Assembly: GCA_905221615.1 (NCBI GenBank)
Contig: CAJNDT010004557.1
Location: 1,421,001 to 1,485,000, forward strand
Reading direction: 5' to 3'
DNA length: 64,000 nucleotides
From: Symbiodinium sp. CCMP2592
Lineage: Eukaryota; Sar; Dinophyceae; Suessiales; Symbiodiniaceae
Numbering within the stretch: position 1 is the first letter of the stretch; each line of letters opens with the position of its first letter. The notes under the pieces are model-generated. The model saw only the letters and a program-made list of their open reading frames with translations. It was not told the origin of the DNA and did not search any database. Position numbers and translations under genes: made by a program. Below are positions 1 to 64,000 of this stretch, piece by piece.

Positions 1-1533
1 TTTCATACCTGGATTCCTCGGGATTAGAAAACCCATCACGATCATGAGCATTATCATTCTCATCATTTGGCATCAGGTCATGGTCAGAAGCCGTGAGTGC
101 GACAAAAGTGTCACCATGAACAGCTTGCGCTAGGGCACAAAGTCCGAGGGCCCTCATCGACAGGACAGCGTAGGACCCCCTGCAATCAGAAGGTTTTGGC
201 AATCCACCAACTACCCCCCGAATCAAACCCAACTTGGCGAGCCTAGTCAAATAGCTCCAAACCCCGTGGCTCAGAAGGTCATGGCCGTTTGCAACGTCAA
301 TCGAAAGCACTCTGTAATCACTCCTAGGGCGATGCACCCAGTCTTGCAAGCCTGAGCACAAATGTACCAACACCCCCTGGGACCTTTCCAAAGATCTCCT
401 GAGTCGCCGATTCCAAGGAGTCTCATCTCCCGCAATCCAGAAGGAAGGAGTGCCAATAGCCTCAATGACCTTATCCTCTGGAGCATCCGAAAACAGCGAA
501 GCCATAACACCGAAGAACGCGGAATCAAAATCTCGCAACCAATCATCCTCGCGCCCTGCCACAAGAACTTCGCGAGCACTGCGCTTTAGACTGGCCCAAA
601 CCTCTGTAAAGTCCAACTGCTGACGATCGCTTATGAGTCTCAACCGCGCCGCTTGAATAAGATTGACGGCTCTGTGAATCTCCAACTCTTGAATAAGTTC
701 TAGCGCGACCGACCTATCAACATAAGGACACTGGTCAATCATGGTGATGTCCAACCACCCCCTGCCCGGATGCCATACTCGGCACAATGAGCCCTCCCAG
801 CTCACATTGCACCTTAGTTCACTAGCCAAACAACCCATCGGCACTATGGGGTCCACCTCCACATCAGAAAGCAAAGTGCCAGTTCTGTTTATCCAAAGCC
901 GCGTCTCTCCTGATGCCAATGTTACATTTACAACCCTCGCATGGTCAAGCTCATCCATCATGGCAGTTCTTAGGGGGTTCGTAGCTCCCCCATCCAAAAG
1001 TCCCATAGCCTCAGGTACCGGCGGATTGGGCACATAAGCATCGGTAGAGCTCGCAGCCCTCATGGCCGACAACTTCGGTTGAGAGGCCGTGACTGAGGAA
1101 AGCCGAAGGCCCTGCAGCATAGCCTGAGCATTAGCCAAGATCTCCTCCGGTTTCATAGCAGCAGCCTTTGGATTAGGGACTTCAGGGGCCCCGCCAGATG
1201 CCTTTGGGCTCACAAGACTGGCTACGGAATCCTTCTGATGAGGAGCAGTTGTCGCGTCCGGTTTGTGTTTAGGCCCTCCGGGCGCCTCGCATTCAGCGCG
1301 CTTGTGCTTGGTACTGCCACAATTAAAGCACCTGTTATCAGCATCACTCAGCACCGCGAAATCATGCTTGAACTGACACTTGTTACCTAGACGGCACCCA
1401 TTGTTCCTGGAATAGAAGCTACATACTCCCTTAGCGGCTACTCCCTTCCCCCCGCTACCTGAAGCAGTGACTGCGCTCGCAGGCTGATTGGATGAAGGAT
1501 TTGCGTTTGAAGAGCCCGGAGAAGCCCCCCCCC
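1..1533 (-). CDS. pol: Pol (partial): CCCH and CCHC zinc motifs, aspartic protease, methyltransferase-like patch
   Basis: I translated this frame by hand. It is open without a stop from the G9 run to the left edge, about 510 codons, and has no ATG of its own near the start, so it would be made by a -1 frameshift from Gag (or was one frame before an indel). In order: a Ser/Asn/Gly linker; a CCCH finger (C-x8-C-x5-C-x3-H, 1364-1423); a CCHC knuckle CFNCGSTKHKRAEC (about 1289-1330); a retropepsin-like motif LLDGGATNPLR (about 979-1011), with Gly where most families have Ser or Thr after the catalytic Asp; a region I do not recognise; then VLVHLCSG (about 355), VLSIDVANGHDLL and RGVVGG (about 200), which resemble the SAM-binding and GGPPC-type blocks of cytosine methyltransferases, with the PPC part replaced by LPKPSDC. 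Integrase is not reached. Protease and zinc calls are firm; the methyltransferase likeness is tentative. Confidence 0.8.
1364..1423 (-). other. CCCH zinc finger in Pol frame
   Basis: Cys and His spacing is C-x8-C-x5-C-x3-H, the classic CCCH (Tis11-like) RNA-binding finger, starting CSFYSRNNGC. It lies 33 codons upstream of a separate CCHC nucleocapsid knuckle. CCCH fingers bind single-stranded RNA in known families; here it would add to nucleocapsid function. Confidence 0.8.
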
Positions 1534-4203
1534 TGCATCGGCAGGGTTGTTCGCCTTCCCTCCTTTCGGATTGCCCTTCCCAGCCTCAGCCCCTTTTCCC
1601 CCCGCTGCCTTCGGCGCCGGTGGTGGATCATGGACTGTTCCTGACTGGCCTGCACCTTTACCCTCAGCCCTCAACGCTTGCAGACGCTGTTGTTTGGTAA
1701 GTTGCGGCTCCTCACACAAACCAATCGCTGCGGTTTCTAACTCAGCTTGCAAAGCGCGAGCAAACGTACTGAGTCCTTGCAACGTGGGGTTATGATCGAT
1801 GGCACACTGGGTTCTCACGATGTTCATCCGAAACATAACGTGCGGCATAGTCGCCAACAGCTGCTGACACATCTGATCTAAGCCATGTGTTAACAAACTC
1901 ACGTCGGGCAGAGTAGCACCCATCTGCACTGTGCGATCAAACCACCGAAACCATTTGCGCAAACGTGAAACAGCATCCGACGATGTAGTGGCCTGTCCTG
2001 GGTTTGTGAGATAAGAAAGCAGCATCCCTCGTTCTTTCAGCCCTCCCGGTTGATACAGACAGTACACCTTAAAAATGACATTGATGGTACTCATGTTTCT
2101 CGAAGCGATAACTTCTTCACGAAGCAGTTCTGGAAGGCTTTTCAACAACATGGCAAGGGCCCGATTCTCAAGCCTCGAAAAACGCGAATCTTGTAAGTAC
2201 GGAGGAATGCGAGCGACAACCCTTGCACGCGTAAGGGGATCAGCAACCTGCCACTGTTGATAAAGCTGTGAAGCTTCACGCAATATGGCCTGCCAGTACT
2301 CGCCACTGTTCGGTGACAAGTCGGCCATCATCGGAGTGATGGTTGCAACCCAGTCCCCCGCTTGCAACGGAGCTTGATTCGGATCCAAGTCTGGCAATTT
2401 CGGAAGATCCCAAAAAGTTTTGTCCCCCGGGTTGTACATCCCTCGTTGTTGTTGATCCTCCGGCCTCCCAACAGCCACAGGGCCCTGCCCACAATTCATA
2501 CCAAGATCTTCGGGGCCCCGTGCGGGCCTCAGCATACCCTGTTGTGTATGAGCCTGTGGTCGAGCCTCGAACTCGGTAGGAGCACCGATTCCAACTCCCC
2601 CCGAACCTTGTTCCCAGACTCCCACACAGCCCTGAGGAAGAGGATCAAAAGGATTTCGAGTAGCAGTATCAGACAGAAACAAAGGAGTAGTGGTAGTAGT
2701 AGCTGTAGCAGTAGGCCGACATGCATGTGACATGCGACTGCCTTGCGCACATGCCCTCATGTGACTGTCATGTGCAAATGCCCTCATGTGACTGTCATGC
2801 TCACATGCACTCATGGACGCAGGCACTTGCAGATCAGGCCTCGGCCCTTGGGCTGCGTTCAGAGAGAAATCATTGCACCCCGACGCCCCGGCTCTCCCCA
2901 CAACTCCTCCATTCGCCAATCCCGGAAATCCGACCGGGGACTCTGCCATCAATTCGTGGTCTGATGGCAAAGGCATAGAAACCATCGAACTCGAATGAAC
3001 ATGTGGTATACCAGAAGCTACGACGCCAAAGTTCGCGGAAAACCCCTCGTGGTCGAGCCTCCCCCTCTTTTCTCCCTGAAGACTAAAACCTGTTTGGACT
3101 TGCTGGAGCGGAGCTTGTACTGCATTCGCGGACATGTCTGACTCATGTGCACTCCGCAAACCTCCACCCGCAAGGGTCGGCGTTTCAATCGAACCCCCGG
3201 CATCCGACATCCTATAACCGGGATTGTGGCCTAGTTTATCCCTTTGCAGAAAATACTCCCCCCACAAATACATCCGATCCGCATCTGACCTACCCTGAGA
3301 TTCAATACGACGCTTCACGACTCTCATTTCTTCATCAGGCATACACAGAATCCGACCTAGAAGATCACTCTCAGTCAAACGCGGCTGTTCATGAACCCTT
3401 GGAAGCACAGACGTTTGTTGATCCTCCCTGGAAGGCGGGAGCGAGTCTCCTATGTAGAAGTACTGACAAGCACTTCCAGGCTTCGCGGCAGGAGCTTGAG
3501 CAACCATTCTATCACCACTACTTCCAGCCACAGCGCGCTCAGCACTAGCACCCGATACATCTGTAGCCTCGCGACCCTCGTTAGGACCCTTACTATCTGC
3601 AGCCCCAAGTTGGTCATCTACTCTAGCATCAAGTGCAGTTCTACCGGATGCTGCTGATCTCATAGCTTGCTCCTCCTCTATGCGCTCCAGTCGGCGAGAA
3701 TAGTCTTGCTGCTGGGCCACTACAGCGGCCAGAAGATCACGCATCTGCTCAAGAATCAATCGATCTGCCTCAAGCTGCGGCTGTCTTGTTCGCGGCTGAG
3801 ACAACTGAGCATCCACCTGCTCCTCATCCACAACACCAGGAACTCCACAATGTTCTATACCGCTAGCCTCTGCACCTTGCTCCAACAATTCCGCCCCTGA
3901 TCTGGCCGATGCCTGTCTTCTGGCATCCTCATCCAAGTGAGCCGGTCTATGTGTACGCAAGGCATGCTCAAGCTTAGCAGTGTCCGACCAACATGCGCAA
4001 GGCTGGCTTGGGACTGGCTCTACACCACGCGTCGCGTCTGCAATACTAGTCGCGGGAGGTCCAAATGTTACAGGTACCCCTTCAGCATGTTGCAGCTCTT
4101 GCCGCTCTTCTACAATCTGATCTTCGACATGTACTGGTATATCATCCGCAGGATGGGGAGGTGACTGTGGGGATTGCCCTTGCTCGATGTCTCGTGCCGC
4201 CAT
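1438..4203 (-). CDS. gag: Gag polyprotein of LTR retrotransposon (921 aa)
   Basis: Structural protein expected to assemble virus-like particles and package element RNA. The ATG at 4203 lies in a good context (A three bases upstream, G after). Residues 1-140 are acidic and Pro/Gln-rich; about 150-175 look like a short coiled coil (QQQDYSRRLERIEEEQ). About 480-515 hold a short internal repeat of HDSHMRA type. The conserved-looking Gag core spans about 593-838: FWDLPKLPDLDP, GDWVATITPMMADLSPNSGEYW, YQPGGLKERGMLLSYL, and a run of helices ending near AELETAAIGL. The tail is a Lys/Gly-rich RNA-binding-type linker. The frame ends in TAG 85 nt beyond a G9 run; the true continuation, with two zinc motifs and the protease, is in the -1 frame. 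Identity as Gag is firm; the exact C-terminus is not. Confidence 0.85.
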   Translation of the reverse strand: MAARDIEQGQSPQSPPHPADDIPVHVEDQIVEERQELQHAEGVPVTFGPPATSIADATRGVEPVPSQPCACWSDTAKLEHALRTHRPAHLDEDARRQASARSGAELLEQGAEASGIEHCGVPGVVDEEQVDAQLSQPRTRQPQLEADRLILEQMRDLLAAVVAQQQDYSRRLERIEEEQAMRSAASGRTALDARVDDQLGAADSKGPNEGREATDVSGASAERAVAGSSGDRMVAQAPAAKPGSACQYFYIGDSLPPSREDQQTSVLPRVHEQPRLTESDLLGRILCMPDEEMRVVKRRIESQGRSDADRMYLWGEYFLQRDKLGHNPGYRMSDAGGSIETPTLAGGGLRSAHESDMSANAVQAPLQQVQTGFSLQGEKRGRLDHEGFSANFGVVASGIPHVHSSSMVSMPLPSDHELMAESPVGFPGLANGGVVGRAGASGCNDFSLNAAQGPRPDLQVPASMSACEHDSHMRAFAHDSHMRACAQGSRMSHACRPTATATTTTTPLFLSDTATRNPFDPLPQGCVGVWEQGSGGVGIGAPTEFEARPQAHTQQGMLRPARGPEDLGMNCGQGPVAVGRPEDQQQRGMYNPGDKTFWDLPKLPDLDPNQAPLQAGDWVATITPMMADLSPNSGEYWQAILREASQLYQQWQVADPLTRARVVARIPPYLQDSRFSRLENRALAMLLKSLPELLREEVIASRNMSTINVIFKVYCLYQPGGLKERGMLLSYLTNPGQATTSSDAVSRLRKWFRWFDRTVQMGATLPDVSLLTHGLDQMCQQLLATMPHVMFRMNIVRTQCAIDHNPTLQGLSTFARALQAELETAAIGLCEEPQLTKQQRLQALRAEGKGAGQSGTVHDPPPAPKAAGGKGAEAGKGNPKGGKANNPADAGGGLLRALQTQILHPISLRAQSLLQVAGGRE
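1525..1533 (-). promoter_or_regulatory. G9 run at the Gag/Pol junction: candidate -1 frameshift site
   Basis: Read on the minus strand, Gag passes GCA GGG GGG GGG CTT. Slipping back one base in the G run moves the ribosome into the open Pol frame (GGG GCT TCT). The run satisfies the X XXY YYZ slippery heptamer, being all G. The same arrangement could be a homopolymer indel, biological or from sequencing, so the call is a candidate only. Confidence 0.45.
2708..2815 (-). repeat. Short coding tandem repeat inside gag
   Basis: A unit of about 30 bp containing CATGTGACTGTCATG recurs about three times with drift and encodes HDSHMRA-type heptad-like repeats in frame. The frame is kept, so the repeat is tolerated by the protein. 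Confidence 0.7.
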
Positions 4204-4343
4204 TGCCCACTTCGAGAGCTGAAGAGCTCAAGGCTCTTAACCTACTGAAATCCAAGGCACGGTCTATTTCTCGAGCTAAAAAGGCCTCAGTGTGCAGTGA
4301 ACTGTTCGACCTTGGTACGCAAGGTGCTGGATCTCCGTCCACC

Positions 4344-4397
4344 ACACTAGCCTGGTATGTTCCAAGCTCTTTCTCTGCCCAACACTAGCCAGGTATG
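4344..4397. repeat. Pair of 16-bp direct repeats upstream of gag
   Basis: ACACTAGCCTGGTATG at 4344-4359 recurs with one change at 4382-4397, 38 bp apart, about 140-195 bp upstream of the gag ATG. It could lie in the 5' untranslated or LTR region. No PBS matching an initiator tRNA was found. Confidence 0.5.
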
Positions 4398-5035
4398 CTC
4401 GATGAGCATCTGCATCTCTTAGTAATTTTTTAGCTCCTATAGCAGCGCTATGGCAGCGCTTATAGAAGCCCTGAGACTCTGAACCTAAGCCCTGAGCCCT
4501 ACAGAATGCGTCCACTGACTCATTCCCCCGAAAGATGGGGAAGCGTGCTGCAGTTTGCAAGCTCAAGAGCTACCGAAAGGTGACTGCTTTGTTGAAGGCT
4601 GCGAGATCAGGTCTCGGAACAATGTAAAACAAGGAATGCTACTACGCGAGCCTGTACCTGGAAGACTTCCCGAGCTGTGCGAGGTAATGGGTGGCCGCGG
4701 GCCAATCCTGGCTGGCTAAGGAGGGAGCCCAGTGTTCTCTATAAGCCGGTGGAGAAGCCCGAGAGCCCGAAAGAGTCCCAAACCCTAAACCCTAAACCCC
4801 CAGCCCAACCCTATAGAGCCCAGAACCTGAAACCTCTAGAGTGGCCCTTATCGTAACCTTAAACCCTCAGAGCAGCTCTATAGTAGACTGCGAAAGGATG
4901 ACACACACACACACACACATCGAGAATTGTAACCTTAAATAGATCCCTAAACCCATAGAGTGGCGTTACCCTAAACCTTAAACCCTGAATCCTAAACCCA
5001 TTGTAGCCATACGGAGCCCTCCGCCCTAAACCTCA

Positions 5036-5130
5036 GGGGTACTTAGAAATAACTTTTAATTTTTAGTTTTTATGACCCCTAAGAAACAGCTAAAATTATA
5101 ATTTTTGCTAGGGTTCTAAGTTCAGTATAG
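5036..5130 (+). repeat. MITE-like family F, copy 1
   Basis: This about 95-bp unit begins GGGGTACTTAGAAATAA and ends TTCTAAGTTCAGTATAG, with imperfect inverted ends (ACTTAGAA/TTCTAAGT) and a conserved interior CCTAAGAAACAGCTAAA. Three further copies occur at 14333, 34137 and 44531. Confidence 0.75.
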
Positions 5131-6287
5131 AAACCTTTATGGTAGCCCTATGGAACCACATCCGAGGAATCTTTGAGCTGCTCAAGAACTTCAACGAGGT
5201 TCCTTTGCCGAAAGGGGTGTTTTTGGTTTAGGGCTTGGGGTTTGGGGTGTAGGGTTTAGAGTTCAAGGTTTATAGGGTTTGGGGTTTAGGGTGTTACTTC
5301 GTAATTCGAAGAGCTTAGTAGCAGAGTTTTGCCCCGCCTTTTGTTGAGGTGCAATACTCGGGTTTGAATAGTGGAAATCAAATGTCGAGGATTGCCAGTT
5401 CTGCCCGCCCTTCTATTCATATTGAACACTTAATACTGCGGAATTGTTCAATGAAAAACCAGATGCAAGAGTAAGCCTGTATGCTTGCAGAGAGTCTTCG
5501 CGATAATCAGGCCTTATGAAGGACGGACCACAATGTACAGGCTCATCGGGCCCTGTGAAAAAGGTGCATAGGATTCCAGTGACGATCCGCTGGTTAAGGA
5601 GAAATAAATGTCTTGTACAGTTTCAAGCAGTGACAGCAGGTTCTGCGGAGGTCATAGTACCTGACGCAACCAGTTTTTTTTCGGGTTGCTTCTGTCCCTA
5701 ACCCCAAGCGCACTACTGCGCAGCACTGTTAAGCTATAAGTATCAGTACCCTAAACCCAACATGACCCTTCCGGTTCAAGACTGCTGGGTTCTTGGAGCC
5801 TACCTAAAATTACTGTGAAAGTTTGCCGCGTGATTGCGTTTGATACAGGGGAAGTAAAGGAGATCTTTGCTTTGGGGTGCCCTTTCGAGTTTTGCACGGA
5901 ACCCGTACTTGGGAATTGCCCTGCAACCCTGGAATAAATAGAGCAATGCCAAGGTTAACATGTTTGGCAACTCCCCACCTTTTTGTGTTTTTTTTATGCT
6001 GCGGACACTCAGTCTCAGGAGCTCAAACTTCTTACTTCGCATTCATTAACGCTGGAAACCCTAGACTCTAAACCCTGGGCCTTACAGCAGCTCAGACGAT
6101 TGTGCAGTTGTAAAAAGGGGCTCAAAACAAAACTGAGCCCTAAACCCTAACTGGAAAATCTCTAGAAGCCTCTGGAGAGTCGGGTCGCCAAGCTGTGATG
6201 ATGTGACCAGGAGGAGGAGAAGCAGCAGGAGAAAGCTGTTCGCAAAAGCATCTCGAAAGCTGCTGGGATCCCAGTCGACTGAGGGCT

Positions 6288-6383
6288 TAATATAGGGGCC
6301 TTAACGATTAGAATAGGTTTTTGGAGTCCATTATACCATCAATATAACAACCAAAATAGTATTGGTGTGTATTTAGGCCCCTG
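6288..6383. repeat. MITE-like family G, copy 1 (divergent)
   Basis: The ends are ATATAGGGGCCTTAACGATT and ATTTAGGCCCCTGTAT, inverted relative to each other. The interior GAATAGGTTTTTGGAGTCC matches other G copies. Confidence 0.65.
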
Positions 6384-7093
6384 TATTTTGGTATTTGTGT
6401 ACCCTTACAGTTACAGACCCCTTTAAAGGAACCCTAGGAACCCTACAGGTAATTATTTAGGCCCCTACAGCACGGTCACCGACGTACCACACAAACTTAG
6501 AAACTGAAGTCTGGGACCTGCAGGTGCATGAAGGGTGTTCCCCTCGTGATGCCTGTGGTAGTTACGAGGGAGTCCTGGTACATGGTCCTGCTGGATTTTG
6601 ACTATGTAGTCAATGGCGATCATACGATCTTAAACTCAGCTCGCTTCTATCTTTTATCCTGCTCGGTGGCCCCGGTTCGAGTTCCCGACTGTAGATTCGG
6701 ATTCATGTCACCCGCAACGGGTTTCATTTCTACTAGTGTTCTCGATCCCCTCAACAAGCTAACAAGCTGTCGAGGTATATCACAAGGGCACGGTATTGTT
6801 CCAGTTTGTCTAGGGCTTACTGGTTGACAGGTCTTGAGGACTTGTTGAGCGAATCAGGAGACTCAGCATTTACGTGTTTCGGGAGCGTCTAGGGTTTTGG
6901 GACCGGAGGCATGTCCAGCCTTGGACGTGCATAGTCACATACATGTGTGGCCGAGTCTGTATAACACCCTCTGTAAGGGCTCAGTATGTACTATGCAGGT
7001 ACATGGGCGATTGGGGATAGGGGGACACATGCGTGTACTCTGACAGGGCTCTGTCTTTGTGGAGTGTGAGAACATCTACCCAGACCACCGCCA

Positions 7094-7182
7094 GGATCTA
7101 GAAAGTAGATCCCCTAATTTCGGGCCCTATACTACTAAGGGTACTTTATAGGAACCCCCATTAAGGGATCTACTTTTCGGAT
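7094..7182. repeat. Hairpin repeat, family M (single copy seen)
   Basis: The arms GGATCTAGAAAGTAGATCCC and GGGATCTACTTTTCGGATC pair over most of their length around a loop of about 50 bp. Confidence 0.6.
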
Positions 7183-7296
7183 CTTCCCGGGGGTTTGGGA
7201 CTACAGCTTGATCTCCAAAACCCTAGGCAGGTCAACCTGACACTGCCAACCCAAGCCCTACTTGCAATGGCTTGACGTGACGGGAGGTTTGGGCTG

Positions 7297-7395
7297 TTGG
7301 GTTCTTCTTAAGATATTTAAGTCGCCCGAATCGGGATCCATTGTAAGTTATTGGTTTCCGACATCATGGTAACGGAACCCTTGAACAAGAACCCA
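7297..7395. repeat. MITE-like family K, copy 1
   Basis: Inverted ends are TTGGGTTCTT and AAGAACCCAG. It is related to the copy at 27737. A right-half remnant ending CACAAGAACCCAG lies near 8124-8158. Confidence 0.55.
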
Positions 7396-9045
7396 GTCAA
7401 GGGACCAGGGATTCGAGCTTTTGAGGGCTTAAGGAGCCATCGGCACTAACTAACACCTCAAGTCTTGTGCTCCGTGGAAGAAATCGAACCATGAGGGGAT
7501 ATGGCTACCTTAAAACCCTAATCGCTAAACCCTAAGCCCCTAAACCCTAAAACTTATCTGGAGCCTTGCCTGCCGTGTGAGCATCGAAAGCCTTGAGCCT
7601 TCTCAAACTCCAGATTAGAGGACTCTTGAAGGAAACCCTATTCTGATTATCTAGGCCCCTCTGATTTGTGAGGGCCCCTACTAAGCCTTAAATTACCCTA
7701 CACCTTAAAGCCCTAATTACTAAATCCCTGAACCTCTATAGACCCAAAGGCTTGCACTGAAGATTTGGCTCAAAGCCCTAGTCCTCTGTGCATCCGAGAG
7801 GAGTGCTCCGCACCTCGGTTTTTGTTGGTGTTTTTGTTACCGAGAGGGTCCATATTCCTTTTAAATTTACGGGTCCCATAAGGGATTCTGGGTCTACGAC
7901 GTATTATCTTCATCAAGTCCAGGTGTAAAAAAAGGGCGTAGTATCAGGATGGTCCACATAAACTACCAGTATATGGATCTAGGTCCCCAGAGACCATCCC
8001 TATTCTGGTTTTGGGGCCCTAATTCCAGAATAGGGGAATGTGGATTTTTGCTAAGGAATTTAAGATGCAAGTTACCATAATATGATGGATCTATAGTAAA
8101 GAATATGGTTTCCCGATTATTGGTAACTTGAATTAAATCCCTTCACAAGAACCCAGTAATACACCCAAAACCCCGAGACTACGGAACCCTGCTACATGGC
8201 CTCAAGCCCGGAACCCCAATTCCGAGGCTGGGTGGTTGGGTTCTACCTTCCTAGTTTTCCTCGTATTTAAGCGTTTCACCCTTGTAGGAACAAAACAGCC
8301 CACGACGAGTCCTAGATATAACTTTGCTGAGCCCGACTTGTTAATCCCCAGTCCTCCAAGGAGTGCCTCGTATTTTTGCCTTACCTACAGTTGACGTGTT
8401 GAGACTCCCCAAAGCAGACCCTCAGGTATGGATCCAGTTTAGGGTTTTGGGGTACAGTACATGGCTGCATGGATCCGGCTGCGATATTAACCCCTAAGCC
8501 TGAGACCCAAAACCCTCAAATCGCAGAAGCCTTATAGGAAGGCTTACAGGAGCCCTCAAGTTAAATGGACCCTTAACGGAACCCCAGAAGCCCACAAGGA
8601 ACCCTTCGAAGGACCCTTTCCTAATTCGGGACTCCTTGGAATTCGAGGACGGATTTGCTAACACTTTAAACCCTAAACCCTAGACCGGGGTCTAGGATTT
8701 CGGGGTTAGGGGGGTGTCAAGCTCCTAGTGCAAAAACTTTTTTTCGGAGGAGGTTAGGGTTTTAGAGGTCAGATCTTCGCTTAGTGGCTATAATAAAGCT
8801 TTGGAGGTATGGTATACTGTAGTTCTATCTGGTTCAATGATGTAGGGTGTGTGTGGTTTCGTTTTCGGAGCCCTTGGATACTTGAGCTAGAAATTGCCTT
8901 TCGACAGCCAAGGAACTGCCTGCGGCGACCCTTTCTGACCCAAAGGGCCTTCCAGAAACATGGCTTGCGTCAATGTGCCAGGCGGCGTGCATCTTTGAGC
9001 TTAAGAAGCCTTGGATTATGCCCTTAGCGTCTATGCACCTACATA

Positions 9046-9156
9046 TTGGGTATTGCCCCCGCTCAGTAACAGTTGGATAATATTCATTATATAGATATAT
9101 TAGGCCCTTAATAGTAGCCCTGTTCTAGACTGTTAGTGTATGGGGGCAGTATCCAA
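9046..9156. mobile_element. MITE family H, copy 1, with 8-bp target duplication
   Basis: The 111-bp element has inverted ends TTGGGTATTGCCCCC and GGGGGCAGTATCCAA. It is flanked by CCTACATA (9038-9045) and CCTACACA (9157-9164), an 8-bp duplication with one change. The copy at 20374 has the same length and a perfect 8-bp duplication. An 8-bp duplication is typical of hAT-type DNA transposons. Confidence 0.8.
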
Positions 9157-9251
9157 CCTACACACTTGTTGCTTATGCCAAAACTGTTCTGTCAGTATGG
9201 GAGCATATGCCAGCCCCTGAAGCCGAAGCTCCGAAGCCCTAAACCCCAAGA

Positions 9252-9353
9252 CCCTATATGGTCTCCATTGTAGTTCCTTTTTTTGGTTTAACCAATTATA
9301 TATTAAGGATCCTAAAAGGTAACCCCCAAAAGGAACTACAATGGAGACTATAG
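9252..9353. repeat. MITE-like family A, copy 1
   Basis: The near-palindrome has arms CCTATATGGTCTCCATTG and CAATGGAGACTATAGG. Each arm is followed by the AGTTCC motif, and the core contains TTAAGGATCC. Family A has six clear copies and several remnants in the window. Confidence 0.8.
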
Positions 9354-9691
9354 GTTAGAAGCCGTAAACCGCATTTGCTCTTTTGAAGGATGACTCGCAG
9401 AAGGGTTGTGTTCTTTGCTTGTGCCTCCTTTTTTTCGGAACAGTTGGGGAAGCTAAGTTTTCTCGGTGGCTCCTGTGAGAGTTGAGGTCTCTGGTTTCGG
9501 GGTTTTGCGAGGTGTTGAACGTGAGCGAAACTCTAAAGCTCACACAATTCCGTAGATCCCAGTACTGTTCTGACCCCTGACTTGATCATAGGGTAGGGCC
9601 CTCGCCCCAGTCTACACCAAAAAAGCAGTATAGGCTGTGGGATCCGCAGGCACGGGGTCTCAGGTAGTTTTGCGTTGTGGTGGAGCCGGAT

Positions 9692-9713
9692 GGGTTTAGG
9701 GTTTAGGGTTCAG
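9692..9713 (+). repeat. Interstitial telomeric tract (TTTAGGG)
   Basis: About three units of GGGTTTA, the last imperfect. Confidence 0.75.
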
Positions 9714-9897
9714 GGATAGGAGCAATCAATCAGCCATGTTTTTCGGACAGTGAGCCTCAGGAGTTTACCGAATGCTGTAGATCCCTGATTGCTCGTATAT
9801 AGGTGGGGTATAGCCGGGATCCTTGGGGTGCATTTGGGTGATGTCCTGGGGTGCATTTGGGTGATGCGATACATATAGACGCACATACATACAGTAT

Positions 9898-9900
<3 letters not shown>

Positions 9901-9949
<49 letters not shown>

Positions 9950-10040
9950 GTATATATGTATATATGTTTGTATATGTACATACATACATTTTCATACGTA
10001 GCGATGGGGTCTGTCTAAGACGCACGCCTAGCAGCATACA

Positions 10041-10076
<36 letters not shown>

Positions 10077-10102
10077 TACATGTATATATATATATATATA
10101 CA
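9901..10102. repeat. Compound microsatellite (TC)n, (TA)n, (CATA)n
   Basis: A (TC) run at 9901-9933 passes into (TA) and TATG words, and after a break a (CATA)/(TA) run covers about 10037-10102. No coding signal. Confidence 0.9.
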
Positions 10103-10821
10103 CATAGAGGGACGGCGCCCCAAATCAAAAGCAACCCTCACTCCTGAGCCCTTAACCCTCTCACCTCCTCAAACTCCTTTTTTTAGGAAAGTTGAGGGTT
10201 TGACGTTTCTTGTTCCTGGAGGACAAGCTTTGGCGCCAATCTCCCGGCTTATGGCACGCGTTTGGGGTAACAGCGGCGAGAACCATCCCGCGAACATGTA
10301 CAAGGCGTGCCTGCCTTAAGGACCACCCATTTTGCATTATGAAGCGCATTTATTATTCTTCGTTGCAGACTTGTTCATACTTCTGTGGTCCTTTGTTGAC
10401 CTGAAACCTGGCCCTACAACCGTTAGGTGTTGCTACCGGTACTGAGGCGTCCAAGCTGCTACTGCTACAGTAAGGCCCGATGTCAGTTTCTGTTAAGCCT
10501 CTGACGTCTGAGAGTCTAATGGAGCAGGAGATGCTGAAGACAAGTTCTGGCCATGACCCCCTAGGCCTTGTTAGATCCAACACACAAACACACACAAGTC
10601 CACAAGCCCCGACGACGCCAAGCTGTGAATGAAATTCTTCCATCCTGCTACTCAGACTGCCCCAAGAGTCCCCGAAAAGCGCACACGTCCTCCGAAGCTT
10701 CTCCGAAACTTGAATACAGGGGTCAAGAAGGCTAAACCGGGCACCGTCAGGCCCGCCCCCTGCCTGAGACCACTTACAGCACGTAGGTGTGGACTCTGAA
10801 CTGCTTAGAGTTTAAGGGATT

Positions 10822-10923
10822 ACCTATAGTCTCCATTGTAGTTCCTTTTTTTGGTGTAACCAATTCTATACTAGAGATCCTAAAAGGTAACCCCAAAAAG
10901 GAACTACAATGGAGACTATAGGT
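10822..10923. repeat. MITE-like family A, copy 2
   Basis: The arms ACCTATAGTCTCCATTGTAG and CTACAATGGAGACTATAGGT are a perfect 20-bp inverted repeat, one of the best-preserved copies. Confidence 0.85.
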
Positions 10924-11202
10924 GGGTTTAGAGTTTTTAGGGGTTAGGGTTTAAAGTTCTCGGGGTCAGGGTTTAGGGTTTTAGGATTTAGAGTTTTAGG
11001 GGCTGCGCAGCTGCAACAGGGGATTGGGGTGAACGGGGCCTGTTCCGGGGCATAGACTTCTCCGATGCAAAAACGTCTGTCGCCAGAGGCCGAGTTACCA
11101 ACGTAGTGGGTAGTGTATGATGTGTCAGAGAGAGAGCCAGCTTAGCCTCCTCCTATACCGGTAACCGGTCTTCGAGTGGGCTTTGTGCTCAAAGCTTAAG
11201 CT

Positions 11203-11530
<328 letters not shown>

Positions 11531-11809
11531 GAGAGGGAAACCCCAACCCTAGACCCGGAGTAGCTCCTAAATCCTAAGCCAACAGCTGGAAAACCCTGCA
11601 AAACCAACCTATCCGGAGCTCTACAGAAAAGACACCTAAGCCCTGAACCAGGAGTCGAAGGTGGCCTTCGCGAAGCCCAAGTCTTCCGACACCGCCGAGG
11701 CCGGCTACCCTAAATTCCAAAACCTTGCAGAACCCTAGGACCCCGAGACCCTCAACCACAACCCTAAGGTTTCGGTGTTGAAGGTTTTCAGGGTTTTGAG
11801 GGTTTGAGG

Positions 11810-11835
11810 GGTTAGGGTTTAGGGTTTAGGGTTTT
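11810..11835 (+). repeat. Interstitial telomeric tract (TTTAGGG)
   Basis: Three consecutive TTAGGGTT units, inside a broader stretch of decayed GGGTTTGAGGGTTT words (about 11760-11860). Confidence 0.75.
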
Positions 11836-12157
11836 TGGGTTTTGAGGGTTTGAGGAGTCGGTCTTGGCCGAACAGGGTCGCCACACGTATCCAATGATCC
11901 TTTTTGGACGCTTTAGGGCTGAGGGTTTGTTTATACAATCGTCTTCTTGCGATTCTGTGTGTAAGGATAGACGATTTGTTTGTTGCTTTTAGGGGTTTCT
12001 GGATCAAGGGTTGAGTGTTGAGGTATCGAACATGAAGGTACTGAGGTTTGCCAGTGAAGCCTTACTGCCTGCGGCCCATACCCCGCCTAACACGGCAACA
12101 TACCCTGGCACATTCCCGGGATTGTTGCCCCCTTGCAGCATAAACCATAACTTAGAA

Positions 12158-12246
12158 GCTGCCCCCACCCTGTAATAGTGACTATAAGGATCATATTAGG
12201 GCCCTATCATATGCCTATTATACCACTATTACAGGGTGGGGGCAGC
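12158..12246. repeat. Perfect-arm hairpin element, family N
   Basis: The arms are GCTGCCCCCACCCTGTAATA followed by GTG, and their exact complement, a 23-bp perfect inverted repeat around a loop of about 43 bp. The flanks carry an 18-bp direct repeat with three mismatches (ATAAACCATAACTTAGAA at about 12140-12157, ATAAGTCATAACATAGAA at 12247-12264). A single copy, so recent insertion or gene conversion is possible. Confidence 0.75.
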
Positions 12247-12355
12247 ATAAGTCATAACATAGAACACCAGGATTCGCAGCAATCCGCGGTGGTCCCTCCC
12301 GTGGTTGTGCCTGCGTGCCCGAATGTTCAAAAAGCAAGCCGTCACCAAGAACAAG

Positions 12356-12456
12356 TGGGTAGTTGTCAAATTTGAGGTCGCTTTTTGGGTACCCTAAATA
12401 ATTGGTGCCGTATTGTAATAGCGATCCAAAAAGGGACCCTAATTTTGACAACCACC
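12356..12456. mobile_element. MITE family C, copy 1
   Basis: The arms GTGGGTAGTTGTCAAA and TTTTGACAACCACC are inverted. The interior GGGTACCCTAAATAATTGG matches other C copies. No clean target duplication is visible at this copy. Confidence 0.75.
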
Positions 12457-12500
12457 TGCAGAAGTCATGGCTTTGAGTTTCGCTTGGGTTCGAAGGTTAT

Positions 12501-12594
12501 TACCCATAGGCTCCATAGTAGTTCCTTCTTGGGATTACCTTATAGGATTCTAAATATGATCCCCAAAAAGGAACTACTGTGGAGCCTCTAGGTA
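12501..12594. repeat. MITE-like family A, copy 3 (variant)
   Basis: The arms TACCCATAGGCTCCATAGTA and GTGGAGCCTCTAGGTA pair with mismatches. The core is CTTATAGGATTCTAAATATG. Confidence 0.75.
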
Positions 12595-12923
12595 AAGCCT
12601 TGTTCAGTCTGGATTTGGGGACCAAGGGAGACCCAGGATTAAGCCTCACTCTCACCCTGAACCCTAACTTCACAAGCTCGCCCTGCAACGCGGGCACGTG
12701 CTTGCGAAGCCTCGATCCTGAACTAGAGGCAAGCCCCTAAACTCCTAAACCCTAAAACCCTATGCCTCCAGGGACCTGATTATGGGGTCCTAAAGGGGTC
12801 TAGGGCCCTAACTATGAGGTCCCTGAAGGGATAGGGTAACCCATAATCCCTAAACCCCAATCATGCAGGTTGAAGCCAAGCCTGAGCCCTCGAAGCCCGA
12901 AAAGCGGCTCGGGAATGCATTTG

Positions 12924-13030
12924 GGTAGTTGTCAAAATTAGGTTCCGTTTTTGGGTACCCGAAATATTAGGTGCCGTATTAAGTATATTAGGGACCCCCA
13001 AAAAGGGACCATAATGTTGACAACCACCCA
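12924..13030. mobile_element. MITE family C, copy 2, 4-bp target duplication ATTT
   Basis: The ends are GGGTAGTTGTCAAAATTAGG and AATGTTGACAACCACCC. ATTT occurs at 12920-12923 and again at 13031-13034. Confidence 0.8.
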
Positions 13031-13626
13031 TTTGTTGTCAGCTCCTTCAAAAGATCTCTGCGGCGTCCTTCAAGGGCTCCTTACTAAACTCCTTTCAGGG
13101 ATCTATTTAAGGGATCTACAAGGGATGCATAAGGGTTCCAGGTTTAAGCTCGGCGCCTCGGTCCCTGGCATATGCGTAGTCCAGGTGTTAAAGGGTATAA
13201 ATGGTACAAGGGTTTAGGGTTTAGGGTATGCGTAGTCCAGGTGTAAAGGGTTTACGGGATGAAGACCGGCAGAGGAGCAAGTGCTGGCAGTCATCAAGTC
13301 CGGTTTCAAAAAGGGTTTACGGGATCTACATCAAGTGACTTAGAAGTGTTTGTAGTTTGGAAGTTTTACATGTGCTTGTTCTAACCTCAAGGGTCCATGT
13401 GCCCATCTTGTCTGTTGTTTGGCCCTGAAGTATCTACGAAAGAAGGTACAACTCCAAGCTGGGGTTGGGTTTTTGGTTTGCTAGGATATGCGGGATTTGT
13501 GGTCAAACGGAGGTTCAGGGGTCGAGGGCTAAGAGTTCGGGAGTCAAGGGGGCTCAGCCTTTGACAAGGTGATTTGGGCTTTGCGGAGGTATAGGGTTCG
13601 GGAATGAGGATTCTTCAGCTGATTCA

Positions 13627-13734
13627 TTTGGGAGTTTCCGAACATGGGGGACCCGAATATACTACCCTACGTAGTAGGATCCTTATCATAAGGACCCCAA
13701 AATAAGGTACCCCACATTTTCGGAAACTCCCAAA
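13627..13734. repeat. MITE-like family B, copy 1 (inverted orientation)
   Basis: The arms are TTTGGGAGTTTCCGAA and TTTTCGGAAACTCCCAAA. The core CTACGTAGTAGGATCC runs opposite to the other B copies. A further right-arm fragment CATTTTCGGAAACTCCCA lies at about 13846-13863. Confidence 0.8.
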
Positions 13735-13927
13735 CCCTAAACCCTTATAGATCCCTTATAGGAACCCTTAAAGGAACCCTTCTAGATCCCTTTAAAGGTA
13801 CCCCTTAAAGGAACCCTTATAGATCCCTTTAAAGGTACCCCCCCCACATTTTCGGAAACTCCCAGTTTGGTTGCAGCTATCACTTGAGGTTTGCTGGGAT
13901 GCCGACTCTGGGTCCGGGTTGTTCTGA

Positions 13928-14088
13928 CTCCGGGCTCGGAGTCTTTAGGGTTTTGGGTTTAGGGGTTTAGGGGTTTAGGGTTTAGGGGTTTAGGGTTTAG
14001 GGTTTAGGCTGGATGCAAAAAGGGTTTAGGGTTTAGGAGTCTTTAGGGTTTAGGGGTTTAGGGTTTAGGGTTCTCCGGGCTCGGAGTC
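13928..14088 (+). repeat. Telomeric tracts bracketed by a 16-bp direct repeat
   Basis: CTCCGGGCTCGGAGTC at 13928-13943 is repeated exactly at 14073-14088. Between them are two TTTAGGG-type tracts (about 13944-14007 and 14021-14072) separated by GCTGGATGCAAAAA. The arrangement resembles an insertion that duplicated its target, or break repair with added telomeric repeats. Confidence 0.8.
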
Positions 14089-14150
14089 ATGCCGTGAACC
14101 GTAGAAGGGGGGACTGGGGCAGTTCCTGCAAAGCTGTGTGTACGTATATA

Positions 14151-14250
14151 GGTGGTTGTCAAAATAGGGGTCCCTTTTTGGGTACCCCAAATAATAAGCG
14201 CCGCATTATAGTAAGGACCCAAAAAGGGACCATAATTTTGAAAACCACTC
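14151..14250. mobile_element. MITE family C, copy 3
   Basis: The ends are GGTGGTTGTCAAAATAGGGG and CCATAATTTTGAAAACCACTC. It lies between TATA and ATAT, so the duplication is blurred by drift. Confidence 0.75.
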
Positions 14251-14332
14251 ATATGCCTAATATCGGCTTGTGCTTTATTCATATCAGCGGGCTTAAATAG
14301 CCTATCAGCCCCACAACTTGGAAAGTGCAGAC

Positions 14333-14422
14333 TTAGGGGTACTTAGAAATAGTTTTGGTTATTATAATCCCTAAGAAACAGCTAAAGTTACAATTTTTGC
14401 CAGGGTTCTAAGTTCAGTATAG
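14333..14422 (+). repeat. MITE-like family F, copy 2
   Basis: Starts TTAGGGGTACTTAGAAATAG and ends TTCTAAGTTCAGTATAG, with the shared interior CCCTAAGAAACAGCTAAAG. Confidence 0.75.
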
Positions 14423-15235
14423 TTCAGGCTGTTCGGGAAGCAGGCTGGGTTACACAGGTTTCTGGTCGCGGGCAATTGTTTGATACCGTCCTTCCTCAAG
14501 CCACCGCCAGTCCATGTTGAAATCCCGATTTCTATCTACGGTTGATGATACAAACCCTGCATTACCCATAATAACGAATATACCATGATTCCCATAGTTT
14601 ACGGTCCTTAAGCTAAGTCAGGATTTAGATCATCAGCCGTATGAGCTCTATAAGTTCTTGTTTTGTACGACCCAGAGCCGGAATCTGCTCTGTGGAGACC
14701 CCCCAAAATGTCCGGGTTGCTGAACCCCGACCCTTCAACTCAAACTGTGCTGAGTCAGCAGAGAAGCTGCACTTGAGAGTGAGGTAGCAATGCAGTGCGC
14801 TTGTTTTGGGCATGGGGCTTGTAGGCTTTGGTCTTAAAGCCCTATGACTCTTAACCCCGAGCTTTCCCTAAGGAGCTTACCCTAAAGCCCAACCCCTGAA
14901 TCGTAAGCACAGCTTGGGAAAGTGAAGTTGAGGAGCACTACGCGCCGCACCAAGGAGGCTCGTCCCCCGCGGCGAATAAGCAGGAAGTCTCATGTCAAAG
15001 TGCTTGAACTGGCGATTCTACCGAGCGGGGGGTTTTAAGGGCTTAAATGGCTTAAGGTTTTAGAGTTTAGGGTTTAGGGCTTAAGTGGCTTAAGGTCCAC
15101 GGGATTCTTGGGCTCTGACAAACCATACACCCTAAACTGTGCATTTTGCTCGGAATGAAGAAGAAGACTCCCAGTCTCTAACTTCCGCCTTCCCACACGG
15201 CCAAACCGTGGGTTTTAGAGGCTATGTAGCCACAC

Positions 15236-15338
15236 CGGAGTTTCCGCAAATAAGGGTTACCTCATTTTGGGGTCCTTATAATAAGGATCCTACTATTTAG
15301 GGTACTATAATAGGATCCCGTATTTTCGAAAACTTCCA
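15236..15338. repeat. MITE-like family B, copy 2
   Basis: The arms CGGAGTTTCCGCAAATAAGG and TATTTTCGAAAACTTCC have several mismatches, so this looks like an older copy. The core TCCTTATAATAAGGATCCTA is intact. Confidence 0.75.
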
Positions 15339-16980
15339 CGTAGAGAGCCACTGTTTAGGGTTTAGAAGGCACTGCTGTTCAGGAGTGTTGGCTAGCACAC
15401 AATCTAAGCCCATGCTGAAAAGGGTGTCATACTGTCAATGTTTGGAAGGTGCACCGAGCATGTGTTGGTGCGAATGGTTTGGGGCTCCCTGCAGCCAGGT
15501 CCGCATTGATGCAACAACAATGGTTCCAACTGATCTCTACTGGAGCATGCTCAGAGAAGGACTGCCTGAGAAGGTTTCTTGCTTTCCATGTTCTACCTAG
15601 AGCATCAGTGGCCTACTTGTATGTTACCAGAAGCTGGATAGGCAAACGCTTCACACTAGGCATGAAGAGCGTGAGCTCTAGGCTTCGGGCACACGAGACG
15701 GCCGCATGCTTGAAGCCGTTCCCGGAGGCTTAGTCAAGTTCTTCTATCGTGACGTTTTGACATCATGCCTGATTAGTCTAACTTGTTGTTTCTAATTTCG
15801 GGCCAGTGTTGGACATCTGGCGTCATCTCACACTGGCAGCTTGAGCCCAATGTGCTTCGTATGATTCAATGATGTCTAGCGTGGTGACCATGGTGTGCTC
15901 GTGGATAACGTAGGACACGAAACACAGTACACTTGCTGAAGGAAGTCTGCAACCATTACACCATGAGACTTGAATGCTCAACGGTCCATTGTTGTTAAAC
16001 CTCCGAAGCTCTTGCCCGAAAACATCGTAAGCCCACACACCCTGTCAAACCCTAAGACGCCTCAGCCCTAAACCCAACCCTTTCGGCTGTGCAGGAGAGC
16101 GTGCCAAGAATGGAGGTCAGCATCGCTTGCGGGAGCGCAGTCCCCTCGCCTGCACGAGATGATTCTGTGCTAAGTATATAAACTGTAGGTGCCCATTTAC
16201 TTGAATCCTTAAATTGCTCCAAAGCTTAATTAACCCTTACTTTGCCTAGAAGCTGGACACGTAAGTGCGCTTGAGGCCTTCTGGTCAAAAGCATCCCGCT
16301 GCCCTGCCGACCACCCTTAAATACCATTTAAGATTTAGGGGTTTAGTCATGCTACCGTCTCTTTCGACTTCCTTCAGCCCCCTGCGTCAAAATGATGCTT
16401 CTTCAGAGGTCCGGCACCGGCCTGTGACTCAAAATGGGGTTCAGGGTTTAGGGTTGATTTTTTGTTCTGGCTTGTGTTTAAACCCTAAACCCTAAACCCC
16501 ATGGTCCTTGACCGGAGAGTCAGAGTTCATTCATCCCAAAGGCCCCTGGTATAGGCACCATGGCTCGATGCCGTAACCGACCCCTGAACCCTAATGCTTT
16601 GAGGCGACTTTGGGGTATAGGTCACGTAGACGAAGAGACGGAGAGACAGAGAGAGAGAGAGGGAGCAGCCTCATGATTTCACAGTCGTATTCTCCATACT
16701 CCAATAGGCAAATTGCGGCGACTCTTGGGCTCTCTGCCTACCGAAACCCAACCTATTTCAAAGTTCGTCGATGTATCAAAGACTTAGAAGTTCATCGATG
16801 TATCAAAGACCTATAGATGCAGAACAAGCCCCACTCGCCAAAATCCCAGAAACCACTTCCTACAACACTACAGCCATAAAGCCGCAAAACCTATGAATGC
16901 TAAGCCCCGAACCCTCTGTCTGAAAGTGAGCGCCGAACCCCAGCCACAAACCCTATAATACACTATATTCACTATACTAT

Positions 16981-17087
16981 ATGGGAGTTTCCGAAAATTA
17001 GGGGGTACCTTATTCTGGGGTCCTTATAACAAGGATCCTACTATTTGGGGTACTATATTAGGGTCCCCTATTTTCGGAAACCCCCAT
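16981..17087. repeat. MITE-like family B, copy 3
   Basis: The arms ATGGGAGTTTCCGAAAATTA and TATTTTCGGAAACCCCCAT flank a core containing AACAAGGATCCTACTATTTG. Confidence 0.8.
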
Positions 17088-17338
17088 TTTTTACTACAAT
17101 GTATTGCAAGACTGAGCTCAAATCCCCCTAGCCCAATGCTAAGGTTCGCACGGCTGGTCCGACTCCCCACGCCCGCACTTAGTGAGGACCAACTGAGCCC
17201 AGGAGCACATTTTTCAGGCGTTGTTTCTAGGTTTCAGGGTTCAAGGACCAGCGACTAGCGTGTACGCGCCTATGTAGGCCATGCTATGATCCGGTTCTTG
17301 AAAGGTTTTTCGGCCATATTACTGATATTTTATAGACC

Positions 17339-17410
17339 TGAGCAGTAAAGGGCAGCAAAAGGCAGGTAAAGGGCAGTAAAGGGCAAGAAAGAGCAGTAAA
17401 GGGCAGGGCA
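17339..17410 (+). repeat. GGGCAGTAAA-type short tandem array
   Basis: About seven imperfect units of 8-10 bp (AGGGCAGTAAAGGGCAGGTAA and variants). Confidence 0.75.
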
Positions 17411-17871
17411 GGCTACGAGTAGGATCAGTGAGTCGGATGGTCTTCTTACTTTCACAGCAGCAAAACAATACCCAACAGAAACATGTGACGGAATCCTTGT
17501 GAAGCGATAGAACTCCCCCACATCATCCATGGTCTAGCCATGAACAAGAAGTTTTGACAAACGCTCGTATGTTCATTAGTGCGTTTGATGATTAAAATCG
17601 CGCCTTACGAATTCGTTCAGAGTGGGTAATTAATGGACCAACCTAGTTTGCGGTGTTTCTGAATACAATTTAGTGAGCTAGGGAGAAGGACTGTAACCCT
17701 TTACGATCGGGACATGGGGTTGAGGCTTAGGCAATTTGGGTTCGAGCTTTGGTCCAGGGTTTTGGTCGAGGCTCTGCATTCGAAGATCTCAAGCCACCGC
17801 TGTCCAACACAGTTATTTGATCACAGATACATATGTGTGTATATGTAGACATGTGTTCGCACGTGTACGTC

Positions 17872-18115
17872 TCTATATATATATATATACATACACACAC
17901 ACACACACATATATATATATAGGTACAGATGTACTTAGGCCTATAGCTACCTATCTAGCTACAAACACACATACTTGCGCACATACATACATATACATAC
18001 ATACAGGAATACATGTTCACATCCATCCATACATACCTGCGTACACAACATACACAGACACACATACACATACACACCTGCACACATCATACACAGATAC
18101 ACATACGCAGACATA
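17872..18115 (+). repeat. Compound TA/CA/CATA microsatellite
   Basis: (TA), (CA) and (CATA) runs with interruptions. Overlapping open frames are Thr/His/Tyr artefacts. Confidence 0.9.
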
Positions 18116-18319
18116 GTCCTAGGCATAGGCAGCGACATTTACGTTAACATTTACATATACGTACAAATATGTACACATTATTTCCGGTGTTTGCAGGTCT
18201 ATAGGAAGCCCATTGAAATCGTGGACCTGAAAAAGGTGCATCTTATCACCAGTTCGCTGCAAGGAGGCCCCAAGAGATCCCTGCTATGCGGGAAAGACTC
18301 CTGATCCTAATCTAGGGCT

Positions 18320-18400
18320 TACCCAAAACTCCCAAAGGAAGGTAAAATAATGGCCCAATACCCCTAAAAGGCTATTATTCTACATACTTTTGGGGTCCAG
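18320..18400. repeat. Hairpin repeat, family P, copy 1
   Basis: The short inverted pair AAAATAATGGCC / GGCTATTATTCT is flanked by ACTCCCAAAGGAAGG and TACTTTTGGGGTCCAGG. Related text occurs at about 51175-51233 and 52960-53016. Confidence 0.5.
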
Positions 18401-18956
18401 GTAAGGAGTCTAAGCTTTAGAGTTTAGACTTTTGAGGTTTTGGGTTTCCCTTCTCAATTCATGTGTTCCGAGCTTAGTGGCTTCTGGTCTTTCCAATCAC
18501 GGCAAGAGTCAAGGACTACAGACTGTAGCATCATCGCACTCAACCAGCCGTGCCCTGAACCGTCACTAGTGGAGTGCGACCTCATTCGCGCACTTGCGTT
18601 TCAACGCGCCACGGCGCCCTGCTACAGAATTCAGTCCGTTGTTGCCCTTCTAATTCTAGTTACTGGGGCGCTTTTAGTTGAGCCGCTCTAAACCCTAAAC
18701 CGTTGTGAGGGGCTATTTAAAATTTGTACTGGGCCGCAGGTCATCCAGGTAAGGCTTGAAGGCTTTGAGGCGCCGGGATCGCCGGGCTTCCTGAAATGCA
18801 GCCGCGCTGAACAAGACAAAGCAAAAGCCCAGAGCTGCAAATGGTCTTTGGTGCGCTCCAGGCTCGCCCGCGATGCTGCGAGGGTCGAGGGTGTATGTTG
18901 CTGAAGTCAGACTGAAGGTCGTGGCGAATGTTATAGTACCGTTTGTGGTTGCCTCA

Positions 18957-19028
18957 TATGGGAGTTTCCGAAAATTGGGGGTACCTTATTTTGGGGTCCT
19001 TATTCCCGCATTTTCGGAAACTCCCATA
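18957..19028. repeat. MITE-like family B, copy 4 (internally deleted)
   Basis: Both arms are perfect (TATGGGAGTTTCCGAAAAT and ATTTTCGGAAACTCCCATA), but about 30 bp of the usual core is missing. Retention of perfect arms after core loss suggests the arms, not the core, are maintained. Confidence 0.8.
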
Positions 19029-19120
19029 CCTCTGCGTCCTGTAGGCACCGAACACCCACCCCCCAAGATTTCAGCTCTTGTGGGCTCCACCATTCGAAAC
19101 GAAACCACGAGTAAGCCCTA

Positions 19121-19206
19121 CCTGTAGCCGAAAGGGCCTACCTTTTTAGGGTTCCTTATTATGGTTTCTATATATAATTCCTCAAAAAGGTAGGTCTTTT
19201 CAGGTA
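19121..19206. repeat. Hairpin repeat, family T (single copy seen)
   Basis: The arms GGGCCTACCTTTTTAGGG and CTCAAAAAGGTAGGTCTTT pair around a TA-rich loop. The outer CCTGTAGC / CAGGTACAG extends the pairing imperfectly. Confidence 0.6.
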
Positions 19207-19511
19207 CAGACCCTAAAGGCCTAGATGCCAGAATCCCAAGGCTTTCAACCCTCGAAAAAAGTGTAAGAGTGTCTTGTGGCCCATTATGTAGCGGATGGGA
19301 ATAGGAATAAGGTTTTTGCGAAAGACGCATGGCCCCTACTTTACAGTTTTCCACGTGAGCTGTTTGTTTGTCCAGTGTACCCCTCTTATGGCGGATGCTA
19401 GCGATAGAGGCCTCATGTCATATCCCGGATTGTAGGAGGTTTCGGGGCTGAGGCTAGTGGGGGTAGAACAAAAGGCCACGTAGCCAAGTGGCTGAGAGTT
19501 CATAAAAAAAG

Positions 19512-19580
19512 GAGTCTTAATAATTACCGTGCAGTAGAATGGGCCCCAAAACTCTATTCTAATTGTTAAGGCCCCTATAT
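19512..19580. repeat. MITE-like family G, short copy 2
   Basis: Starts AGTCTTAATAATTACC and ends CTATTCTAATTGTTAAGGCCCC, with GGGCCCCAAAACTC between. Part of the core is missing. Confidence 0.65.
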
Positions 19581-19972
19581 TAGAGTTTCGGATGGTGTGC
19601 CTGGACCGGCTTGTCATGAAACTTCTTTTGGGCCGGTCCTCAGCTCCTACACGGTAGAAAGCTGGGTTTCTACTATAGGGGCCTCAATAATAATTACCTG
19701 TACTCTTTTTTGGAGGGGTGCTTATTGTGGTTATAGCATAACATACTTCAAGAGCGTATTCTCGCAGGGTTTCTACAGTAGCAATTTCTACTATGGTTTG
19801 GGTCGTTCCCCACAGAAAGGCATTTAGGATCCCTTCGCGGGTGGGTCAGCAGTGCACCGGAGAACTGCGATACTTCTGTGCTGGCATCGGCATGCCTTCT
19901 CGGCAACACTCTGGATCAACCATGAGTTGCGATAGCTAAGCTTTCCGGTCGAATGATTTCAGCTTGAAGCTC

Positions 19973-20082
19973 CATTACCTATAGTCTCCATTGTAGTTCC
20001 TTTCTTTGGTTTAACCAATCATATATTAAAGATCCTATAAGGAAACCCCAAAAAGGAACTACAATGGAGACTGTAGGTAATG
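19973..20082. repeat. MITE-like family A, copy 4
   Basis: The arms CATTACCTATAGTCTCCATT and AATGGAGACTGTAGGTAATG pair over 20 bp with one mismatch. Confidence 0.85.
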
Positions 20083-20373
20083 ATGGTTAAGGGTTTGGGC
20101 GTGTGTCAAGGAGTATGGGACCAATGCATCGTAGGGAGTTGGCTTCACTCTAAAACCCAAATCCTAAACAGCACACAAACCCTTAAAGATGCTGATTTCG
20201 TGAAAAAGCATAGCATCCGGAAACTGATGCCGTGCGTAAGTTTCAGGAGGTACATGCACTGTTGATTTGATCCACATAGCAGCTTTTTGTGCACCAGAGC
20301 CCATTCAGAGTAAATCGGGACCTGAGAGCCTACTTGTGGGCCAAGTCAAATTTGGCTGTATTTTATATATGAT

Positions 20374-20484
20374 TTAGGTACGGACCCCACTCAGTTATAG
20401 TTGAATAATATTCATAGTATAGATATAGTAGGACCTTAATAGTAGCCCTATTATAGACTCTTACTGTATGGGGGCCGTACCTAG
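20374..20484. mobile_element. MITE family H, copy 2, perfect 8-bp target duplication
   Basis: The 111-bp element has ends TTAGGTACGGACCCC and GGGGGCCGTACCTAG and is flanked on both sides by TATATGAT (20366-20373 and 20485-20492). The length is identical to the copy at 9046. The duplication length points to an hAT-type transposase acting in trans; none is encoded here. Confidence 0.88.
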
Positions 20485-21789
20485 TATATGATGCAAGACC
20501 TGGGCCTGGCGACCCCCCACCGTCTCTTCATGGCAAAATCTGCTCCCCCAACTCTCCCCCCACCTGTTTCGGGCGTTGCGGTGGATGCACTCTTGCTGGG
20601 GTTCTTGACCTTTCGGCCCTGGGTAGGCAAGAACACCAGTGCTCTCTCCAAGCTTGAATTCCTGTATATGATGTGTTGGCTCCAACATGCAGCCAGGGAG
20701 AAGCTGCACGTCGCACGTTGTTCGGAGCTGTTCGTGTTGCAATTACATTCGAGTTCCTACCCATCAGCCCTGGCTGCTAAGCAGCCGGCAAACATCTACG
20801 CAGGTCGCCTTTACTTGTCAGAAGCGTTGTCATCTTTCTTAGGATTGTTGCTGCAACAGAACAGGTGGTGGTCCCCCTTCCCCAGAGAGACACTCTTCCA
20901 CATGACGATTACGTTCCAGCTACCGTTGCCATGTTTGAGACGCAAACTTGCCCTGCATGGAAAAATTGAAAGAGTCGGAGAAATGTGAAACCAACAGGTC
21001 CAACCCCTGCTACGAATGGCATTTGTGCATTTCGGGACGGTCTCATCCTCCGAAAAGAATGGTTCGATCCCTGCGACGACGGCCCTGTGAGGTGGCCCTT
21101 GCGAGGTGGGGGCAGGGGGGATACCTTGGAGAGTGTGCGGGGTTGTACTTCTGGTGTACAGCTTGTAGCACTTGCAATAGCAGGGCCAAATTCTGATTCG
21201 CTGCTACAGCAAGAAGTAGGCAATGCAAACAAGCCAAAAACTCGAAGCCGTACGATGTTCATCCCTGTCGGATGTCCAGGGTTGACGAGGAGGCGCGAAC
21301 TTGCCGGGTGCAATTCAATTGGCAACGAAGACACCATCTCATTTAGGGCTTCATTTTTCGGTTTCCGGTCGTGCTGTTTGATAGTATCGCTTTGGTTTTT
21401 TTGGGTAGCCGCCGATTTTCGAACGGTGCTACTTTCATTCCAGTACTATATCCTCAAAACACAACGAACAACTGGTTTGGGCTTCGCACCGAGCACTCCG
21501 GAGCTTCAGAGGGTAATGGATGAGGGAGAAGGTTTTAAGTTTGCCATTCCGTTCTCCTGCTACGACTGCGAGTGTTGCGCAGCCACCCACCGAACTGTCA
21601 GCTGTTGGGTGTTGGGGATAGATATCAAATTATTCTCAAATGTTTAGGCTGTAGGGGGGTTCAGGGTTTATTTGGGGTGATGTCTGCATGCAATTAAGTG
21701 TTTTGCTTCGTGCGGTCCGAACACATTCTTCTTGGCTCGGTGGCGCCCAGGAAACTGGGGAGCACCTGAATGCAGTTGCTGCTGAACGG

Positions 21790-21832
21790 GGTTTAGGGTT
21801 TAAGGGTTTAGGGTTTAGGGTTTAAGGGTGCA
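21790..21832 (+). repeat. Interstitial telomeric tract (TTTAGGG)
   Basis: About five units, with one TTTAAGGG variant at each side. Confidence 0.8.
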
Positions 21833-21845
21833 GGTAGGGTTAAGG

Positions 21846-21941
21846 GAACTCCAGAAACTTGGAATATGGTTTCAGGGTAGGATACCTTATTTACTATAAA
21901 GGATTTAGGATAATCATATTCCAACTTTCTGGCTTTTACTG
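21846..21941. repeat. MITE-like family D, copy 1
   Basis: The arms AACTCCAGAAACTTGGAATA and TATTCCAACTTTCTGG pair, with core TAGGATACCTTATTTACTAT. The element lies opposite to the copies at 26011 and 49947. Confidence 0.8.
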
Positions 21942-22288
21942 TAAGGGTGCAGGTAGGGTTGTGGGTGTATACGTGATTATACGTGTATAGGGTTTAGGCT
22001 TCGGGGCTGAGGGACTTTTGCCATGCAGCAACAACACTGCCAGCAGTGCCACCACAACCACCAACGACACCAGACCTGCTCGGCATAAGGACTATGACGA
22101 GACCACGCCATGTCTTAAGGTGAAGAGCCTAGGGCAGGATTCTACGAAGACTAATAAAAGCTAACACAGGAGACCATCCAGGGAGCGTGTCTTTGGTTGT
22201 TGGTTATGTCGTGTGTGTTTTTCATGCATGCGCACACACGCACACCCCCCCCCTCTCTCTCAATCGTTTTTGTTGTTCGATCTGTTTT

Positions 22289-22290
<2 letters not shown>

Positions 22291-22337
<47 letters not shown>
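22291..22337 (+). repeat. (TC)n microsatellite
   Basis: About 23 uninterrupted TC units. Confidence 0.95.
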
Positions 22338-22342
<5 letters not shown>

Positions 22343-22935
22343 TGTACCTTCTTCTGTCTCACTGTTGAATTTCCCCTTCCAGAAACAGGACAGCTAAGTC
22401 TTCCAGGTAGCATGCAAAGCAGCAACAGCACTGTCCGTGCGCAGTCAAACCCGTTGCAAAGAGACGGACTGCAAAGGACAGCGGCTTTTCACCTGGAACT
22501 GAGTGGCGGTTTGTGTTGGCCTTTTATGTATAAGGTGTGGGGGTCACAGCAAGATCTGGAGCCGGGGGCAAGCTCGCGTATTTATGTGGGAGATCTACCC
22601 GGTAGATGCGACGACACTTCTCCGAACAAGCATGATCCACCTTTTTTGCCATGTTCCAGTTGCGAAGCCTGTGCCACGACGTGGCCTCGACGGGCACCGA
22701 ATTCTAGCCAAGAAATAGCTTTCTCGGAGCATGTGGCGGTGCACGACCTTAACATTTGGCATTTCCTTCGAGGGTTTGGAGTCGGAGACCCATCGAAGAA
22801 TCTGTCTATGAATCATGCAAGGACAAGCAAACGTCGCTTCCTTCCAAACCATCGAAAGAGACCAACTTCATACGACTACTATCACTATGTCTATTGCTGG
22901 GACGACGACGACCACCACCAACAACAACAACATTA

Positions 22936-23051
22936 CTAGGATGCCCAGTAGTACCCTTATTCCCTTTTTGTAGTCCTAGGTTCCTTATATATAAAGTTAC
23001 CCAATACCAAAAAGAGAGGCCTTTTTATTCTTAGGTTACTGGGTATCCTAG
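22936..23051. mobile_element. MITE family E, copy 1, 4-bp target duplication ATTA
   Basis: The 116-bp element has ends CTAGGATGCCCAGTAGTACC and GGTTACTGGGTATCCTAG. ATTA flanks it at 22932-22935 and 23052-23055. The interior CCAATACCAAAAAGAGAGGC is shared with the copy at 49193. Confidence 0.88.
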
Positions 23052-24139
23052 ATTATGAAGAAGAGAAATAGCCATAGTGCGAGCTATCAGGGGAAGGTCC
23101 GAGATGAAAAGCTTCAGTTCTCGCATTTATATTGCTAGACAGACTTGATTATGTTAAGATCTGGCTGTCTTATATGGTATGATGCCATGTGATGCTACAT
23201 TATATTGTGGCGTACATTAGTATGGTACATTATGGGAGATTATGTTATAAGATATTAATGGATACTATATAGTATATTATAGTATGATACAGTATGGTTT
23301 TTACATTATCGTAAATTCTCTCAGATATTTGAGGTATTGTATTGTTTGTTTTGCAAGGCACGGCCAGATGTTCCCTGGAAGTGGGGTCCAACCGGACAGC
23401 AAGGAGGAGGGAGGGACCCTGGGATAGATATCCTGCATTACCCATACAGTAGAAGCCCGAAAGTTGGAAAACCCATAGCCTAGGGTACCCAGCACTATTT
23501 GGCCTCAATCCGGTTTCCGACTTTATGGGGTTTATTGTAAGGGGTTTACAGGGTTTAGGGATACATGTCCCTGCATTACCCATAAGGGGTTCCTTTAGAT
23601 GGATCTATCAGGGTATCTTTAAGGGGTTCCTTTACGGGATCTAGAGGGGGGTTAAGGTGTAGAGTTTAGGGATATATCTCCCTGCATTACCCATAAGAAG
23701 GAAGATAGGGTTCCCTTGTGCGGGTCTATAAGGGTTACTATAAGGGATCTATAAGGGTACTATAGGTATATATCCTGCACTTCCCATAATAAGGCCTTTA
23801 CCATAGTTCCCAGAGCTTAGGGCCCTCAAGGCAATGCAGGATTTTTATGATCAGCCGGGGAGACCCTGGGTGAAAATGTCAACCAAGCGCTGTGAGGCAT
23901 AGTCTGCCGTTGTTACTGAAATGGGGTTCAGGGCCTATAGCCCTTGGAACAGCTGGCCCACTCTTATCCGTAACAGATCGTACTTCCGGGTCTTGGTGGC
24001 TCTGTGTGGCCCATTCTTATCCGTAACAAATCGTAGGTTGTGGATCTGCAGGTTGGGTTTAGGGTGTCAGGGGTTTCGAGCTCTGCTCCGGGATTGCCGG
24101 GTCTTTCAGCATTTTTTTTTTGTCAGGGCTTAGCTTCTG

Positions 24140-24201
24140 GGTTCAGGGTTTAGGGTTTAGGGTTCAGGGTCCAGGTGTAAAAGGGTTTAGGGTTTAGGGT
24201 G
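24140..24201 (+). repeat. Interstitial telomeric tracts (TTTAGGG)
   Basis: Two tracts of about three units each are separated by GTCCAGGTGTAAAA, a phrase that also sits beside telomeric tracts near 13228. Confidence 0.75.
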
Positions 24202-24560
24202 TGTAGCTTTGCAATTCAACCCGAAGTCAGAAAGACCTTGCCTGGCCGAGTCCAAGAATGAGCCACAAAAAGCCTTAGGCCTTAGGCCATCCTGAACCCG
24301 AAACCCCAACCCCCCCCAAAAGCCCGAACGGTGGGCCCCAGACCACAGGAGCCGCAAACCCTAAACCCCAAAGCCCTGAGCCCTAAACTCTACACCGACC
24401 TCCTCCTTCAACCCAACTGCTTGAAATGTGACCGCTCAGCCATGTAGTTTGGGCCGGGAGCGCAGCGGTGCAAGTGGCCGGACCAGTGCTAGGCCCATGC
24501 TCTTAACTCTGTAGTAGCCTTTTCGCACCCTTCTAGGAGCCCTTATGCCTTTGTTTTGCT

Positions 24561-24612
24561 AGAATCCTAAAAGGTAATCCTTAAATGGAGCTACTATGGA
24601 GCCTATGGGTAG
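24561..24612. repeat. Half copy of MITE-like family A
   Basis: Only the right half (CCTAAAAGGTAATCC through GGAGCTACTATGGAGCCTAT) is recognisable. Confidence 0.5.
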
Positions 24613-25102
24613 TGATAGGGGAGCTACTATAAGGGCCTGAATAATGAGAATAGAGTTCCTTTAGAGAGGAAATCATTAAGGCTCTTATAGTAGTGCACCC
24701 CGAAAAAGTTGGAGCATGGATTTAGGATGATTGGTGCTAGGATTACTTTTGCTTTGCCTTACAGTACAAGGGCTTGAGGAATGATGTTCCAACTTTGTGG
24801 CTTCTACGCCGTGTTCGGCGAGGGGTGTGAGGGGTGGGGTTTGGAGTCGCAGAGACCATGGCCGAGGTTAGCTTTTGTTTAGAGTTTAGGGTTTAGGGGT
24901 TCTGGCAGCCAGCAAGCCCAGTGTCAAAAAGGGTTTAGGGGTTTAGGGTTTAGGGTCTGCCGACATTTCTACAGCACCTTTGTTTCCGCACATCGCAAGG
25001 TGGTTTGAGGAGTCAGGCTGCAACCAGTCAGGCAAGTTTGTCGCCTACGACCGCCAAGCAAGCACTTAAGAGTCCCAAACGTGGCGAGTATATGCTGCGA
25101 GT

Positions 25103-25203
25103 AATATAAGCGCCTTGATAATTGGAAGAGGCTTTTGGGGCACAGTATACCATAAATACAATAAGGGGCCCCGAAGTAGCATACGTATTTTAGGCCTCTA
25201 TAG
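25103..25203. repeat. MITE-like family G, copy 3 (divergent)
   Basis: The ends AATATAAGCGCCTTGATAAT and ATTTTAGGCCTCTATAGTAT are inverted. The core holds TTTTGGGGCACAGTATACC. Confidence 0.6.
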
Positions 25204-25351
25204 TATTGGTTGAACCCTAGACCCGCAAATTGGTTGGGCCATTTACCTCGCTCGTCCCATCAGCATGTGCCCGAGATGGAGCATGTGCATGCAGAGAGTT
25301 TGACTGAGACCTCGGTTGCCGACAAGTGTCTCAAGACATTGATTAACATAC

Positions 25352-25471
25352 TACAGGGGCCTCGATAGTTACCAATACTAAATACTATTGTGGAGTTCCT
25401 TAATATGATTATAGTATGATATACCCCCAAATTGCCGCAAGACCCTATTCAAATTATTGAGGCTCCTATAT
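25352..25471. repeat. MITE-like family G, copy 4 (divergent)
   Basis: The ends ACAGGGGCCTCGATAGTTAC and TCAAATTATTGAGGCTCCTA are inverted. The core contains ATTATAGTATGATATACC. Confidence 0.6.
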
Positions 25472-25559
25472 TATTCGACCCCAATAGCAGAAGCCCCAGC
25501 AATCAAACAACACGGACAGTAATCTACTGAATCCTGACATAGACGGCTCAAGTCTCCAA

Positions 25560-25666
25560 ATGGGAGTTCCCGAAAAAATAGGGGTATCTTAGTTTGGGGT
25601 CCTTATAATAGGGATCCTTTTATTTTGGGTACTATATTAGGGTCTCCTATTTTCGCAAACTCCCAT
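25560..25666. repeat. MITE-like family B, copy 5
   Basis: The arms ATGGGAGTTCCCGAAAAAAT and CCTATTTTCGCAAACTCCCAT pair with a few mismatches. The core is CCTTATAATAGGGATCCTTT. Confidence 0.8.
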
Positions 25667-26010
25667 GTTGTTGCAGATTTCCAGCTGTTGCGTTTATCAG
25701 GTGAGGGTATGCCTTGGAAAACCCTTCACCCTAAGCCTACTCATGACTTGTTTATCTTAACCCTACACCCTCAACCCTACGTCAGACACATGTCTATCTT
25801 GGATCGCAAGCAGGACGAGACCGGAACGCAACCCAGGTAATTGTAAAGTGGGATTTGGAGTGCGACATATTTCGTTTAAGGTTAGCGTTGGGGGCCCTCT
25901 GCCTCCAACGCGGCCTTTAAGACCTTAAGCCTTCTAGCCTAAACGCCGAAACCTCAAGCCCTCATGTCCAAACCCGAACATGAAGCTCTCATTCCTAAAC
26001 CCAAAACCTA

Positions 26011-26115
26011 CAGTAGAAGCCAGAAAGTTGGAATATCATTATCGTAACCCCTTTAGGGTAATAAATTATAGGGGATCCTACCATTAATCCATATTCCAAC
26101 TTTCTGGAGTTCCCT
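26011..26115. repeat. MITE-like family D, copy 2
   Basis: The arms AGCCAGAAAGTTGGAATAT and ATATTCCAACTTTCTGGAG pair, with core GTAATAAATTATAGGGGATCC. A left-arm remnant (CAGTAGAAGCCCGAAAGTTG) lies at about 23447-23466. Confidence 0.8.
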
Positions 26116-26710
26116 TTAAAGCCCTCAACTTTAGAGTCTCTATAGAGCTCCCGGAACTCTCACTTGTCGCACTCCAGGTTTCAAAGGAAGAGGCAGAGAG
26201 TGGCAAAAGTTAAGACCTTAGGGCAGGGCTCGAGGCCTCCTCCCTTTTAAAAGTTTTAGGGTTTTACATAGGGTTTGTTTTGGTTTAGGGTTCAGGGTTA
26301 ATTACATGTGGCAGCAGGGCATCTAGAAAGGTTTTTTGCTCTTTTTCCTTCAAGGTTCAATGCAAAGTTGCAGTCCGAAGTCCTAAATCCTGGGGCTCTA
26401 CATCCTCAGCCCTACAGCCCCCAGAGTCCTAGAGATTATTCCGCAGCCCTAAAGCCTACTCCGGAGACCCTATGCCTGGAATGCAGTGCCCTAAGCCCCA
26501 TGCTTTTGTTTTCAATTTGCCTAACCCTGCCTCGAAGCCCAAGCAATGAGAAAGTCCTCGAGCCAGCAGCCCTAAAGCAAGAAACACAGAAGGCTCAGGA
26601 GCCAGGGCGCTCCCAAAGGCCAGACCATGTGCCAAGTCCGGGGCCAGGTTCGGAGGGGAAACCGCCCGTCTTCCTCTTCCTCTGCGACTACTACTTAGAG
26701 GATCATGGGA

Positions 26711-26800
26711 CTTAGTAAGCAAGGTTATAAGTCCCGTAATTAGGGTTATAAGTAGTTGTATATAAGTATAGTTACCTTATTTATAACCCTACTTACTAAG
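26711..26800. repeat. Hairpin element, family Q (single copy seen)
   Basis: The arms CTTAGTAAGCAAGGTTATAA and TTATAACCCTACTTACTAAG form a 20-bp inverted repeat with two mismatches around a TA-rich loop of about 50 bp. Confidence 0.7.
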
Positions 26801-26869
26801 CTTAAAGTACTCCTACTGCCTGCAGCAGCAACTGCGTTGCAGCTACTTCTTTTTCAACTCCTACTCCTT

Positions 26870-26966
26870 CACCTCCTCCTACTACTACTAATTACTAGCT
26901 GCTACTGCCACGATGACTACTTCTACTACTACTGCTACTACTACGACGACTACTACTACTACTGCC
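26870..26966 (+). repeat. (CTA)-rich trinucleotide tract
   Basis: CTACTACTA runs are interrupted by GCTGCTACTGCC and ACGACGACTAC. The open frame across it (119 codons) is low complexity. Confidence 0.85.
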
Positions 26967-27736
26967 ATGAAGTATACAGTGCCGCAGTGCACCAATATCC
27001 TGCGGACGTGTCCAAACGGTTGTGCTTGAAAGACAGTAACATTAAAGTTTCATCTGCTGCAGTACTACTGTGCGACAGGTTACTGCTCATGAACGCAATT
27101 ACCCCAACATGCTAGTCTAGCTGCTCAAGAACCTTACCCTAAACAGAAGGAGCCCGAACGACGCTGATCATTTTAGCTAACGTATACGCACCAACACATA
27201 ATATGTTATAATTACAGCTTTGTGCTGGCACCCATACAGTTATGATAGGCCGTCGCTGTTGTTACTGGTGCTTGTTATTGACATACTGAGGGTGACTATC
27301 CCACTCTCGGGGAAGGCGGGCAAGCAAAGCAAAGGTAGTCCTTCCAAAGTTGAACCTGGATTCTCCGGCCCAAATGTCGCTTGCTCTACGTCTGGTCCCC
27401 TGCAGTATGCTGAGTTTGTGTAGGTTTCTGGTTTTGTGTTCTAGTCCGATTAGCTGTACTTATACGTTCATGATGGACACGCAGCCAGGGTGTTTTATAG
27501 GATGCTTATGTCGAGTTAAGCTTCGAAGAAGGCCTTGACAGAAGCCTTTCCTGAGGTCGTTGGCTTCATGGCTTTAGTTCTAGAAGTGCGTTCGATTCCT
27601 TAGATGTTGGGTGTTGTTCCGCGGGCGGTGTTGCGATGTTGTACTTATGTTGTTGTTTGTTTCACATCACGGCATCCTGTATAAGTAGAGGTGCGGGGAA
27701 GCTGAAGCCAAGCCCTAAAGCCCCCTACATCCTGAA

Positions 27737-27852
27737 CTGGGTTCTTGTTATGGAATTGAGTTTAAGTTACCATGATAAGGAAACCTTATTATTTACTATA
27801 GATCCCTATTATGGCATTTACTTAAGCTAAATCCCTTAACAAGAGCCCAGTA
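27737..27852. repeat. MITE-like family K, copy 2
   Basis: The ends CTGGGTTCTTGTTATGG and CCTTAACAAGAGCCCAG are inverted, with inner arms AGTTTAAGTTACCATGATAA / ATTATGGCATTTACTTAAGC. It is related to the copy at 7297. Confidence 0.7.
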
Positions 27853-28047
27853 AGCCCCTAGCAGCCTTCTAAAGCCTCTGAACCCAGCGAGCCTTCCGGC
27901 AGGCTTGAGGGCATCCGCAACAGTCTCGACAGACGGGATGCCCCTAAAACCCTAAACCCTAAACCCTAATGTCCAATCCAGATCTCTGGGTAAATGCACT
28001 CTCATTGCTGAAAAGATGGGATGCTTGTTCGGTTCCCCGTGAAGGAA

Positions 28048-28151
28048 CCTACAGTCTCCATAGTAGTTCCTTTTTTTTGGGGGTTACCTTATAGGATCCT
28101 TAATATATGGTTGGTTAAACCAAAAAAAGGAACTACAATGGAGACTATAGG
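28048..28151. repeat. MITE-like family A, copy 5
   Basis: The arms CCTACAGTCTCCATAGTAG and CTACAATGGAGACTATAGG pair with two mismatches. The core GGATCCTTAATATATGG is in the reverse order compared with copies 1 and 2, so this copy is inserted the other way round. Confidence 0.85.
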
Positions 28152-29299
28152 AAGTCATAGGGACCCTTAGGGGCGTAGGGGGAGGGGGGTAGGGGGCCGT
28201 AACACCTATAACAAGGATTCAATAAGGCCCAGTAAAGGAAGTATAGTCCCCTACCCCATTAAGGGTCCCCTGTGAAGGAAGGGGTCTTCTGATCTGCGGT
28301 CGACACTCCTTCGGATACGAGCCACAGTTTATTGTTTGCGAAGCTGCCGGAGCTTCAGGGGCGACCTCCAGGCGAAGTACGAAGCCTGTTTTAGGGTTTA
28401 GGGTTCGGTCTGATTGAGCAATGAATAGGTTATTTGTAATCGCCTTGTCAGCACGCACACAGTTCTAAGATTCATATACCCTTGATCGAATCATCAAGGC
28501 CCCATGGGTCTGTTGCAGGGGGCCCGGAAATCGAGCCAAAAGCCAAGTGTTCTGCTTTCGGCAGTTTGAAGGAGCTTCCTGGCCGACTCTGACTTTCTGG
28601 TATGATGTTGAGGGTTTAGGGTTTGGGGTTTAGGTTTCCTTGCGGCTTGAATTAGAAACCAGTTTTTAGGGCTCTTTTCCTATGGTGAATAGGTGGTTTG
28701 ATCTGTAGCGCTGTGGTTGCTGATAAGGTCTGTGATCTTGCTGCTGCAGGGTATGAGGCGAGGGCGGTTGTTGGGCGCCTTAGGGCTAGCATGGCACCGG
28801 CTCTCGCCGACTACGAGGAATGGCGGAGATTGCGATGTCGTTTGCACTTGGCTTGGCTGTGCGTACTCACCAGTGGGTAGAGGGAGGATGAGGAGTAGCC
28901 CCGTCGGGGAGACAATACCATGTCATGCAGGGAAGAGGAACAGTAATAGTATCCTGGCTTCTGCTACACTGCCCTACACACCGCTTTCGCTATCCTTTCA
29001 TTTGTGCGACTGTCAGGTCTGTCCAGGGAACTCCCGTCGTTTCCTGTGCTTGAGATACACATGCTGCCGATTGCATGTGCAAACTATGAATCCTGGGGCA
29101 TGGATTTTGGAGATGGGGTCTTGGGGTTCAGGATATTTATCCTCAAGCCCGGAAACCCTGTATAAGATGCTATCGCATTTCGGGGGTTTGAGGAGCCTTT
29201 GTAGGTTTAGGGCGATGGCGACCTTGAAAACTGTTGCGGAAAAACTGTGAAGACGGATTGCTCTTCCTTGAATTCCCAAGATTCATACAGCCAAGACCA

Positions 29300-29399
29300 C
29301 CTATAGTCTCCATTGTAGTTCCTTTTTGGGGTTACCGTATAGGATCCTTAATATATGATTGGTTAAACCACAGAAAGGAACTACAATGGAGACTATAGG
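29300..29399. repeat. MITE-like family A, copy 6
   Basis: The arms CCTATAGTCTCCATTGTAG and CTACAATGGAGACTATAGG are a perfect 19-bp inverted repeat. Same orientation as the copy at 28048. Confidence 0.87.
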
Positions 29400-31840
29400 C
29401 AGAGCCTGAACCTTGAAACTCTTCGCACCGAGGGCACAATCCTGAGTCCTAAACCTCTCAAGGCGCAGGGAACATAAGTCCAAACCCTTAGGCCCCAAAA
29501 CCTGGCTGAACCCCAAACAATATTTAGCCATCTTATGAGGATGTCTGATTATGAAATCTTTACATATGTCCTAGACATGTAGGTTTCGAGGAGGTGCAGG
29601 ATACTCCCGTATCCATGTGTCGGAGCAGCTTCTCTTCGACGACTTGTAAATCGGATGCTTCGCCGCCACCTACTAAGTAAAATTGCCAAACTTCGTAATA
29701 GTTACTCCGGTTTAGAGTTTAGGGTTTAATAGTTACTCTCCAACTTGATAGTAATTAGATATTTGGGACCTCAGGCTCGGGGTAAACTTGTCAGATCAGC
29801 TTGACATGCAGACTCAATGTACATGGACAAAGTCATTATGTGTCAGTTTGTCGATGCTAATCGATGGTGACTGTTTCGGCTTGATGTTGGAAGGCAGGCA
29901 CCTGTACGATGTGGGGTCAAACTTGCTTTGCTTTGCACATGCTCCGGCAGATAGCTGCGAGTGCCTCGATCTGATGCAAGGAGACCTTGCGAAAAACAGC
30001 GCCGAGCTTCGGGTTTTGGGGGGCTTAGGGCTTCAGGTGTGTAGGGCCCAATGTTGGGGGTCTACAGCCAGCGAGCCAGGCAAGCTCACAGGCCTTGAAG
30101 CCCTAATCTAAGCGAACCCTCGACCCATAGGCTCTAACCCCCTAGCTCCTCTTGCTTAAGAAGCCTGAACCCTCGACCCGTAGACCCTAAACCTGTAAAC
30201 CCTGAACCTTCAAGCTTTACGGCCCTGAGCCCTAAGCCCATCTTTCAGCAACAGTAGAATCACATATGGCCTGATTTATTTGGAATGCTATGCCTTAGGG
30301 TGGCTGAATAGAAATACGTGCATATAGTTTGTAGCTTTGGCATAAGCCATGTTTTCGAGCTTCCAAGGGCGGAGCTTGAGAAGTCGTTCGTAGTCTATTG
30401 TGTTTACTTACTTTAGGCTTCCTCTGTTCTGTTTGATGTTGGGGCGCATCGCAGCACACCGCCCCGCGAGCAGTTTGGTATACCCAACAACCTTTTTTAA
30501 TTATTACAAAGCCCGTCTATTAAGTGGTTGAGATTACGCCCGGGGTTCATGGTCCAGGGTGTAGGTGTAGGCTTTGCGTTGAGCAGTCTGGGATTCACAT
30601 GTTGCACCGTCTGTTGGTGGAGATGCCCCCTGAAGTTTATACAACCTGTTGGAGGGCAGTCAGTGGACATATGCCGAATGTTTGTTCAAGCTTTTCGAAG
30701 ATAGTCAGTTTAAATTTCTTGGGCACAGCCGTAAGCTTGCGACCTTAAACTGCCCCAAGCCCCTTCAGCACTAGACCCCACTCCCCTTCATTAGCGGCAA
30801 ACCGTGTAAACCGCCGAAACCCCAAACTCAAATCATGACCCCATATGCTCTTGCAACCCAAGCCTAAGGACAGACACGAATATATACCCTAAACCATATA
30901 CCCTAAACCCCAAGCCCCGTGAGTCCCCTAAGTCATGAAAGAGCCCCATGATCCTTGTGGACGAGACGCCCAGGCGACTCGCTTTGAGCGGCAGGTGTCC
31001 CCCGAAGATGCTTTGGCCCCTTTGGCTGAATGTCCTTCCCGGCCTAGGTCCTAGGTTCGGAGTTCAGGACGTAGAGTTCAGAATTTTGCTAAGAGCCTGC
31101 CGATCTCACTTTCGGAAAGCGCAGATGGTGCTAGATTTGTAATGACATATGGGAGTTCACTCCTTAGGGATCCTTTAAGGGTTCTTTTTCAGGGATCCGT
31201 TAGGGGATCCTTCAAGGGCTCCCTTAAAGGATCCTTTCGGACTAGGATTGGGTTTCAACATAGAGTTCTTTTTTGCAGAGAAGTGGGCCCGGAACTTGAC
31301 CGTGCTGAATTCAGATCAGCTCCGGGTGGCGCAGGCTTCCTTCGAGCACTATGCTATAGTGCACATATCTTAAAGCATCTTACAGTATGCTACATAATCG
31401 TATCTTCGAGTGCCTCATAATAAGCTGTAGTATCCTATCCTATAGTATATTCTTGTATCTGAAAGTGAACTATCATGGCAGAACTGCAAGGGCCAAGCTG
31501 CAGAGACCCCTATAATCCGGCCCGTGGCTGAACCCATCTTCGACGGAAGGCGCTAAGAAGTCGAACTCAGGGTGAGGGTTTAGGGTTAGAAATCGAACTC
31601 AGGGTTCCTTTATGGCGTCCTTTCCGAGACCTCGAAAGTTTCGAAGACGTCAGAAGTTCCTATCGGGGATCCTTTAAACGATCCTGAAAGGGTTCCTTTA
31701 GGGGTTCCTTTTCCAAGATGCTTTAAAGGTTCCTTAACGGCTCTTTTAAAGGATCCTTTGAAGATCCTTTAAGGGTTCCTCTCAAAGGGCCGAAGCCCTA
31801 AACTCTAAACCCTAACCCCTGCTTGTGCTCCTGTCCATGT

Positions 31841-31935
31841 GGGTAGTTGTCAAAATTATGGTTCCTTTTTGGGTACCCTAAATATTAGGTGCACAATAAG
31901 GACCCAAAAAGGGACCGTAATTTTCATAACCACCC
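31841..31935. mobile_element. MITE family C, copy 4, 4-bp target duplication ATGT
   Basis: The ends are GGGTAGTTGTCAAAATTATG and GTAATTTTCATAACCACCC. ATGT lies at 31837-31840 and at 31936-31939. Confidence 0.83.
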
Positions 31936-32163
31936 ATGTGGAACTTGGCAGGCAGCCAGGAAATGAAACCTAAACCCTAAACTCTAAACCCTCATTGTAG
32001 TCTCTACATCGGTGACTACACTTCATACCCCCCAGGAGCCTCTGGCCCTACAACTGAAACCCAGACCTTAGTAAGAGCAACCGCCCAAGGAAGTTCGTCA
32101 GAAGCTCTATGAGCTGTTTGATTCATTGCACTTGGAGGACCTTCGTTCTTCGAGATCGGGGTT

Positions 32164-32264
32164 TCATGTAGACCCTTGGCGAATACAATTCTTTACTTTA
32201 GGGGCGAGAAAAAAGGAATCGCTATAGCAATCCGTTTCGGGGATTCATTCATCAGGGTCTACAT
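32164..32264. repeat. Hairpin element, family R (single copy seen)
   Basis: TCATGTAGACCCTTGGCGAA pairs with the right arm ATCAGGGTCTACATTA. A second small inverted pair, TTACCTTTGG / CATTAGGTAAG, follows at about 32268-32339. Confidence 0.5.
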
Positions 32265-32678
32265 TACTTACCTTTGGTTAGTAGGGAATGGAAGAATGGT
32301 AGTAATAGTAGTTATAATTGTATCCCATTAGGTAAGATTAAGCGTTGAGGGCTGGAGGGGCTCAGTGTCTGCCATGTAGATGGCCCATTGGTATCCGCGT
32401 GCAAGTTCGCTGTAGCGACTATAGCGCAAGGACCTGCCCTTTCTTGCCATGTTTAGCCTTAGCCGCTTCAATCGTGCGATGGTCAGTATTCGCCCCGCCT
32501 GTACCAGCATACCCTCCCTCCTCAACTCTAAAACCCTGAGCCTTCAACCCTGAAGCCCTAAACCCTTCCTCCCTCGACCCTAAACCCTACATCGGGTCTT
32601 GTCACCAGTGTAGTTTCCCACAGGATCGCAAAGACATGCTCTCTCAGGCCCGCTCTTTCGCTTAGCATCTAACGTAGC

Positions 32679-32781
32679 AACCTGATTAAGAAAACCTGGT
32701 CCAACAAGCTCAAACATTACAGGAATGGCTAGGACGCATATAAAGAGCCCAAATCAAGACCCAAGGTTTCTTAATCAGGTT
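32679..32781. repeat. Hairpin element, family S (single copy seen)
   Basis: The arms AACCTGATTAAGAAAACCT and AGGTTTCTTAATCAGGTT form an almost perfect 18-bp inverted repeat around about 65 bp. Confidence 0.7.
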
Positions 32782-32995
32782 CCGAAGTTACCCCAAATCC
32801 GAGAAAAAAACGAGACTCTCATAGATATCCTTATGGTAGCCCCCTACACTAACCTTTATGGTAACATAATCTTTATAGCGGCACTTATACGTTCCTAGAC
32901 AATTGCAATCTTTGAGGGTTTGGTTGAGTTGCAGACCTGACATGGCCTTGGCCTTTGGACGGTTACTGCCCTGTTCAGTAACCGTTGAATCACAG

Positions 32996-33105
32996 TCCCT
33001 AAGGGTCCATGTGCCCAAATAGTATATACATTGGCCTCAAAGTAGCCGCTCTATAGGTACTTTGGGGCCAAAATGTACACTATTTGGGTACATGGACCCT
33101 CAGGG
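32996..33105. repeat. MITE-like family I, copy 1
   Basis: The arms CCCTAAGGGTCCATGTGCCC and GGGTACATGGACCCTCAGGG pair with few mismatches. Inner arms ATTGGCCTCAAAGTA / TACTTTGGGGCCAAAAT extend the palindrome almost to the centre. Confidence 0.8.
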
Positions 33106-33121
33106 AGGTGTAACATAGATA

Positions 33122-33235
33122 TGTATAAGGGCTTCAACAGTAGCCTTATATAGCCCGTTTATAAGGGCTTCAGCTGTAGCCCTATGTAGAATTGTTATAA
33201 GGGCCTCAATAGTAGCCCTATGTGGCCCTTTTATA
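33122..33235 (+). repeat. Triplicated 37-bp unit
   Basis: TATAAGGGCTTCAACAGTAG and two diverged copies lie head to tail. The unit resembles the interior of family H (CCTTAATAGTAGCCCTAT) and may be an amplified core. Confidence 0.75.
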
Positions 33236-33654
33236 GACTGCTACCGTATTATTTGGGGAAAATTCCAAAAGTTTAGGTGTACAGGTGGAGTTTGGGCTTT
33301 TTAATCCGCTGTAGTCTGGAGCCAAGACTGCCAAAGCAAGACTTCAAGGCTTAGAGTTTGAGGCTCTTTGAGGGTTTCGAGTTTAGGGTTTCGAGCTTGA
33401 GCTCTTCGAGCGTCCAGGGTTTATGGTTTAGTTTGGGCTTGAGGTTGCGCAGCCATATGGACGATATGGACTTCAACCCAGACATGAGAACACGGATGCT
33501 AGACAGTGCAGAACTGGCAATTTCTTCACCGTTTCACCCGAAGCCCTAAATGCCCGAAACCCTAAAACCCTAAAGAACGCTACGACATGGCTCGAGAGCA
33601 CATGCAGCCCAGTGTGCTGCAGCTGCGCCCGGACGGACTCGGCACGACCACGCA

Positions 33655-33774
33655 GCCTAAACCCTAAACCCTAAACCCTAAGCCCTAAACCCTAAACCCT
33701 AAACCCTAAGCCCTAAACCCTAAACCCTAAACCCTAAACCCTAACCCTAAACCCTAAACCCTAACCCTAAACCG
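33655..33774 (-). repeat. Longest interstitial telomeric tract (CCCTAAA), about 120 bp
   Basis: About 17 units, mostly CCCTAAA, with CCCTAAG variants at near-regular spacing and a few 6-bp CCCTAA units. The G-rich strand reads TTTAGGG on the minus strand. No palindrome flanks it. Confidence 0.92.
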
Positions 33775-34136
33775 TGAGCCGGTTGGCCATGGCAATGAGA
33801 GTGAGACCGCTCACTAAAGCGTAAACGGCTCCGGGCTGCACTCTTTGGTTGAGGCTCAGCCACCCTCAACAAACCTGGGACTTGCAAATCTACGGCGAGT
33901 TTCGGACGAGCTCCCTGCGCTGCGACTTTGTAAGCTGGGACGTGGGAAAAAACCCAAACTCTATTCCCTCAAGCCTAAACCCTATACTCCTGCTGCCTGG
34001 AGCCGCCCCCTGGAAAAAGGAGGTTTAACAAAACCTATACTCCCCCCCACATTCCCAAAGCTCTACTCCCGAAGTCCTAAAAAGCGCGAATCCCCGAAGC
34101 TGCCAGAAGCCCTACTGTAGTGGCTTCAATTATCTT

Positions 34137-34234
34137 AGAGGTACTTAGAAATAGTGTTTAATTTCTGGCTACTATAATCCCTAAGAAACAGCTAAATTAT
34201 ATTTTTGTTGTTGGAGTTCTAAGTTCAGTATAGT
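34137..34234 (+). repeat. MITE-like family F, copy 3
   Basis: Starts TTAGAGGTACTTAGAAATAG and ends TTCTAAGTTCAGTATAG, with the conserved CCCTAAGAAACAGCTAAA. Confidence 0.75.
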
Positions 34235-34251
34235 TATAAGAGTAGTGTTTA

Positions 34252-34360
34252 CCCCAAGGGTCCAAAGGACCCAATAATTAGCTACTCGGTTTCAGGATAC
34301 TAGTTATGTAGGTTGAGACTTTGGAGAGTACATGATTATTAGGTACTTGGACCCTTGGGG
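34252..34360. repeat. MITE-like family J, copy 1
   Basis: The arms CCCCAAGGGTCCAA and TTGGACCCTTGGGG are perfectly complementary. Inner AATAATTAGCTACT / GATTATTAGGTACT also recurs in the copy at 63192. A family G right-half fragment follows at about 34413-34466. Confidence 0.8.
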
Positions 34361-35979
34361 TTAGGGCGTATATCATACTATAACTATAGTAAGGAAGCAC
34401 CATAACCAATACCATTGTATATAAGGGCCCCCAGACCTTTATTCTAATTATCAAGGCCCCAATACAAGCCCTGCCTCCGAACCAGGTGTGTGATTGGTTT
34501 GTGGGGCACACGCCAGCTGCACAAAAGGCCCGATCATCTCCGGATCATAGTTTTGTAGTCTTCTTGGCGTCAGTTGTGCTTTGAACTACGTGTCCCACAA
34601 TTGCAGGGTTTGGGGTTAATTATCATGGGTCTTAGATTACAGGGGTGGGCTGTATCCCCCCACCAAAAGCAATTGGGATACCATGCGAATCTTGACCTCC
34701 CGGCCATCGGGTCACCGTTTGTTTCTCTCCAGGGTCGTTCGTTCGAACTTGCTGCTTCCGCGATCCAGAACCCCGTAGAGCGGAAGATTAGTGTCAGGCG
34801 CCAACCGACATGTTGTAGTGATTCTTGATGTTGCAGTACCCAATACCAGTGTCATGATTCTGCGGGGTTGTTCAGAAAAATGCTGGGATATCACGCGGGA
34901 TTGCAACAACCTTGGGCTACCCCCCCTCCCTCCATAAGCCAGCACCAGCACCACCACCATCAGCCCCCACAACGTCTTGAACCCCGGACTGCCACAGGAC
35001 ATTGCCATCCTTGACAGGGCGGACAAAGAGTGCTTACAGCCCCCTGCCACGGTTTTCGAGGGGCGGGTTTAAGGATTCGGTACTTTCAGATTTAAACAGT
35101 GGGTGTAGTAGGGTCGTTGAGGCTTGTAGATGCTTCATTAGACTAGAGTCTAAGTCCAGATGGGTTTTGGCTCAGGATCAGTGTCTCCTACCATAGACCC
35201 CTGGTTACTCCCTTGACCAATAAGGCTTACTTGAAAGGCTCCTTCGAAAATGAAAGGGTCCTTTTTGAGCAGGAGTCTCCATCTGTTCCGTGTTTCTGGT
35301 TGGGCTCGACCGCCCTAATGTTCGGAAGCTTTGTGCGTGTTCGGCTACAGGGCCCTCTGTACCATCCATGCCTGCTAAGCATTCTGCACGTGAAAGGCTA
35401 CCAGATGAGAATGCATGCTCAGCCCAAGCATGTTGTTATGGAGGGCTCGCATGACTCTAGTAGTCAGTCAACGCAGGTAGCGACCAATTCACAGAGATCA
35501 ACCCTGCAAGTGTTTGGTGTAAGTTGGCACCCCGAATTGAAGACTCAATCACCCAATCCGATTTTGACCGCCTTCACCTAGTGAGCCACTCAAGCTCTGG
35601 CAGACTTTGCCATTGGAGCTAGCCAGTGCAGTGGAGTCTTCACACATAACTATAGGGGTCTCCAGAGGTTTCTTCGTTCTAATGATCCGAAGTTTGACTG
35701 TAGACACTCTGATTTTCTCTTGAGCAGGCCTGCCTGCCACTTCCAGATGTGTCGGTTTTGGTTTCAGTAACTTGGATTTCGGTCCAGATGATGGCCGGTC
35801 GCAGTCCGGCTAGGCAACTTCAGTCCAGCAGCAAAGAAGAGAACTTTGGGTTATCGGGAATTGCGCCCAAGCAGGCCCTAGGCAAGTCTGGTTGACAGGG
35901 TTGGTCTCATAGCTTTTAGAGACAGCATATATTGCTAAACCCGAAACCGACCCGCTTTGCCCGACACCGAGTGCCTAAC

Positions 35980-36092
35980 ATAGGGCCTTAATATTTGAGA
36001 ACAGGGTTTTGGGGCCCAATATACTATAATTGTTTTAAGGACCCCCCCAAAGAAACAAAAGTATAGGTAAGTATTAAAGCCCCTTTAGTAAG
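35980..36092. repeat. MITE-like family G, copy 5
   Basis: The ends ATAGGGCCTTAATATTTGAG and AAGTATTAAAGCCCCTTTAG are inverted. The core is GGTTTTGGGGCCCAATATAC. Confidence 0.65.
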
Positions 36093-36505
36093 CCCGAATC
36101 TGGAAGCTAGCCGAGCCCAGGCGAGAGTGCGAGCGCGCATGGACAGCTTTAGCTCCTTAGCCGCGTTAGGCTTGGGACCCATGGTTGGTTTAGGGTCTAG
36201 GGTTTAGGGTGTAGGGTTGAATGACCCTCGTGTCCACCCTTATGCCCAAAACCGTAGATTCAGGATGCCGCGTCCCTCTTCATTGTGAAATCTTTGGTTA
36301 TCTGCAGAAATGCTGGGCCTGTCATGATTCGTAATTCAACACAACTTAAGTATGTTTAATTCATAGTGGGGCACGCTGATTATGTATATTTATGGCATAT
36401 TCCTCCATTGGTCTTGGGCTGTCCGGCTAGATTCATTTCCCTCGTGCAAAACTCCTTGTGAGGTGCTTTCTAGGTTTCCACAGCATGTCCACAGCCTAGA
36501 TGCAA

Positions 36506-36597
36506 TACCCACAGGCCCCATAATGGTTCCATTTAGAACCCTATAAGTATAAGGTAATCCCAAAGAGGAACTACTACGGGGCCTTAGGGCCTATGGG
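36506..36597. repeat. Divergent relative of MITE family A
   Basis: TACCCACAGGCCCCATAATG pairs with ACTACGGGGCC and CCTATGGGG. The central AACCCTATAAG...AAGGTAATCCC matches the A core. Confidence 0.55.
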
Positions 36598-36845
36598 GAA
36601 TCCGATGGGAAAAGCCGAGGCGACGGACGACACAATGCGGAAGAAGGAGAGGAATACCTCCAAGCAGGTGCGTCCTCGGAGGTTTCGGGGTTTAAGGTCT
36701 GCGGAGTCTGCGGGCTGTGACGACCCAAAATCCCTAAGTCTTATACCCTAACTGCCAATCAACTCTCCTGACCATTGCGACATCAGCTGGTTCCATGCAT
36801 TGTCCGTATGCTGCGGCGGTGATGGATGTCCTAGGACTGCCGTTA

Positions 36846-36943
36846 TATAGGAGCCTTCTTAATTACCTATACTATTTTGGGGGCTCCTTTAGTTGTAGTA
36901 TACTGGGGCCCCAAACCCTATTCTAATTATTAAGGCCCCTTCA
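36846..36943. repeat. MITE-like family G, copy 6
   Basis: The ends ATAGGAGCCTTCTTAATTAC and TTCTAATTATTAAGGCCCCT are inverted. The core is CTATACTATTTTGGGGGCTC. Confidence 0.75.
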
Positions 36944-39025
36944 TTCGCCTCCCCGACTCCAGCCAGTAACCCCAAAGCCTAAATCTCACTTGTCTGCGGT
37001 AACGAGAAGGAGCTCCAACAAAAGCAAAATCTTACTTATGAACTATCCTCAACAGAAGCCACCTGGATAGTATTAGCGTGCAACTACACCGGAATATGCA
37101 GCAGGTATAGCTCGCTTATATACATGCTAACCTAAAAGTCCTGCTGCCTCAAACCCTAAACCCTAGAGCCAACTACTTACATGTTGGCTTGAAAACCACC
37201 AAGTGTGAAACCTCTCACCAGCCAAACCTCCGAAACAGAAACCCTACATCGTAACGTAAGGCTCGGAAACAGCAGTAAAATTTGCCTTAGGGCTCCTGGC
37301 CCAGACTTTTATATACCCCAAAGCACTATTCCAAGAAATAAAGCCTTATACTAAGCCCTATAAGCCCTAATACCCTGAGCCCTGATCCCCTAAACCCTAA
37401 GACCTAATAACGGGCTCTTGGACGATGTGAAGAGCAATCGTGAGGTGCATCAGTTCGTGCAAGCCGTGGCCGCTAGGCTTGCAGTCTGGGCTCACTGCCG
37501 TCGCTTTGACGGTTTAAGGTGTAGGGTTTAGAGTTTGTTGCTTCGTAGTTGAGCCACGAGGATGAAGTTTTAACTTAGTCTTTAACTAGTTGTTGCGTGC
37601 TGAGTTGTGAACTGTCGAAGCACCCATGGTTCATCTATGTTCCCCATTGATTAGGGTTAGGCTGACGGAAGAAGCCTGAGTGGTTGTGATCCGGAGGTGT
37701 TCAATGCTCTAAATGCCGATTTGCCCGAAAACTTGACCAATACATAGTATCACTATATGCACCACTCCTCAGACCTCTACATTCGTAGCCAACTGTAAAC
37801 TTGAGAAAGCTCCCAGCTCCCGTCCCGAGCTATGCCGTGTGTGAAGGGGGAGCCTGATGCAGATAAGCCTATAGTCTCCTTAGGATTTTTTGGTTCATAT
37901 AAAACCCAAAGAATATTCAAAATACTTTTTTTTGTGTGGTTGCAAGGGGGGAATAGAAGGAAGGCCCCTGAAACGTTTGCGAGGTCCCACAAGGACCGAA
38001 GCAGCCTGTCTAGTTTTTCCTACGCCTTTCAGCTTCGCGTGGATCGAATCCAGCGTTATGGCCTTTTACTGTAAGTACCTAAAGAACTAGGTATTTGGGT
38101 TTAGGACAGTGGCTTTGTTTGTAAGTTAGTATTCTGGGCAGTACATGATCATTCATCGACAGGTACTCTTACACTAAACTGAGGGTCCCCTATACCTGAT
38201 AAGTGTATACTTCCCTAAAGAGCTAGACAGTTACCACTACCCTGAACCCAAGTACCCAAGTGTCAACATGTCGGGTGTTTGAGCACTCTAGCCGTGCAGT
38301 GCGAAATTTCCCTGCAAAAGAATTCGCATGACCGTGAACCCCAAACTGCGGACCTGCTCCATGGTCTCCCTGACATCTGAGGCCCTGTAATCCTGGTACT
38401 AGAACGGCTCCAGCCACATTTACATTCAACCTAGAAAGCATTTCACGGGTCGACCCCCCCCCCCCACCAAATATTTCATGCGAAGCAGAAACGCAATGTC
38501 CTGAGCCCTACACCTGACGCCCTGAGCCGCCCGCTGTTGCGATGTCTAAGGCGAAGACGCATCGCGAGAACCACGCCGGCAGCTGTTTGATTGCAAGCTG
38601 GTTCGTGGTGTGTCCTTCTGTGCAGTGTGCTGTTGCTCGCTGCTGCTGCTCCTGCGTCTCCTCCTCCTCCTGCTTCTCTTCCGTAATTGCATTAGCAGCT
38701 AGCAAGACTACCACTGCCACCATGATGACGACTACTCCTGATACTGCCACTGCTGCTGCTGCTCCAGCTTCTGCTCCGGCTCCTGTACACCACCACCAGC
38801 AGCAGCACCACCATCACCACCACCACCGCCACTCCTGCTGCTGCTGCTGCTGCTGCTGCCTCTACGACCCCTGCCACCAACACTACGTGCTAATGCTACT
38901 GCTGCTGCTACTTCCTGCTACTACGAAATACCTGCCAAGCTTTAAAGCTTCGCTGAATCGCTAGCGCTCGAGACCGCAAGATAGGATCCAAACTGCAAAG
39001 CCACAACCGACTCCCTTAGTCCTCA

Positions 39026-39140
39026 ATCCTAATACCATTTAAGAGCTGTATGTGGTATTTTAGCATAAGGGCTTTCTGCCTGGCAATCCTAATACCCTTC
39101 AAGAGATGCATGTTGCATTCTAGCCTAACGGCTTTCTGCC
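39026..39140 (+). repeat. Tandem duplication of a 55-bp unit
   Basis: AATCCTAATACCATTTAAGA to GGCTTTCTGCC is followed by a second copy, AATCCTAATACCCTTCAAGA to GGCTTTCTGCC, with about 80 percent identity by eye. Confidence 0.8.
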
Positions 39141-41259
39141 TTTACCCAGGCTATGACTCCGACGATGAGGAGAGTGTGGCACGGTTCGATCCCAGGCTTC
39201 CTGAGCTAAGGGCTTGCATGGGATTCAGGGACCAAGGCTTCGGTGTCTAGGGTTTGGGATAGGTTTGAAGTTTACGGTTCAGGCTAGGGCTTACGGGGTT
39301 CGGTTGTCTTCGGGCTCAGCGTATATAGTCCGTTTTGGAATAGGTACACGACTTGGCCTTCCTGGTTGGCTGGGCTAGAGACCTCCAAACAACCCAAAAC
39401 AATGCTACTGCGCACCCTTCCTCTAAAGCCTTTCCCGCAAGAAAGAAGGCCCTTCATTGGGTCCATCGTCATGCGCCCGGCAGCCAGCAGAGAGTGCATG
39501 CCAAGGAGTGAGAGACACCTCCGTAGTCCGTGAGGGTCCTTTCTTTCAGATAGTTTCGGCAACAACAACAACCTCATCTTTCAACCTCCAACCCGAATAC
39601 TCCTGCTGCAACTGTTCTTCGATCCCAAAGCTTTCCAAAGGACCAAATGGCAAGCAGTTACCCGGGAGCAAAGGCAGTTACCTTCCCGCTTTTCTATTGC
39701 GGCTTGAGATCGGTGACAAAAATACTTTCTGAGGTTACACACGCATACTGATATATACAGGCATATATTGTTGTGTTTTTTTGTCTGTCTGGTTTACTGT
39801 CTGGGTGTCTGTTTGTTTGCCTGTCTTTCTGTCTGTCTGTTTGTCTGTCTGTATGTATGCACGTATACGTGATAGGTTTTATCTCAGATCGCTGTTCTGG
39901 TTATGTAGTGGGCCGGCTATATCTGGTTTTGAGCCGGTGCGCAGGTAAAGGTCAGGACGGCAGCCCGCAGTGGGGTTTAGGGCGTGGGCGTAGGTGTGCG
40001 AACCTGTGGGTCTTGCTCGACGGTACCATCCCATTCTCGCGTAGCGTCGCGGTGTTCTCCTACAGGAGCCCCGAAACAAAGCCCCAAGTCAAGTGCAGAG
40101 GCTTATCGCCCTCAGCGATGAGCAGATGGAAAAGGAAGTAGAGATTCTGCGCACCTTGACGGCATACCAGGCTCTAGGAAGCTGTCAAGTCAATTATTGT
40201 CAACTGTATCAGGTGTTGAGTTTCGAGGGTCATGACCCCACATGGGGTTGACGGCATAGCTTGTCGCCGGAAGAACTTCTTGGTGTCGCATCAAGCCAAG
40301 AATTCATGTATGTGTTGATAAACAGGTCTCAAGTGTAGGTGCGGTCTGATGTGGACGTCAAAACCTCAACGAGAGTTCAGGATCATGTCCGTCAGTACCA
40401 AGTCAAGACCTGACTATGCCGTTATCGGTGTCACCATGCTGTTGTCGATGGTGCCGGTGGAAAGTATCATCACCAACACCACCAGCACGATCTCCATTTG
40501 CAGTTTCGACCGCATCATCGCCAGAAAATGAAAAGCACAAGCTGTGTAAGTAGCTTGTTGTAGCGGCTTGCAGATTAGCTCTTGTAGTTGTCGTCGTAGT
40601 CATAGTAGGAGTATATAGGTGACAGTGATGTCATCCTCCTCTTCCTCCTACTGCGACAACGACAGTTACGACACCGATTCCAGATGTTAACATACTGGTA
40701 TCAGTATTATTTGTTAGCGGCATGTTGTTAGGCTTCGGTCATTATCACCGTGATGTTTTTGCCAAATCCATGCGTGGTATCATGGCCAAGGAGAGAAAGT
40801 GCGGCAGAAGGACGCAGTTTGACCCATACTTCGCGACATGTGCGGGAGTCGAGGGTTCGAGCCTGAAGTCTTGTAGGTTTGTTGGGTTGGCTGTGTAAAC
40901 TTGTAGGATGTGGCGGTTCTAGAGTGGTTTGTGGAGTTAAAGCAGGCCTCATGCAGAGGCCATGGTGTCTTCGCCTGGGGCAATTTCAGGTCTTTGTCCA
41001 CCTTTCAGGTCCATTTCCCTAAACTTACATGAACTTTTGCAGAGCCCTCATGACCTGGTGCTCTTCCTCTGCTTCAAGTCAAAGGCCCTCAGCCACGATA
41101 CCCAACGCATTACACCATGTTCATCCTTTTCGCATCCTCAATTACTGTAGGGCTCCAGTTGCCTAAACAGTAGGTTATTATCATTCCCGCAGTAACCCAT
41201 TATTTAGGTAACCGAAATCCTAGGGGTTACTTCTTTCTAGCACTTTTCCAGGCTTCCTG

Positions 41260-41347
41260 CCCTAACCCCTAAACCCTAAACCGTAAACCCTAAACCCTAA
41301 ACCCTAAACCCTAATCCCTAAACCCTAAACCCTAATCCCTAAACCCG
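41260..41347 (-). repeat. Interstitial telomeric tract (CCCTAAA), about 88 bp
   Basis: About 12 units, with CCCTAAT variants every third or fourth unit and one CCGTAAA. Confidence 0.9.
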
Positions 41348-41572
41348 AACCGCATGCCTCGCGCCTCGCCTGGATTGTCCGAGTGCGAGCGCCGAAAACC
41401 CTAAAACCCTAAAATCCCAAACCCTATAAACCCTAAAACCCCGGTAAAACCCCAAACCCTAAAACCCTAAGTAACCCCCAAGCCGGTGCTCTGGAGGTCG
41501 GTGGGGTCTGGCATGTTTCCAACTGTTTCGCATTTAGGGTTTAGGGTGGTATCGAATGCCTGGGGAGGGGAG

Positions 41573-41575
<3 letters not shown>

Positions 41576-41628
<53 letters not shown>

Positions 41629-41700
41629 GACAGAGAGAGACAGAGAGAGACAGAGAGAGACAGAGAGAGACAGAGAGAGAGGGAGAGAGAGGGAGAGAGG
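41576..41700 (+). repeat. (GA)n microsatellite with a regular CAGAGAGA higher-order unit
   Basis: Plain GA for about 45 bp, then an array of 10-bp GACAGAGAGA units, then GGGAGAGAGA units. Confidence 0.95.
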
Positions 41701-41867
41701 GTGTGCTCTAGTGTCACCCCCGCAAGCTAAAAGCTGGTAGCAGTGTGCATACCAACTTTGCGTCAAACTCTTTGGCGCTGCACCTTTATTTTGCCATGAA
41801 GTGTTTCAGCCCCCGAAGTGCCTCGCCCCGGATCGGGCAAATATTAAACAAAGACCCCACAGACGTT

Positions 41868-41926
41868 CTCTCTCTCTCTCTCTCTTTATCTCTCTCCTTT
41901 TCTTCTGTATCTACAAATATGTATAC

Positions 41927-41978
<52 letters not shown>

Positions 41979-42011
41979 TGATTGAATATATGTATATATA
42001 TATACACACAC
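41868..42011 (+). repeat. (TC)n then (TA)n microsatellite
   Basis: TC run at 41868-41898, then an uninterrupted (TA) run at about 41928-41974, then TATG/TATA words. Confidence 0.95.
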
Positions 42012-42946
42012 AAACATTTTTACGGTTCAGGCCTTGCTTGCATGTTCGACTTCCGCCAGTAGAGCTAGCCTTTGATCCAGGAGCGGAACGTCGTCCTCAT
42101 CGCATTGAACATCGCAGCTCTTTGGCTGCCTGCAATTCCGAAGTTATAGTGCAGGTATAATTGTTCGGGTAGGTACATATGTGAATATGTGCATACGTAG
42201 ACGTAACAACAAACCGCAGCATTTCAGAGTATACAGCTGGCTTCAAGAAATGCACCTCAAGTACTGGCTTGAGGGATTTCTGAAAAAGCATCGCCAGGTG
42301 AAACGAATGAGTTTATTCACTGCGGTGCATTCTGGGATGGCGCTTCTGAGAAGATTGCAGAGACACCTTTCATGATCCGCTCCAGCTTATAACCGCCACC
42401 ATATTTGGATCACTACTAGGATACCAGGACGCTTGTTCAGGCAGGGGTGTTCACCATTCAGGTGTTTACCACGACGCCGATTCCTGTTCGCTGTTCGTTC
42501 TTCCTCGAGAGACAGAGAATAAGGACCTTCCTCAAAATCCTTAAGGAAGTGCAGGGAGTGTGTTTTACATGCCCGTGGTCCGGTCCGCAGCTAGTATCAT
42601 GTATTCTTTCCCGACGACTTCCCTGACAGAGCTAAGGGCTTGTTTTCGGCCGGCCGCAAGATGTGGGGGTATCGGTTCTGGACTTAAAGGGGCGATGGTT
42701 TGCAAACTTTTGCCACGAGGAGACAGGGCGAGTAAGTAGGTGTACCACCTTCGAATGCCATGCGTCACCGGTTATGTCCGTCTTGCAGACGGTCGGTTCC
42801 CCAGCTACCTGCATCTGCGCCTGAGGGGACTGGGAAAATAGAAGTTACATATCGACTACCCTTGAATGTTTCTCTCACGAAAGCTCCTGTCATGCAAAGC
42901 AACTGCAAGTGCGTTTGCCGCCGGGCCTGTCACGGTTCATGTATCT

Positions 42947-43046
42947 GGGAGTTTCCGAAAATTAGGGGTACCTTATTTGGGGGTCCTTATAATAAGGATC
43001 CTACTATTTAGGGTACCATATTTGGGCCCCCTATTTTCGGAAACTC
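42947..43046. repeat. MITE-like family B, copy 6
   Basis: The arms CTGGGAGTTTCCGAAAATTA and CCCTATTTTCGGAAACTC pair, with core CTTATAATAAGGATCCTACT. Its right arm is the seed of the tandem array at 43027. Confidence 0.8.
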
Positions 43047-43229
43047 TAAGCCCTAAACCCTTTATAGAACCCTTCTAGATCCCTTTAAGGAACCCCCAAA
43101 GGATCCCTCTTAGGGTCCCCCTATTTTCGGACACTCTAAGCCCTAAACCCTTTATAGAACCCTTGTAGATCCCTTTAAGGAACCCCTAAAGGATCCCTCT
43201 TTGGGCCCCCTATTTTCGGAAACTCCCCC
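43027..43229 (+). repeat. Tandem array of a 90-bp unit containing a MITE arm
   Basis: CCCTATTTTCGG recurs at 43029, 43119 and 43208, a spacing of 90 then 89 bp. Each unit carries CTCTAAGCCCTAAACCC and GATCCCTTTAAGGAACCCC. Two full units plus the final arm. Confidence 0.85.
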
Positions 43230-43317
43230 GTATCTGAGGAGCGAGGAAGCTTCCTATCAGCTGCTCGAGTGCAGGAGAGGTCGCCCTGGACTTCGAGAAG
43301 TGTCAATGTAGCCTTCA

Positions 43318-43362
43318 GGTTTAGAGTTTAGGGTTTAGAGTTTAGGGTTTAGGGTTTAGAAG
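43318..43362 (+). repeat. Interstitial telomeric tract (TTTAGGG/TTTAGAG)
   Basis: About six units, alternating TTTAGAG and TTTAGGG. Confidence 0.8.
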
Positions 43363-43453
43363 GCTCTCAACCCCTAAGGCTCCATGTGCCCAACTAGGGG
43401 TTCCTTTAAGGGTTACTATAAGGGGTCCATAAGGGATCTATAAGGGTTCCGTA

Positions 43454-43560
43454 CCCTAAGGCTCCATGTACCCATATAGTATATACTGAGGCCTTAAAGT
43501 ACCTATATAGGGACTACTTTGGGGCTTAAGTATCTACTATAACGGTACATGGAGCCTTTG
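43454..43560. repeat. MITE-like family I, copy 2
   Basis: The arms CCCTAAGGCTCCATGTACCC and GGTACATGGAGCCTTTG pair. Inner CTGAGGCCTTAAAGTA / TACTTTGGGGCTTAAG extends the palindrome. A left-arm fragment lies at about 43371-43398. Confidence 0.8.
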
Positions 43561-43734
43561 TCAATGTAGCGTTCAGTTCACGCAAGCTCCAAAATCGGAA
43601 GCCCTGCAGAGGGCATGTGTTGAATTCAGGCTAGTCTAGGGCTTTCGACGGTAAGGATCCACAAGGATCCTACTATCTAGGACTAGGATCTAGATTGCGA
43701 TCTTTTCCCACCTGCTACAGGACGAACTCCATAT

Positions 43735-43829
43735 GGGTGGTTGTCAAAACGATGGTTCCCTTTTCCTAAATATTAGGTGCCGTACTATATTAGGGACCCA
43801 AAAAGGGACCCTAATATTAACAACCACCC
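43735..43829. mobile_element. MITE family C, copy 5, 4-bp target duplication ATAT
   Basis: The ends are GGGTGGTTGTCAAAACGATG and ATATTAACAACCACCC. ATAT lies at 43731-43734 and 43830-43833. Confidence 0.83.
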
Positions 43830-43893
43830 ATATGAACCCTATACGACCTCAGATAAGGCGCCAATTTCTACCCAAAGACTTCTATAGATTCAT

Positions 43894-43999
43894 ATGGGAG
43901 TTTCCGAAAATTAGGGGTACCTTATTTGGGGTCCTTATAATAAGGATGCTGCTGGTTAGGGGTACTATATTAGGGTCTCCTATTTCCCGAAACTCCCAA
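43894..43999. repeat. MITE-like family B, copy 7
   Basis: The arms ATGGGAGTTTCCGAAAATTA and CCTATTTCCCGAAACTCCCAA pair. ATTCAT occurs at 43888-43893 and 44000-44005, a possible target duplication. It lies only 64 bp from the family C copy at 43735. Confidence 0.8.
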
Positions 44000-44218
44000 A
44001 TTCATACAACCCCCTGAACTCCTTCAAACAGATCTTGTCAGGGACTCTTACATGTCTCTTAAGCTTACCCTTCGGGCCCTGGCTTTTGGGTTGCTTGTTG
44101 TTGTGATGTGCTCTTGCGCCTTGCTGAGAGCCGGATGGTGGTTCTACTGCGACCCTATCCCAATCTACACTTTTGCTTGTTCATGTCCAAAATCGCACAC
44201 AGAAGGCGGTTCGAAGCG

Positions 44219-44430
44219 AGTTAGGGTTTAGGGGTTTAGGGTTTAGGGGTTAGGGTTTACATAGGGCTTAGGGTTTAGGGCTTAGGGTTTAGGGTTTAGC
44301 GGTAAGGGTTTAGGGGTTAGGGTTTAAGGCCCCTCTTTTAGGGGCTTAGCGGCTTATAGGGTTTAGGGCTTAGGGTTTAGGGGTTAGGGTTTAAGGCTCC
44401 TATTTTAGGGGCTTATAGGGTTCAGGGCTC
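44219..44430 (+). repeat. Degenerate telomeric field (TTTAGGG, GCTTAGGG)
   Basis: TTTAGGG units are mixed with GGGCTTAGGG and GGGGTTAGGG over about 210 bp. A block around GCCCCTCTTTTAGGGGCTTA is duplicated at about 44330 and 44394. Confidence 0.85.
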
Positions 44431-44530
44431 AGGGTCGAACGTGAGACCCCAGTCTGGGCTGCGTCCGAGTTGTGAGAGCATCAGCCCGAAGCTCTACGAA
44501 GCCCAAAGGGTCCAAGTATCATTCTGGTAC

Positions 44531-44627
44531 TTAGGGGTACTTAGAAATAATTTTTAACTTTTGGTTATTATAATCCTTAAGAAACAGCTAAAATTGTAGT
44601 TTTTGCTAGGGTTCTAAGTTCAGTATA
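44531..44627 (+). repeat. MITE-like family F, copy 4
   Basis: Starts CTTAGGGGTACTTAGAAATA and ends TTCTAAGTTCAGTATAG, with the conserved CTTAAGAAACAGCTAAAA. Confidence 0.78.
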
Positions 44628-44638
44628 GGTCTTTTCTT

Positions 44639-44771
44639 AGACCCCCAAGATACCCAAGAAGTTCATACTTATACCCCAAAAATATCCCAAGAAGTATATA
44701 CTTAGACCCCCAACTACCCAAGAAGTATGTATATAGTTAGACCCCCAAAATACCCAAGAAGTATATATACC
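44639..44771 (+). repeat. Four-copy tandem repeat of about 35 bp
   Basis: Units of AGACCCCCAAAATACCCAAG followed by AAGTATATA, with length drift from TA slippage. Confidence 0.8.
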
Positions 44772-44919
44772 ATAAACCCCTAAACCCTATCCCTTTGGGA
44801 AAACTGAGGCCGCCCGCATAGAGTACATCAAGAACAACTTCGAGAACCAGGCCTTTGGTCAATCGAGTTCTCTGCTGTGTCAACTACCCCACCATCACCT
44901 ACATACTTATAATATACAT

Positions 44920-45024
44920 ATATATATATATGCATGTACATATATATATATATATATAATATGCTATAGTATACTATAATATAGATATTCTTGTATATAT
45001 ATATATATATATATATTTATTTAT
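44920..45024 (+). repeat. (TA)n-rich microsatellite
   Basis: Three (TA) blocks separated by ATGCATGTACA and ATGCTATAGTATAC. Confidence 0.92.
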
Positions 45025-48000
45025 TTATGGAAATGTATATCCGGCCCATGGGTAATCATCAGACAGACCTTTGCGTGCACACTTCATAGGGACTGTAGCC
45101 CTAGGAAGCAGTGGGTTCTGGTAGGTTAAGCAGGAGTCTAGTCCATTTGCAGCAGGCATCCGACAGGCCTCGATGCTTGGAAGTAGACTTTCTTTCTGTC
45201 TGTCGGGGTTTAGGGTAGCGAGTATGGTTTCAGAACTCAGGACTTACAACACACCCCATCAACCGCGATACAGCGTCAGCTGCCCAACACCACATATCCC
45301 AAGAAGGCCATTCCACCCCTGCAGCACCCCGCCCCCCCCCCCCCCTCAAAAAAAGAAATGTTCTTGTTGGTTCAAAGCCTCTAGCAGAACTCCAAACCAA
45401 GTTCCCGGACCCTTGCTGAACTTGCTGTAAGTTCCCAGCAAGTATGGAACCCTCGTCATTGATGCGCCTAGCACCCACGACCCCCCTTGGCAGGCTTCCT
45501 CTTAAGGCACCAGTTTCCAAGCGAGGTTGTTCTATCAGAATGCTTCCTGAGGACACTCATCTCCCTAGACCCACGGCATGGCTAGGGCGGCATTATTGCA
45601 GTTGATGTCTCGGGCATGTTTAGAGTGTCGAACTACTGTGAGAGCTAGCCAAGGCTTAGGGTTGAATTTTGGGTTTGGGAGGTTTAGAGGCGATTGCACA
45701 AGTCCTCATGCAAAAAGAGAAGCTTTAGGCAACGCTTCTTATGTCGGGTTCACCAGCACATGTGTCTCTTGGCACGCTGTGTGTTGGCAGGCGATCGACC
45801 TCGTCTCTGAACAAGAAGAGATATGGAGACTTGCTTTCAATCGGATGGCTTTGCTCGGGTTATTCCACAATACTGAAAACCATGGTGGCTTTGTATCACT
45901 ACACTCCTTTCGGTGTGAGGACCAGGGACCTGCACCCTAAACCTGAACCCTGTATACTGTATACTTAGGGTTTAGGGTTTAGGGACTTAGCATCAATCCG
46001 AAACCCTAAACTCTAAACCTTAAGCCCTCAATCCGCGCCTGTATTCACTCAGTGAAGGTGAGCAGTTGGTGCCAAGGTTGTCAGAGTTGTGGATACCCTG
46101 CCCAGCGACTCTTCCAGCAATGCATCAGGTAAGACCCAGTTGAATCCTAGGGCCACTGAACCCTAAATTGTTTGAAAGCAGTCCTAAACCCGAAACCTAA
46201 ACAGCAATCCAACCCTAAGCCCAAACTCATATGTTTAACAGTCCAACCCTAAGCCCAAACTCATAGACCTGAACCGCAAAGGATGGTGGCAGAAGAAGAG
46301 CTTCGCAGACTGGAAGAACAGAAGGCCGGATGAAGATGGCGAAGCGGTAAAGTTTTATGATTTATGAAAGCCTAAACCCATGGCCAGTCATACTCTAAGC
46401 CCTATTAAGCTTTATGATCTATGAAAGCCTAAACCAAGTCATAAGGTTTAGATTGAGGTTTGGGGTAAGTCTTAGGTTCACTGTTTGAGGCTTTGAGTGA
46501 CAGTTTAGATGAAATTTTGGCCATGCTTCAGTTTGATTTTTAGAGTTCGTCGTTGATGAAGGATTGCGCGCTGGCATCCTGCACTAGTAGTATTCTTTTT
46601 GTTTTTCGCACCAGCATCACGAGTCGATGACATGCATTGTTCAACTCAACCAGTATGCACGCGAAGCGGACCACGAAGTCGTCAACTACGCCACCACAAT
46701 CATTCTCAGCACCTGTCACTCCTACGACGATGCCTGCTGTGGAAGATGGCTCGGGTCGGCCCAGCACGTGATCGACCTTGTGGGAGGTCAGGCATCATTA
46801 CGGCAAGCAGCAACAGGAACAGAGGAGCCATTGCACTGCTCACGGCAATCCGTACACTTGCAGAGCGAAAACCTAAGCCACATAGAATTCAATCGTGGTG
46901 GGTTTTTGGAGTAGTGGAACAATGCCAGCATACGGCATAGTACTATAGCAGTGTTGAAATCCGTAGTTGTTAGCCCGATTGAACCTATCCCTTCTAGGAA
47001 GAGCAGCCACAGGTAGAATTGACTGGTTGTTTCCTGTCGCAACACCATGGCACATGTGCAGTCTCGTGGGCAACAGTTCAGTCTGAAGGGCGACTAGACC
47101 TTCTCTTGTACAAACAGCACTATGGTGTAGGGCTGTAGTAGGTTGTAGCACTCGCAATTTCGGGCTGAGGGATAAGGCGCTAGGGTTCAAGCTCTCCCGG
47201 TTTTATGACGGGAGGCTCTCATCTACGAGACCCTCAGTTTCGTGCGAAGTGACTGGGCTTAGCATTTGTGCAGGGTGTTGCTTGCTGGGCTTGGATGTTG
47301 ACGGTTCACTGAGCTTTGGAGTACCATACTTTAAGACTCTTTTTAAAAGGAACCGCTATAATGAAATAGAAGTTTAAAGGTTTTCTCCCTGGTTACTCGA
47401 AAGCCAGTTTCAACACCGGGGACTCACCGAAAGTCCTTGGCTCAAGCTTGTGACGTGAACGAGTCTTCATGCGAGATCCGTAGTCACATGACATGCTCAC
47501 ATTGAGCGGTTCAGGCTTTCGGATGTCTGGCGCGCAGGGGATGAAGGTCTAGGGAATTCGAGTTGTTGGGTCTCGGGTTTTGCAGGAGGCTTGTTCAATC
47601 TTGTTCATATGCAGTTGCGGCATCATGTCCTTTAGTCAGCAGAATATCCGTGCCAGCATTCTCCATTAGATGCCGGAGGCGGTCTGAGTCTGAGTGATGG
47701 AAGATAGCGGGATGCACCATGTAACCCCAAACCCCAAACCACGAGTAGTGGAGCCCGGTTTTGGTCTCACAGCCCCGAAAACCTACACACGAAGGGAATT
47801 CAAGCAAACATCCTTGAACGCCTACACAATCAAGCTTAGGCTCTCCACCGTTACAGCTCTCTATAACCTCTACAGCACTCAACCCGAAATCCTACACCTT
47901 TAAACCTCGAAAGTCCTACGTACTTGAACCCTGGTAGTTTCTAAACCAGTCCAACTCAAGCCACACCCAAACTCTTGTGAACCCTAACGCCCTTCGGCAC

Positions 48001-48249
48001 GAAAACCCGCAAACCAGGCCACACCAAAGCCCCTAAACCCTAAACCGCAAGCCCTAAAGACTTAAACCTCTGCAACCCCTAGACCTTAAAACCTAAAACC
48101 TCTAGAACCCATATATGCCCTCTAACCCTAGGCTCTGACCGGCTTCTAAAGAAAGAAGGCCACACCAAAGCCACGGATCTGCGACCACCATCCGAGCATG
48201 TCTTGGAACATCTCCAAAAGAAGCGCTGCTCGGCTTGAGGGCGAATGAA

Positions 48250-48354
48250 TGTAGGGGCCTTTATAATTATCTATGCCTTGTTTATTTGGGGGGGGATCCT
48301 TATGATTTGTAAGTGTATAGTATATTGGGCCCGGAAACCTTATTCTAATTATTC
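48250..48354. repeat. MITE-like family G, copy 7
   Basis: The ends TGTAGGGGCCTTTATAATTA and TTATTCTAATTATTCAG are inverted. The core has GTATAGTATATTGGGCCC. Confidence 0.7.
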
Positions 48355-48363
48355 AGAAATAAT

Positions 48364-48466
48364 GTAAGGGCCTCAATAATTAGACTGGTGTTTTGGGTCC
48401 CATTAAACTATAGTTATAATGAGAAACCTCCAAACTTTTGTAGATATTTATTCAGGCCCCTATATC
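48364..48466. repeat. MITE-like family G, copy 8
   Basis: GTAAGGGCCTCAATAATTAG opens it, and ATTTATTCAGGCCCCTATAT closes it inverted. It is 10 bp from copy 7 and in the opposite orientation. Confidence 0.7.
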
Positions 48467-48540
48467 GGGGGTCCTTATCTGTACAGAAAGGGTCACCTAT
48501 TTGTAAGGCGTCTATTCTACAGGGGTGTGATGTTTAGGGT

Positions 48541-48630
48541 TATAACTACCTACACTATCTTGGGGGTTCCTTACCAGAATCATAGTATAATGGGCCCCAA
48601 AACCCTATTCTAATTATTAAGGCCCCTATA
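48541..48630. repeat. MITE-like family G, copy 9 (left end lost)
   Basis: TATAACTACCTACACTATCT to TTCTAATTATTAAGGCCCCT. The left terminal AGGGGCCT is missing. Confidence 0.7.
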
Positions 48631-49192
48631 TCGCCTCCCCTGAGTACTTTTCTGCTTTGAGGGCTTCTAGTTTTGTGTCCTCTTTCCTCTTCATGGTCAG
48701 GGCTTCTTGGCATTGCGGCTACCTTCGTTCTTGCGTTTGGGCCTCTTGGCTCGTGTTTCGGTGTGTTTCTGTTGGCGTGCGCCATTTCTTGTCGGCTTTT
48801 GGTTGGCTTCAATAAGTCTATGGTGTTGCTCTTGACGAGTTCGGGCAGTGTGTCTTGCACGCATGATCGTGAACAAACTGCTATGGTTCTCTGAGGCCAG
48901 CGCCGCGGAGAACAGAAAACAGGCAACCAAACTACCACATCGATAACTATTCCATGTGAACTCCAGCGGCTGGTAGGCTAGGGACATTGCGCTCCCAGCT
49001 GTGCGACTTCTTCCGCTTGTCATTACAGCTGAAGACAGACAGCCGTAAGGTACACACCACACCGAGCCCCTGGACGTAGTTGTTAACATCTTGCAAGCAG
49101 GGCGAGCACTGCTTCAAAAGACATCGAACTATCACCGTCATTGAGTTGCCGCATGGGCAGAAAGCCATGCTTCCAGGGGCACATCAAGTCTA

Positions 49193-49306
49193 CTAGGATG
49201 CCCAGTAGTACCCTTATTCCCTTTTTGTAGTCCTAGAGGTTTCTTATAAAGTTACCCAGTACCAAAAAGAGAGGCCTTTTGATTCTTGGGTTACTGGGTA
49301 TCCTAG
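49193..49306. mobile_element. MITE family E, copy 2, 4-bp target duplication TCTA
   Basis: The 114-bp element has ends CTAGGATGCCCAGTAGTACC and GGTTACTGGGTATCCTAG, the same as the copy at 22936. TCTA lies at 49189-49192 and 49307-49310. The two copies are nearly identical over the whole length, suggesting recent movement. Confidence 0.9.
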
Positions 49307-49946
49307 TCTAGCATCACTGCCAATTCATCGGATTCATTGGACTCGTTTCCATTGCAGTCCCAGGTTGGTTGGATTCCGAATTCATGTAGGGCTTTGGGTT
49401 GCAACTAATTTAAGATTTGTCCTGACGATAGAATTAGGAGAGCTCAAGCGGCGTTGCAGGCTTCAAATCTGAGTCATGCTGCACTCTCTTTCGGATTCCC
49501 TTCTTTCAGCTTCCTTCAGCCGGCCCCAGCCCGTGACTCAAAAAGTTGTTGTGGTTGACACGAAGCGCATGGATCCGACTTCCGGTGGTATGAATATGTG
49601 TACGCCTGCCATGTGGAATTAAATCCTGAACTTGACGTCGCTCTGAAGAACCTTTAGGACCCAAATTGACCAGATTTCCGAGAAGCATCCGAGTGGCAGC
49701 CAGTTTGTAAATACAAGCCTTGCTCATGTCTGCTCGAAGTCCAAGTAAGACGTTGAGTCTGACAACCCTGTAACCTCTTTGTTGCATCAGGACATGTGCA
49801 ATCACCTGAATGTGTGAGCACACGGAGGTTTAGCTGCCCCATACAACCTTAGGCGCTCCATAGCTAGGTGGGAGGCAGAGAAGAATCACTGCACCCTGAA
49901 ACCTGCTGCTCCGGGTCTGGTTGCCAGTTGCCAGGGTCCAACCCTA

Positions 49947-50052
49947 TAAAGTAAAAGCCAGAAAGTTGTGAGTATGATTATCCTAACCCTTCTATGGTAA
50001 ATTATAAGGTATCCTACTCTGAAACCATATTCCAACTTTCTGGAGTTCCTTT
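49947..50052. repeat. MITE-like family D, copy 3
   Basis: The arms AAAGCCAGAAAGTTGTGAGT and CATATTCCAACTTTCTGGAG pair. The core is AAATTATAAGGTATCCTAC. Confidence 0.8.
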
Positions 50053-50380
50053 TAGACCACGAGCTCTATACAAACCGAAAGCCCTGTCAGACAGAGCCCC
50101 GGAGCCATGAACCCTAGACCGGGGTTCAGGAAATAAGGGAATTCGTCAGCAACCACCTTCCTAGATGCAGGCCCTTTGGGGTACAATAACCTACTTTCTT
50201 GTTAGGTTCCTATGAGAAAACCAAGTACAGAGAAAAGAGACTTTATAGGGATCCCACAAAAAGGTGGGGTTTTTTAATCCTAAACTTCGCAAGCCAGGTT
50301 CCGAGGTGCAGGCCATTCATGGGCCCTCGATGTTGGCAAAGCGACTGGAGGCCTGTCTCCGCATCGGTCGGTGTGGTGAT

Positions 50381-50485
50381 ACGGGGGCCTTAATATTTAT
50401 GATGCCTATACTGTTTTGGTCGTTCCTTTTCGTAATTATAGTATAGTGGGCCCCAAAACCCTCTTTGCATTCTTAAGGCCCTATA
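50381..50485. repeat. MITE-like family G, copy 10
   Basis: CGGGGGCCTTAATATTTATG opens and CATTCTTAAGGCCCTATAT closes. The core is AATTATAGTATAGTGGGCCC. Confidence 0.72.
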
Positions 50486-50633
50486 TTAGGCGGCTTAGGT
50501 TTTGGGGTCTATGATTCGGCCCTTGCAGGGTTTAGGCTAGGCCTGTAGGGCTCGCAAGGTGTGGCGCAGAGGCCTGAATGAAGAAGTTTTACTACAACTG
50601 GGGTTCCTAGAAGGTTTACCTAGAACTCCCAAA

Positions 50634-50734
50634 TGGGAGTTTCCGAGAATTAGGGGTGCCTTATCTTGAGGATCCTTATAATAGGGATCTTGCTGGTACT
50701 ACAGTGGGGTCCCCTATTTTCGGAATCTCCCAAA
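50634..50734. repeat. MITE-like family B, copy 8
   Basis: The arms TGGGAGTTTCCGAGAATTAG and CCTATTTTCGGAATCTCCCA pair. The core is shortened and drifted. Confidence 0.78.
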
Positions 50735-50916
50735 TATTTCTGTCGAAGTGATGAGGCCTCTACTATAGGGGTCCAAATATATACACCTTTCGGACCAGCT
50801 GGGTTCGGCCCAGTACTGAAGAAGGAGGCTGAGCCCGTCATCCCGACAACCCGAAACCCCAACAACAAAGATTTCAAGCACGACATATGAACCAAAAAAT
50901 CAACATTGGGAAGAAC

Positions 50917-50955
50917 ACCTTAAACCCTAAACCCTAAACCCTCCTAAACCCTAAA
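50917..50955 (-). repeat. Interstitial telomeric tract (CCCTAAA)
   Basis: About five units with one CCT break. Confidence 0.75.
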
Positions 50956-51101
50956 CCCCCCGTAAAGCAGAAAAAAAACGTCAGGACTATGGAAAGGATC
51001 TCGAGCCTCCGGATAACCAGCAGCTGACCCAGCGGCTCAGCTCGAACTCCGTAGGTCCGCGTAGTAGAGAAGCCTGAATAATTGGCATTTTAAGGTTTTG
51101 G

Positions 51102-51157
51102 GGTTTAGGGTTTAGGGTTTAGGGCTTAGGGCTTAGGGTTTAGGGTTTAGGGTTTTC
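51102..51157 (+). repeat. Interstitial telomeric tract (TTTAGGG, GCTTAGGG)
   Basis: About eight units, two of them GGGCTTA. Confidence 0.82.
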
Positions 51158-51592
51158 CGAAGGGCTCCCTGAACCTCCAAAAGTAGGTAGAATAGTGGCC
51201 CAAACCATACTTTGGGGTCCAGGTCCTTACTATAGCCCATAGCTTTATGATAGTGTCTCCCAAGACCCTGTTCTGCCTGTAGTCATTAAGGCCCTTCCTG
51301 TAGATATTCAGGGTTTACCTACAACAACTCTGCGCGGCGCGCGTGAACAGCACGTCGGTGCCTACAACAATAAGCGAAGGCGTCTTCTGATACGAGGACA
51401 TCTATCCATGTCCTAAGGGCCCCAGGCATTCCATTCATTTTAGGACACGTGGTCGGCCCTTCTTCAGTAGCGAAGACCAGAGAAACCGTTGATTTGGTGC
51501 CCTTTCCGCAGTCGCCGTAGTCTTTGTCGAGTTTGGATCCAGATTGCCCTGGAGATGACGGGATAAGCCCCAGACCCCCGAACACTACTTAC

Positions 51593-51685
51593 TAAAGGAG
51601 TCTAAATAGTTACCACTACTACCTTGGGGGGATTCCTTAAGCTGAATATTTCCCAAAACCCTATTCTAATCATTAAGGCCCCTAC
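51593..51685. repeat. MITE-like family G, copy 11
   Basis: Opens ACTAAAGGAGTCTAAATAGT and closes TTCTAATCATTAAGGCCCCT. Confidence 0.62.
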
Positions 51686-52233
51686 ATTGCACCGGAAGCC
51701 CTGAAGGCCTGACCCCAAACATCTTGAAGCCACAGACGTTTTAGAAGCATAGTAGGTCCAAGCCAAAAAGTTGGACTTAAGTTTGCATACATGTGCCTGA
51801 ACCGTCAAATCCCAACCCGCGAGCCCTAAACCCCACAAGACTTAACTTCCTCAACCTGAATCTTTCCAGAGGTGACTTGTCGGTCCCTCGTTTGGGCACT
51901 GTAGCCTCTTCCGACATGGGAGCTTCAGACAGTCGGAAACCTGTAAACCCATAGTAATCGGATCCTACCAGGACCCTTCAAGGATCCGTTCATAGAGAGC
52001 CCTTAATTATGGTTCTTAACAAGGGGGGTTGGGGTATAATGGACCCTAAGCCCTAAACCTTAAATCCTCGAGTGTGAGCGCCGAAACCCTAAACCCTAAA
52101 CCGGGGGTCTCGGTAGTAAGGGTTTAGGGCTTGGGATCCTGAAACTCTTCGACGACGACGACGCAGTGCGCACTGGAAGATTCACCTGTGACCCCAATTC
52201 AAAGCGATTAAGCCTACACTACACCCATCTGAT

Positions 52234-52350
52234 GTAGGGGCCTTAATAATTATCCATACTATTTTTTTTTTTTTTTGGGGGGGGGTCCTCCATATAATTC
52301 TAGTACAGTGGGCCCGAAAAGCCCATTCCCAATTAACAAGGCCCCCCCAT
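52234..52350. repeat. MITE-like family G, copy 12, with expanded homopolymers
   Basis: Opens TAGGGGCCTTAATAATTATC and closes CCCAATTAACAAGGCCCCCC. The interior TTTT-GGGG part of the core has expanded to about 15 T and 10 G. Confidence 0.7.
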
Positions 52351-52543
52351 TTTACCCTGAACCTTGACCCGCCCGCTCGCTGACTCCGCCAAGCCGAAAC
52401 ACATGGACAATGCTCAACAACTTCTGAACACAACCCTTTCCTACAGCTCATGAATTAGGGTTTAGAGCTTAGGGTTTATAGGGTTGAGAGTGTGATTCCG
52501 TGTTATGCTTGCAGGGTACAGTACCCCCTCGCAGCCCCCATAT

Positions 52544-52644
52544 GGGTGGTTGTCAAAATTATGGTCCCTCTTTGGGTCCTTATTATAATACGGGACCTAA
52601 TATTTCGGGTACCCAAAGAGGGCCCATAATTTTCACAACTGCCC
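52544..52644. mobile_element. MITE family C, copy 6, 4-bp target duplication ATAT
   Basis: The ends are GGGTGGTTGTCAAAATTATG and ATAATTTTCACAACTGCCC. ATAT lies at 52540-52543 and 52645-52648. The central segment is inverted relative to other C copies (GGTCC before TAATATTTCGGGTACC). Confidence 0.83.
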
Positions 52645-52739
52645 ATATATGTAAAGCAGGACATATACCGATACCCAAGCCCCATGCGACTGTTCAAGAA
52701 ATCCTGTCAGATTCCAAGCCAAAGCCTCCGAGTGTCGCA

Positions 52740-52786
52740 TCTAGTCTCTATTCCCCCAAAAATAGAACGACAATGGAGACTGTAGG
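52740..52786. repeat. Remnant of MITE family A
   Basis: TAGTCTCTATTCCCCCAAAA to GACAATGGAGACTGTAGG: only the outer arms survive, with the core deleted. A left-arm fragment ACAGTCTCCATGGTAGTTCC lies at about 53310-53329. Confidence 0.55.
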
Positions 52787-53204
52787 ATTGGGCCCTGGAT
52801 GGTCCCCTTTAAGGTGTATATTGTCAGAATGGCATGCCCTGTCGGCTTAGGCTTCGCGAGGAGACGACGGAGCTCAACAACCGAATTCAGAGAGCATCTT
52901 GACATGGCCTAGGGCATCCGAGCCACGGTTGAGGGCTTCAGGGTTCCAAACTTGGTAAAGCAAGGGCCTACCCGCTCATAATAGGGCCATGGTTCTGCAT
53001 ACTTTTGGGTTGAGGTAGGGGGTTCATGGTTTAAGTGTTTCAGGGTCTAGGCTTTTTGAGGGTTTAGGCTTTAGCTTTAAGGGCTTTAGACAGAGTCTAT
53101 GTGGGGTCAAAGGGCTTTAGGCAGTGTTTATGTAGGGATTCGTCGTTTTTAAATTTTTGTGGTTTCGGCTTTAAGTGTAGGGTATAGCGCATGTGACAAC
53201 ACAT

Positions 53205-53250
53205 CCATACATACATACATATATACATACATATATATATATATATGTAG
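53205..53250 (+). repeat. (CATA)n/(TA)n microsatellite
   Basis: CATACATACATATATACATA and a following (TA) run. Confidence 0.9.
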
Positions 53251-54589
53251 TTACACATGGGGTAGACTCGGCCAAACTATCGCCTCGCCAGGGAGTGCGG
53301 CCTACCACACAGTCTCCATGGTAGTTCCGCTTATTGCCTAACAACAGTAGCTTTTCGGTTCAAATCCTACAAGACAAACTTTGCATGTGACCTAGAAGAA
53401 GCAATCAAGCAATTACCAATTCATAAGCATCCCAATTCTGTGATACAGGGGCTGTTCTCTAGCAGTGGATATTACTCCTAGTTGCTCACACCTCTTGATT
53501 GGAGTTACGGGCTTCTGGGCTGAGCGTTAATAAGTGTATGGGGGTGGGTTTGCTTTTGGATTTTAATGTAGGCTTCTGGGATCCAGCGCTTTCTGGCATT
53601 TGAAGGATTTGGGGGGGGGGGGGGGGCTTGGGATTCTATCATTAAATTTTTGAAAGTTAAGCCTTAGGGTCAAGGAGTCAGAGTTTAGGATTATGCCTGT
53701 TGGGTTCCGGGGTTTAGTGGTCAGTGGTCTAGAGTTCACCCTAAACCCTGAACCCTAAACCCACTACTACCACTGTGATCCCATCGAGGGCTTGGTCTAA
53801 GGAATCTGGGGGTTGATGCCGGATGGAAGTGGGCAGGAATTGAGTTTTGCCTCGGAGGAGATGGCGAAGTTCGCAAAAAGAGCTGGAAACTAGTCTGGCA
53901 GCTGAATCTGCAAGTCAATCTTCTCATCAAATTGCAGACAAAATTGAAGATGAAAGTGCAGGTCAAACTGCAGAACCGGATCCCCTGGATGCGCCCACAG
54001 ATCTGGAACCACCTGACGAGGACTTTATGGCAAAGGCCACGGAAGGAGCTACAGCCGTGGGAATTCATTGGATGCCATGCAGGGAGGGGGGTTGAGGAGT
54101 GTTGAGGCTAGCCACGCACAGGATATGCGCGCAATCTGCCAGCTGTGCAGGGAATGGCTGTGGCAAAGACATGAAATTGCGACGTGCAGGACATTCCATG
54201 CATCTTTCAGTCACCACATCGCATGGAACATAATTAATGTGAGTTTGTTCGTTAAGTGGCATGCCCACCGCTAGCTTGCAGAAGCTTGTAAGTGCTGCTT
54301 GCTGCACATGCACTCTTACATCCTACTACAATCTCAGGGCGAGAGGAAGAATGCGGCACACGGCACGTCAGTCGCAGCCAGCATAGCAATCCAGTCGTTG
54401 GTCTACTGCTATCCGTCGCCTTCCTATAGTAATTTTCCCCAAAACCCAGCTCTACCCGCATAAACCTTAAACCTCTGCGTAATTCCCTAGACTTCTTAAG
54501 CCCCCAAAACCCCCGAATCCTCAAGTTCCGAAATTCCTGAATCGTGAGCCCTAAACCCTCAATTGAACCCTGGACCCCTAAAGCCAACC

Positions 54590-54679
54590 CCTAAGCCCCT
54601 AAACCCTTAAACCCCTAAACCCAATCCCTAAACCCTAAACCCAATCCCTAAACCCTAAACCCAATCCCTAAACCCCTAT
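54590..54679 (-). repeat. Telomeric repeat tract abutting the LINE 3' end
   Basis: CCCTAAA and CCCAATCCCTAAACCCTAAA (a 20-bp higher-order unit, about three copies). Read on the LINE sense strand, it is TTTAGGG with GGGATTGGG variants directly after about 60 bp of 3' untranslated sequence. No poly(A) is present. Confidence 0.88.
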
Positions 54680-54738
54680 ATCACACGAGTTCTGAGGCAC
54701 ACGCACGGCGAGAGCAGTGCGGCATGCCAGGGTCCGAA

Positions 54739-55674
54739 TCAGCCAAAAGGTCTGGCGAGATCCGCTGACACCCGTATTGGGCGCGAAGCGGTAAACGACT
54801 GAATGAGGAGCCGAGCCTCCATCAGTCTCTCGGTGCAACATCTCAAAACAATCCCATCAAGGGGACGGAACACCCCTAAAGAAACCCTATCTAAATCAAC
54901 GCACCAATGAGACTGGAGGGTGGCCCATCTCAACATCAACCAGACTGCGCTCCTGACCAAGCGTAACTGTACAGATAAGGTCGGCCGCGCAGGTCGAAAA
55001 ACAACCCGAGAAGCATCAACCCATCGACCTGTCGAAGGGCAAATAGCCGGATATGTAAAATCCCCGTGCAGACTAAGCAATGCCACCAACTCCAAGCATG
55101 AGACTTCGAAAAAGTCGTTGCCCGACGAATCCTCCTGAAGCACGAAATCCCAGATCGAAGCAACGAAACCCTGGGGAAGGTAGCCACAATTTGTCGTATG
55201 CACCCTCCACGTGATTGGTAGTGTCTCCGATATTGGATCCAACAGGGTCAACAAAGGCACCGGTGGAGCCTCCACGGCGGCTTCAACGGTCAGGTGCCTC
55301 TTCGGCTGCGGCATCGTCAGCTCCGCCACCTCGAAGAAAAGGGTCCTCAGGCCTCGAATCACCGATGCTGTGTCATGGTATCGACGAAGAGCAGAAGCAT
55401 GGAGCTCGGCAAAGTCCCAGTCTCTGTTCAAATTGCATTGAACCGCCATTGTGTCAGCTCTACTATTGAACCTGGCAATCCACTCCTCAAAACCATCCTC
55501 ACAGAGCCGTGGATCCAGGTGCGACGGCACATGACGTAGAAAAATTTGGCCTGGGTATGTCAGGGCCAACAGGTCCGCTACTTGACGCCAGAGGTCCGAG
55601 TTGTCCGAACTTGGGTCAATTGACCCGCCAGCTTGCAGAGCCAAGACTCCGTCCACAATATACTGCGCATCGCT
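54739..55674 (-). CDS. Continuation of LINE ORF2: end of RNase H and C-terminal domain, after an in-frame TGA
   Basis: Same frame as ORF2; the codons after the TGA read SDAQYIVDGV, the third-Asp motif of RNase H, followed by HVPSHLD and RADTMAV, which complete the active site (D, E, D, D across the stop). About 220 residues follow that I do not recognise, including LPITWRVHTTNCGYLPQGF and FFEVSCLELVALL. There is no ATG near its start, so it is only useful as part of ORF2. RNase H families usually have an aromatic residue where the TGA sits, so TGG to TGA is the simplest change. Ends in TGA at 54739. Confidence 0.8.
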   Translation of the reverse strand, partial: SDAQYIVDGVLALQAGGSIDPSSDNSDLWRQVADLLALTYPGQIFLRHVPSHLDPRLCEDGFEEWIARFNSRADTMAVQCNLNRDWDFAELHASALRRYHDTASVIRGLRTLFFEVAELTMPQPKRHLTVEAAVEAPPVPLLTLLDPISETLPITWRVHTTNCGYLPQGFVASIWDFVLQEDSSGNDFFEVSCLELVALLSLHGDFTYPAICPSTGRWVDASRVVFRPARPTLSVQLRLVRSAVWLMLRWATLQSHWCVDLDRVSLGVFRPLDGIVLRCCTERLMEARLLIQSFTASRPIRVSADLARPFG

Positions 55675-55677
55675 TCA
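55675..55677 (-). other. In-frame TGA inside RNase H
   Basis: It lies between TTAVI and SDAQYIVDGV, and both sides are clearly the same domain. A nonsense mutation, a readthrough codon or an assembly error are all open. Confidence 0.85.
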
Positions 55678-58600
55678 GATTACTGCTGTTGTCTTGGACT
55701 GGATCGTCCATCGAATGGCCACCAGTATCGCAGTGAGTTCCGCGCGAGGAATAGTTTGCAAAAGGCCTCCAAGATGTTCCGAAGCCAGAACCGCGTCACT
55801 GTTGGCATGGATCACTGCCCATGCCGCCAAAGCATAATCAGGAGTTTCAGTGAACAAACAGGATCCGTCCGTAAACAGATGCTGAATTTGACTTGCCTCG
55901 AAGTGCACGTTCTGAAAATGCAGTGATTGGTGCATGCCATGTAATCGGGACCGCAGTGCACGTAGCACAGGGCATGCAGGTGGCAGCAGGTGGTTCGTCA
56001 AACAAACAGGAAGAACTGGCCATAAGTCGACGACCCATGAAGCCCGCGAACGAGCGACCTGAAAGCGGGGACACTCAACAAGGCGGTGATGCACTGTATC
56101 AGCAACAGCACATTGAGGGCAGAGTCCGGACTGGCTCTTGTCAAAACGGCTGTGCGAGTCAGCACATAAGAATGCTCCTGATTGAATGGCTCCGACACGG
56201 CTCTGATCAATAGCACTGAGCCTGTCGTGGTCCAAGAGAGCCAAAGCTGGTTCAATGCCGCTCAGGTCCCGCATTGTTTGCCGATGACGGTGGCAATGAG
56301 CCACATGTGCCAGCCATGACCTGTCAAGGATCTTCACCAAGAGGTTGGAAGGCATACCAAGAAGATCATGCCGAAGGCCTTCTTCGTCCGAGAAGTAGGG
56401 GACCTGGGCCAAACTCCACCCCAGCAAGGAGAAGACTTGAACAAGCTTCGAGAAGGGACCCTGATGGTAGTGACCATCGAATTGGTAGTGGAACATACGC
56501 CACTGGTCCACAAGCCGTGGTTGCTTATGACACATTCTGCGGAAGTCCAGCAAGGTGCGACGTGCCTGATAGTAGCCAGGGTCAGCATCAAGATGGCCGC
56601 TCAAGGACAATCGCAACATGGAGCTGGATCCGGCCGGGTGTATCTTTAATGATTGCGTGGCTGCACTGCGAAGGCGTTGCAAAACTTCCTCACCCCCGGG
56701 ACAACCCAATGAGCCATGCAACGCTCCAGCCCAGCATTTGATCGGAAGAATGGCCAACTTCAAAGAGACGGGGCTGAAAGACCGAGACAGCTTCTTCCAA
56801 ACTGGTGCTAGCGCCCTGCCGCGCTCCTGTAACTCGGCTGTGCGGACTTTTGGGCCATACGACATGAGCCCACCCAGATCCCTTGCCGCGAGTCTGATAG
56901 GAAGCTGTAGCGCTCGCACGGCTTTACGAGCCTGCGGAGTGGTGGCCCATACGTAAGTCTTTTCCTCGTCAAGCTCGAGGCCCAGCATATCACAAAAAGA
57001 CTGGGTTAATGTCCAACCTCTAGCTAATTCAAGGATGCCAAAAGCCGTTACTGCTAGGTTGTCGACAAACGAGTGAGAACATACTCGCGGCTCAAACACA
57101 CTCAGATAGACATGCCAAGCCGTGTCCATAATGGCCATGGCCACAGGTGACAGCGGACATCCTTCCGCAAAGCCTACGTCAGATCTGATTGGGGCGCTGA
57201 CGCAATGCCGAACCACAAATCGTCGCTCCATCTGTTGAAGGAACCCTTGCCAAGGCGTTAAGAGCCGATCAGGAACTCCCATAACAGAAGCCATCCCAAA
57301 TAGAGGAATTCTCGGCAAACCGTTAAACGCTTTGACAAGATCAGTGCTTAGTCCAAACAGGGCCGTGCCAGACTGGATGCAGAGTTCAATGTCCGCTTGG
57401 AGGCAAGTCCAGTATTCCATCGCTTCTCTACCAGGAAGGAAGCCATACGCAGCATGTTGTTGGAGAGAGGCTACAAAGCTCAGAAGTTGTCGAGCCCTGA
57501 TTCCGGCCCAGGTGCGATAAATCATTGAAAACAGAACAATGGGTCGATAGGCCTGGGCATCAGTGCGCCCATTCTGTTTGTCCAGGCTCAGGACTAGCCC
57601 CAGAAGCCAAGAATCCGGCCATGAAGCATTGCCAAGTTCAATCGCGTGGAGGAAGCTTAACAGACTGTTGACCTGACCATCAGTCATGTGGGCAAGGTCT
57701 TGTTTTGCAAATCCATCAGGGCCCCGTGCTGCACGTGGTTTGAAGCGGCGCACGGCCGCACGCCATTGATCGACAGAGATGTCTGAAATGGTTAAGGAGC
57801 TGCTCGGGAAAAAGGCCGCAGAAAAGTCCAGGACCCGCTGCCAATCACTTGGTGAAAGGCCTGCATGTCGCTGCCACCTGCGTTTCCATAAGTCAACGAA
57901 TTCAAACTGCACATCGGAAACCGAGGAGAGCGTTTGGAGTTGCTCAAGCTCGTCTCCTTCCTCAACTTGCAAAGGCCCAACAATGGTACAGACTTCGCCA
58001 TCACAGTCGATATCACTGACAACGACACGCGAATCCTGAATAGTCCAAAGAGAAGAACCTCTGTTGTCAACAGCTGGTTCAACCTGTACCTGTTGGGTAG
58101 ACGGCTCAACCGCGAGCACAGTGTAAGTGCGGTGGACCTGTAACGTGTCAACTTGGGGCGGCGAAGGTTCCTTCAAAGATCGCAAAAGTTCTGCGCGGGA
58201 AGTGGCGAAACGCGCTTTCAAGATATCTTGCCGGCGTCGTATGTGCCAAGCCTCGAGCCTGCGGAAATTTGCCCTGAAGTCCTCATGGACAGCGCGAGCC
58301 ACAAGAAGCGAAGGTATGGTCACTGGGAGCGCTTCGGGGGCGCCTTGAAGCTGCACCTGTCGCGTAGCCCACCAGCGACAGAAGCCGTAGGCGAACCCAG
58401 GGGCTTGCAGGATGGAGCGCCAGAGATCAATGCGATAGCAGTGAGCAGCAGGAGTGTCTTTCTTAGCCGCCAGTGCGTGGACCAAGCTTTGCAGACGGCG
58501 GAGTTGTTTGAACCACCGCTTGACTTCCATGCATACAAAGTCATGCCTCAACGAGTCCTCGCCAGCACGGCTGGGACGTAGCGGAATGGTGGGGAAGGAA

Positions 58601-59823
58601 CGGGTTTCAGGATGCGTTCGTTGGCCACGTCCCCTGCAGCTAGAAGGCAAACGCCCACATGGCACTTCGCGAATGCAACCTTGCAGACTGGACTCGAAAG
58701 CAACCGAAAAATCGCGCAACCAGTCATTGGGGGCCTGTGTAGCAAAAGGCACCGCCGCGGCCTGCTGAGCAAGCCTGTCCAAGTCCACCAGATGCCACGG
58801 AATCTCAGAAGGTAACGGCCATACGTTAGCCATAACAACCTGGTCGGGAACGCTGAAGGAGGCGATGACCGTACTGTGCTCCTGGAAAATATCAACGACT
58901 TCCACAGCTTGTAACATGGCGGCCAATTCAGGCGAAACCCACACCATGTCACGCTGGGTTGCTGATTTGCACGTCGGCAAGATTTCTTGGTGCCACCTCA
59001 AAGCCGCGATGGTTTGAACCTCTTGCCAGCCATGGCAAAGCCACATCTGAACCTGCTCTAAGTGATCAGGGTGTTGGTTGAAGTCCCCGCAAATGGCGCG
59101 AGGGCCAGTCCGTCCAAGTACGAGCTCGGCCGTAAGCGGTTCAAGTAATGAGTTGGTCTGTGCCACAGCTTGAGGGTGAGTTGGGCCTGAGCAGAAACCG
59201 TACACATTCGCACACACCACTGGCAAATGCCCCACCGCGTGGTACGTGGTTTGGATTCTACCCGTCTCGAACAAACCCTCAGGGTAGGGCAGATTCACGC
59301 TGCGAGATGCGAAATCGGAGGTAGTTAAGACACCAGTCCAAGCACCTGCCCAGGCTGAACCCGATCTGAGCGGGGCCGGACTGCCGGTGAAGCATCTCAA
59401 TTCTCGGCATTCGCATCTAGCTAAATGCCGTAAGCTGGCACAGGACGTCTTTTGCGTTTCCTGCGACAACTGGGTTTCGCTGTAGCAGAAGATGCCAGGG
59501 CCAAAATCCACACAAAGTGACTCTTTCCCTCTGAGTCCACTGGGATTGGAGGTGGCGATTCGAAGACAAGAAGGGCCCCATGAAGGGCCAGGGTTGGCAG
59601 CCTCACCGATGCGGAAGGATGGGCAGCCATGAGAACGCACATAAGAGGCATCAACTTCATGAAACTGGTCCTTGGCCCAGGCTCCGTCAAAATCCACATG
59701 ATCCGAACCATGGGCCGCCGGAAGGAAAGTCCAGACGAGAAGAGCGAGAAATCTCAGTACAGGAGTGCACCGCCACAGACACAGCCCGCAGGAACTCCCA
59801 AACCTGCGGCTGCTGCGGCCTAG
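55675..59823 (-). CDS. LINE ORF2: AP-type endonuclease, reverse transcriptase, CCHC knuckle, start of RNase H
   Basis: The frame opens directly after the ORF1 TGA in the same phase. There is no ATG until inside the endonuclease; the first possible non-AUG start I note is GTG at 59697, used here for numbering. Endonuclease: N51 (TSNPSGL), E74 (YSETQ), Y166 (NVYGF), D205/N207 (GDFN), D250, H274 (EHSTVIASF), all catalytic positions filled. Reverse transcriptase: YRPIVLFSMIYR, motif A STDLVKAF (about 785), motif B EGCPLSP (about 845), motif C SFVDNLAV (about 875), in which the second Asp of the usual xxDD is Asn. CCHC knuckle C-x2-C-x7-H-x4-C (about 1193-1210). RNase H begins with TDGS (about 1276) and PRAEL (about 1316). 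It ends at a TGA in the RNase H domain, and the rest continues in frame. It copies element RNA at a nicked target in the nucleus. Confidence 0.88.
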   Translation of the reverse strand, partial: LGRSSRRFGSSCGLCLWRCTPVLRFLALLVWTFLPAAHGSDHVDFDGAWAKDQFHEVDASYVRSHGCPSFRIGEAANPGPSWGPSCLRIATSNPSGLRGKESLCVDFGPGIFCYSETQLSQETQKTSCASLRHLARCECRELRCFTGSPAPLRSGSAWAGAWTGVLTTSDFASRSVNLPYPEGLFETGRIQTTYHAVGHLPVVCANVYGFCSGPTHPQAVAQTNSLLEPLTAELVLGRTGPRAICGDFNQHPDHLEQVQMWLCHGWQEVQTIAALRWHQEILPTCKSATQRDMVWVSPELAAMLQAVEVVDIFQEHSTVIASFSVPDQVVMANVWPLPSEIPWHLVDLDRLAQQAAAVPFATQAPNDWLRDFSVAFESSLQGCIREVPCGRLPSSCRGRGQRTHPETRSFPTIPLRPSRAGEDSLRHDFVCMEVKRWFKQLRRLQSLVHALAAKKDTPAAHCYRIDLWRSILQAPGFAYGFCRWWATRQVQLQGAPEALPVTIPSLLVARAVHEDFRANFRRLEAWHIRRRQDILKARFATSRAELLRSLKEPSPPQVDTLQVHRTYTVLAVEPSTQQVQVEPAVDNRGSSLWTIQDSRVVVSDIDCDGEVCTIVGPLQVEEGDELEQLQTLSSVSDVQFEFVDLWKRRWQRHAGLSPSDWQRVLDFSAAFFPSSSLTISDISVDQWRAAVRRFKPRAARGPDGFAKQDLAHMTDGQVNSLLSFLHAIELGNASWPDSWLLGLVLSLDKQNGRTDAQAYRPIVLFSMIYRTWAGIRARQLLSFVASLQQHAAYGFLPGREAMEYWTCLQADIELCIQSGTALFGLSTDLVKAFNGLPRIPLFGMASVMGVPDRLLTPWQGFLQQMERRFVVRHCVSAPIRSDVGFAEGCPLSPVAMAIMDTAWHVYLSVFEPRVCSHSFVDNLAVTAFGILELARGWTLTQSFCDMLGLELDEEKTYVWATTPQARKAVRALQLPIRLAARDLGGLMSYGPKVRTAELQERGRALAPVWKKLSRSFSPVSLKLAILPIKCWAGALHGSLGCPGGEEVLQRLRSAATQSLKIHPAGSSSMLRLSLSGHLDADPGYYQARRTLLDFRRMCHKQPRLVDQWRMFHYQFDGHYHQGPFSKLVQVFSLLGWSLAQVPYFSDEEGLRHDLLGMPSNLLVKILDRSWLAHVAHCHRHRQTMRDLSGIEPALALLDHDRLSAIDQSRVGAIQSGAFLCADSHSRFDKSQSGLCPQCAVADTVHHRLVECPRFQVARSRASWVVDLWPVLPVCLTNHLLPPACPVLRALRSRLHGMHQSLHFQNVHFEASQIQHLFTDGSCLFTETPDYALAAWAVIHANSDAVLASEHLGGLLQTIPRAELTAILVAIRWTIQSKTTAVI

Positions 59824-59826
59824 TCA
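59824..59826 (-). other. In-frame TGA between LINE ORF1 and ORF2
   Basis: ORF1 ends KKPRQE-TGA and the next 42 codons to the GTG stay open, including a hydrophobic stretch LRFLALLVWTFLPAAHG. Next comes CTA, so the stop context on the sense strand is TGA C, a context known from leaky stops in other systems. Confidence 0.6.
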
Positions 59827-62800
59827 CTCTTGCCTGGGCTTTTTGTGAAAAAGCTGCTGAATCTGTTCCAGCTGGCCGGCTAATTGTGATGACAGTTGCT
59901 GCGTCATGTCGTTCTGTAGGCTTTGGACTGCCTGACTGACCGTTGTATGGACCTCAGTGCGCAACTGACCCATCTCAGAGCTTTGACTTTGGACGGCATC
60001 AGACAACCCTTTGATCTGTTCAGCTTGAGTGGACATCTTGCCACCAAATGTGGCAAACCAAGACTCGAATTTTTCGTTTTGGAGACGGACCTCATCAAGG
60101 CCGATTTCTAACCTGCGGAATCGAGCCTCAGAAGAAGCGTCAAGGCCAGATGACTGAGAGGCATGCTCTTTGGCAATCTGGTGCATGTCATTCCGCAAAT
60201 CCGAGGAGATCTGCGCGAGCTTGGTTGCAGCTGTTGAGGACGTTGCTGAGTTGGCGGCTGGCAGTTTGGACTGTGACCATGGGTCGCGGCCATTAGCCCA
60301 TGGGTCTGAAGTGTCCCCAGAGGCGGGCTCCCCGTCGTCATACAGGATATGCTTTCGGGTCTTTGTGGAAGCCCAAACGCTCGGAGTGACAGAAGAAGAA
60401 GTCTGCTCTCGCAACTTGGTAATGAGTACAAAGCCATCGGCAAGAGGCATGGTCCAGGAAGGTGGGTCCTCCGAGGCGCCAACTTCCCACGCGGTGCCGG
60501 AAGCATCGCCCCGACCTGGTTGCAATGGCCGGGCAGTCCAACCCCATCGGCGCAGAAGTTGAGTAAGCCCTTTCCTCTGAAATCCAAAAGGCAAGGGATG
60601 CAGCCTATACTTCGCGGAAATGTGCACCTTCACGAACTGATGTTGAGGGCGGAATCGCATGAACATGGTTTCCTCGTCTGATTCCTTGACACGGAGGCCG
60701 AACTTTCGACCCAATCTTGTGAGAGCGATAGCTTTTTCGCATGTGCGACAGGCGTGCTGCGCTGATTGCAAATCCATATTGGACAGCCAGATGACTGCGT
60801 AGGATGGATCGGCACCTCCCGCAGCATTCCGAGGCTCGAAATAGATGCCCTTGTAGGAAGTTGTTTGGAGCAAGGCCACTGCCGTTCCCGGAACGCGCAG
60901 AAACGCCGAGAACGTTTGAGCCTTCTTGGCATCTTCCTTGCCTCCTTCTAGCTTCTGCCACTGCCGGCTCCACACATCCAGAACGACGCTGTCTACTGAT
61001 TCTTCCACTGCGGCGTGGAACTTTCCGCACTCGCCTTTGCACAATGGAGACTTGCAGAGATTAAGCTCAGCAACGATTTGAAGGAGGTGGCGAATGGGAG
61101 CTTCAAGCAGCTGTTCCCACGGGGTCTGCAACTCATCTCGGAAGATTGTGACTTTTACGACCTTGGTTTCCACCTGCTCCAATTCTGCGATATCCTCCTG
61201 ACGTAGCTGGATTTCCTCGTCGCCGAGTTGCAGAAGGGTGCCGGTCAAGATGATGCCCTCTCCTGTGGGAGTGTAAACCGCAGGAAACTTGATGGTACTG
61301 GCTGGGCAACCCGCAATAGCTGCCTCAGGCACCACCGAAGTCGACACGAGCCCTAAAGCCTCAACACTGAGCGCCTTGTACGGAGACAGAAATGGAGCGA
61401 GCTGCTGCACAGTGCAGAAAGCCAGTCCCCGGGCTTGAGGAACAACTTCGCTGAGCGATAACTGGCATATCTTATCATCCTCACCAGACACAAAAGAGCC
61501 CGAAGACATCTGGAGGTGCAAAGGCTCAACAAACAACGGTGCGCTGACTGGCTTTCGATTGGGCGCTTTTTGCTTTTTGGCCTTGGCTTTTGGAACAGTC
61601 GTGCCATGAAGCGAGGCAGCCCGCATAGCCACGTGCTGTTCCAACTCATCTGGCAACACCCAACGAAACATGCTGTTAGGCCTCGATGCTGCATTTTTTA
61701 ACGCCTGCCAGGGATTCCTGGCTGCCAATGCCTCTGAGGCTAATCCTGGGCCAAGCTTGTCAATTGCGACCTTGATGCGTTCATCAACTCTTGCCTCTGG
61801 GACGCCCTTCTCAAGCAACAAAGCCCGGAGCGCAGCATGAGACTCGTCACTTAGCTTGCCCGTGCCAACAAACCGAGCTCGATGAGCAGGCAAGGTGGAG
61901 ACAAACGCAAAAATTCGTGACAACAGACCGTCGGGAAGCTGCGAGCAACCGCTGACAACACAAACCGCATGTGCGACAGCAATTTGGCCACAAGCAAAGC
62001 AATCTGTCTGAGGAACCAAGCATAAAGTTTGCAATGGGGCAACCGTCAGGCCCCATGACATAGCTATGGTTTCCACCAACACAGTTGCAGGCACCACCGA
62101 AGTATCAGGAAGACCATCCAAGCTGACAGCAACAAGGCGTTCACCCGAGGCTCGAGACATGTGGACCAAGCTCCAATGCCCATTATAGACAAAGGCTGCG
62201 AGCAACGTGTGCGCATTGGCTCGTGGAAGCACCTCAAGACAACGACATGCCAAGCCCTGCATTGAAAGCTCAACGACCGTCGTGGCGACGGCACTCGGAA
62301 GAATGCATAAGCCAGGAAATGATGCTAAGTCCACAAAGTGACCTAAAGCTGCATCAACTGCCGTGTCTGACATGCCAAAAGCATCGGAGGAATGTATGCA
62401 GGGAATTCGCAAGTCCATGATCACGTCCTTCCAGAGGCGGGAATCCAAGGGGAAGCCTGCTCCGGTCAAGCCATCACGGCAGCACAAGCGATGCCAGGAG
62501 GCATCAGAAGGAACCACCTCAAAAGCAAAAGTGCCAGCTGGGATCCGATGTTCAGTTATTCCACTAGAGGAAATTACAACGGCATGAACCGCCAGCTCTG
62601 GCAGGGGTCTGGCCTGACATTTGTCAGCAATTGAGAGCACACATGAAGGGCTGCCTGCAAGGCTTTGCAGTGGGGTGGATGGCGGAATGACCCGTCCTTC
62701 ATCATATAGGTTTAAGCGCTTGCCAAAACCTGACAACCTGGCCTCAGCAATCAAGAGATCAGCAACAGTGTCAGCTGGCGCAGCACGCATTTGAAAGTTG

Positions 62801-62946
62801 ACTCCATCTTGCCTAATCGTGATCTGAAAAGCATGAGGGCCTTCAGACGTGGCCCAATGATCAGCCTGCTCCGTGAGCACAGACCTTTTACTCACCGAGT
62901 TACAGGAACTGGCCAGATCTATCACAGCAGCTGCTGATTCAGCCAT
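59824..62946 (-). CDS. LINE ORF1 protein: ubiquitin-like domain, Ulp1-like protease motifs, CCCH-like zinc motif, coiled coil (1040 aa)
   Basis: Expected RNA-binding and assembly partner of the retrotransposon, with extra parts. The ATG at 62946 has a strong context (GCCATGG). Residues about 38-107 read like a ubiquitin fold (HAFQITIRQDG, LLIAEARLSG, LYDEGRVIPPSTPL, SCVLSI). Residues 250-330 hold, in Ulp1/SENP order, H257 (GHWSL), D277 (VSLDGL), Q313 and C319 (PQTDCFACGQ); Q-to-C is 6 residues, as in Ulp1. About 617-645 contain CKSPLCKGECGKFH (C-x4-C-x3-C-x3-H). A conserved-looking block follows (LLRRWGWTARPLQPG). Residues about 900-1035 are a heptad-rich coiled coil ending KKPRQE, as in L1-type ORF1 proteins. 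It ends in TGA and the frame continues into ORF2. Assignment as ORF1 is firm by position; the protease is a motif-level inference. Confidence 0.8.
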   Translation of the reverse strand: MAESAAAVIDLASSCNSVSKRSVLTEQADHWATSEGPHAFQITIRQDGVNFQMRAAPADTVADLLIAEARLSGFGKRLNLYDEGRVIPPSTPLQSLAGSPSCVLSIADKCQARPLPELAVHAVVISSSGITEHRIPAGTFAFEVVPSDASWHRLCCRDGLTGAGFPLDSRLWKDVIMDLRIPCIHSSDAFGMSDTAVDAALGHFVDLASFPGLCILPSAVATTVVELSMQGLACRCLEVLPRANAHTLLAAFVYNGHWSLVHMSRASGERLVAVSLDGLPDTSVVPATVLVETIAMSWGLTVAPLQTLCLVPQTDCFACGQIAVAHAVCVVSGCSQLPDGLLSRIFAFVSTLPAHRARFVGTGKLSDESHAALRALLLEKGVPEARVDERIKVAIDKLGPGLASEALAARNPWQALKNAASRPNSMFRWVLPDELEQHVAMRAASLHGTTVPKAKAKKQKAPNRKPVSAPLFVEPLHLQMSSGSFVSGEDDKICQLSLSEVVPQARGLAFCTVQQLAPFLSPYKALSVEALGLVSTSVVPEAAIAGCPASTIKFPAVYTPTGEGIILTGTLLQLGDEEIQLRQEDIAELEQVETKVVKVTIFRDELQTPWEQLLEAPIRHLLQIVAELNLCKSPLCKGECGKFHAAVEESVDSVVLDVWSRQWQKLEGGKEDAKKAQTFSAFLRVPGTAVALLQTTSYKGIYFEPRNAAGGADPSYAVIWLSNMDLQSAQHACRTCEKAIALTRLGRKFGLRVKESDEETMFMRFRPQHQFVKVHISAKYRLHPLPFGFQRKGLTQLLRRWGWTARPLQPGRGDASGTAWEVGASEDPPSWTMPLADGFVLITKLREQTSSSVTPSVWASTKTRKHILYDDGEPASGDTSDPWANGRDPWSQSKLPAANSATSSTAATKLAQISSDLRNDMHQIAKEHASQSSGLDASSEARFRRLEIGLDEVRLQNEKFESWFATFGGKMSTQAEQIKGLSDAVQSQSSEMGQLRTEVHTTVSQAVQSLQNDMTQQLSSQLAGQLEQIQQLFHKKPRQE

Positions 62947-63005
62947 GGCGAAACGGTCCCTCAGGCGATCTGTTGAAAAACGGCCGCACCCCTGGTAGGA
63001 GCCTG

Positions 63006-63080
63006 AGCCCGCGGCTCCCTAAACCCCTATAAACTCTAAACCCCAAACCCCTAAACCCCTAAACCCTAAACCCTAAACCT
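63006..63080 (-). repeat. Telomeric repeat tract abutting the LINE 5' end
   Basis: On the LINE sense strand it reads TTTAGGG and TTTAGGGG units, then decayed TTTAGAGTTTATAGGGG, directly before the leader. Confidence 0.85.
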
Positions 63081-64000
63081 GCCGAGGCTGCGGCCTGCAA
63101 GATCCGCGTCTCCTCCGAGGCAGCCTTGGTTCAGGCCAGACCCTTAGGGTTTAGGGTTTAGGGGTTTAGGGTTTTAGGTTTTCATGCTTAAGCCTAAGGG
63201 TCCAAATGACCCATTAATTAGGTACTTGGGTTTAGGATAGTAGTTACGTAGGTTTCTATTTTTTGAGAGTATATGATTTCTAGGTACTTGGACTATTAGG
63301 GTAGGCCTTCAAAACTTCTGAAGCCTAAACCCTAAACCAACTGATGAAACGTCAGAGTCAGAGGACTACGAGCGGAAGGTGGCGCAGCTGGGAAGTGGAG
63401 TGGGGCCACAGGTTGACGTGCACCTTGGCGTGCGTAGTTGTTGTGTAATGGTTTTTGGGGTTTGGGGGATTACGGTTTAGGGGTTAGACAGTTTTGTTAT
63501 AGTACGGTTTTTTGTGTGTGACATATATCTTTTTTTAATCTGCGGTTTTGTCAAGGATTCTTTCGGATTGAAATGAAGTGCGGTTCGACTTAAGCTTAAG
63601 CTGTTCTGTTGTGTAGCCTTCTCGCATCGCCAAGCCTCGCAGATTCTTTGCATGGTGTTTCGAGCCGAGAGCGCCCTGAGTTTCAAACCCGGTTGATGGA
63701 ATTTCCGTCGTGGCAATGATGATGGCGACGACGATGATGATGACGGTAACGGTCTACAGTGTGCTTCAGGACCTGTCTTGTTTCTTGGGGTTGATGGGTT
63801 CAAGATCGGGGATCCGACATAGGGTAGTCGTAGGCTAGAGGATGATGGGTTTCGGCATGGATTAGGTCCCGAAAAATGGCATGCCTGGATGTGAGAAAAG
63901 TGCTGGTGTGATAACATGGTCGGAATAAGTATTAACAAAAGTGCCCATTGATCGACCCCATATCAGTATAGCATAGTATGGCACAATTGTCTCCCAGAAT
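63081..64000. other. Right end: telomeric words, a MITE and unremarkable sequence, no gene recognised
   Basis: TTTAGGG units at 63147-63178, family J copy 2 at 63192, then a GATGATGACG-rich patch (63715-63750). The one longer open frame (153 codons, minus strand 63477-63938) is Ser/Pro-rich, overlaps the GAT repeat and is not taken as a gene. Confidence 0.6.
63192..63308. repeat. MITE-like family J, copy 2
   Basis: The arms AAGCCTAAGGGTCCAA and TTGGACTATTAGGGTAGGCCTT pair with a bulge. The interior CATTAATTAGGTACTTGG matches the copy at 34252. Confidence 0.72.

Follow-up and report, generated by a model that had tools for sequence, protein, structure and literature searches.

A candidate UGA readthrough signal between ORF1 and ORF2 of a SymbioLINE-type retrotransposon in Symbiodinium

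It has long been asked by what means LINEs keep ORF2 expression at a fixed low ratio, and the few mechanisms worked out include reinitiation and 2A peptides (review). In SART1 and mammalian L1, as described in the same review, access to ORF2 is unusual and relies on termination-reinitiation at the ORF2 start codon, and SART1 also uses a downstream structure. A leaky stop codon is a solution well known from viruses. In gammaretroviruses Pol lies behind a single stop, in frame with Gag, and the signal consists of UAG and a pseudoknot. Type II readthrough signals are described as a UGA followed by CUA or CGG, often with a stem-loop 6-12 nt downstream, and TGA-CTAGGC is reported from human OPRL1 and from the Ross River and Getah alphaviruses (PMC4132726, PMC11166343). 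For LINEs, as far as we found, such a device appears not to be known: among the literature matches listed (open-licence papers, hence weak evidence of absence) none describes readthrough of a stop that separates LINE ORFs. The main text of the paper on SymbioLINE-Dnmt, the related dinoflagellate group (PMC5890265), does not contain the words readthrough, UGA, protease or peptidase.

The window analysed here, 64,000 nt of Symbiodinium sp. CCMP2592 (contig CAJNDT010004557.1), holds a full-length minus-strand LINE bounded by a 16-nt target-site duplication (Table 1). Endonuclease and reverse transcriptase (RT) in ORF2, together with a target-site duplication in the absence of long terminal repeats (LTRs), identify a non-LTR retrotransposon of the APE type; the flanks share no exact repeat longer than 17 nt, and the one of that length lies inside TTTAGGG repeats. 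The element resembles SymbioLINE-Dnmt as described (PMC5890265) in having two ORFs, an ORF2 with endonuclease, RT and RNase H, a target-site duplication and no poly-A, but its ORF1 lacks a match to the DNMT domain (PF00145), which is present in 4 of the 11 aligned ORF1s of these elements. We regard the window copy as a relative of the SymbioLINE-Dnmt group that is without DNMT. No relatives outside its own genome were found in viral_contigs or genome_contigs.

Table 1. Features of the LINE in the window (L009 is a copy 99% identical to the window copy).
Feature	Position	Strand	Basis or remark
LINE element, full length	54681..63015	-	body common to L009, flanks different
Target-site duplication, 5' copy	63016..63031	-	TATAGGGGTTTAGGGA
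Target-site duplication, 3' copy	54665..54680	-	same 16 nt exactly
ORF1	59824..62946	-	ATG 62946 to TGA 59824-59826; 1040 aa plus TGA; aligned with 10 relatives
Ubiquitin-like fold, ORF1 residues ~38-108, place inferred	62623..62835	-	AF2 strand/helix order
Predicted Ulp1/C48-type cysteine protease domain, ORF1 residues ~190-350	61897..62379	-	motifs H-W, D-G, Q, C-G and model confidence
Invariant C-C-C-H cluster of ORF1 (C631, C636, C640, H644)	61015..61056	-	ORF1 alignment
Long helix at the C-terminus of ORF1, coiled-coil-like (model confidence low)	59860..60132	-	AF2 model
Stop between ORF1 and ORF2, putatively leaky TGA	59824..59826	-	sequence comparison of junctions
CTAGGC directly 3' of TGA, candidate readthrough context	59818..59823	-	junction sequences; published contexts compared
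Hairpin, covarying, 10 nt past TGA	59781..59813	-	covariation
Linker, in frame, 72 codons, no ATG	59608..59823	-	linker statistics across copies
ORF2 from GEAANPGP motif: endonuclease, RT, first part of RNase H	55678..59607	-	Pfam and motifs
RT (Pfam RVT_1) within ORF2	56947-57558	-	Pfam
Second TGA, a premature stop of the window copy within RNase H	55675..55677	-	open in 99%-identical copy
Rest of ORF2 (RNase H remainder and C-terminal region) with terminal TGA	54739..55674	-	

The initial annotation had placed three open frames in one phase, and a re-reading of the window copy bore this out: the three open stretches share a single minus-strand frame. As it had also stated, the ORF1 stop is directly followed by an open frame, of 1382 codons, which reaches the second TGA, after which the next open stretch runs to the TGA at 54739-54741. 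The stretch from the first TGA to the GTG at 59697 is open as well. The first ATG past the ORF1 TGA stands at codon index 259 (counted from 0), that is, at codon 218 from this GTG, and the motif indices confirm that it lies beyond the endonuclease N, E, Y and D motifs (91, 114, 206 and 245, respectively), while the FQEHST motif, at index 312, comes after it.

Junctions were read in 37 copies from this one genome, corresponding to 25 clusters at 80% identity. Left out of the set were 6 of the 36 listed relatives (C3279, C280, two C1079 and two C315), five further places (C315:80996, C2286:14458, C3170, C4918 and C3524) and, from all counts, L028, an outgroup with no ORF1 match and its own ATG. 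ORF1 ends in TGA in 36 of the 37 copies, the decayed copy L032 having a sense codon instead, and 32 of these 36 TGAs have CTA directly after them. Between the TGA and the endonuclease motif 34 of 37 copies keep an open frame; in L036, L039 and L045 the motif is out of frame. The conserved TGA junction reaches families only 28-33% identical in ORF1, and the retention of both stop and phase fits what had been predicted for same-genome copies under readthrough. As a control we used 12 cluster representatives picked for an intact ORF2 (cluster L027, with an interrupted ORF2, was left out): CTA follows the ORF1 stop in 11 and the ORF2 stop in none (Fisher p 9.6e-6), and TGA serves as the stop in 12/12 at the end of ORF1 versus 6/12 at the end of ORF2 (p 0.014), where TGA, TAA or TAG is found.

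A hairpin begins about 10 nt past the TGA in 30 main-clade copies, and 10 of its 11 pairs covary, with changes on both sides. Across the 21 distinct copies used in the covariation test (9 near-identical ones were left out), 91.3% of cells are paired, compared to 33.5-43.9% in slid controls. Of 500 shuffles, none matched the real alignment in pairing, in both-side counts or in covariation score, and 2 reached its number of further pair types. A model built on 20 rows matched all 10 held-out main-clade copies (E up to 1.4e-6), 4 of which are near-identical to training rows. Single-sequence folding z-scores for 14 main-clade junctions were modest (+0.65 to -2.10). At the junctions of the seven distant copies, L038-L044, the model found no match (E up to 5), and single-sequence folding gave no common hairpin. 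The CUA context and the covarying hairpin are additions to the initial annotation.

Having a UGA, a CUA and a stem-loop after a 10-nt spacer (the stem-loop not being found in the 7 distant copies), the junction fits the published type II signal. It shares UGA, CUA(G) and, in many cases, the downstream stem-loop with alphaviruses and OPRL1 (PMC4132726, PMC11166343), but here the host of the candidate signal is a non-LTR retrotransposon. The arrangement is also that of gammaretroviral Gag-Pol, an enzyme frame behind one in-frame stop, with UGA-CUA and a simple hairpin in place of UAG and a pseudoknot, and with no LTRs found.

We therefore propose, with a probability of about 0.92, that this SymbioLINE-type LINE makes its ORF2 enzyme as an ORF1-ORF2 fusion via programmed UGA readthrough. 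The frame, the TGA-CTA, the main-clade hairpin and the linker are read directly from the copies, and from them we infer the occurrence, frequency and purpose of readthrough. At the UGA most ribosomes would terminate, releasing an ORF1 protein that has an Ulp1-type protease fold and a coiled-coil-like end. The 3' CUA and the hairpin about 10 nt on would induce a smaller share to insert an amino acid there and to read on into the linker and the endonuclease, RT and RNase H beyond it, giving a ratio of ORF1 to fusion like that of Gag to Gag-Pol. If true, LINEs would gain a virus-type recoding mechanism, in the form of a UGA-CUA cassette conserved over 25 diverged clusters and joined by a covarying hairpin in main-clade copies, and there would be evidence for programmed readthrough in this dinoflagellate host. 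Gene annotation would be affected too, since in such genomes a coding unit could contain a TGA.

The linker is open and, to judge from substitutions, weakly constrained. In 23 linkers (L036, L039 and L045 were left out, their motif being out of frame) the ORF1-ORF2 frame contains 0 stops and the other two frames 38 and 27, and pN/pS is 0.57 (0.50-0.64) for the former against 0.78 and 1.20 for the latter two. A separate start of ORF2, through termination-reinitiation as in SART1 and mammalian L1 (review) or through non-AUG or internal initiation, for example at GTG 59697, would draw on the in-frame linker ATG carried by at least one member in 15 clusters (one mixed) of the 23 that could be measured. 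Yet 8/23 have no ATG between TGA and endonuclease, the ATG position varies among clusters, L035 lacks an ATG present in its relatives L012-L014, and the first ATG of the window copy is past four endonuclease motifs. Such a start requires no shared frame, UGA-CUA or 3' hairpin, and all of these are kept, so we consider it improbable. Of the two routes initially offered, readthrough is thus strongly supported by TGA, phase, CUA and hairpin, and reinitiation at the GTG is unsupported. The predicted lack of ATG before the endonuclease held in the 8 clusters and failed in the 15; an upstream in-frame ATG and a sense codon for TGA had been named as evidence against readthrough, and we judge that neither, as they occur here, refutes it. 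Production of ORF2 from its own mRNA by spliced-leader trans-splicing between the ORFs, a process general in dinoflagellates (PMC6050394), or loss of the TGA with an intron, is less probable still: a usable ATG is likewise absent in 8/23 clusters, and neither needs an open in-phase linker and a hairpin.

A hydrophobic linker segment was rejected as a signal peptide, being largely a matter of composition (mean z 0.81, 23 linkers against dinucleotide shuffles). The consensus of 2A StopGo peptides is DxExNPGP. Most copies carry GEAxNPGP or GEAxHPGP just before the endonuclease, an NPGP-like end that recalls the 2A StopGo of trypanosome and sea urchin LINEs (review), but the copies lack D-x-E and frequently have H in place of N, and a 2A peptide was rejected.

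In ORF2, Pfam recognised RVT_1 (E 1.3e-9); Exo_endo_phos fell short of the cut-off (E 0.058), but the alignment columns of the endonuclease N, G-D-N and H motifs show no or almost no variation across 10 sequences. The RNase H match is weak (E 0.014, residues 1315-1376 of 1382), and the second TGA cuts the domain just before its SDAQ motif; the separate RNase H frame of the initial annotation is thus one ORF2 domain split in two. Because L009 is open over 1694 codons (1382+1+311), with no stop at this site, the second TGA is, on this comparison, a later nonsense mutation of the window copy alone and no signal; a second recoding site was rejected. A reassigned genetic code was likewise rejected, since ORF2 ends with ordinary stops and has no in-frame TGA in 12/12 representatives, where it spans 1664-1742 codons. 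This intactness, the conservation over 25 clusters and the covariation contradict a chance layout in dead copies, a reading which the premature stop and the frameshifts of several relatives might suggest and which we hold to be extremely unlikely. UGA is also the selenocysteine codon, and the hairpin adjoins it, as would suit selenocysteine insertion or editing of the UGA to a sense codon in RNA. Editing has no need of the CUA, and only 58 nt separate the last ORF2 stop from the target repeat, which leaves little room for a SECIS; we give these explanations hardly any credence.

The ORF1 protein is predicted to bear an Ulp1/C48 cysteine protease, having both the fold and the catalytic H, D, Q and C. 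The AF2 model retrieved many SENP/Ulp1 chains with Foldseek (E 1.5e-6), and an ORF1 profile gave an Ulp1-type match among PDB sequences (E 3.5e-6). In the window ORF1 and 10 relatives, Q313, C319 and G320 are invariant and H257 nearly so, and in L024 an E takes the place of the D. The Pfam C48 family matched only 1 of 11 ORF1s (E 0.097). For the ubiquitin-like fold nearer the N-terminus, Foldseek gave a single ubiquitin-based match, at rank 45 (E 1.1e-3). It is tempting, though doubtful, to extend the readthrough model to a convergence of this LINE on the full retroviral Gag-Pol logic, in which the stop would be leaky by design, the enzyme made only as the ORF1-ORF2 fusion, and the polyprotein cut by the ORF1 Ulp1-type protease, perhaps near GEAx(N/H)PGP.

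The window copy has TTTAGGG-like sequence on either side; telomere-repeat targeting was unsupported, as the other duplications found differ in sequence. Their recurring feature is that target-site duplications start with TATA.

The three open stretches of the LINE share a single minus-strand reading frame, as the initial annotation had proposed, and the first ATG of ORF2 (codon index 259) falls, again as proposed, past the endonuclease N, E, Y and D residues (indices 91, 114, 206 and 245). In ORF2, Pfam searches returned RVT_1 (E 1.3e-9) together with weak matches, below cut-off, to RNase H (E 0.014) and Exo_endo_phos (E 0.058). The second TGA does not, as had been thought, set RNase H apart as a frame: it lies within RNase H of the window copy and is missing in L009, a 99%-identical copy in which ORF2 runs uninterrupted through 1694 codons, a comparison that identifies it as a premature stop in the window copy.

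Features of the LINE and other repeats (window positions)
Feature	Position	Strand	Remark
Full-length LINE body	63015-54681	minus	stretch common to window copy and L009
Target-site duplication, 16 nt, TATAGGGGTTTAGGGA	63016-63031 and 54665-54680		flanks LINE; comparison with L009
ORF1	62946 to TGA 59824-59826	minus	frame common to all three stretches
Predicted Ulp1/SENP-type cysteine protease fold	61897-62379	minus	in ORF1; profile and Foldseek
Second open stretch	up to TGA 55675-55677	minus	frame of ORF1
Last open stretch	up to TGA 54739-54741	minus	frame of ORF1
Repeat family, AGGAACTACAATGGAGAC type	9251-9355, 10819-10923, 19974-20078, 29296-29400		
Repeat family, GGTTGTCAAA...TTTGACAACC type	12358-12455, 14151-14248, 52545-52642		inverted ends

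The genome (1.098 Gb) yielded at least 36 matches to ORF2 and at least 48 to ORF1. Junctions were compared in 37 copies (window copy, L009-L027 and L029-L045; 25 clusters at 80% identity), picked by protein similarity and blind to stop codon and frame. Specifically, TGA separates the two frames in 36 of the 37, and the following codon is CTA in 32 of these 36, the others being CTC (L011, L041), CTG (L039) and CGG (L043). For type II readthrough, PMC11166343 lists CGG as the alternative to CUA. The single stop aside, the frame is open from the end of ORF1 to the GEA..PGP motif in front of the endonuclease in 34 of 37 copies, and the exceptions (L036, L039, L045) are broken copies. A sense codon instead of TGA, which the initial annotation had considered for related copies, occurs in one, L032, which is frameshifted further on and is counted within the 34. 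The outgroup L028, left out of this set, is a related LINE (36% in ORF2) with upstream in-frame stops, its own ATG, no ORF1 match and no junction signal. The motif itself, GEAx(N/H)PGP, stands directly before the endonuclease (window 59584-59607) in nearly all copies compared; it resembles the 2A motif, but was rejected as such on the 2A criteria.

As an internal control, the ORF1 and ORF2 stops were compared in 12 cluster representatives with intact ORF2 (cluster L027 was excluded for its interrupted ORF2). At the end of ORF1 all 12 have TGA, followed by CTA in 11, whereas ORF2 ends in TGA in six, TAG in five and TAA in one, with CTA after the stop in 0/12 (Fisher p 9.6e-6 for CTA and 0.014 for TGA, both descriptive because the clusters are related). 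The choice of representative has a small effect, as L024 ends in TGA and its cluster's representative, L019, in TAG. Therefore, we conclude that these LINEs use TGA as an ordinary stop and that the ORF1 stop is special.

In the 30 copies of the main clade, a hairpin stem of 11 pairs, interrupted by a single bulged base, begins 10 nt 3' of the TGA. Paired cells amount to 91.4% (15 distinct rows) and 91.3% (21 distinct rows), compared to 33.5-45.1% in slid-stem controls, and in 10 of the 11 pairs both partners have changed. Out of 500 shuffles, none equalled the real alignment in pairing, in both-side changes or in covariation score, and 1 and 2 (in the two row sets) reached its number of further pair types. 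RNAalifold independently recovered a nearly identical stem. A covariance model built on 20 rows recognised all 10 main-clade copies kept out of its training (E up to 1.4e-6; four are near-identical to rows used for training). At the junctions of the seven distant copies, L038-L044, the model gave no match with E up to 5. For 14 junctions folded as single sequences, stability was unremarkable (z +0.65 to -2.10) in this GC-rich sequence.

The linker between the TGA and the motif spans 36-114 codons. Across 23 linkers (L036, L039 and L045, with the motif out of frame, were left out) the shared reading frame contains no stops, whereas the two alternative frames contain 38 and 27. Multiplying the shuffled probabilities gives about 1e-12 if the lineages are taken as independent, which is not fully true of them. 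Nucleotide alignments of seven pairs, some with common members, gave a linker pN/pS of 0.57 (0.50-0.64) in frame versus 0.78 and 1.20 out of frame, with 4/4 indels divisible by three; at the ORF1 end, the same pairs gave 0.21 and 4/6. When 13 pairs were aligned at the protein level, the values were 0.55 in the linker, 0.23 at the ORF1 end and 0.29 at the endonuclease start. Judging by these stop, pN/pS and indel data, the linker looks translated, under weak constraint. The kept TGA and in-phase frame that the initial annotation would take as support for readthrough were found in copies from the same genome, and the lack of an upstream ATG held in part: an in-frame linker ATG is absent in 8 of 23 measurable clusters and present in at least one member of the other 15.

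As described in PMC11166343, the type II readthrough signal consists of UGA, then CUA, then a stem-loop 6-12 nt on. The LINE junction carries UGA, CUA (plus G in many copies) and, in the main clade, a stem-loop in that range. According to PMC4132726, readthrough in human cells amounts to about 1.5% with UGA-CUA alone, and the UGA-CUAGGC of the window is the sequence of OPRL1 and two alphaviruses. We conclude that the ORF2 product is very probably (about nine chances in ten) an ORF1-ORF2 fusion made via programmed UGA readthrough, and the kept TGA-CTA, in-phase frame and hairpin lend support to the initial proposal of readthrough at the first TGA. As a possible further step, the fusion might be cut after synthesis, for example by the predicted ORF1 protease. 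Among LINE routes to ORF2, the accessible part of a review describes termination-reinitiation and 2A, and frameshifting-related cases are described for telomeric LINEs; the literature searched, in its accessible parts, returned no report of stop readthrough between LINE ORF1 and ORF2. Mechanism and element group are each known, and their combination appears to be new.

Searched against PDB sequences, a profile of 11 ORF1s matched XopD (Ulp1-like; 3.5e-6), a Ulp1-like SUMO protease (0.012), HhaI methylase (0.013) and SENP5 (0.029). The AF2 model of ORF1 is poor overall (pLDDT 57), reaching about 63-90 in blocks of residues 190-350, and its top Foldseek matches include XopD, bacterial deubiquitinases, SENPs, Ulp1 and NEDP1 (best E 1.5e-6). 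Q313, C319 and G320 are invariant in the 11 aligned ORF1s, H257-W258 nearly so. In the model, a ubiquitin-like fold probably precedes the predicted protease fold. DNMT (PF00145, Pfam) was found in 4/11 ORF1s, which ties the group to SymbioLINE-Dnmt (PMC5890265), and had no Pfam match in the window ORF1. SymbioLINE-Dnmt is described there as having TSDs and conserved UTRs and as lacking poly-A; the main text of that paper contains none of the words readthrough, UGA, protease or peptidase.

The 5' end of the LINE lies 69 nt from the ORF1 start, and the last stop 58 nt from the 3' end. Duplications of 15-16 nt flank the LINE in 10 of 20 scanned copies (window, L009, L010, L019-L022, L024-L026); they start with TATA in seven and with TATG, TAAG and GATG (L021) in one each, pointing to a TATA-like nick preference. 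None was found in the remaining 10, whose 5' end perhaps lies outside the sequence examined. In 14 single-sequence folds, a hairpin with the pattern GCAC.GC..GC.GTGC recurs in the short 3'UTR (54681-54738; L009 and 13 further copies), L022 and L027 having different letters in a similar shape. This hairpin is perhaps an RT recognition element. The window also contains TTTAGGG repeats, which together with the type of LINE point to a dinoflagellate host among the Symbiodiniaceae, and families of MITE-like interspersed repeats of about 100 nt on both strands.
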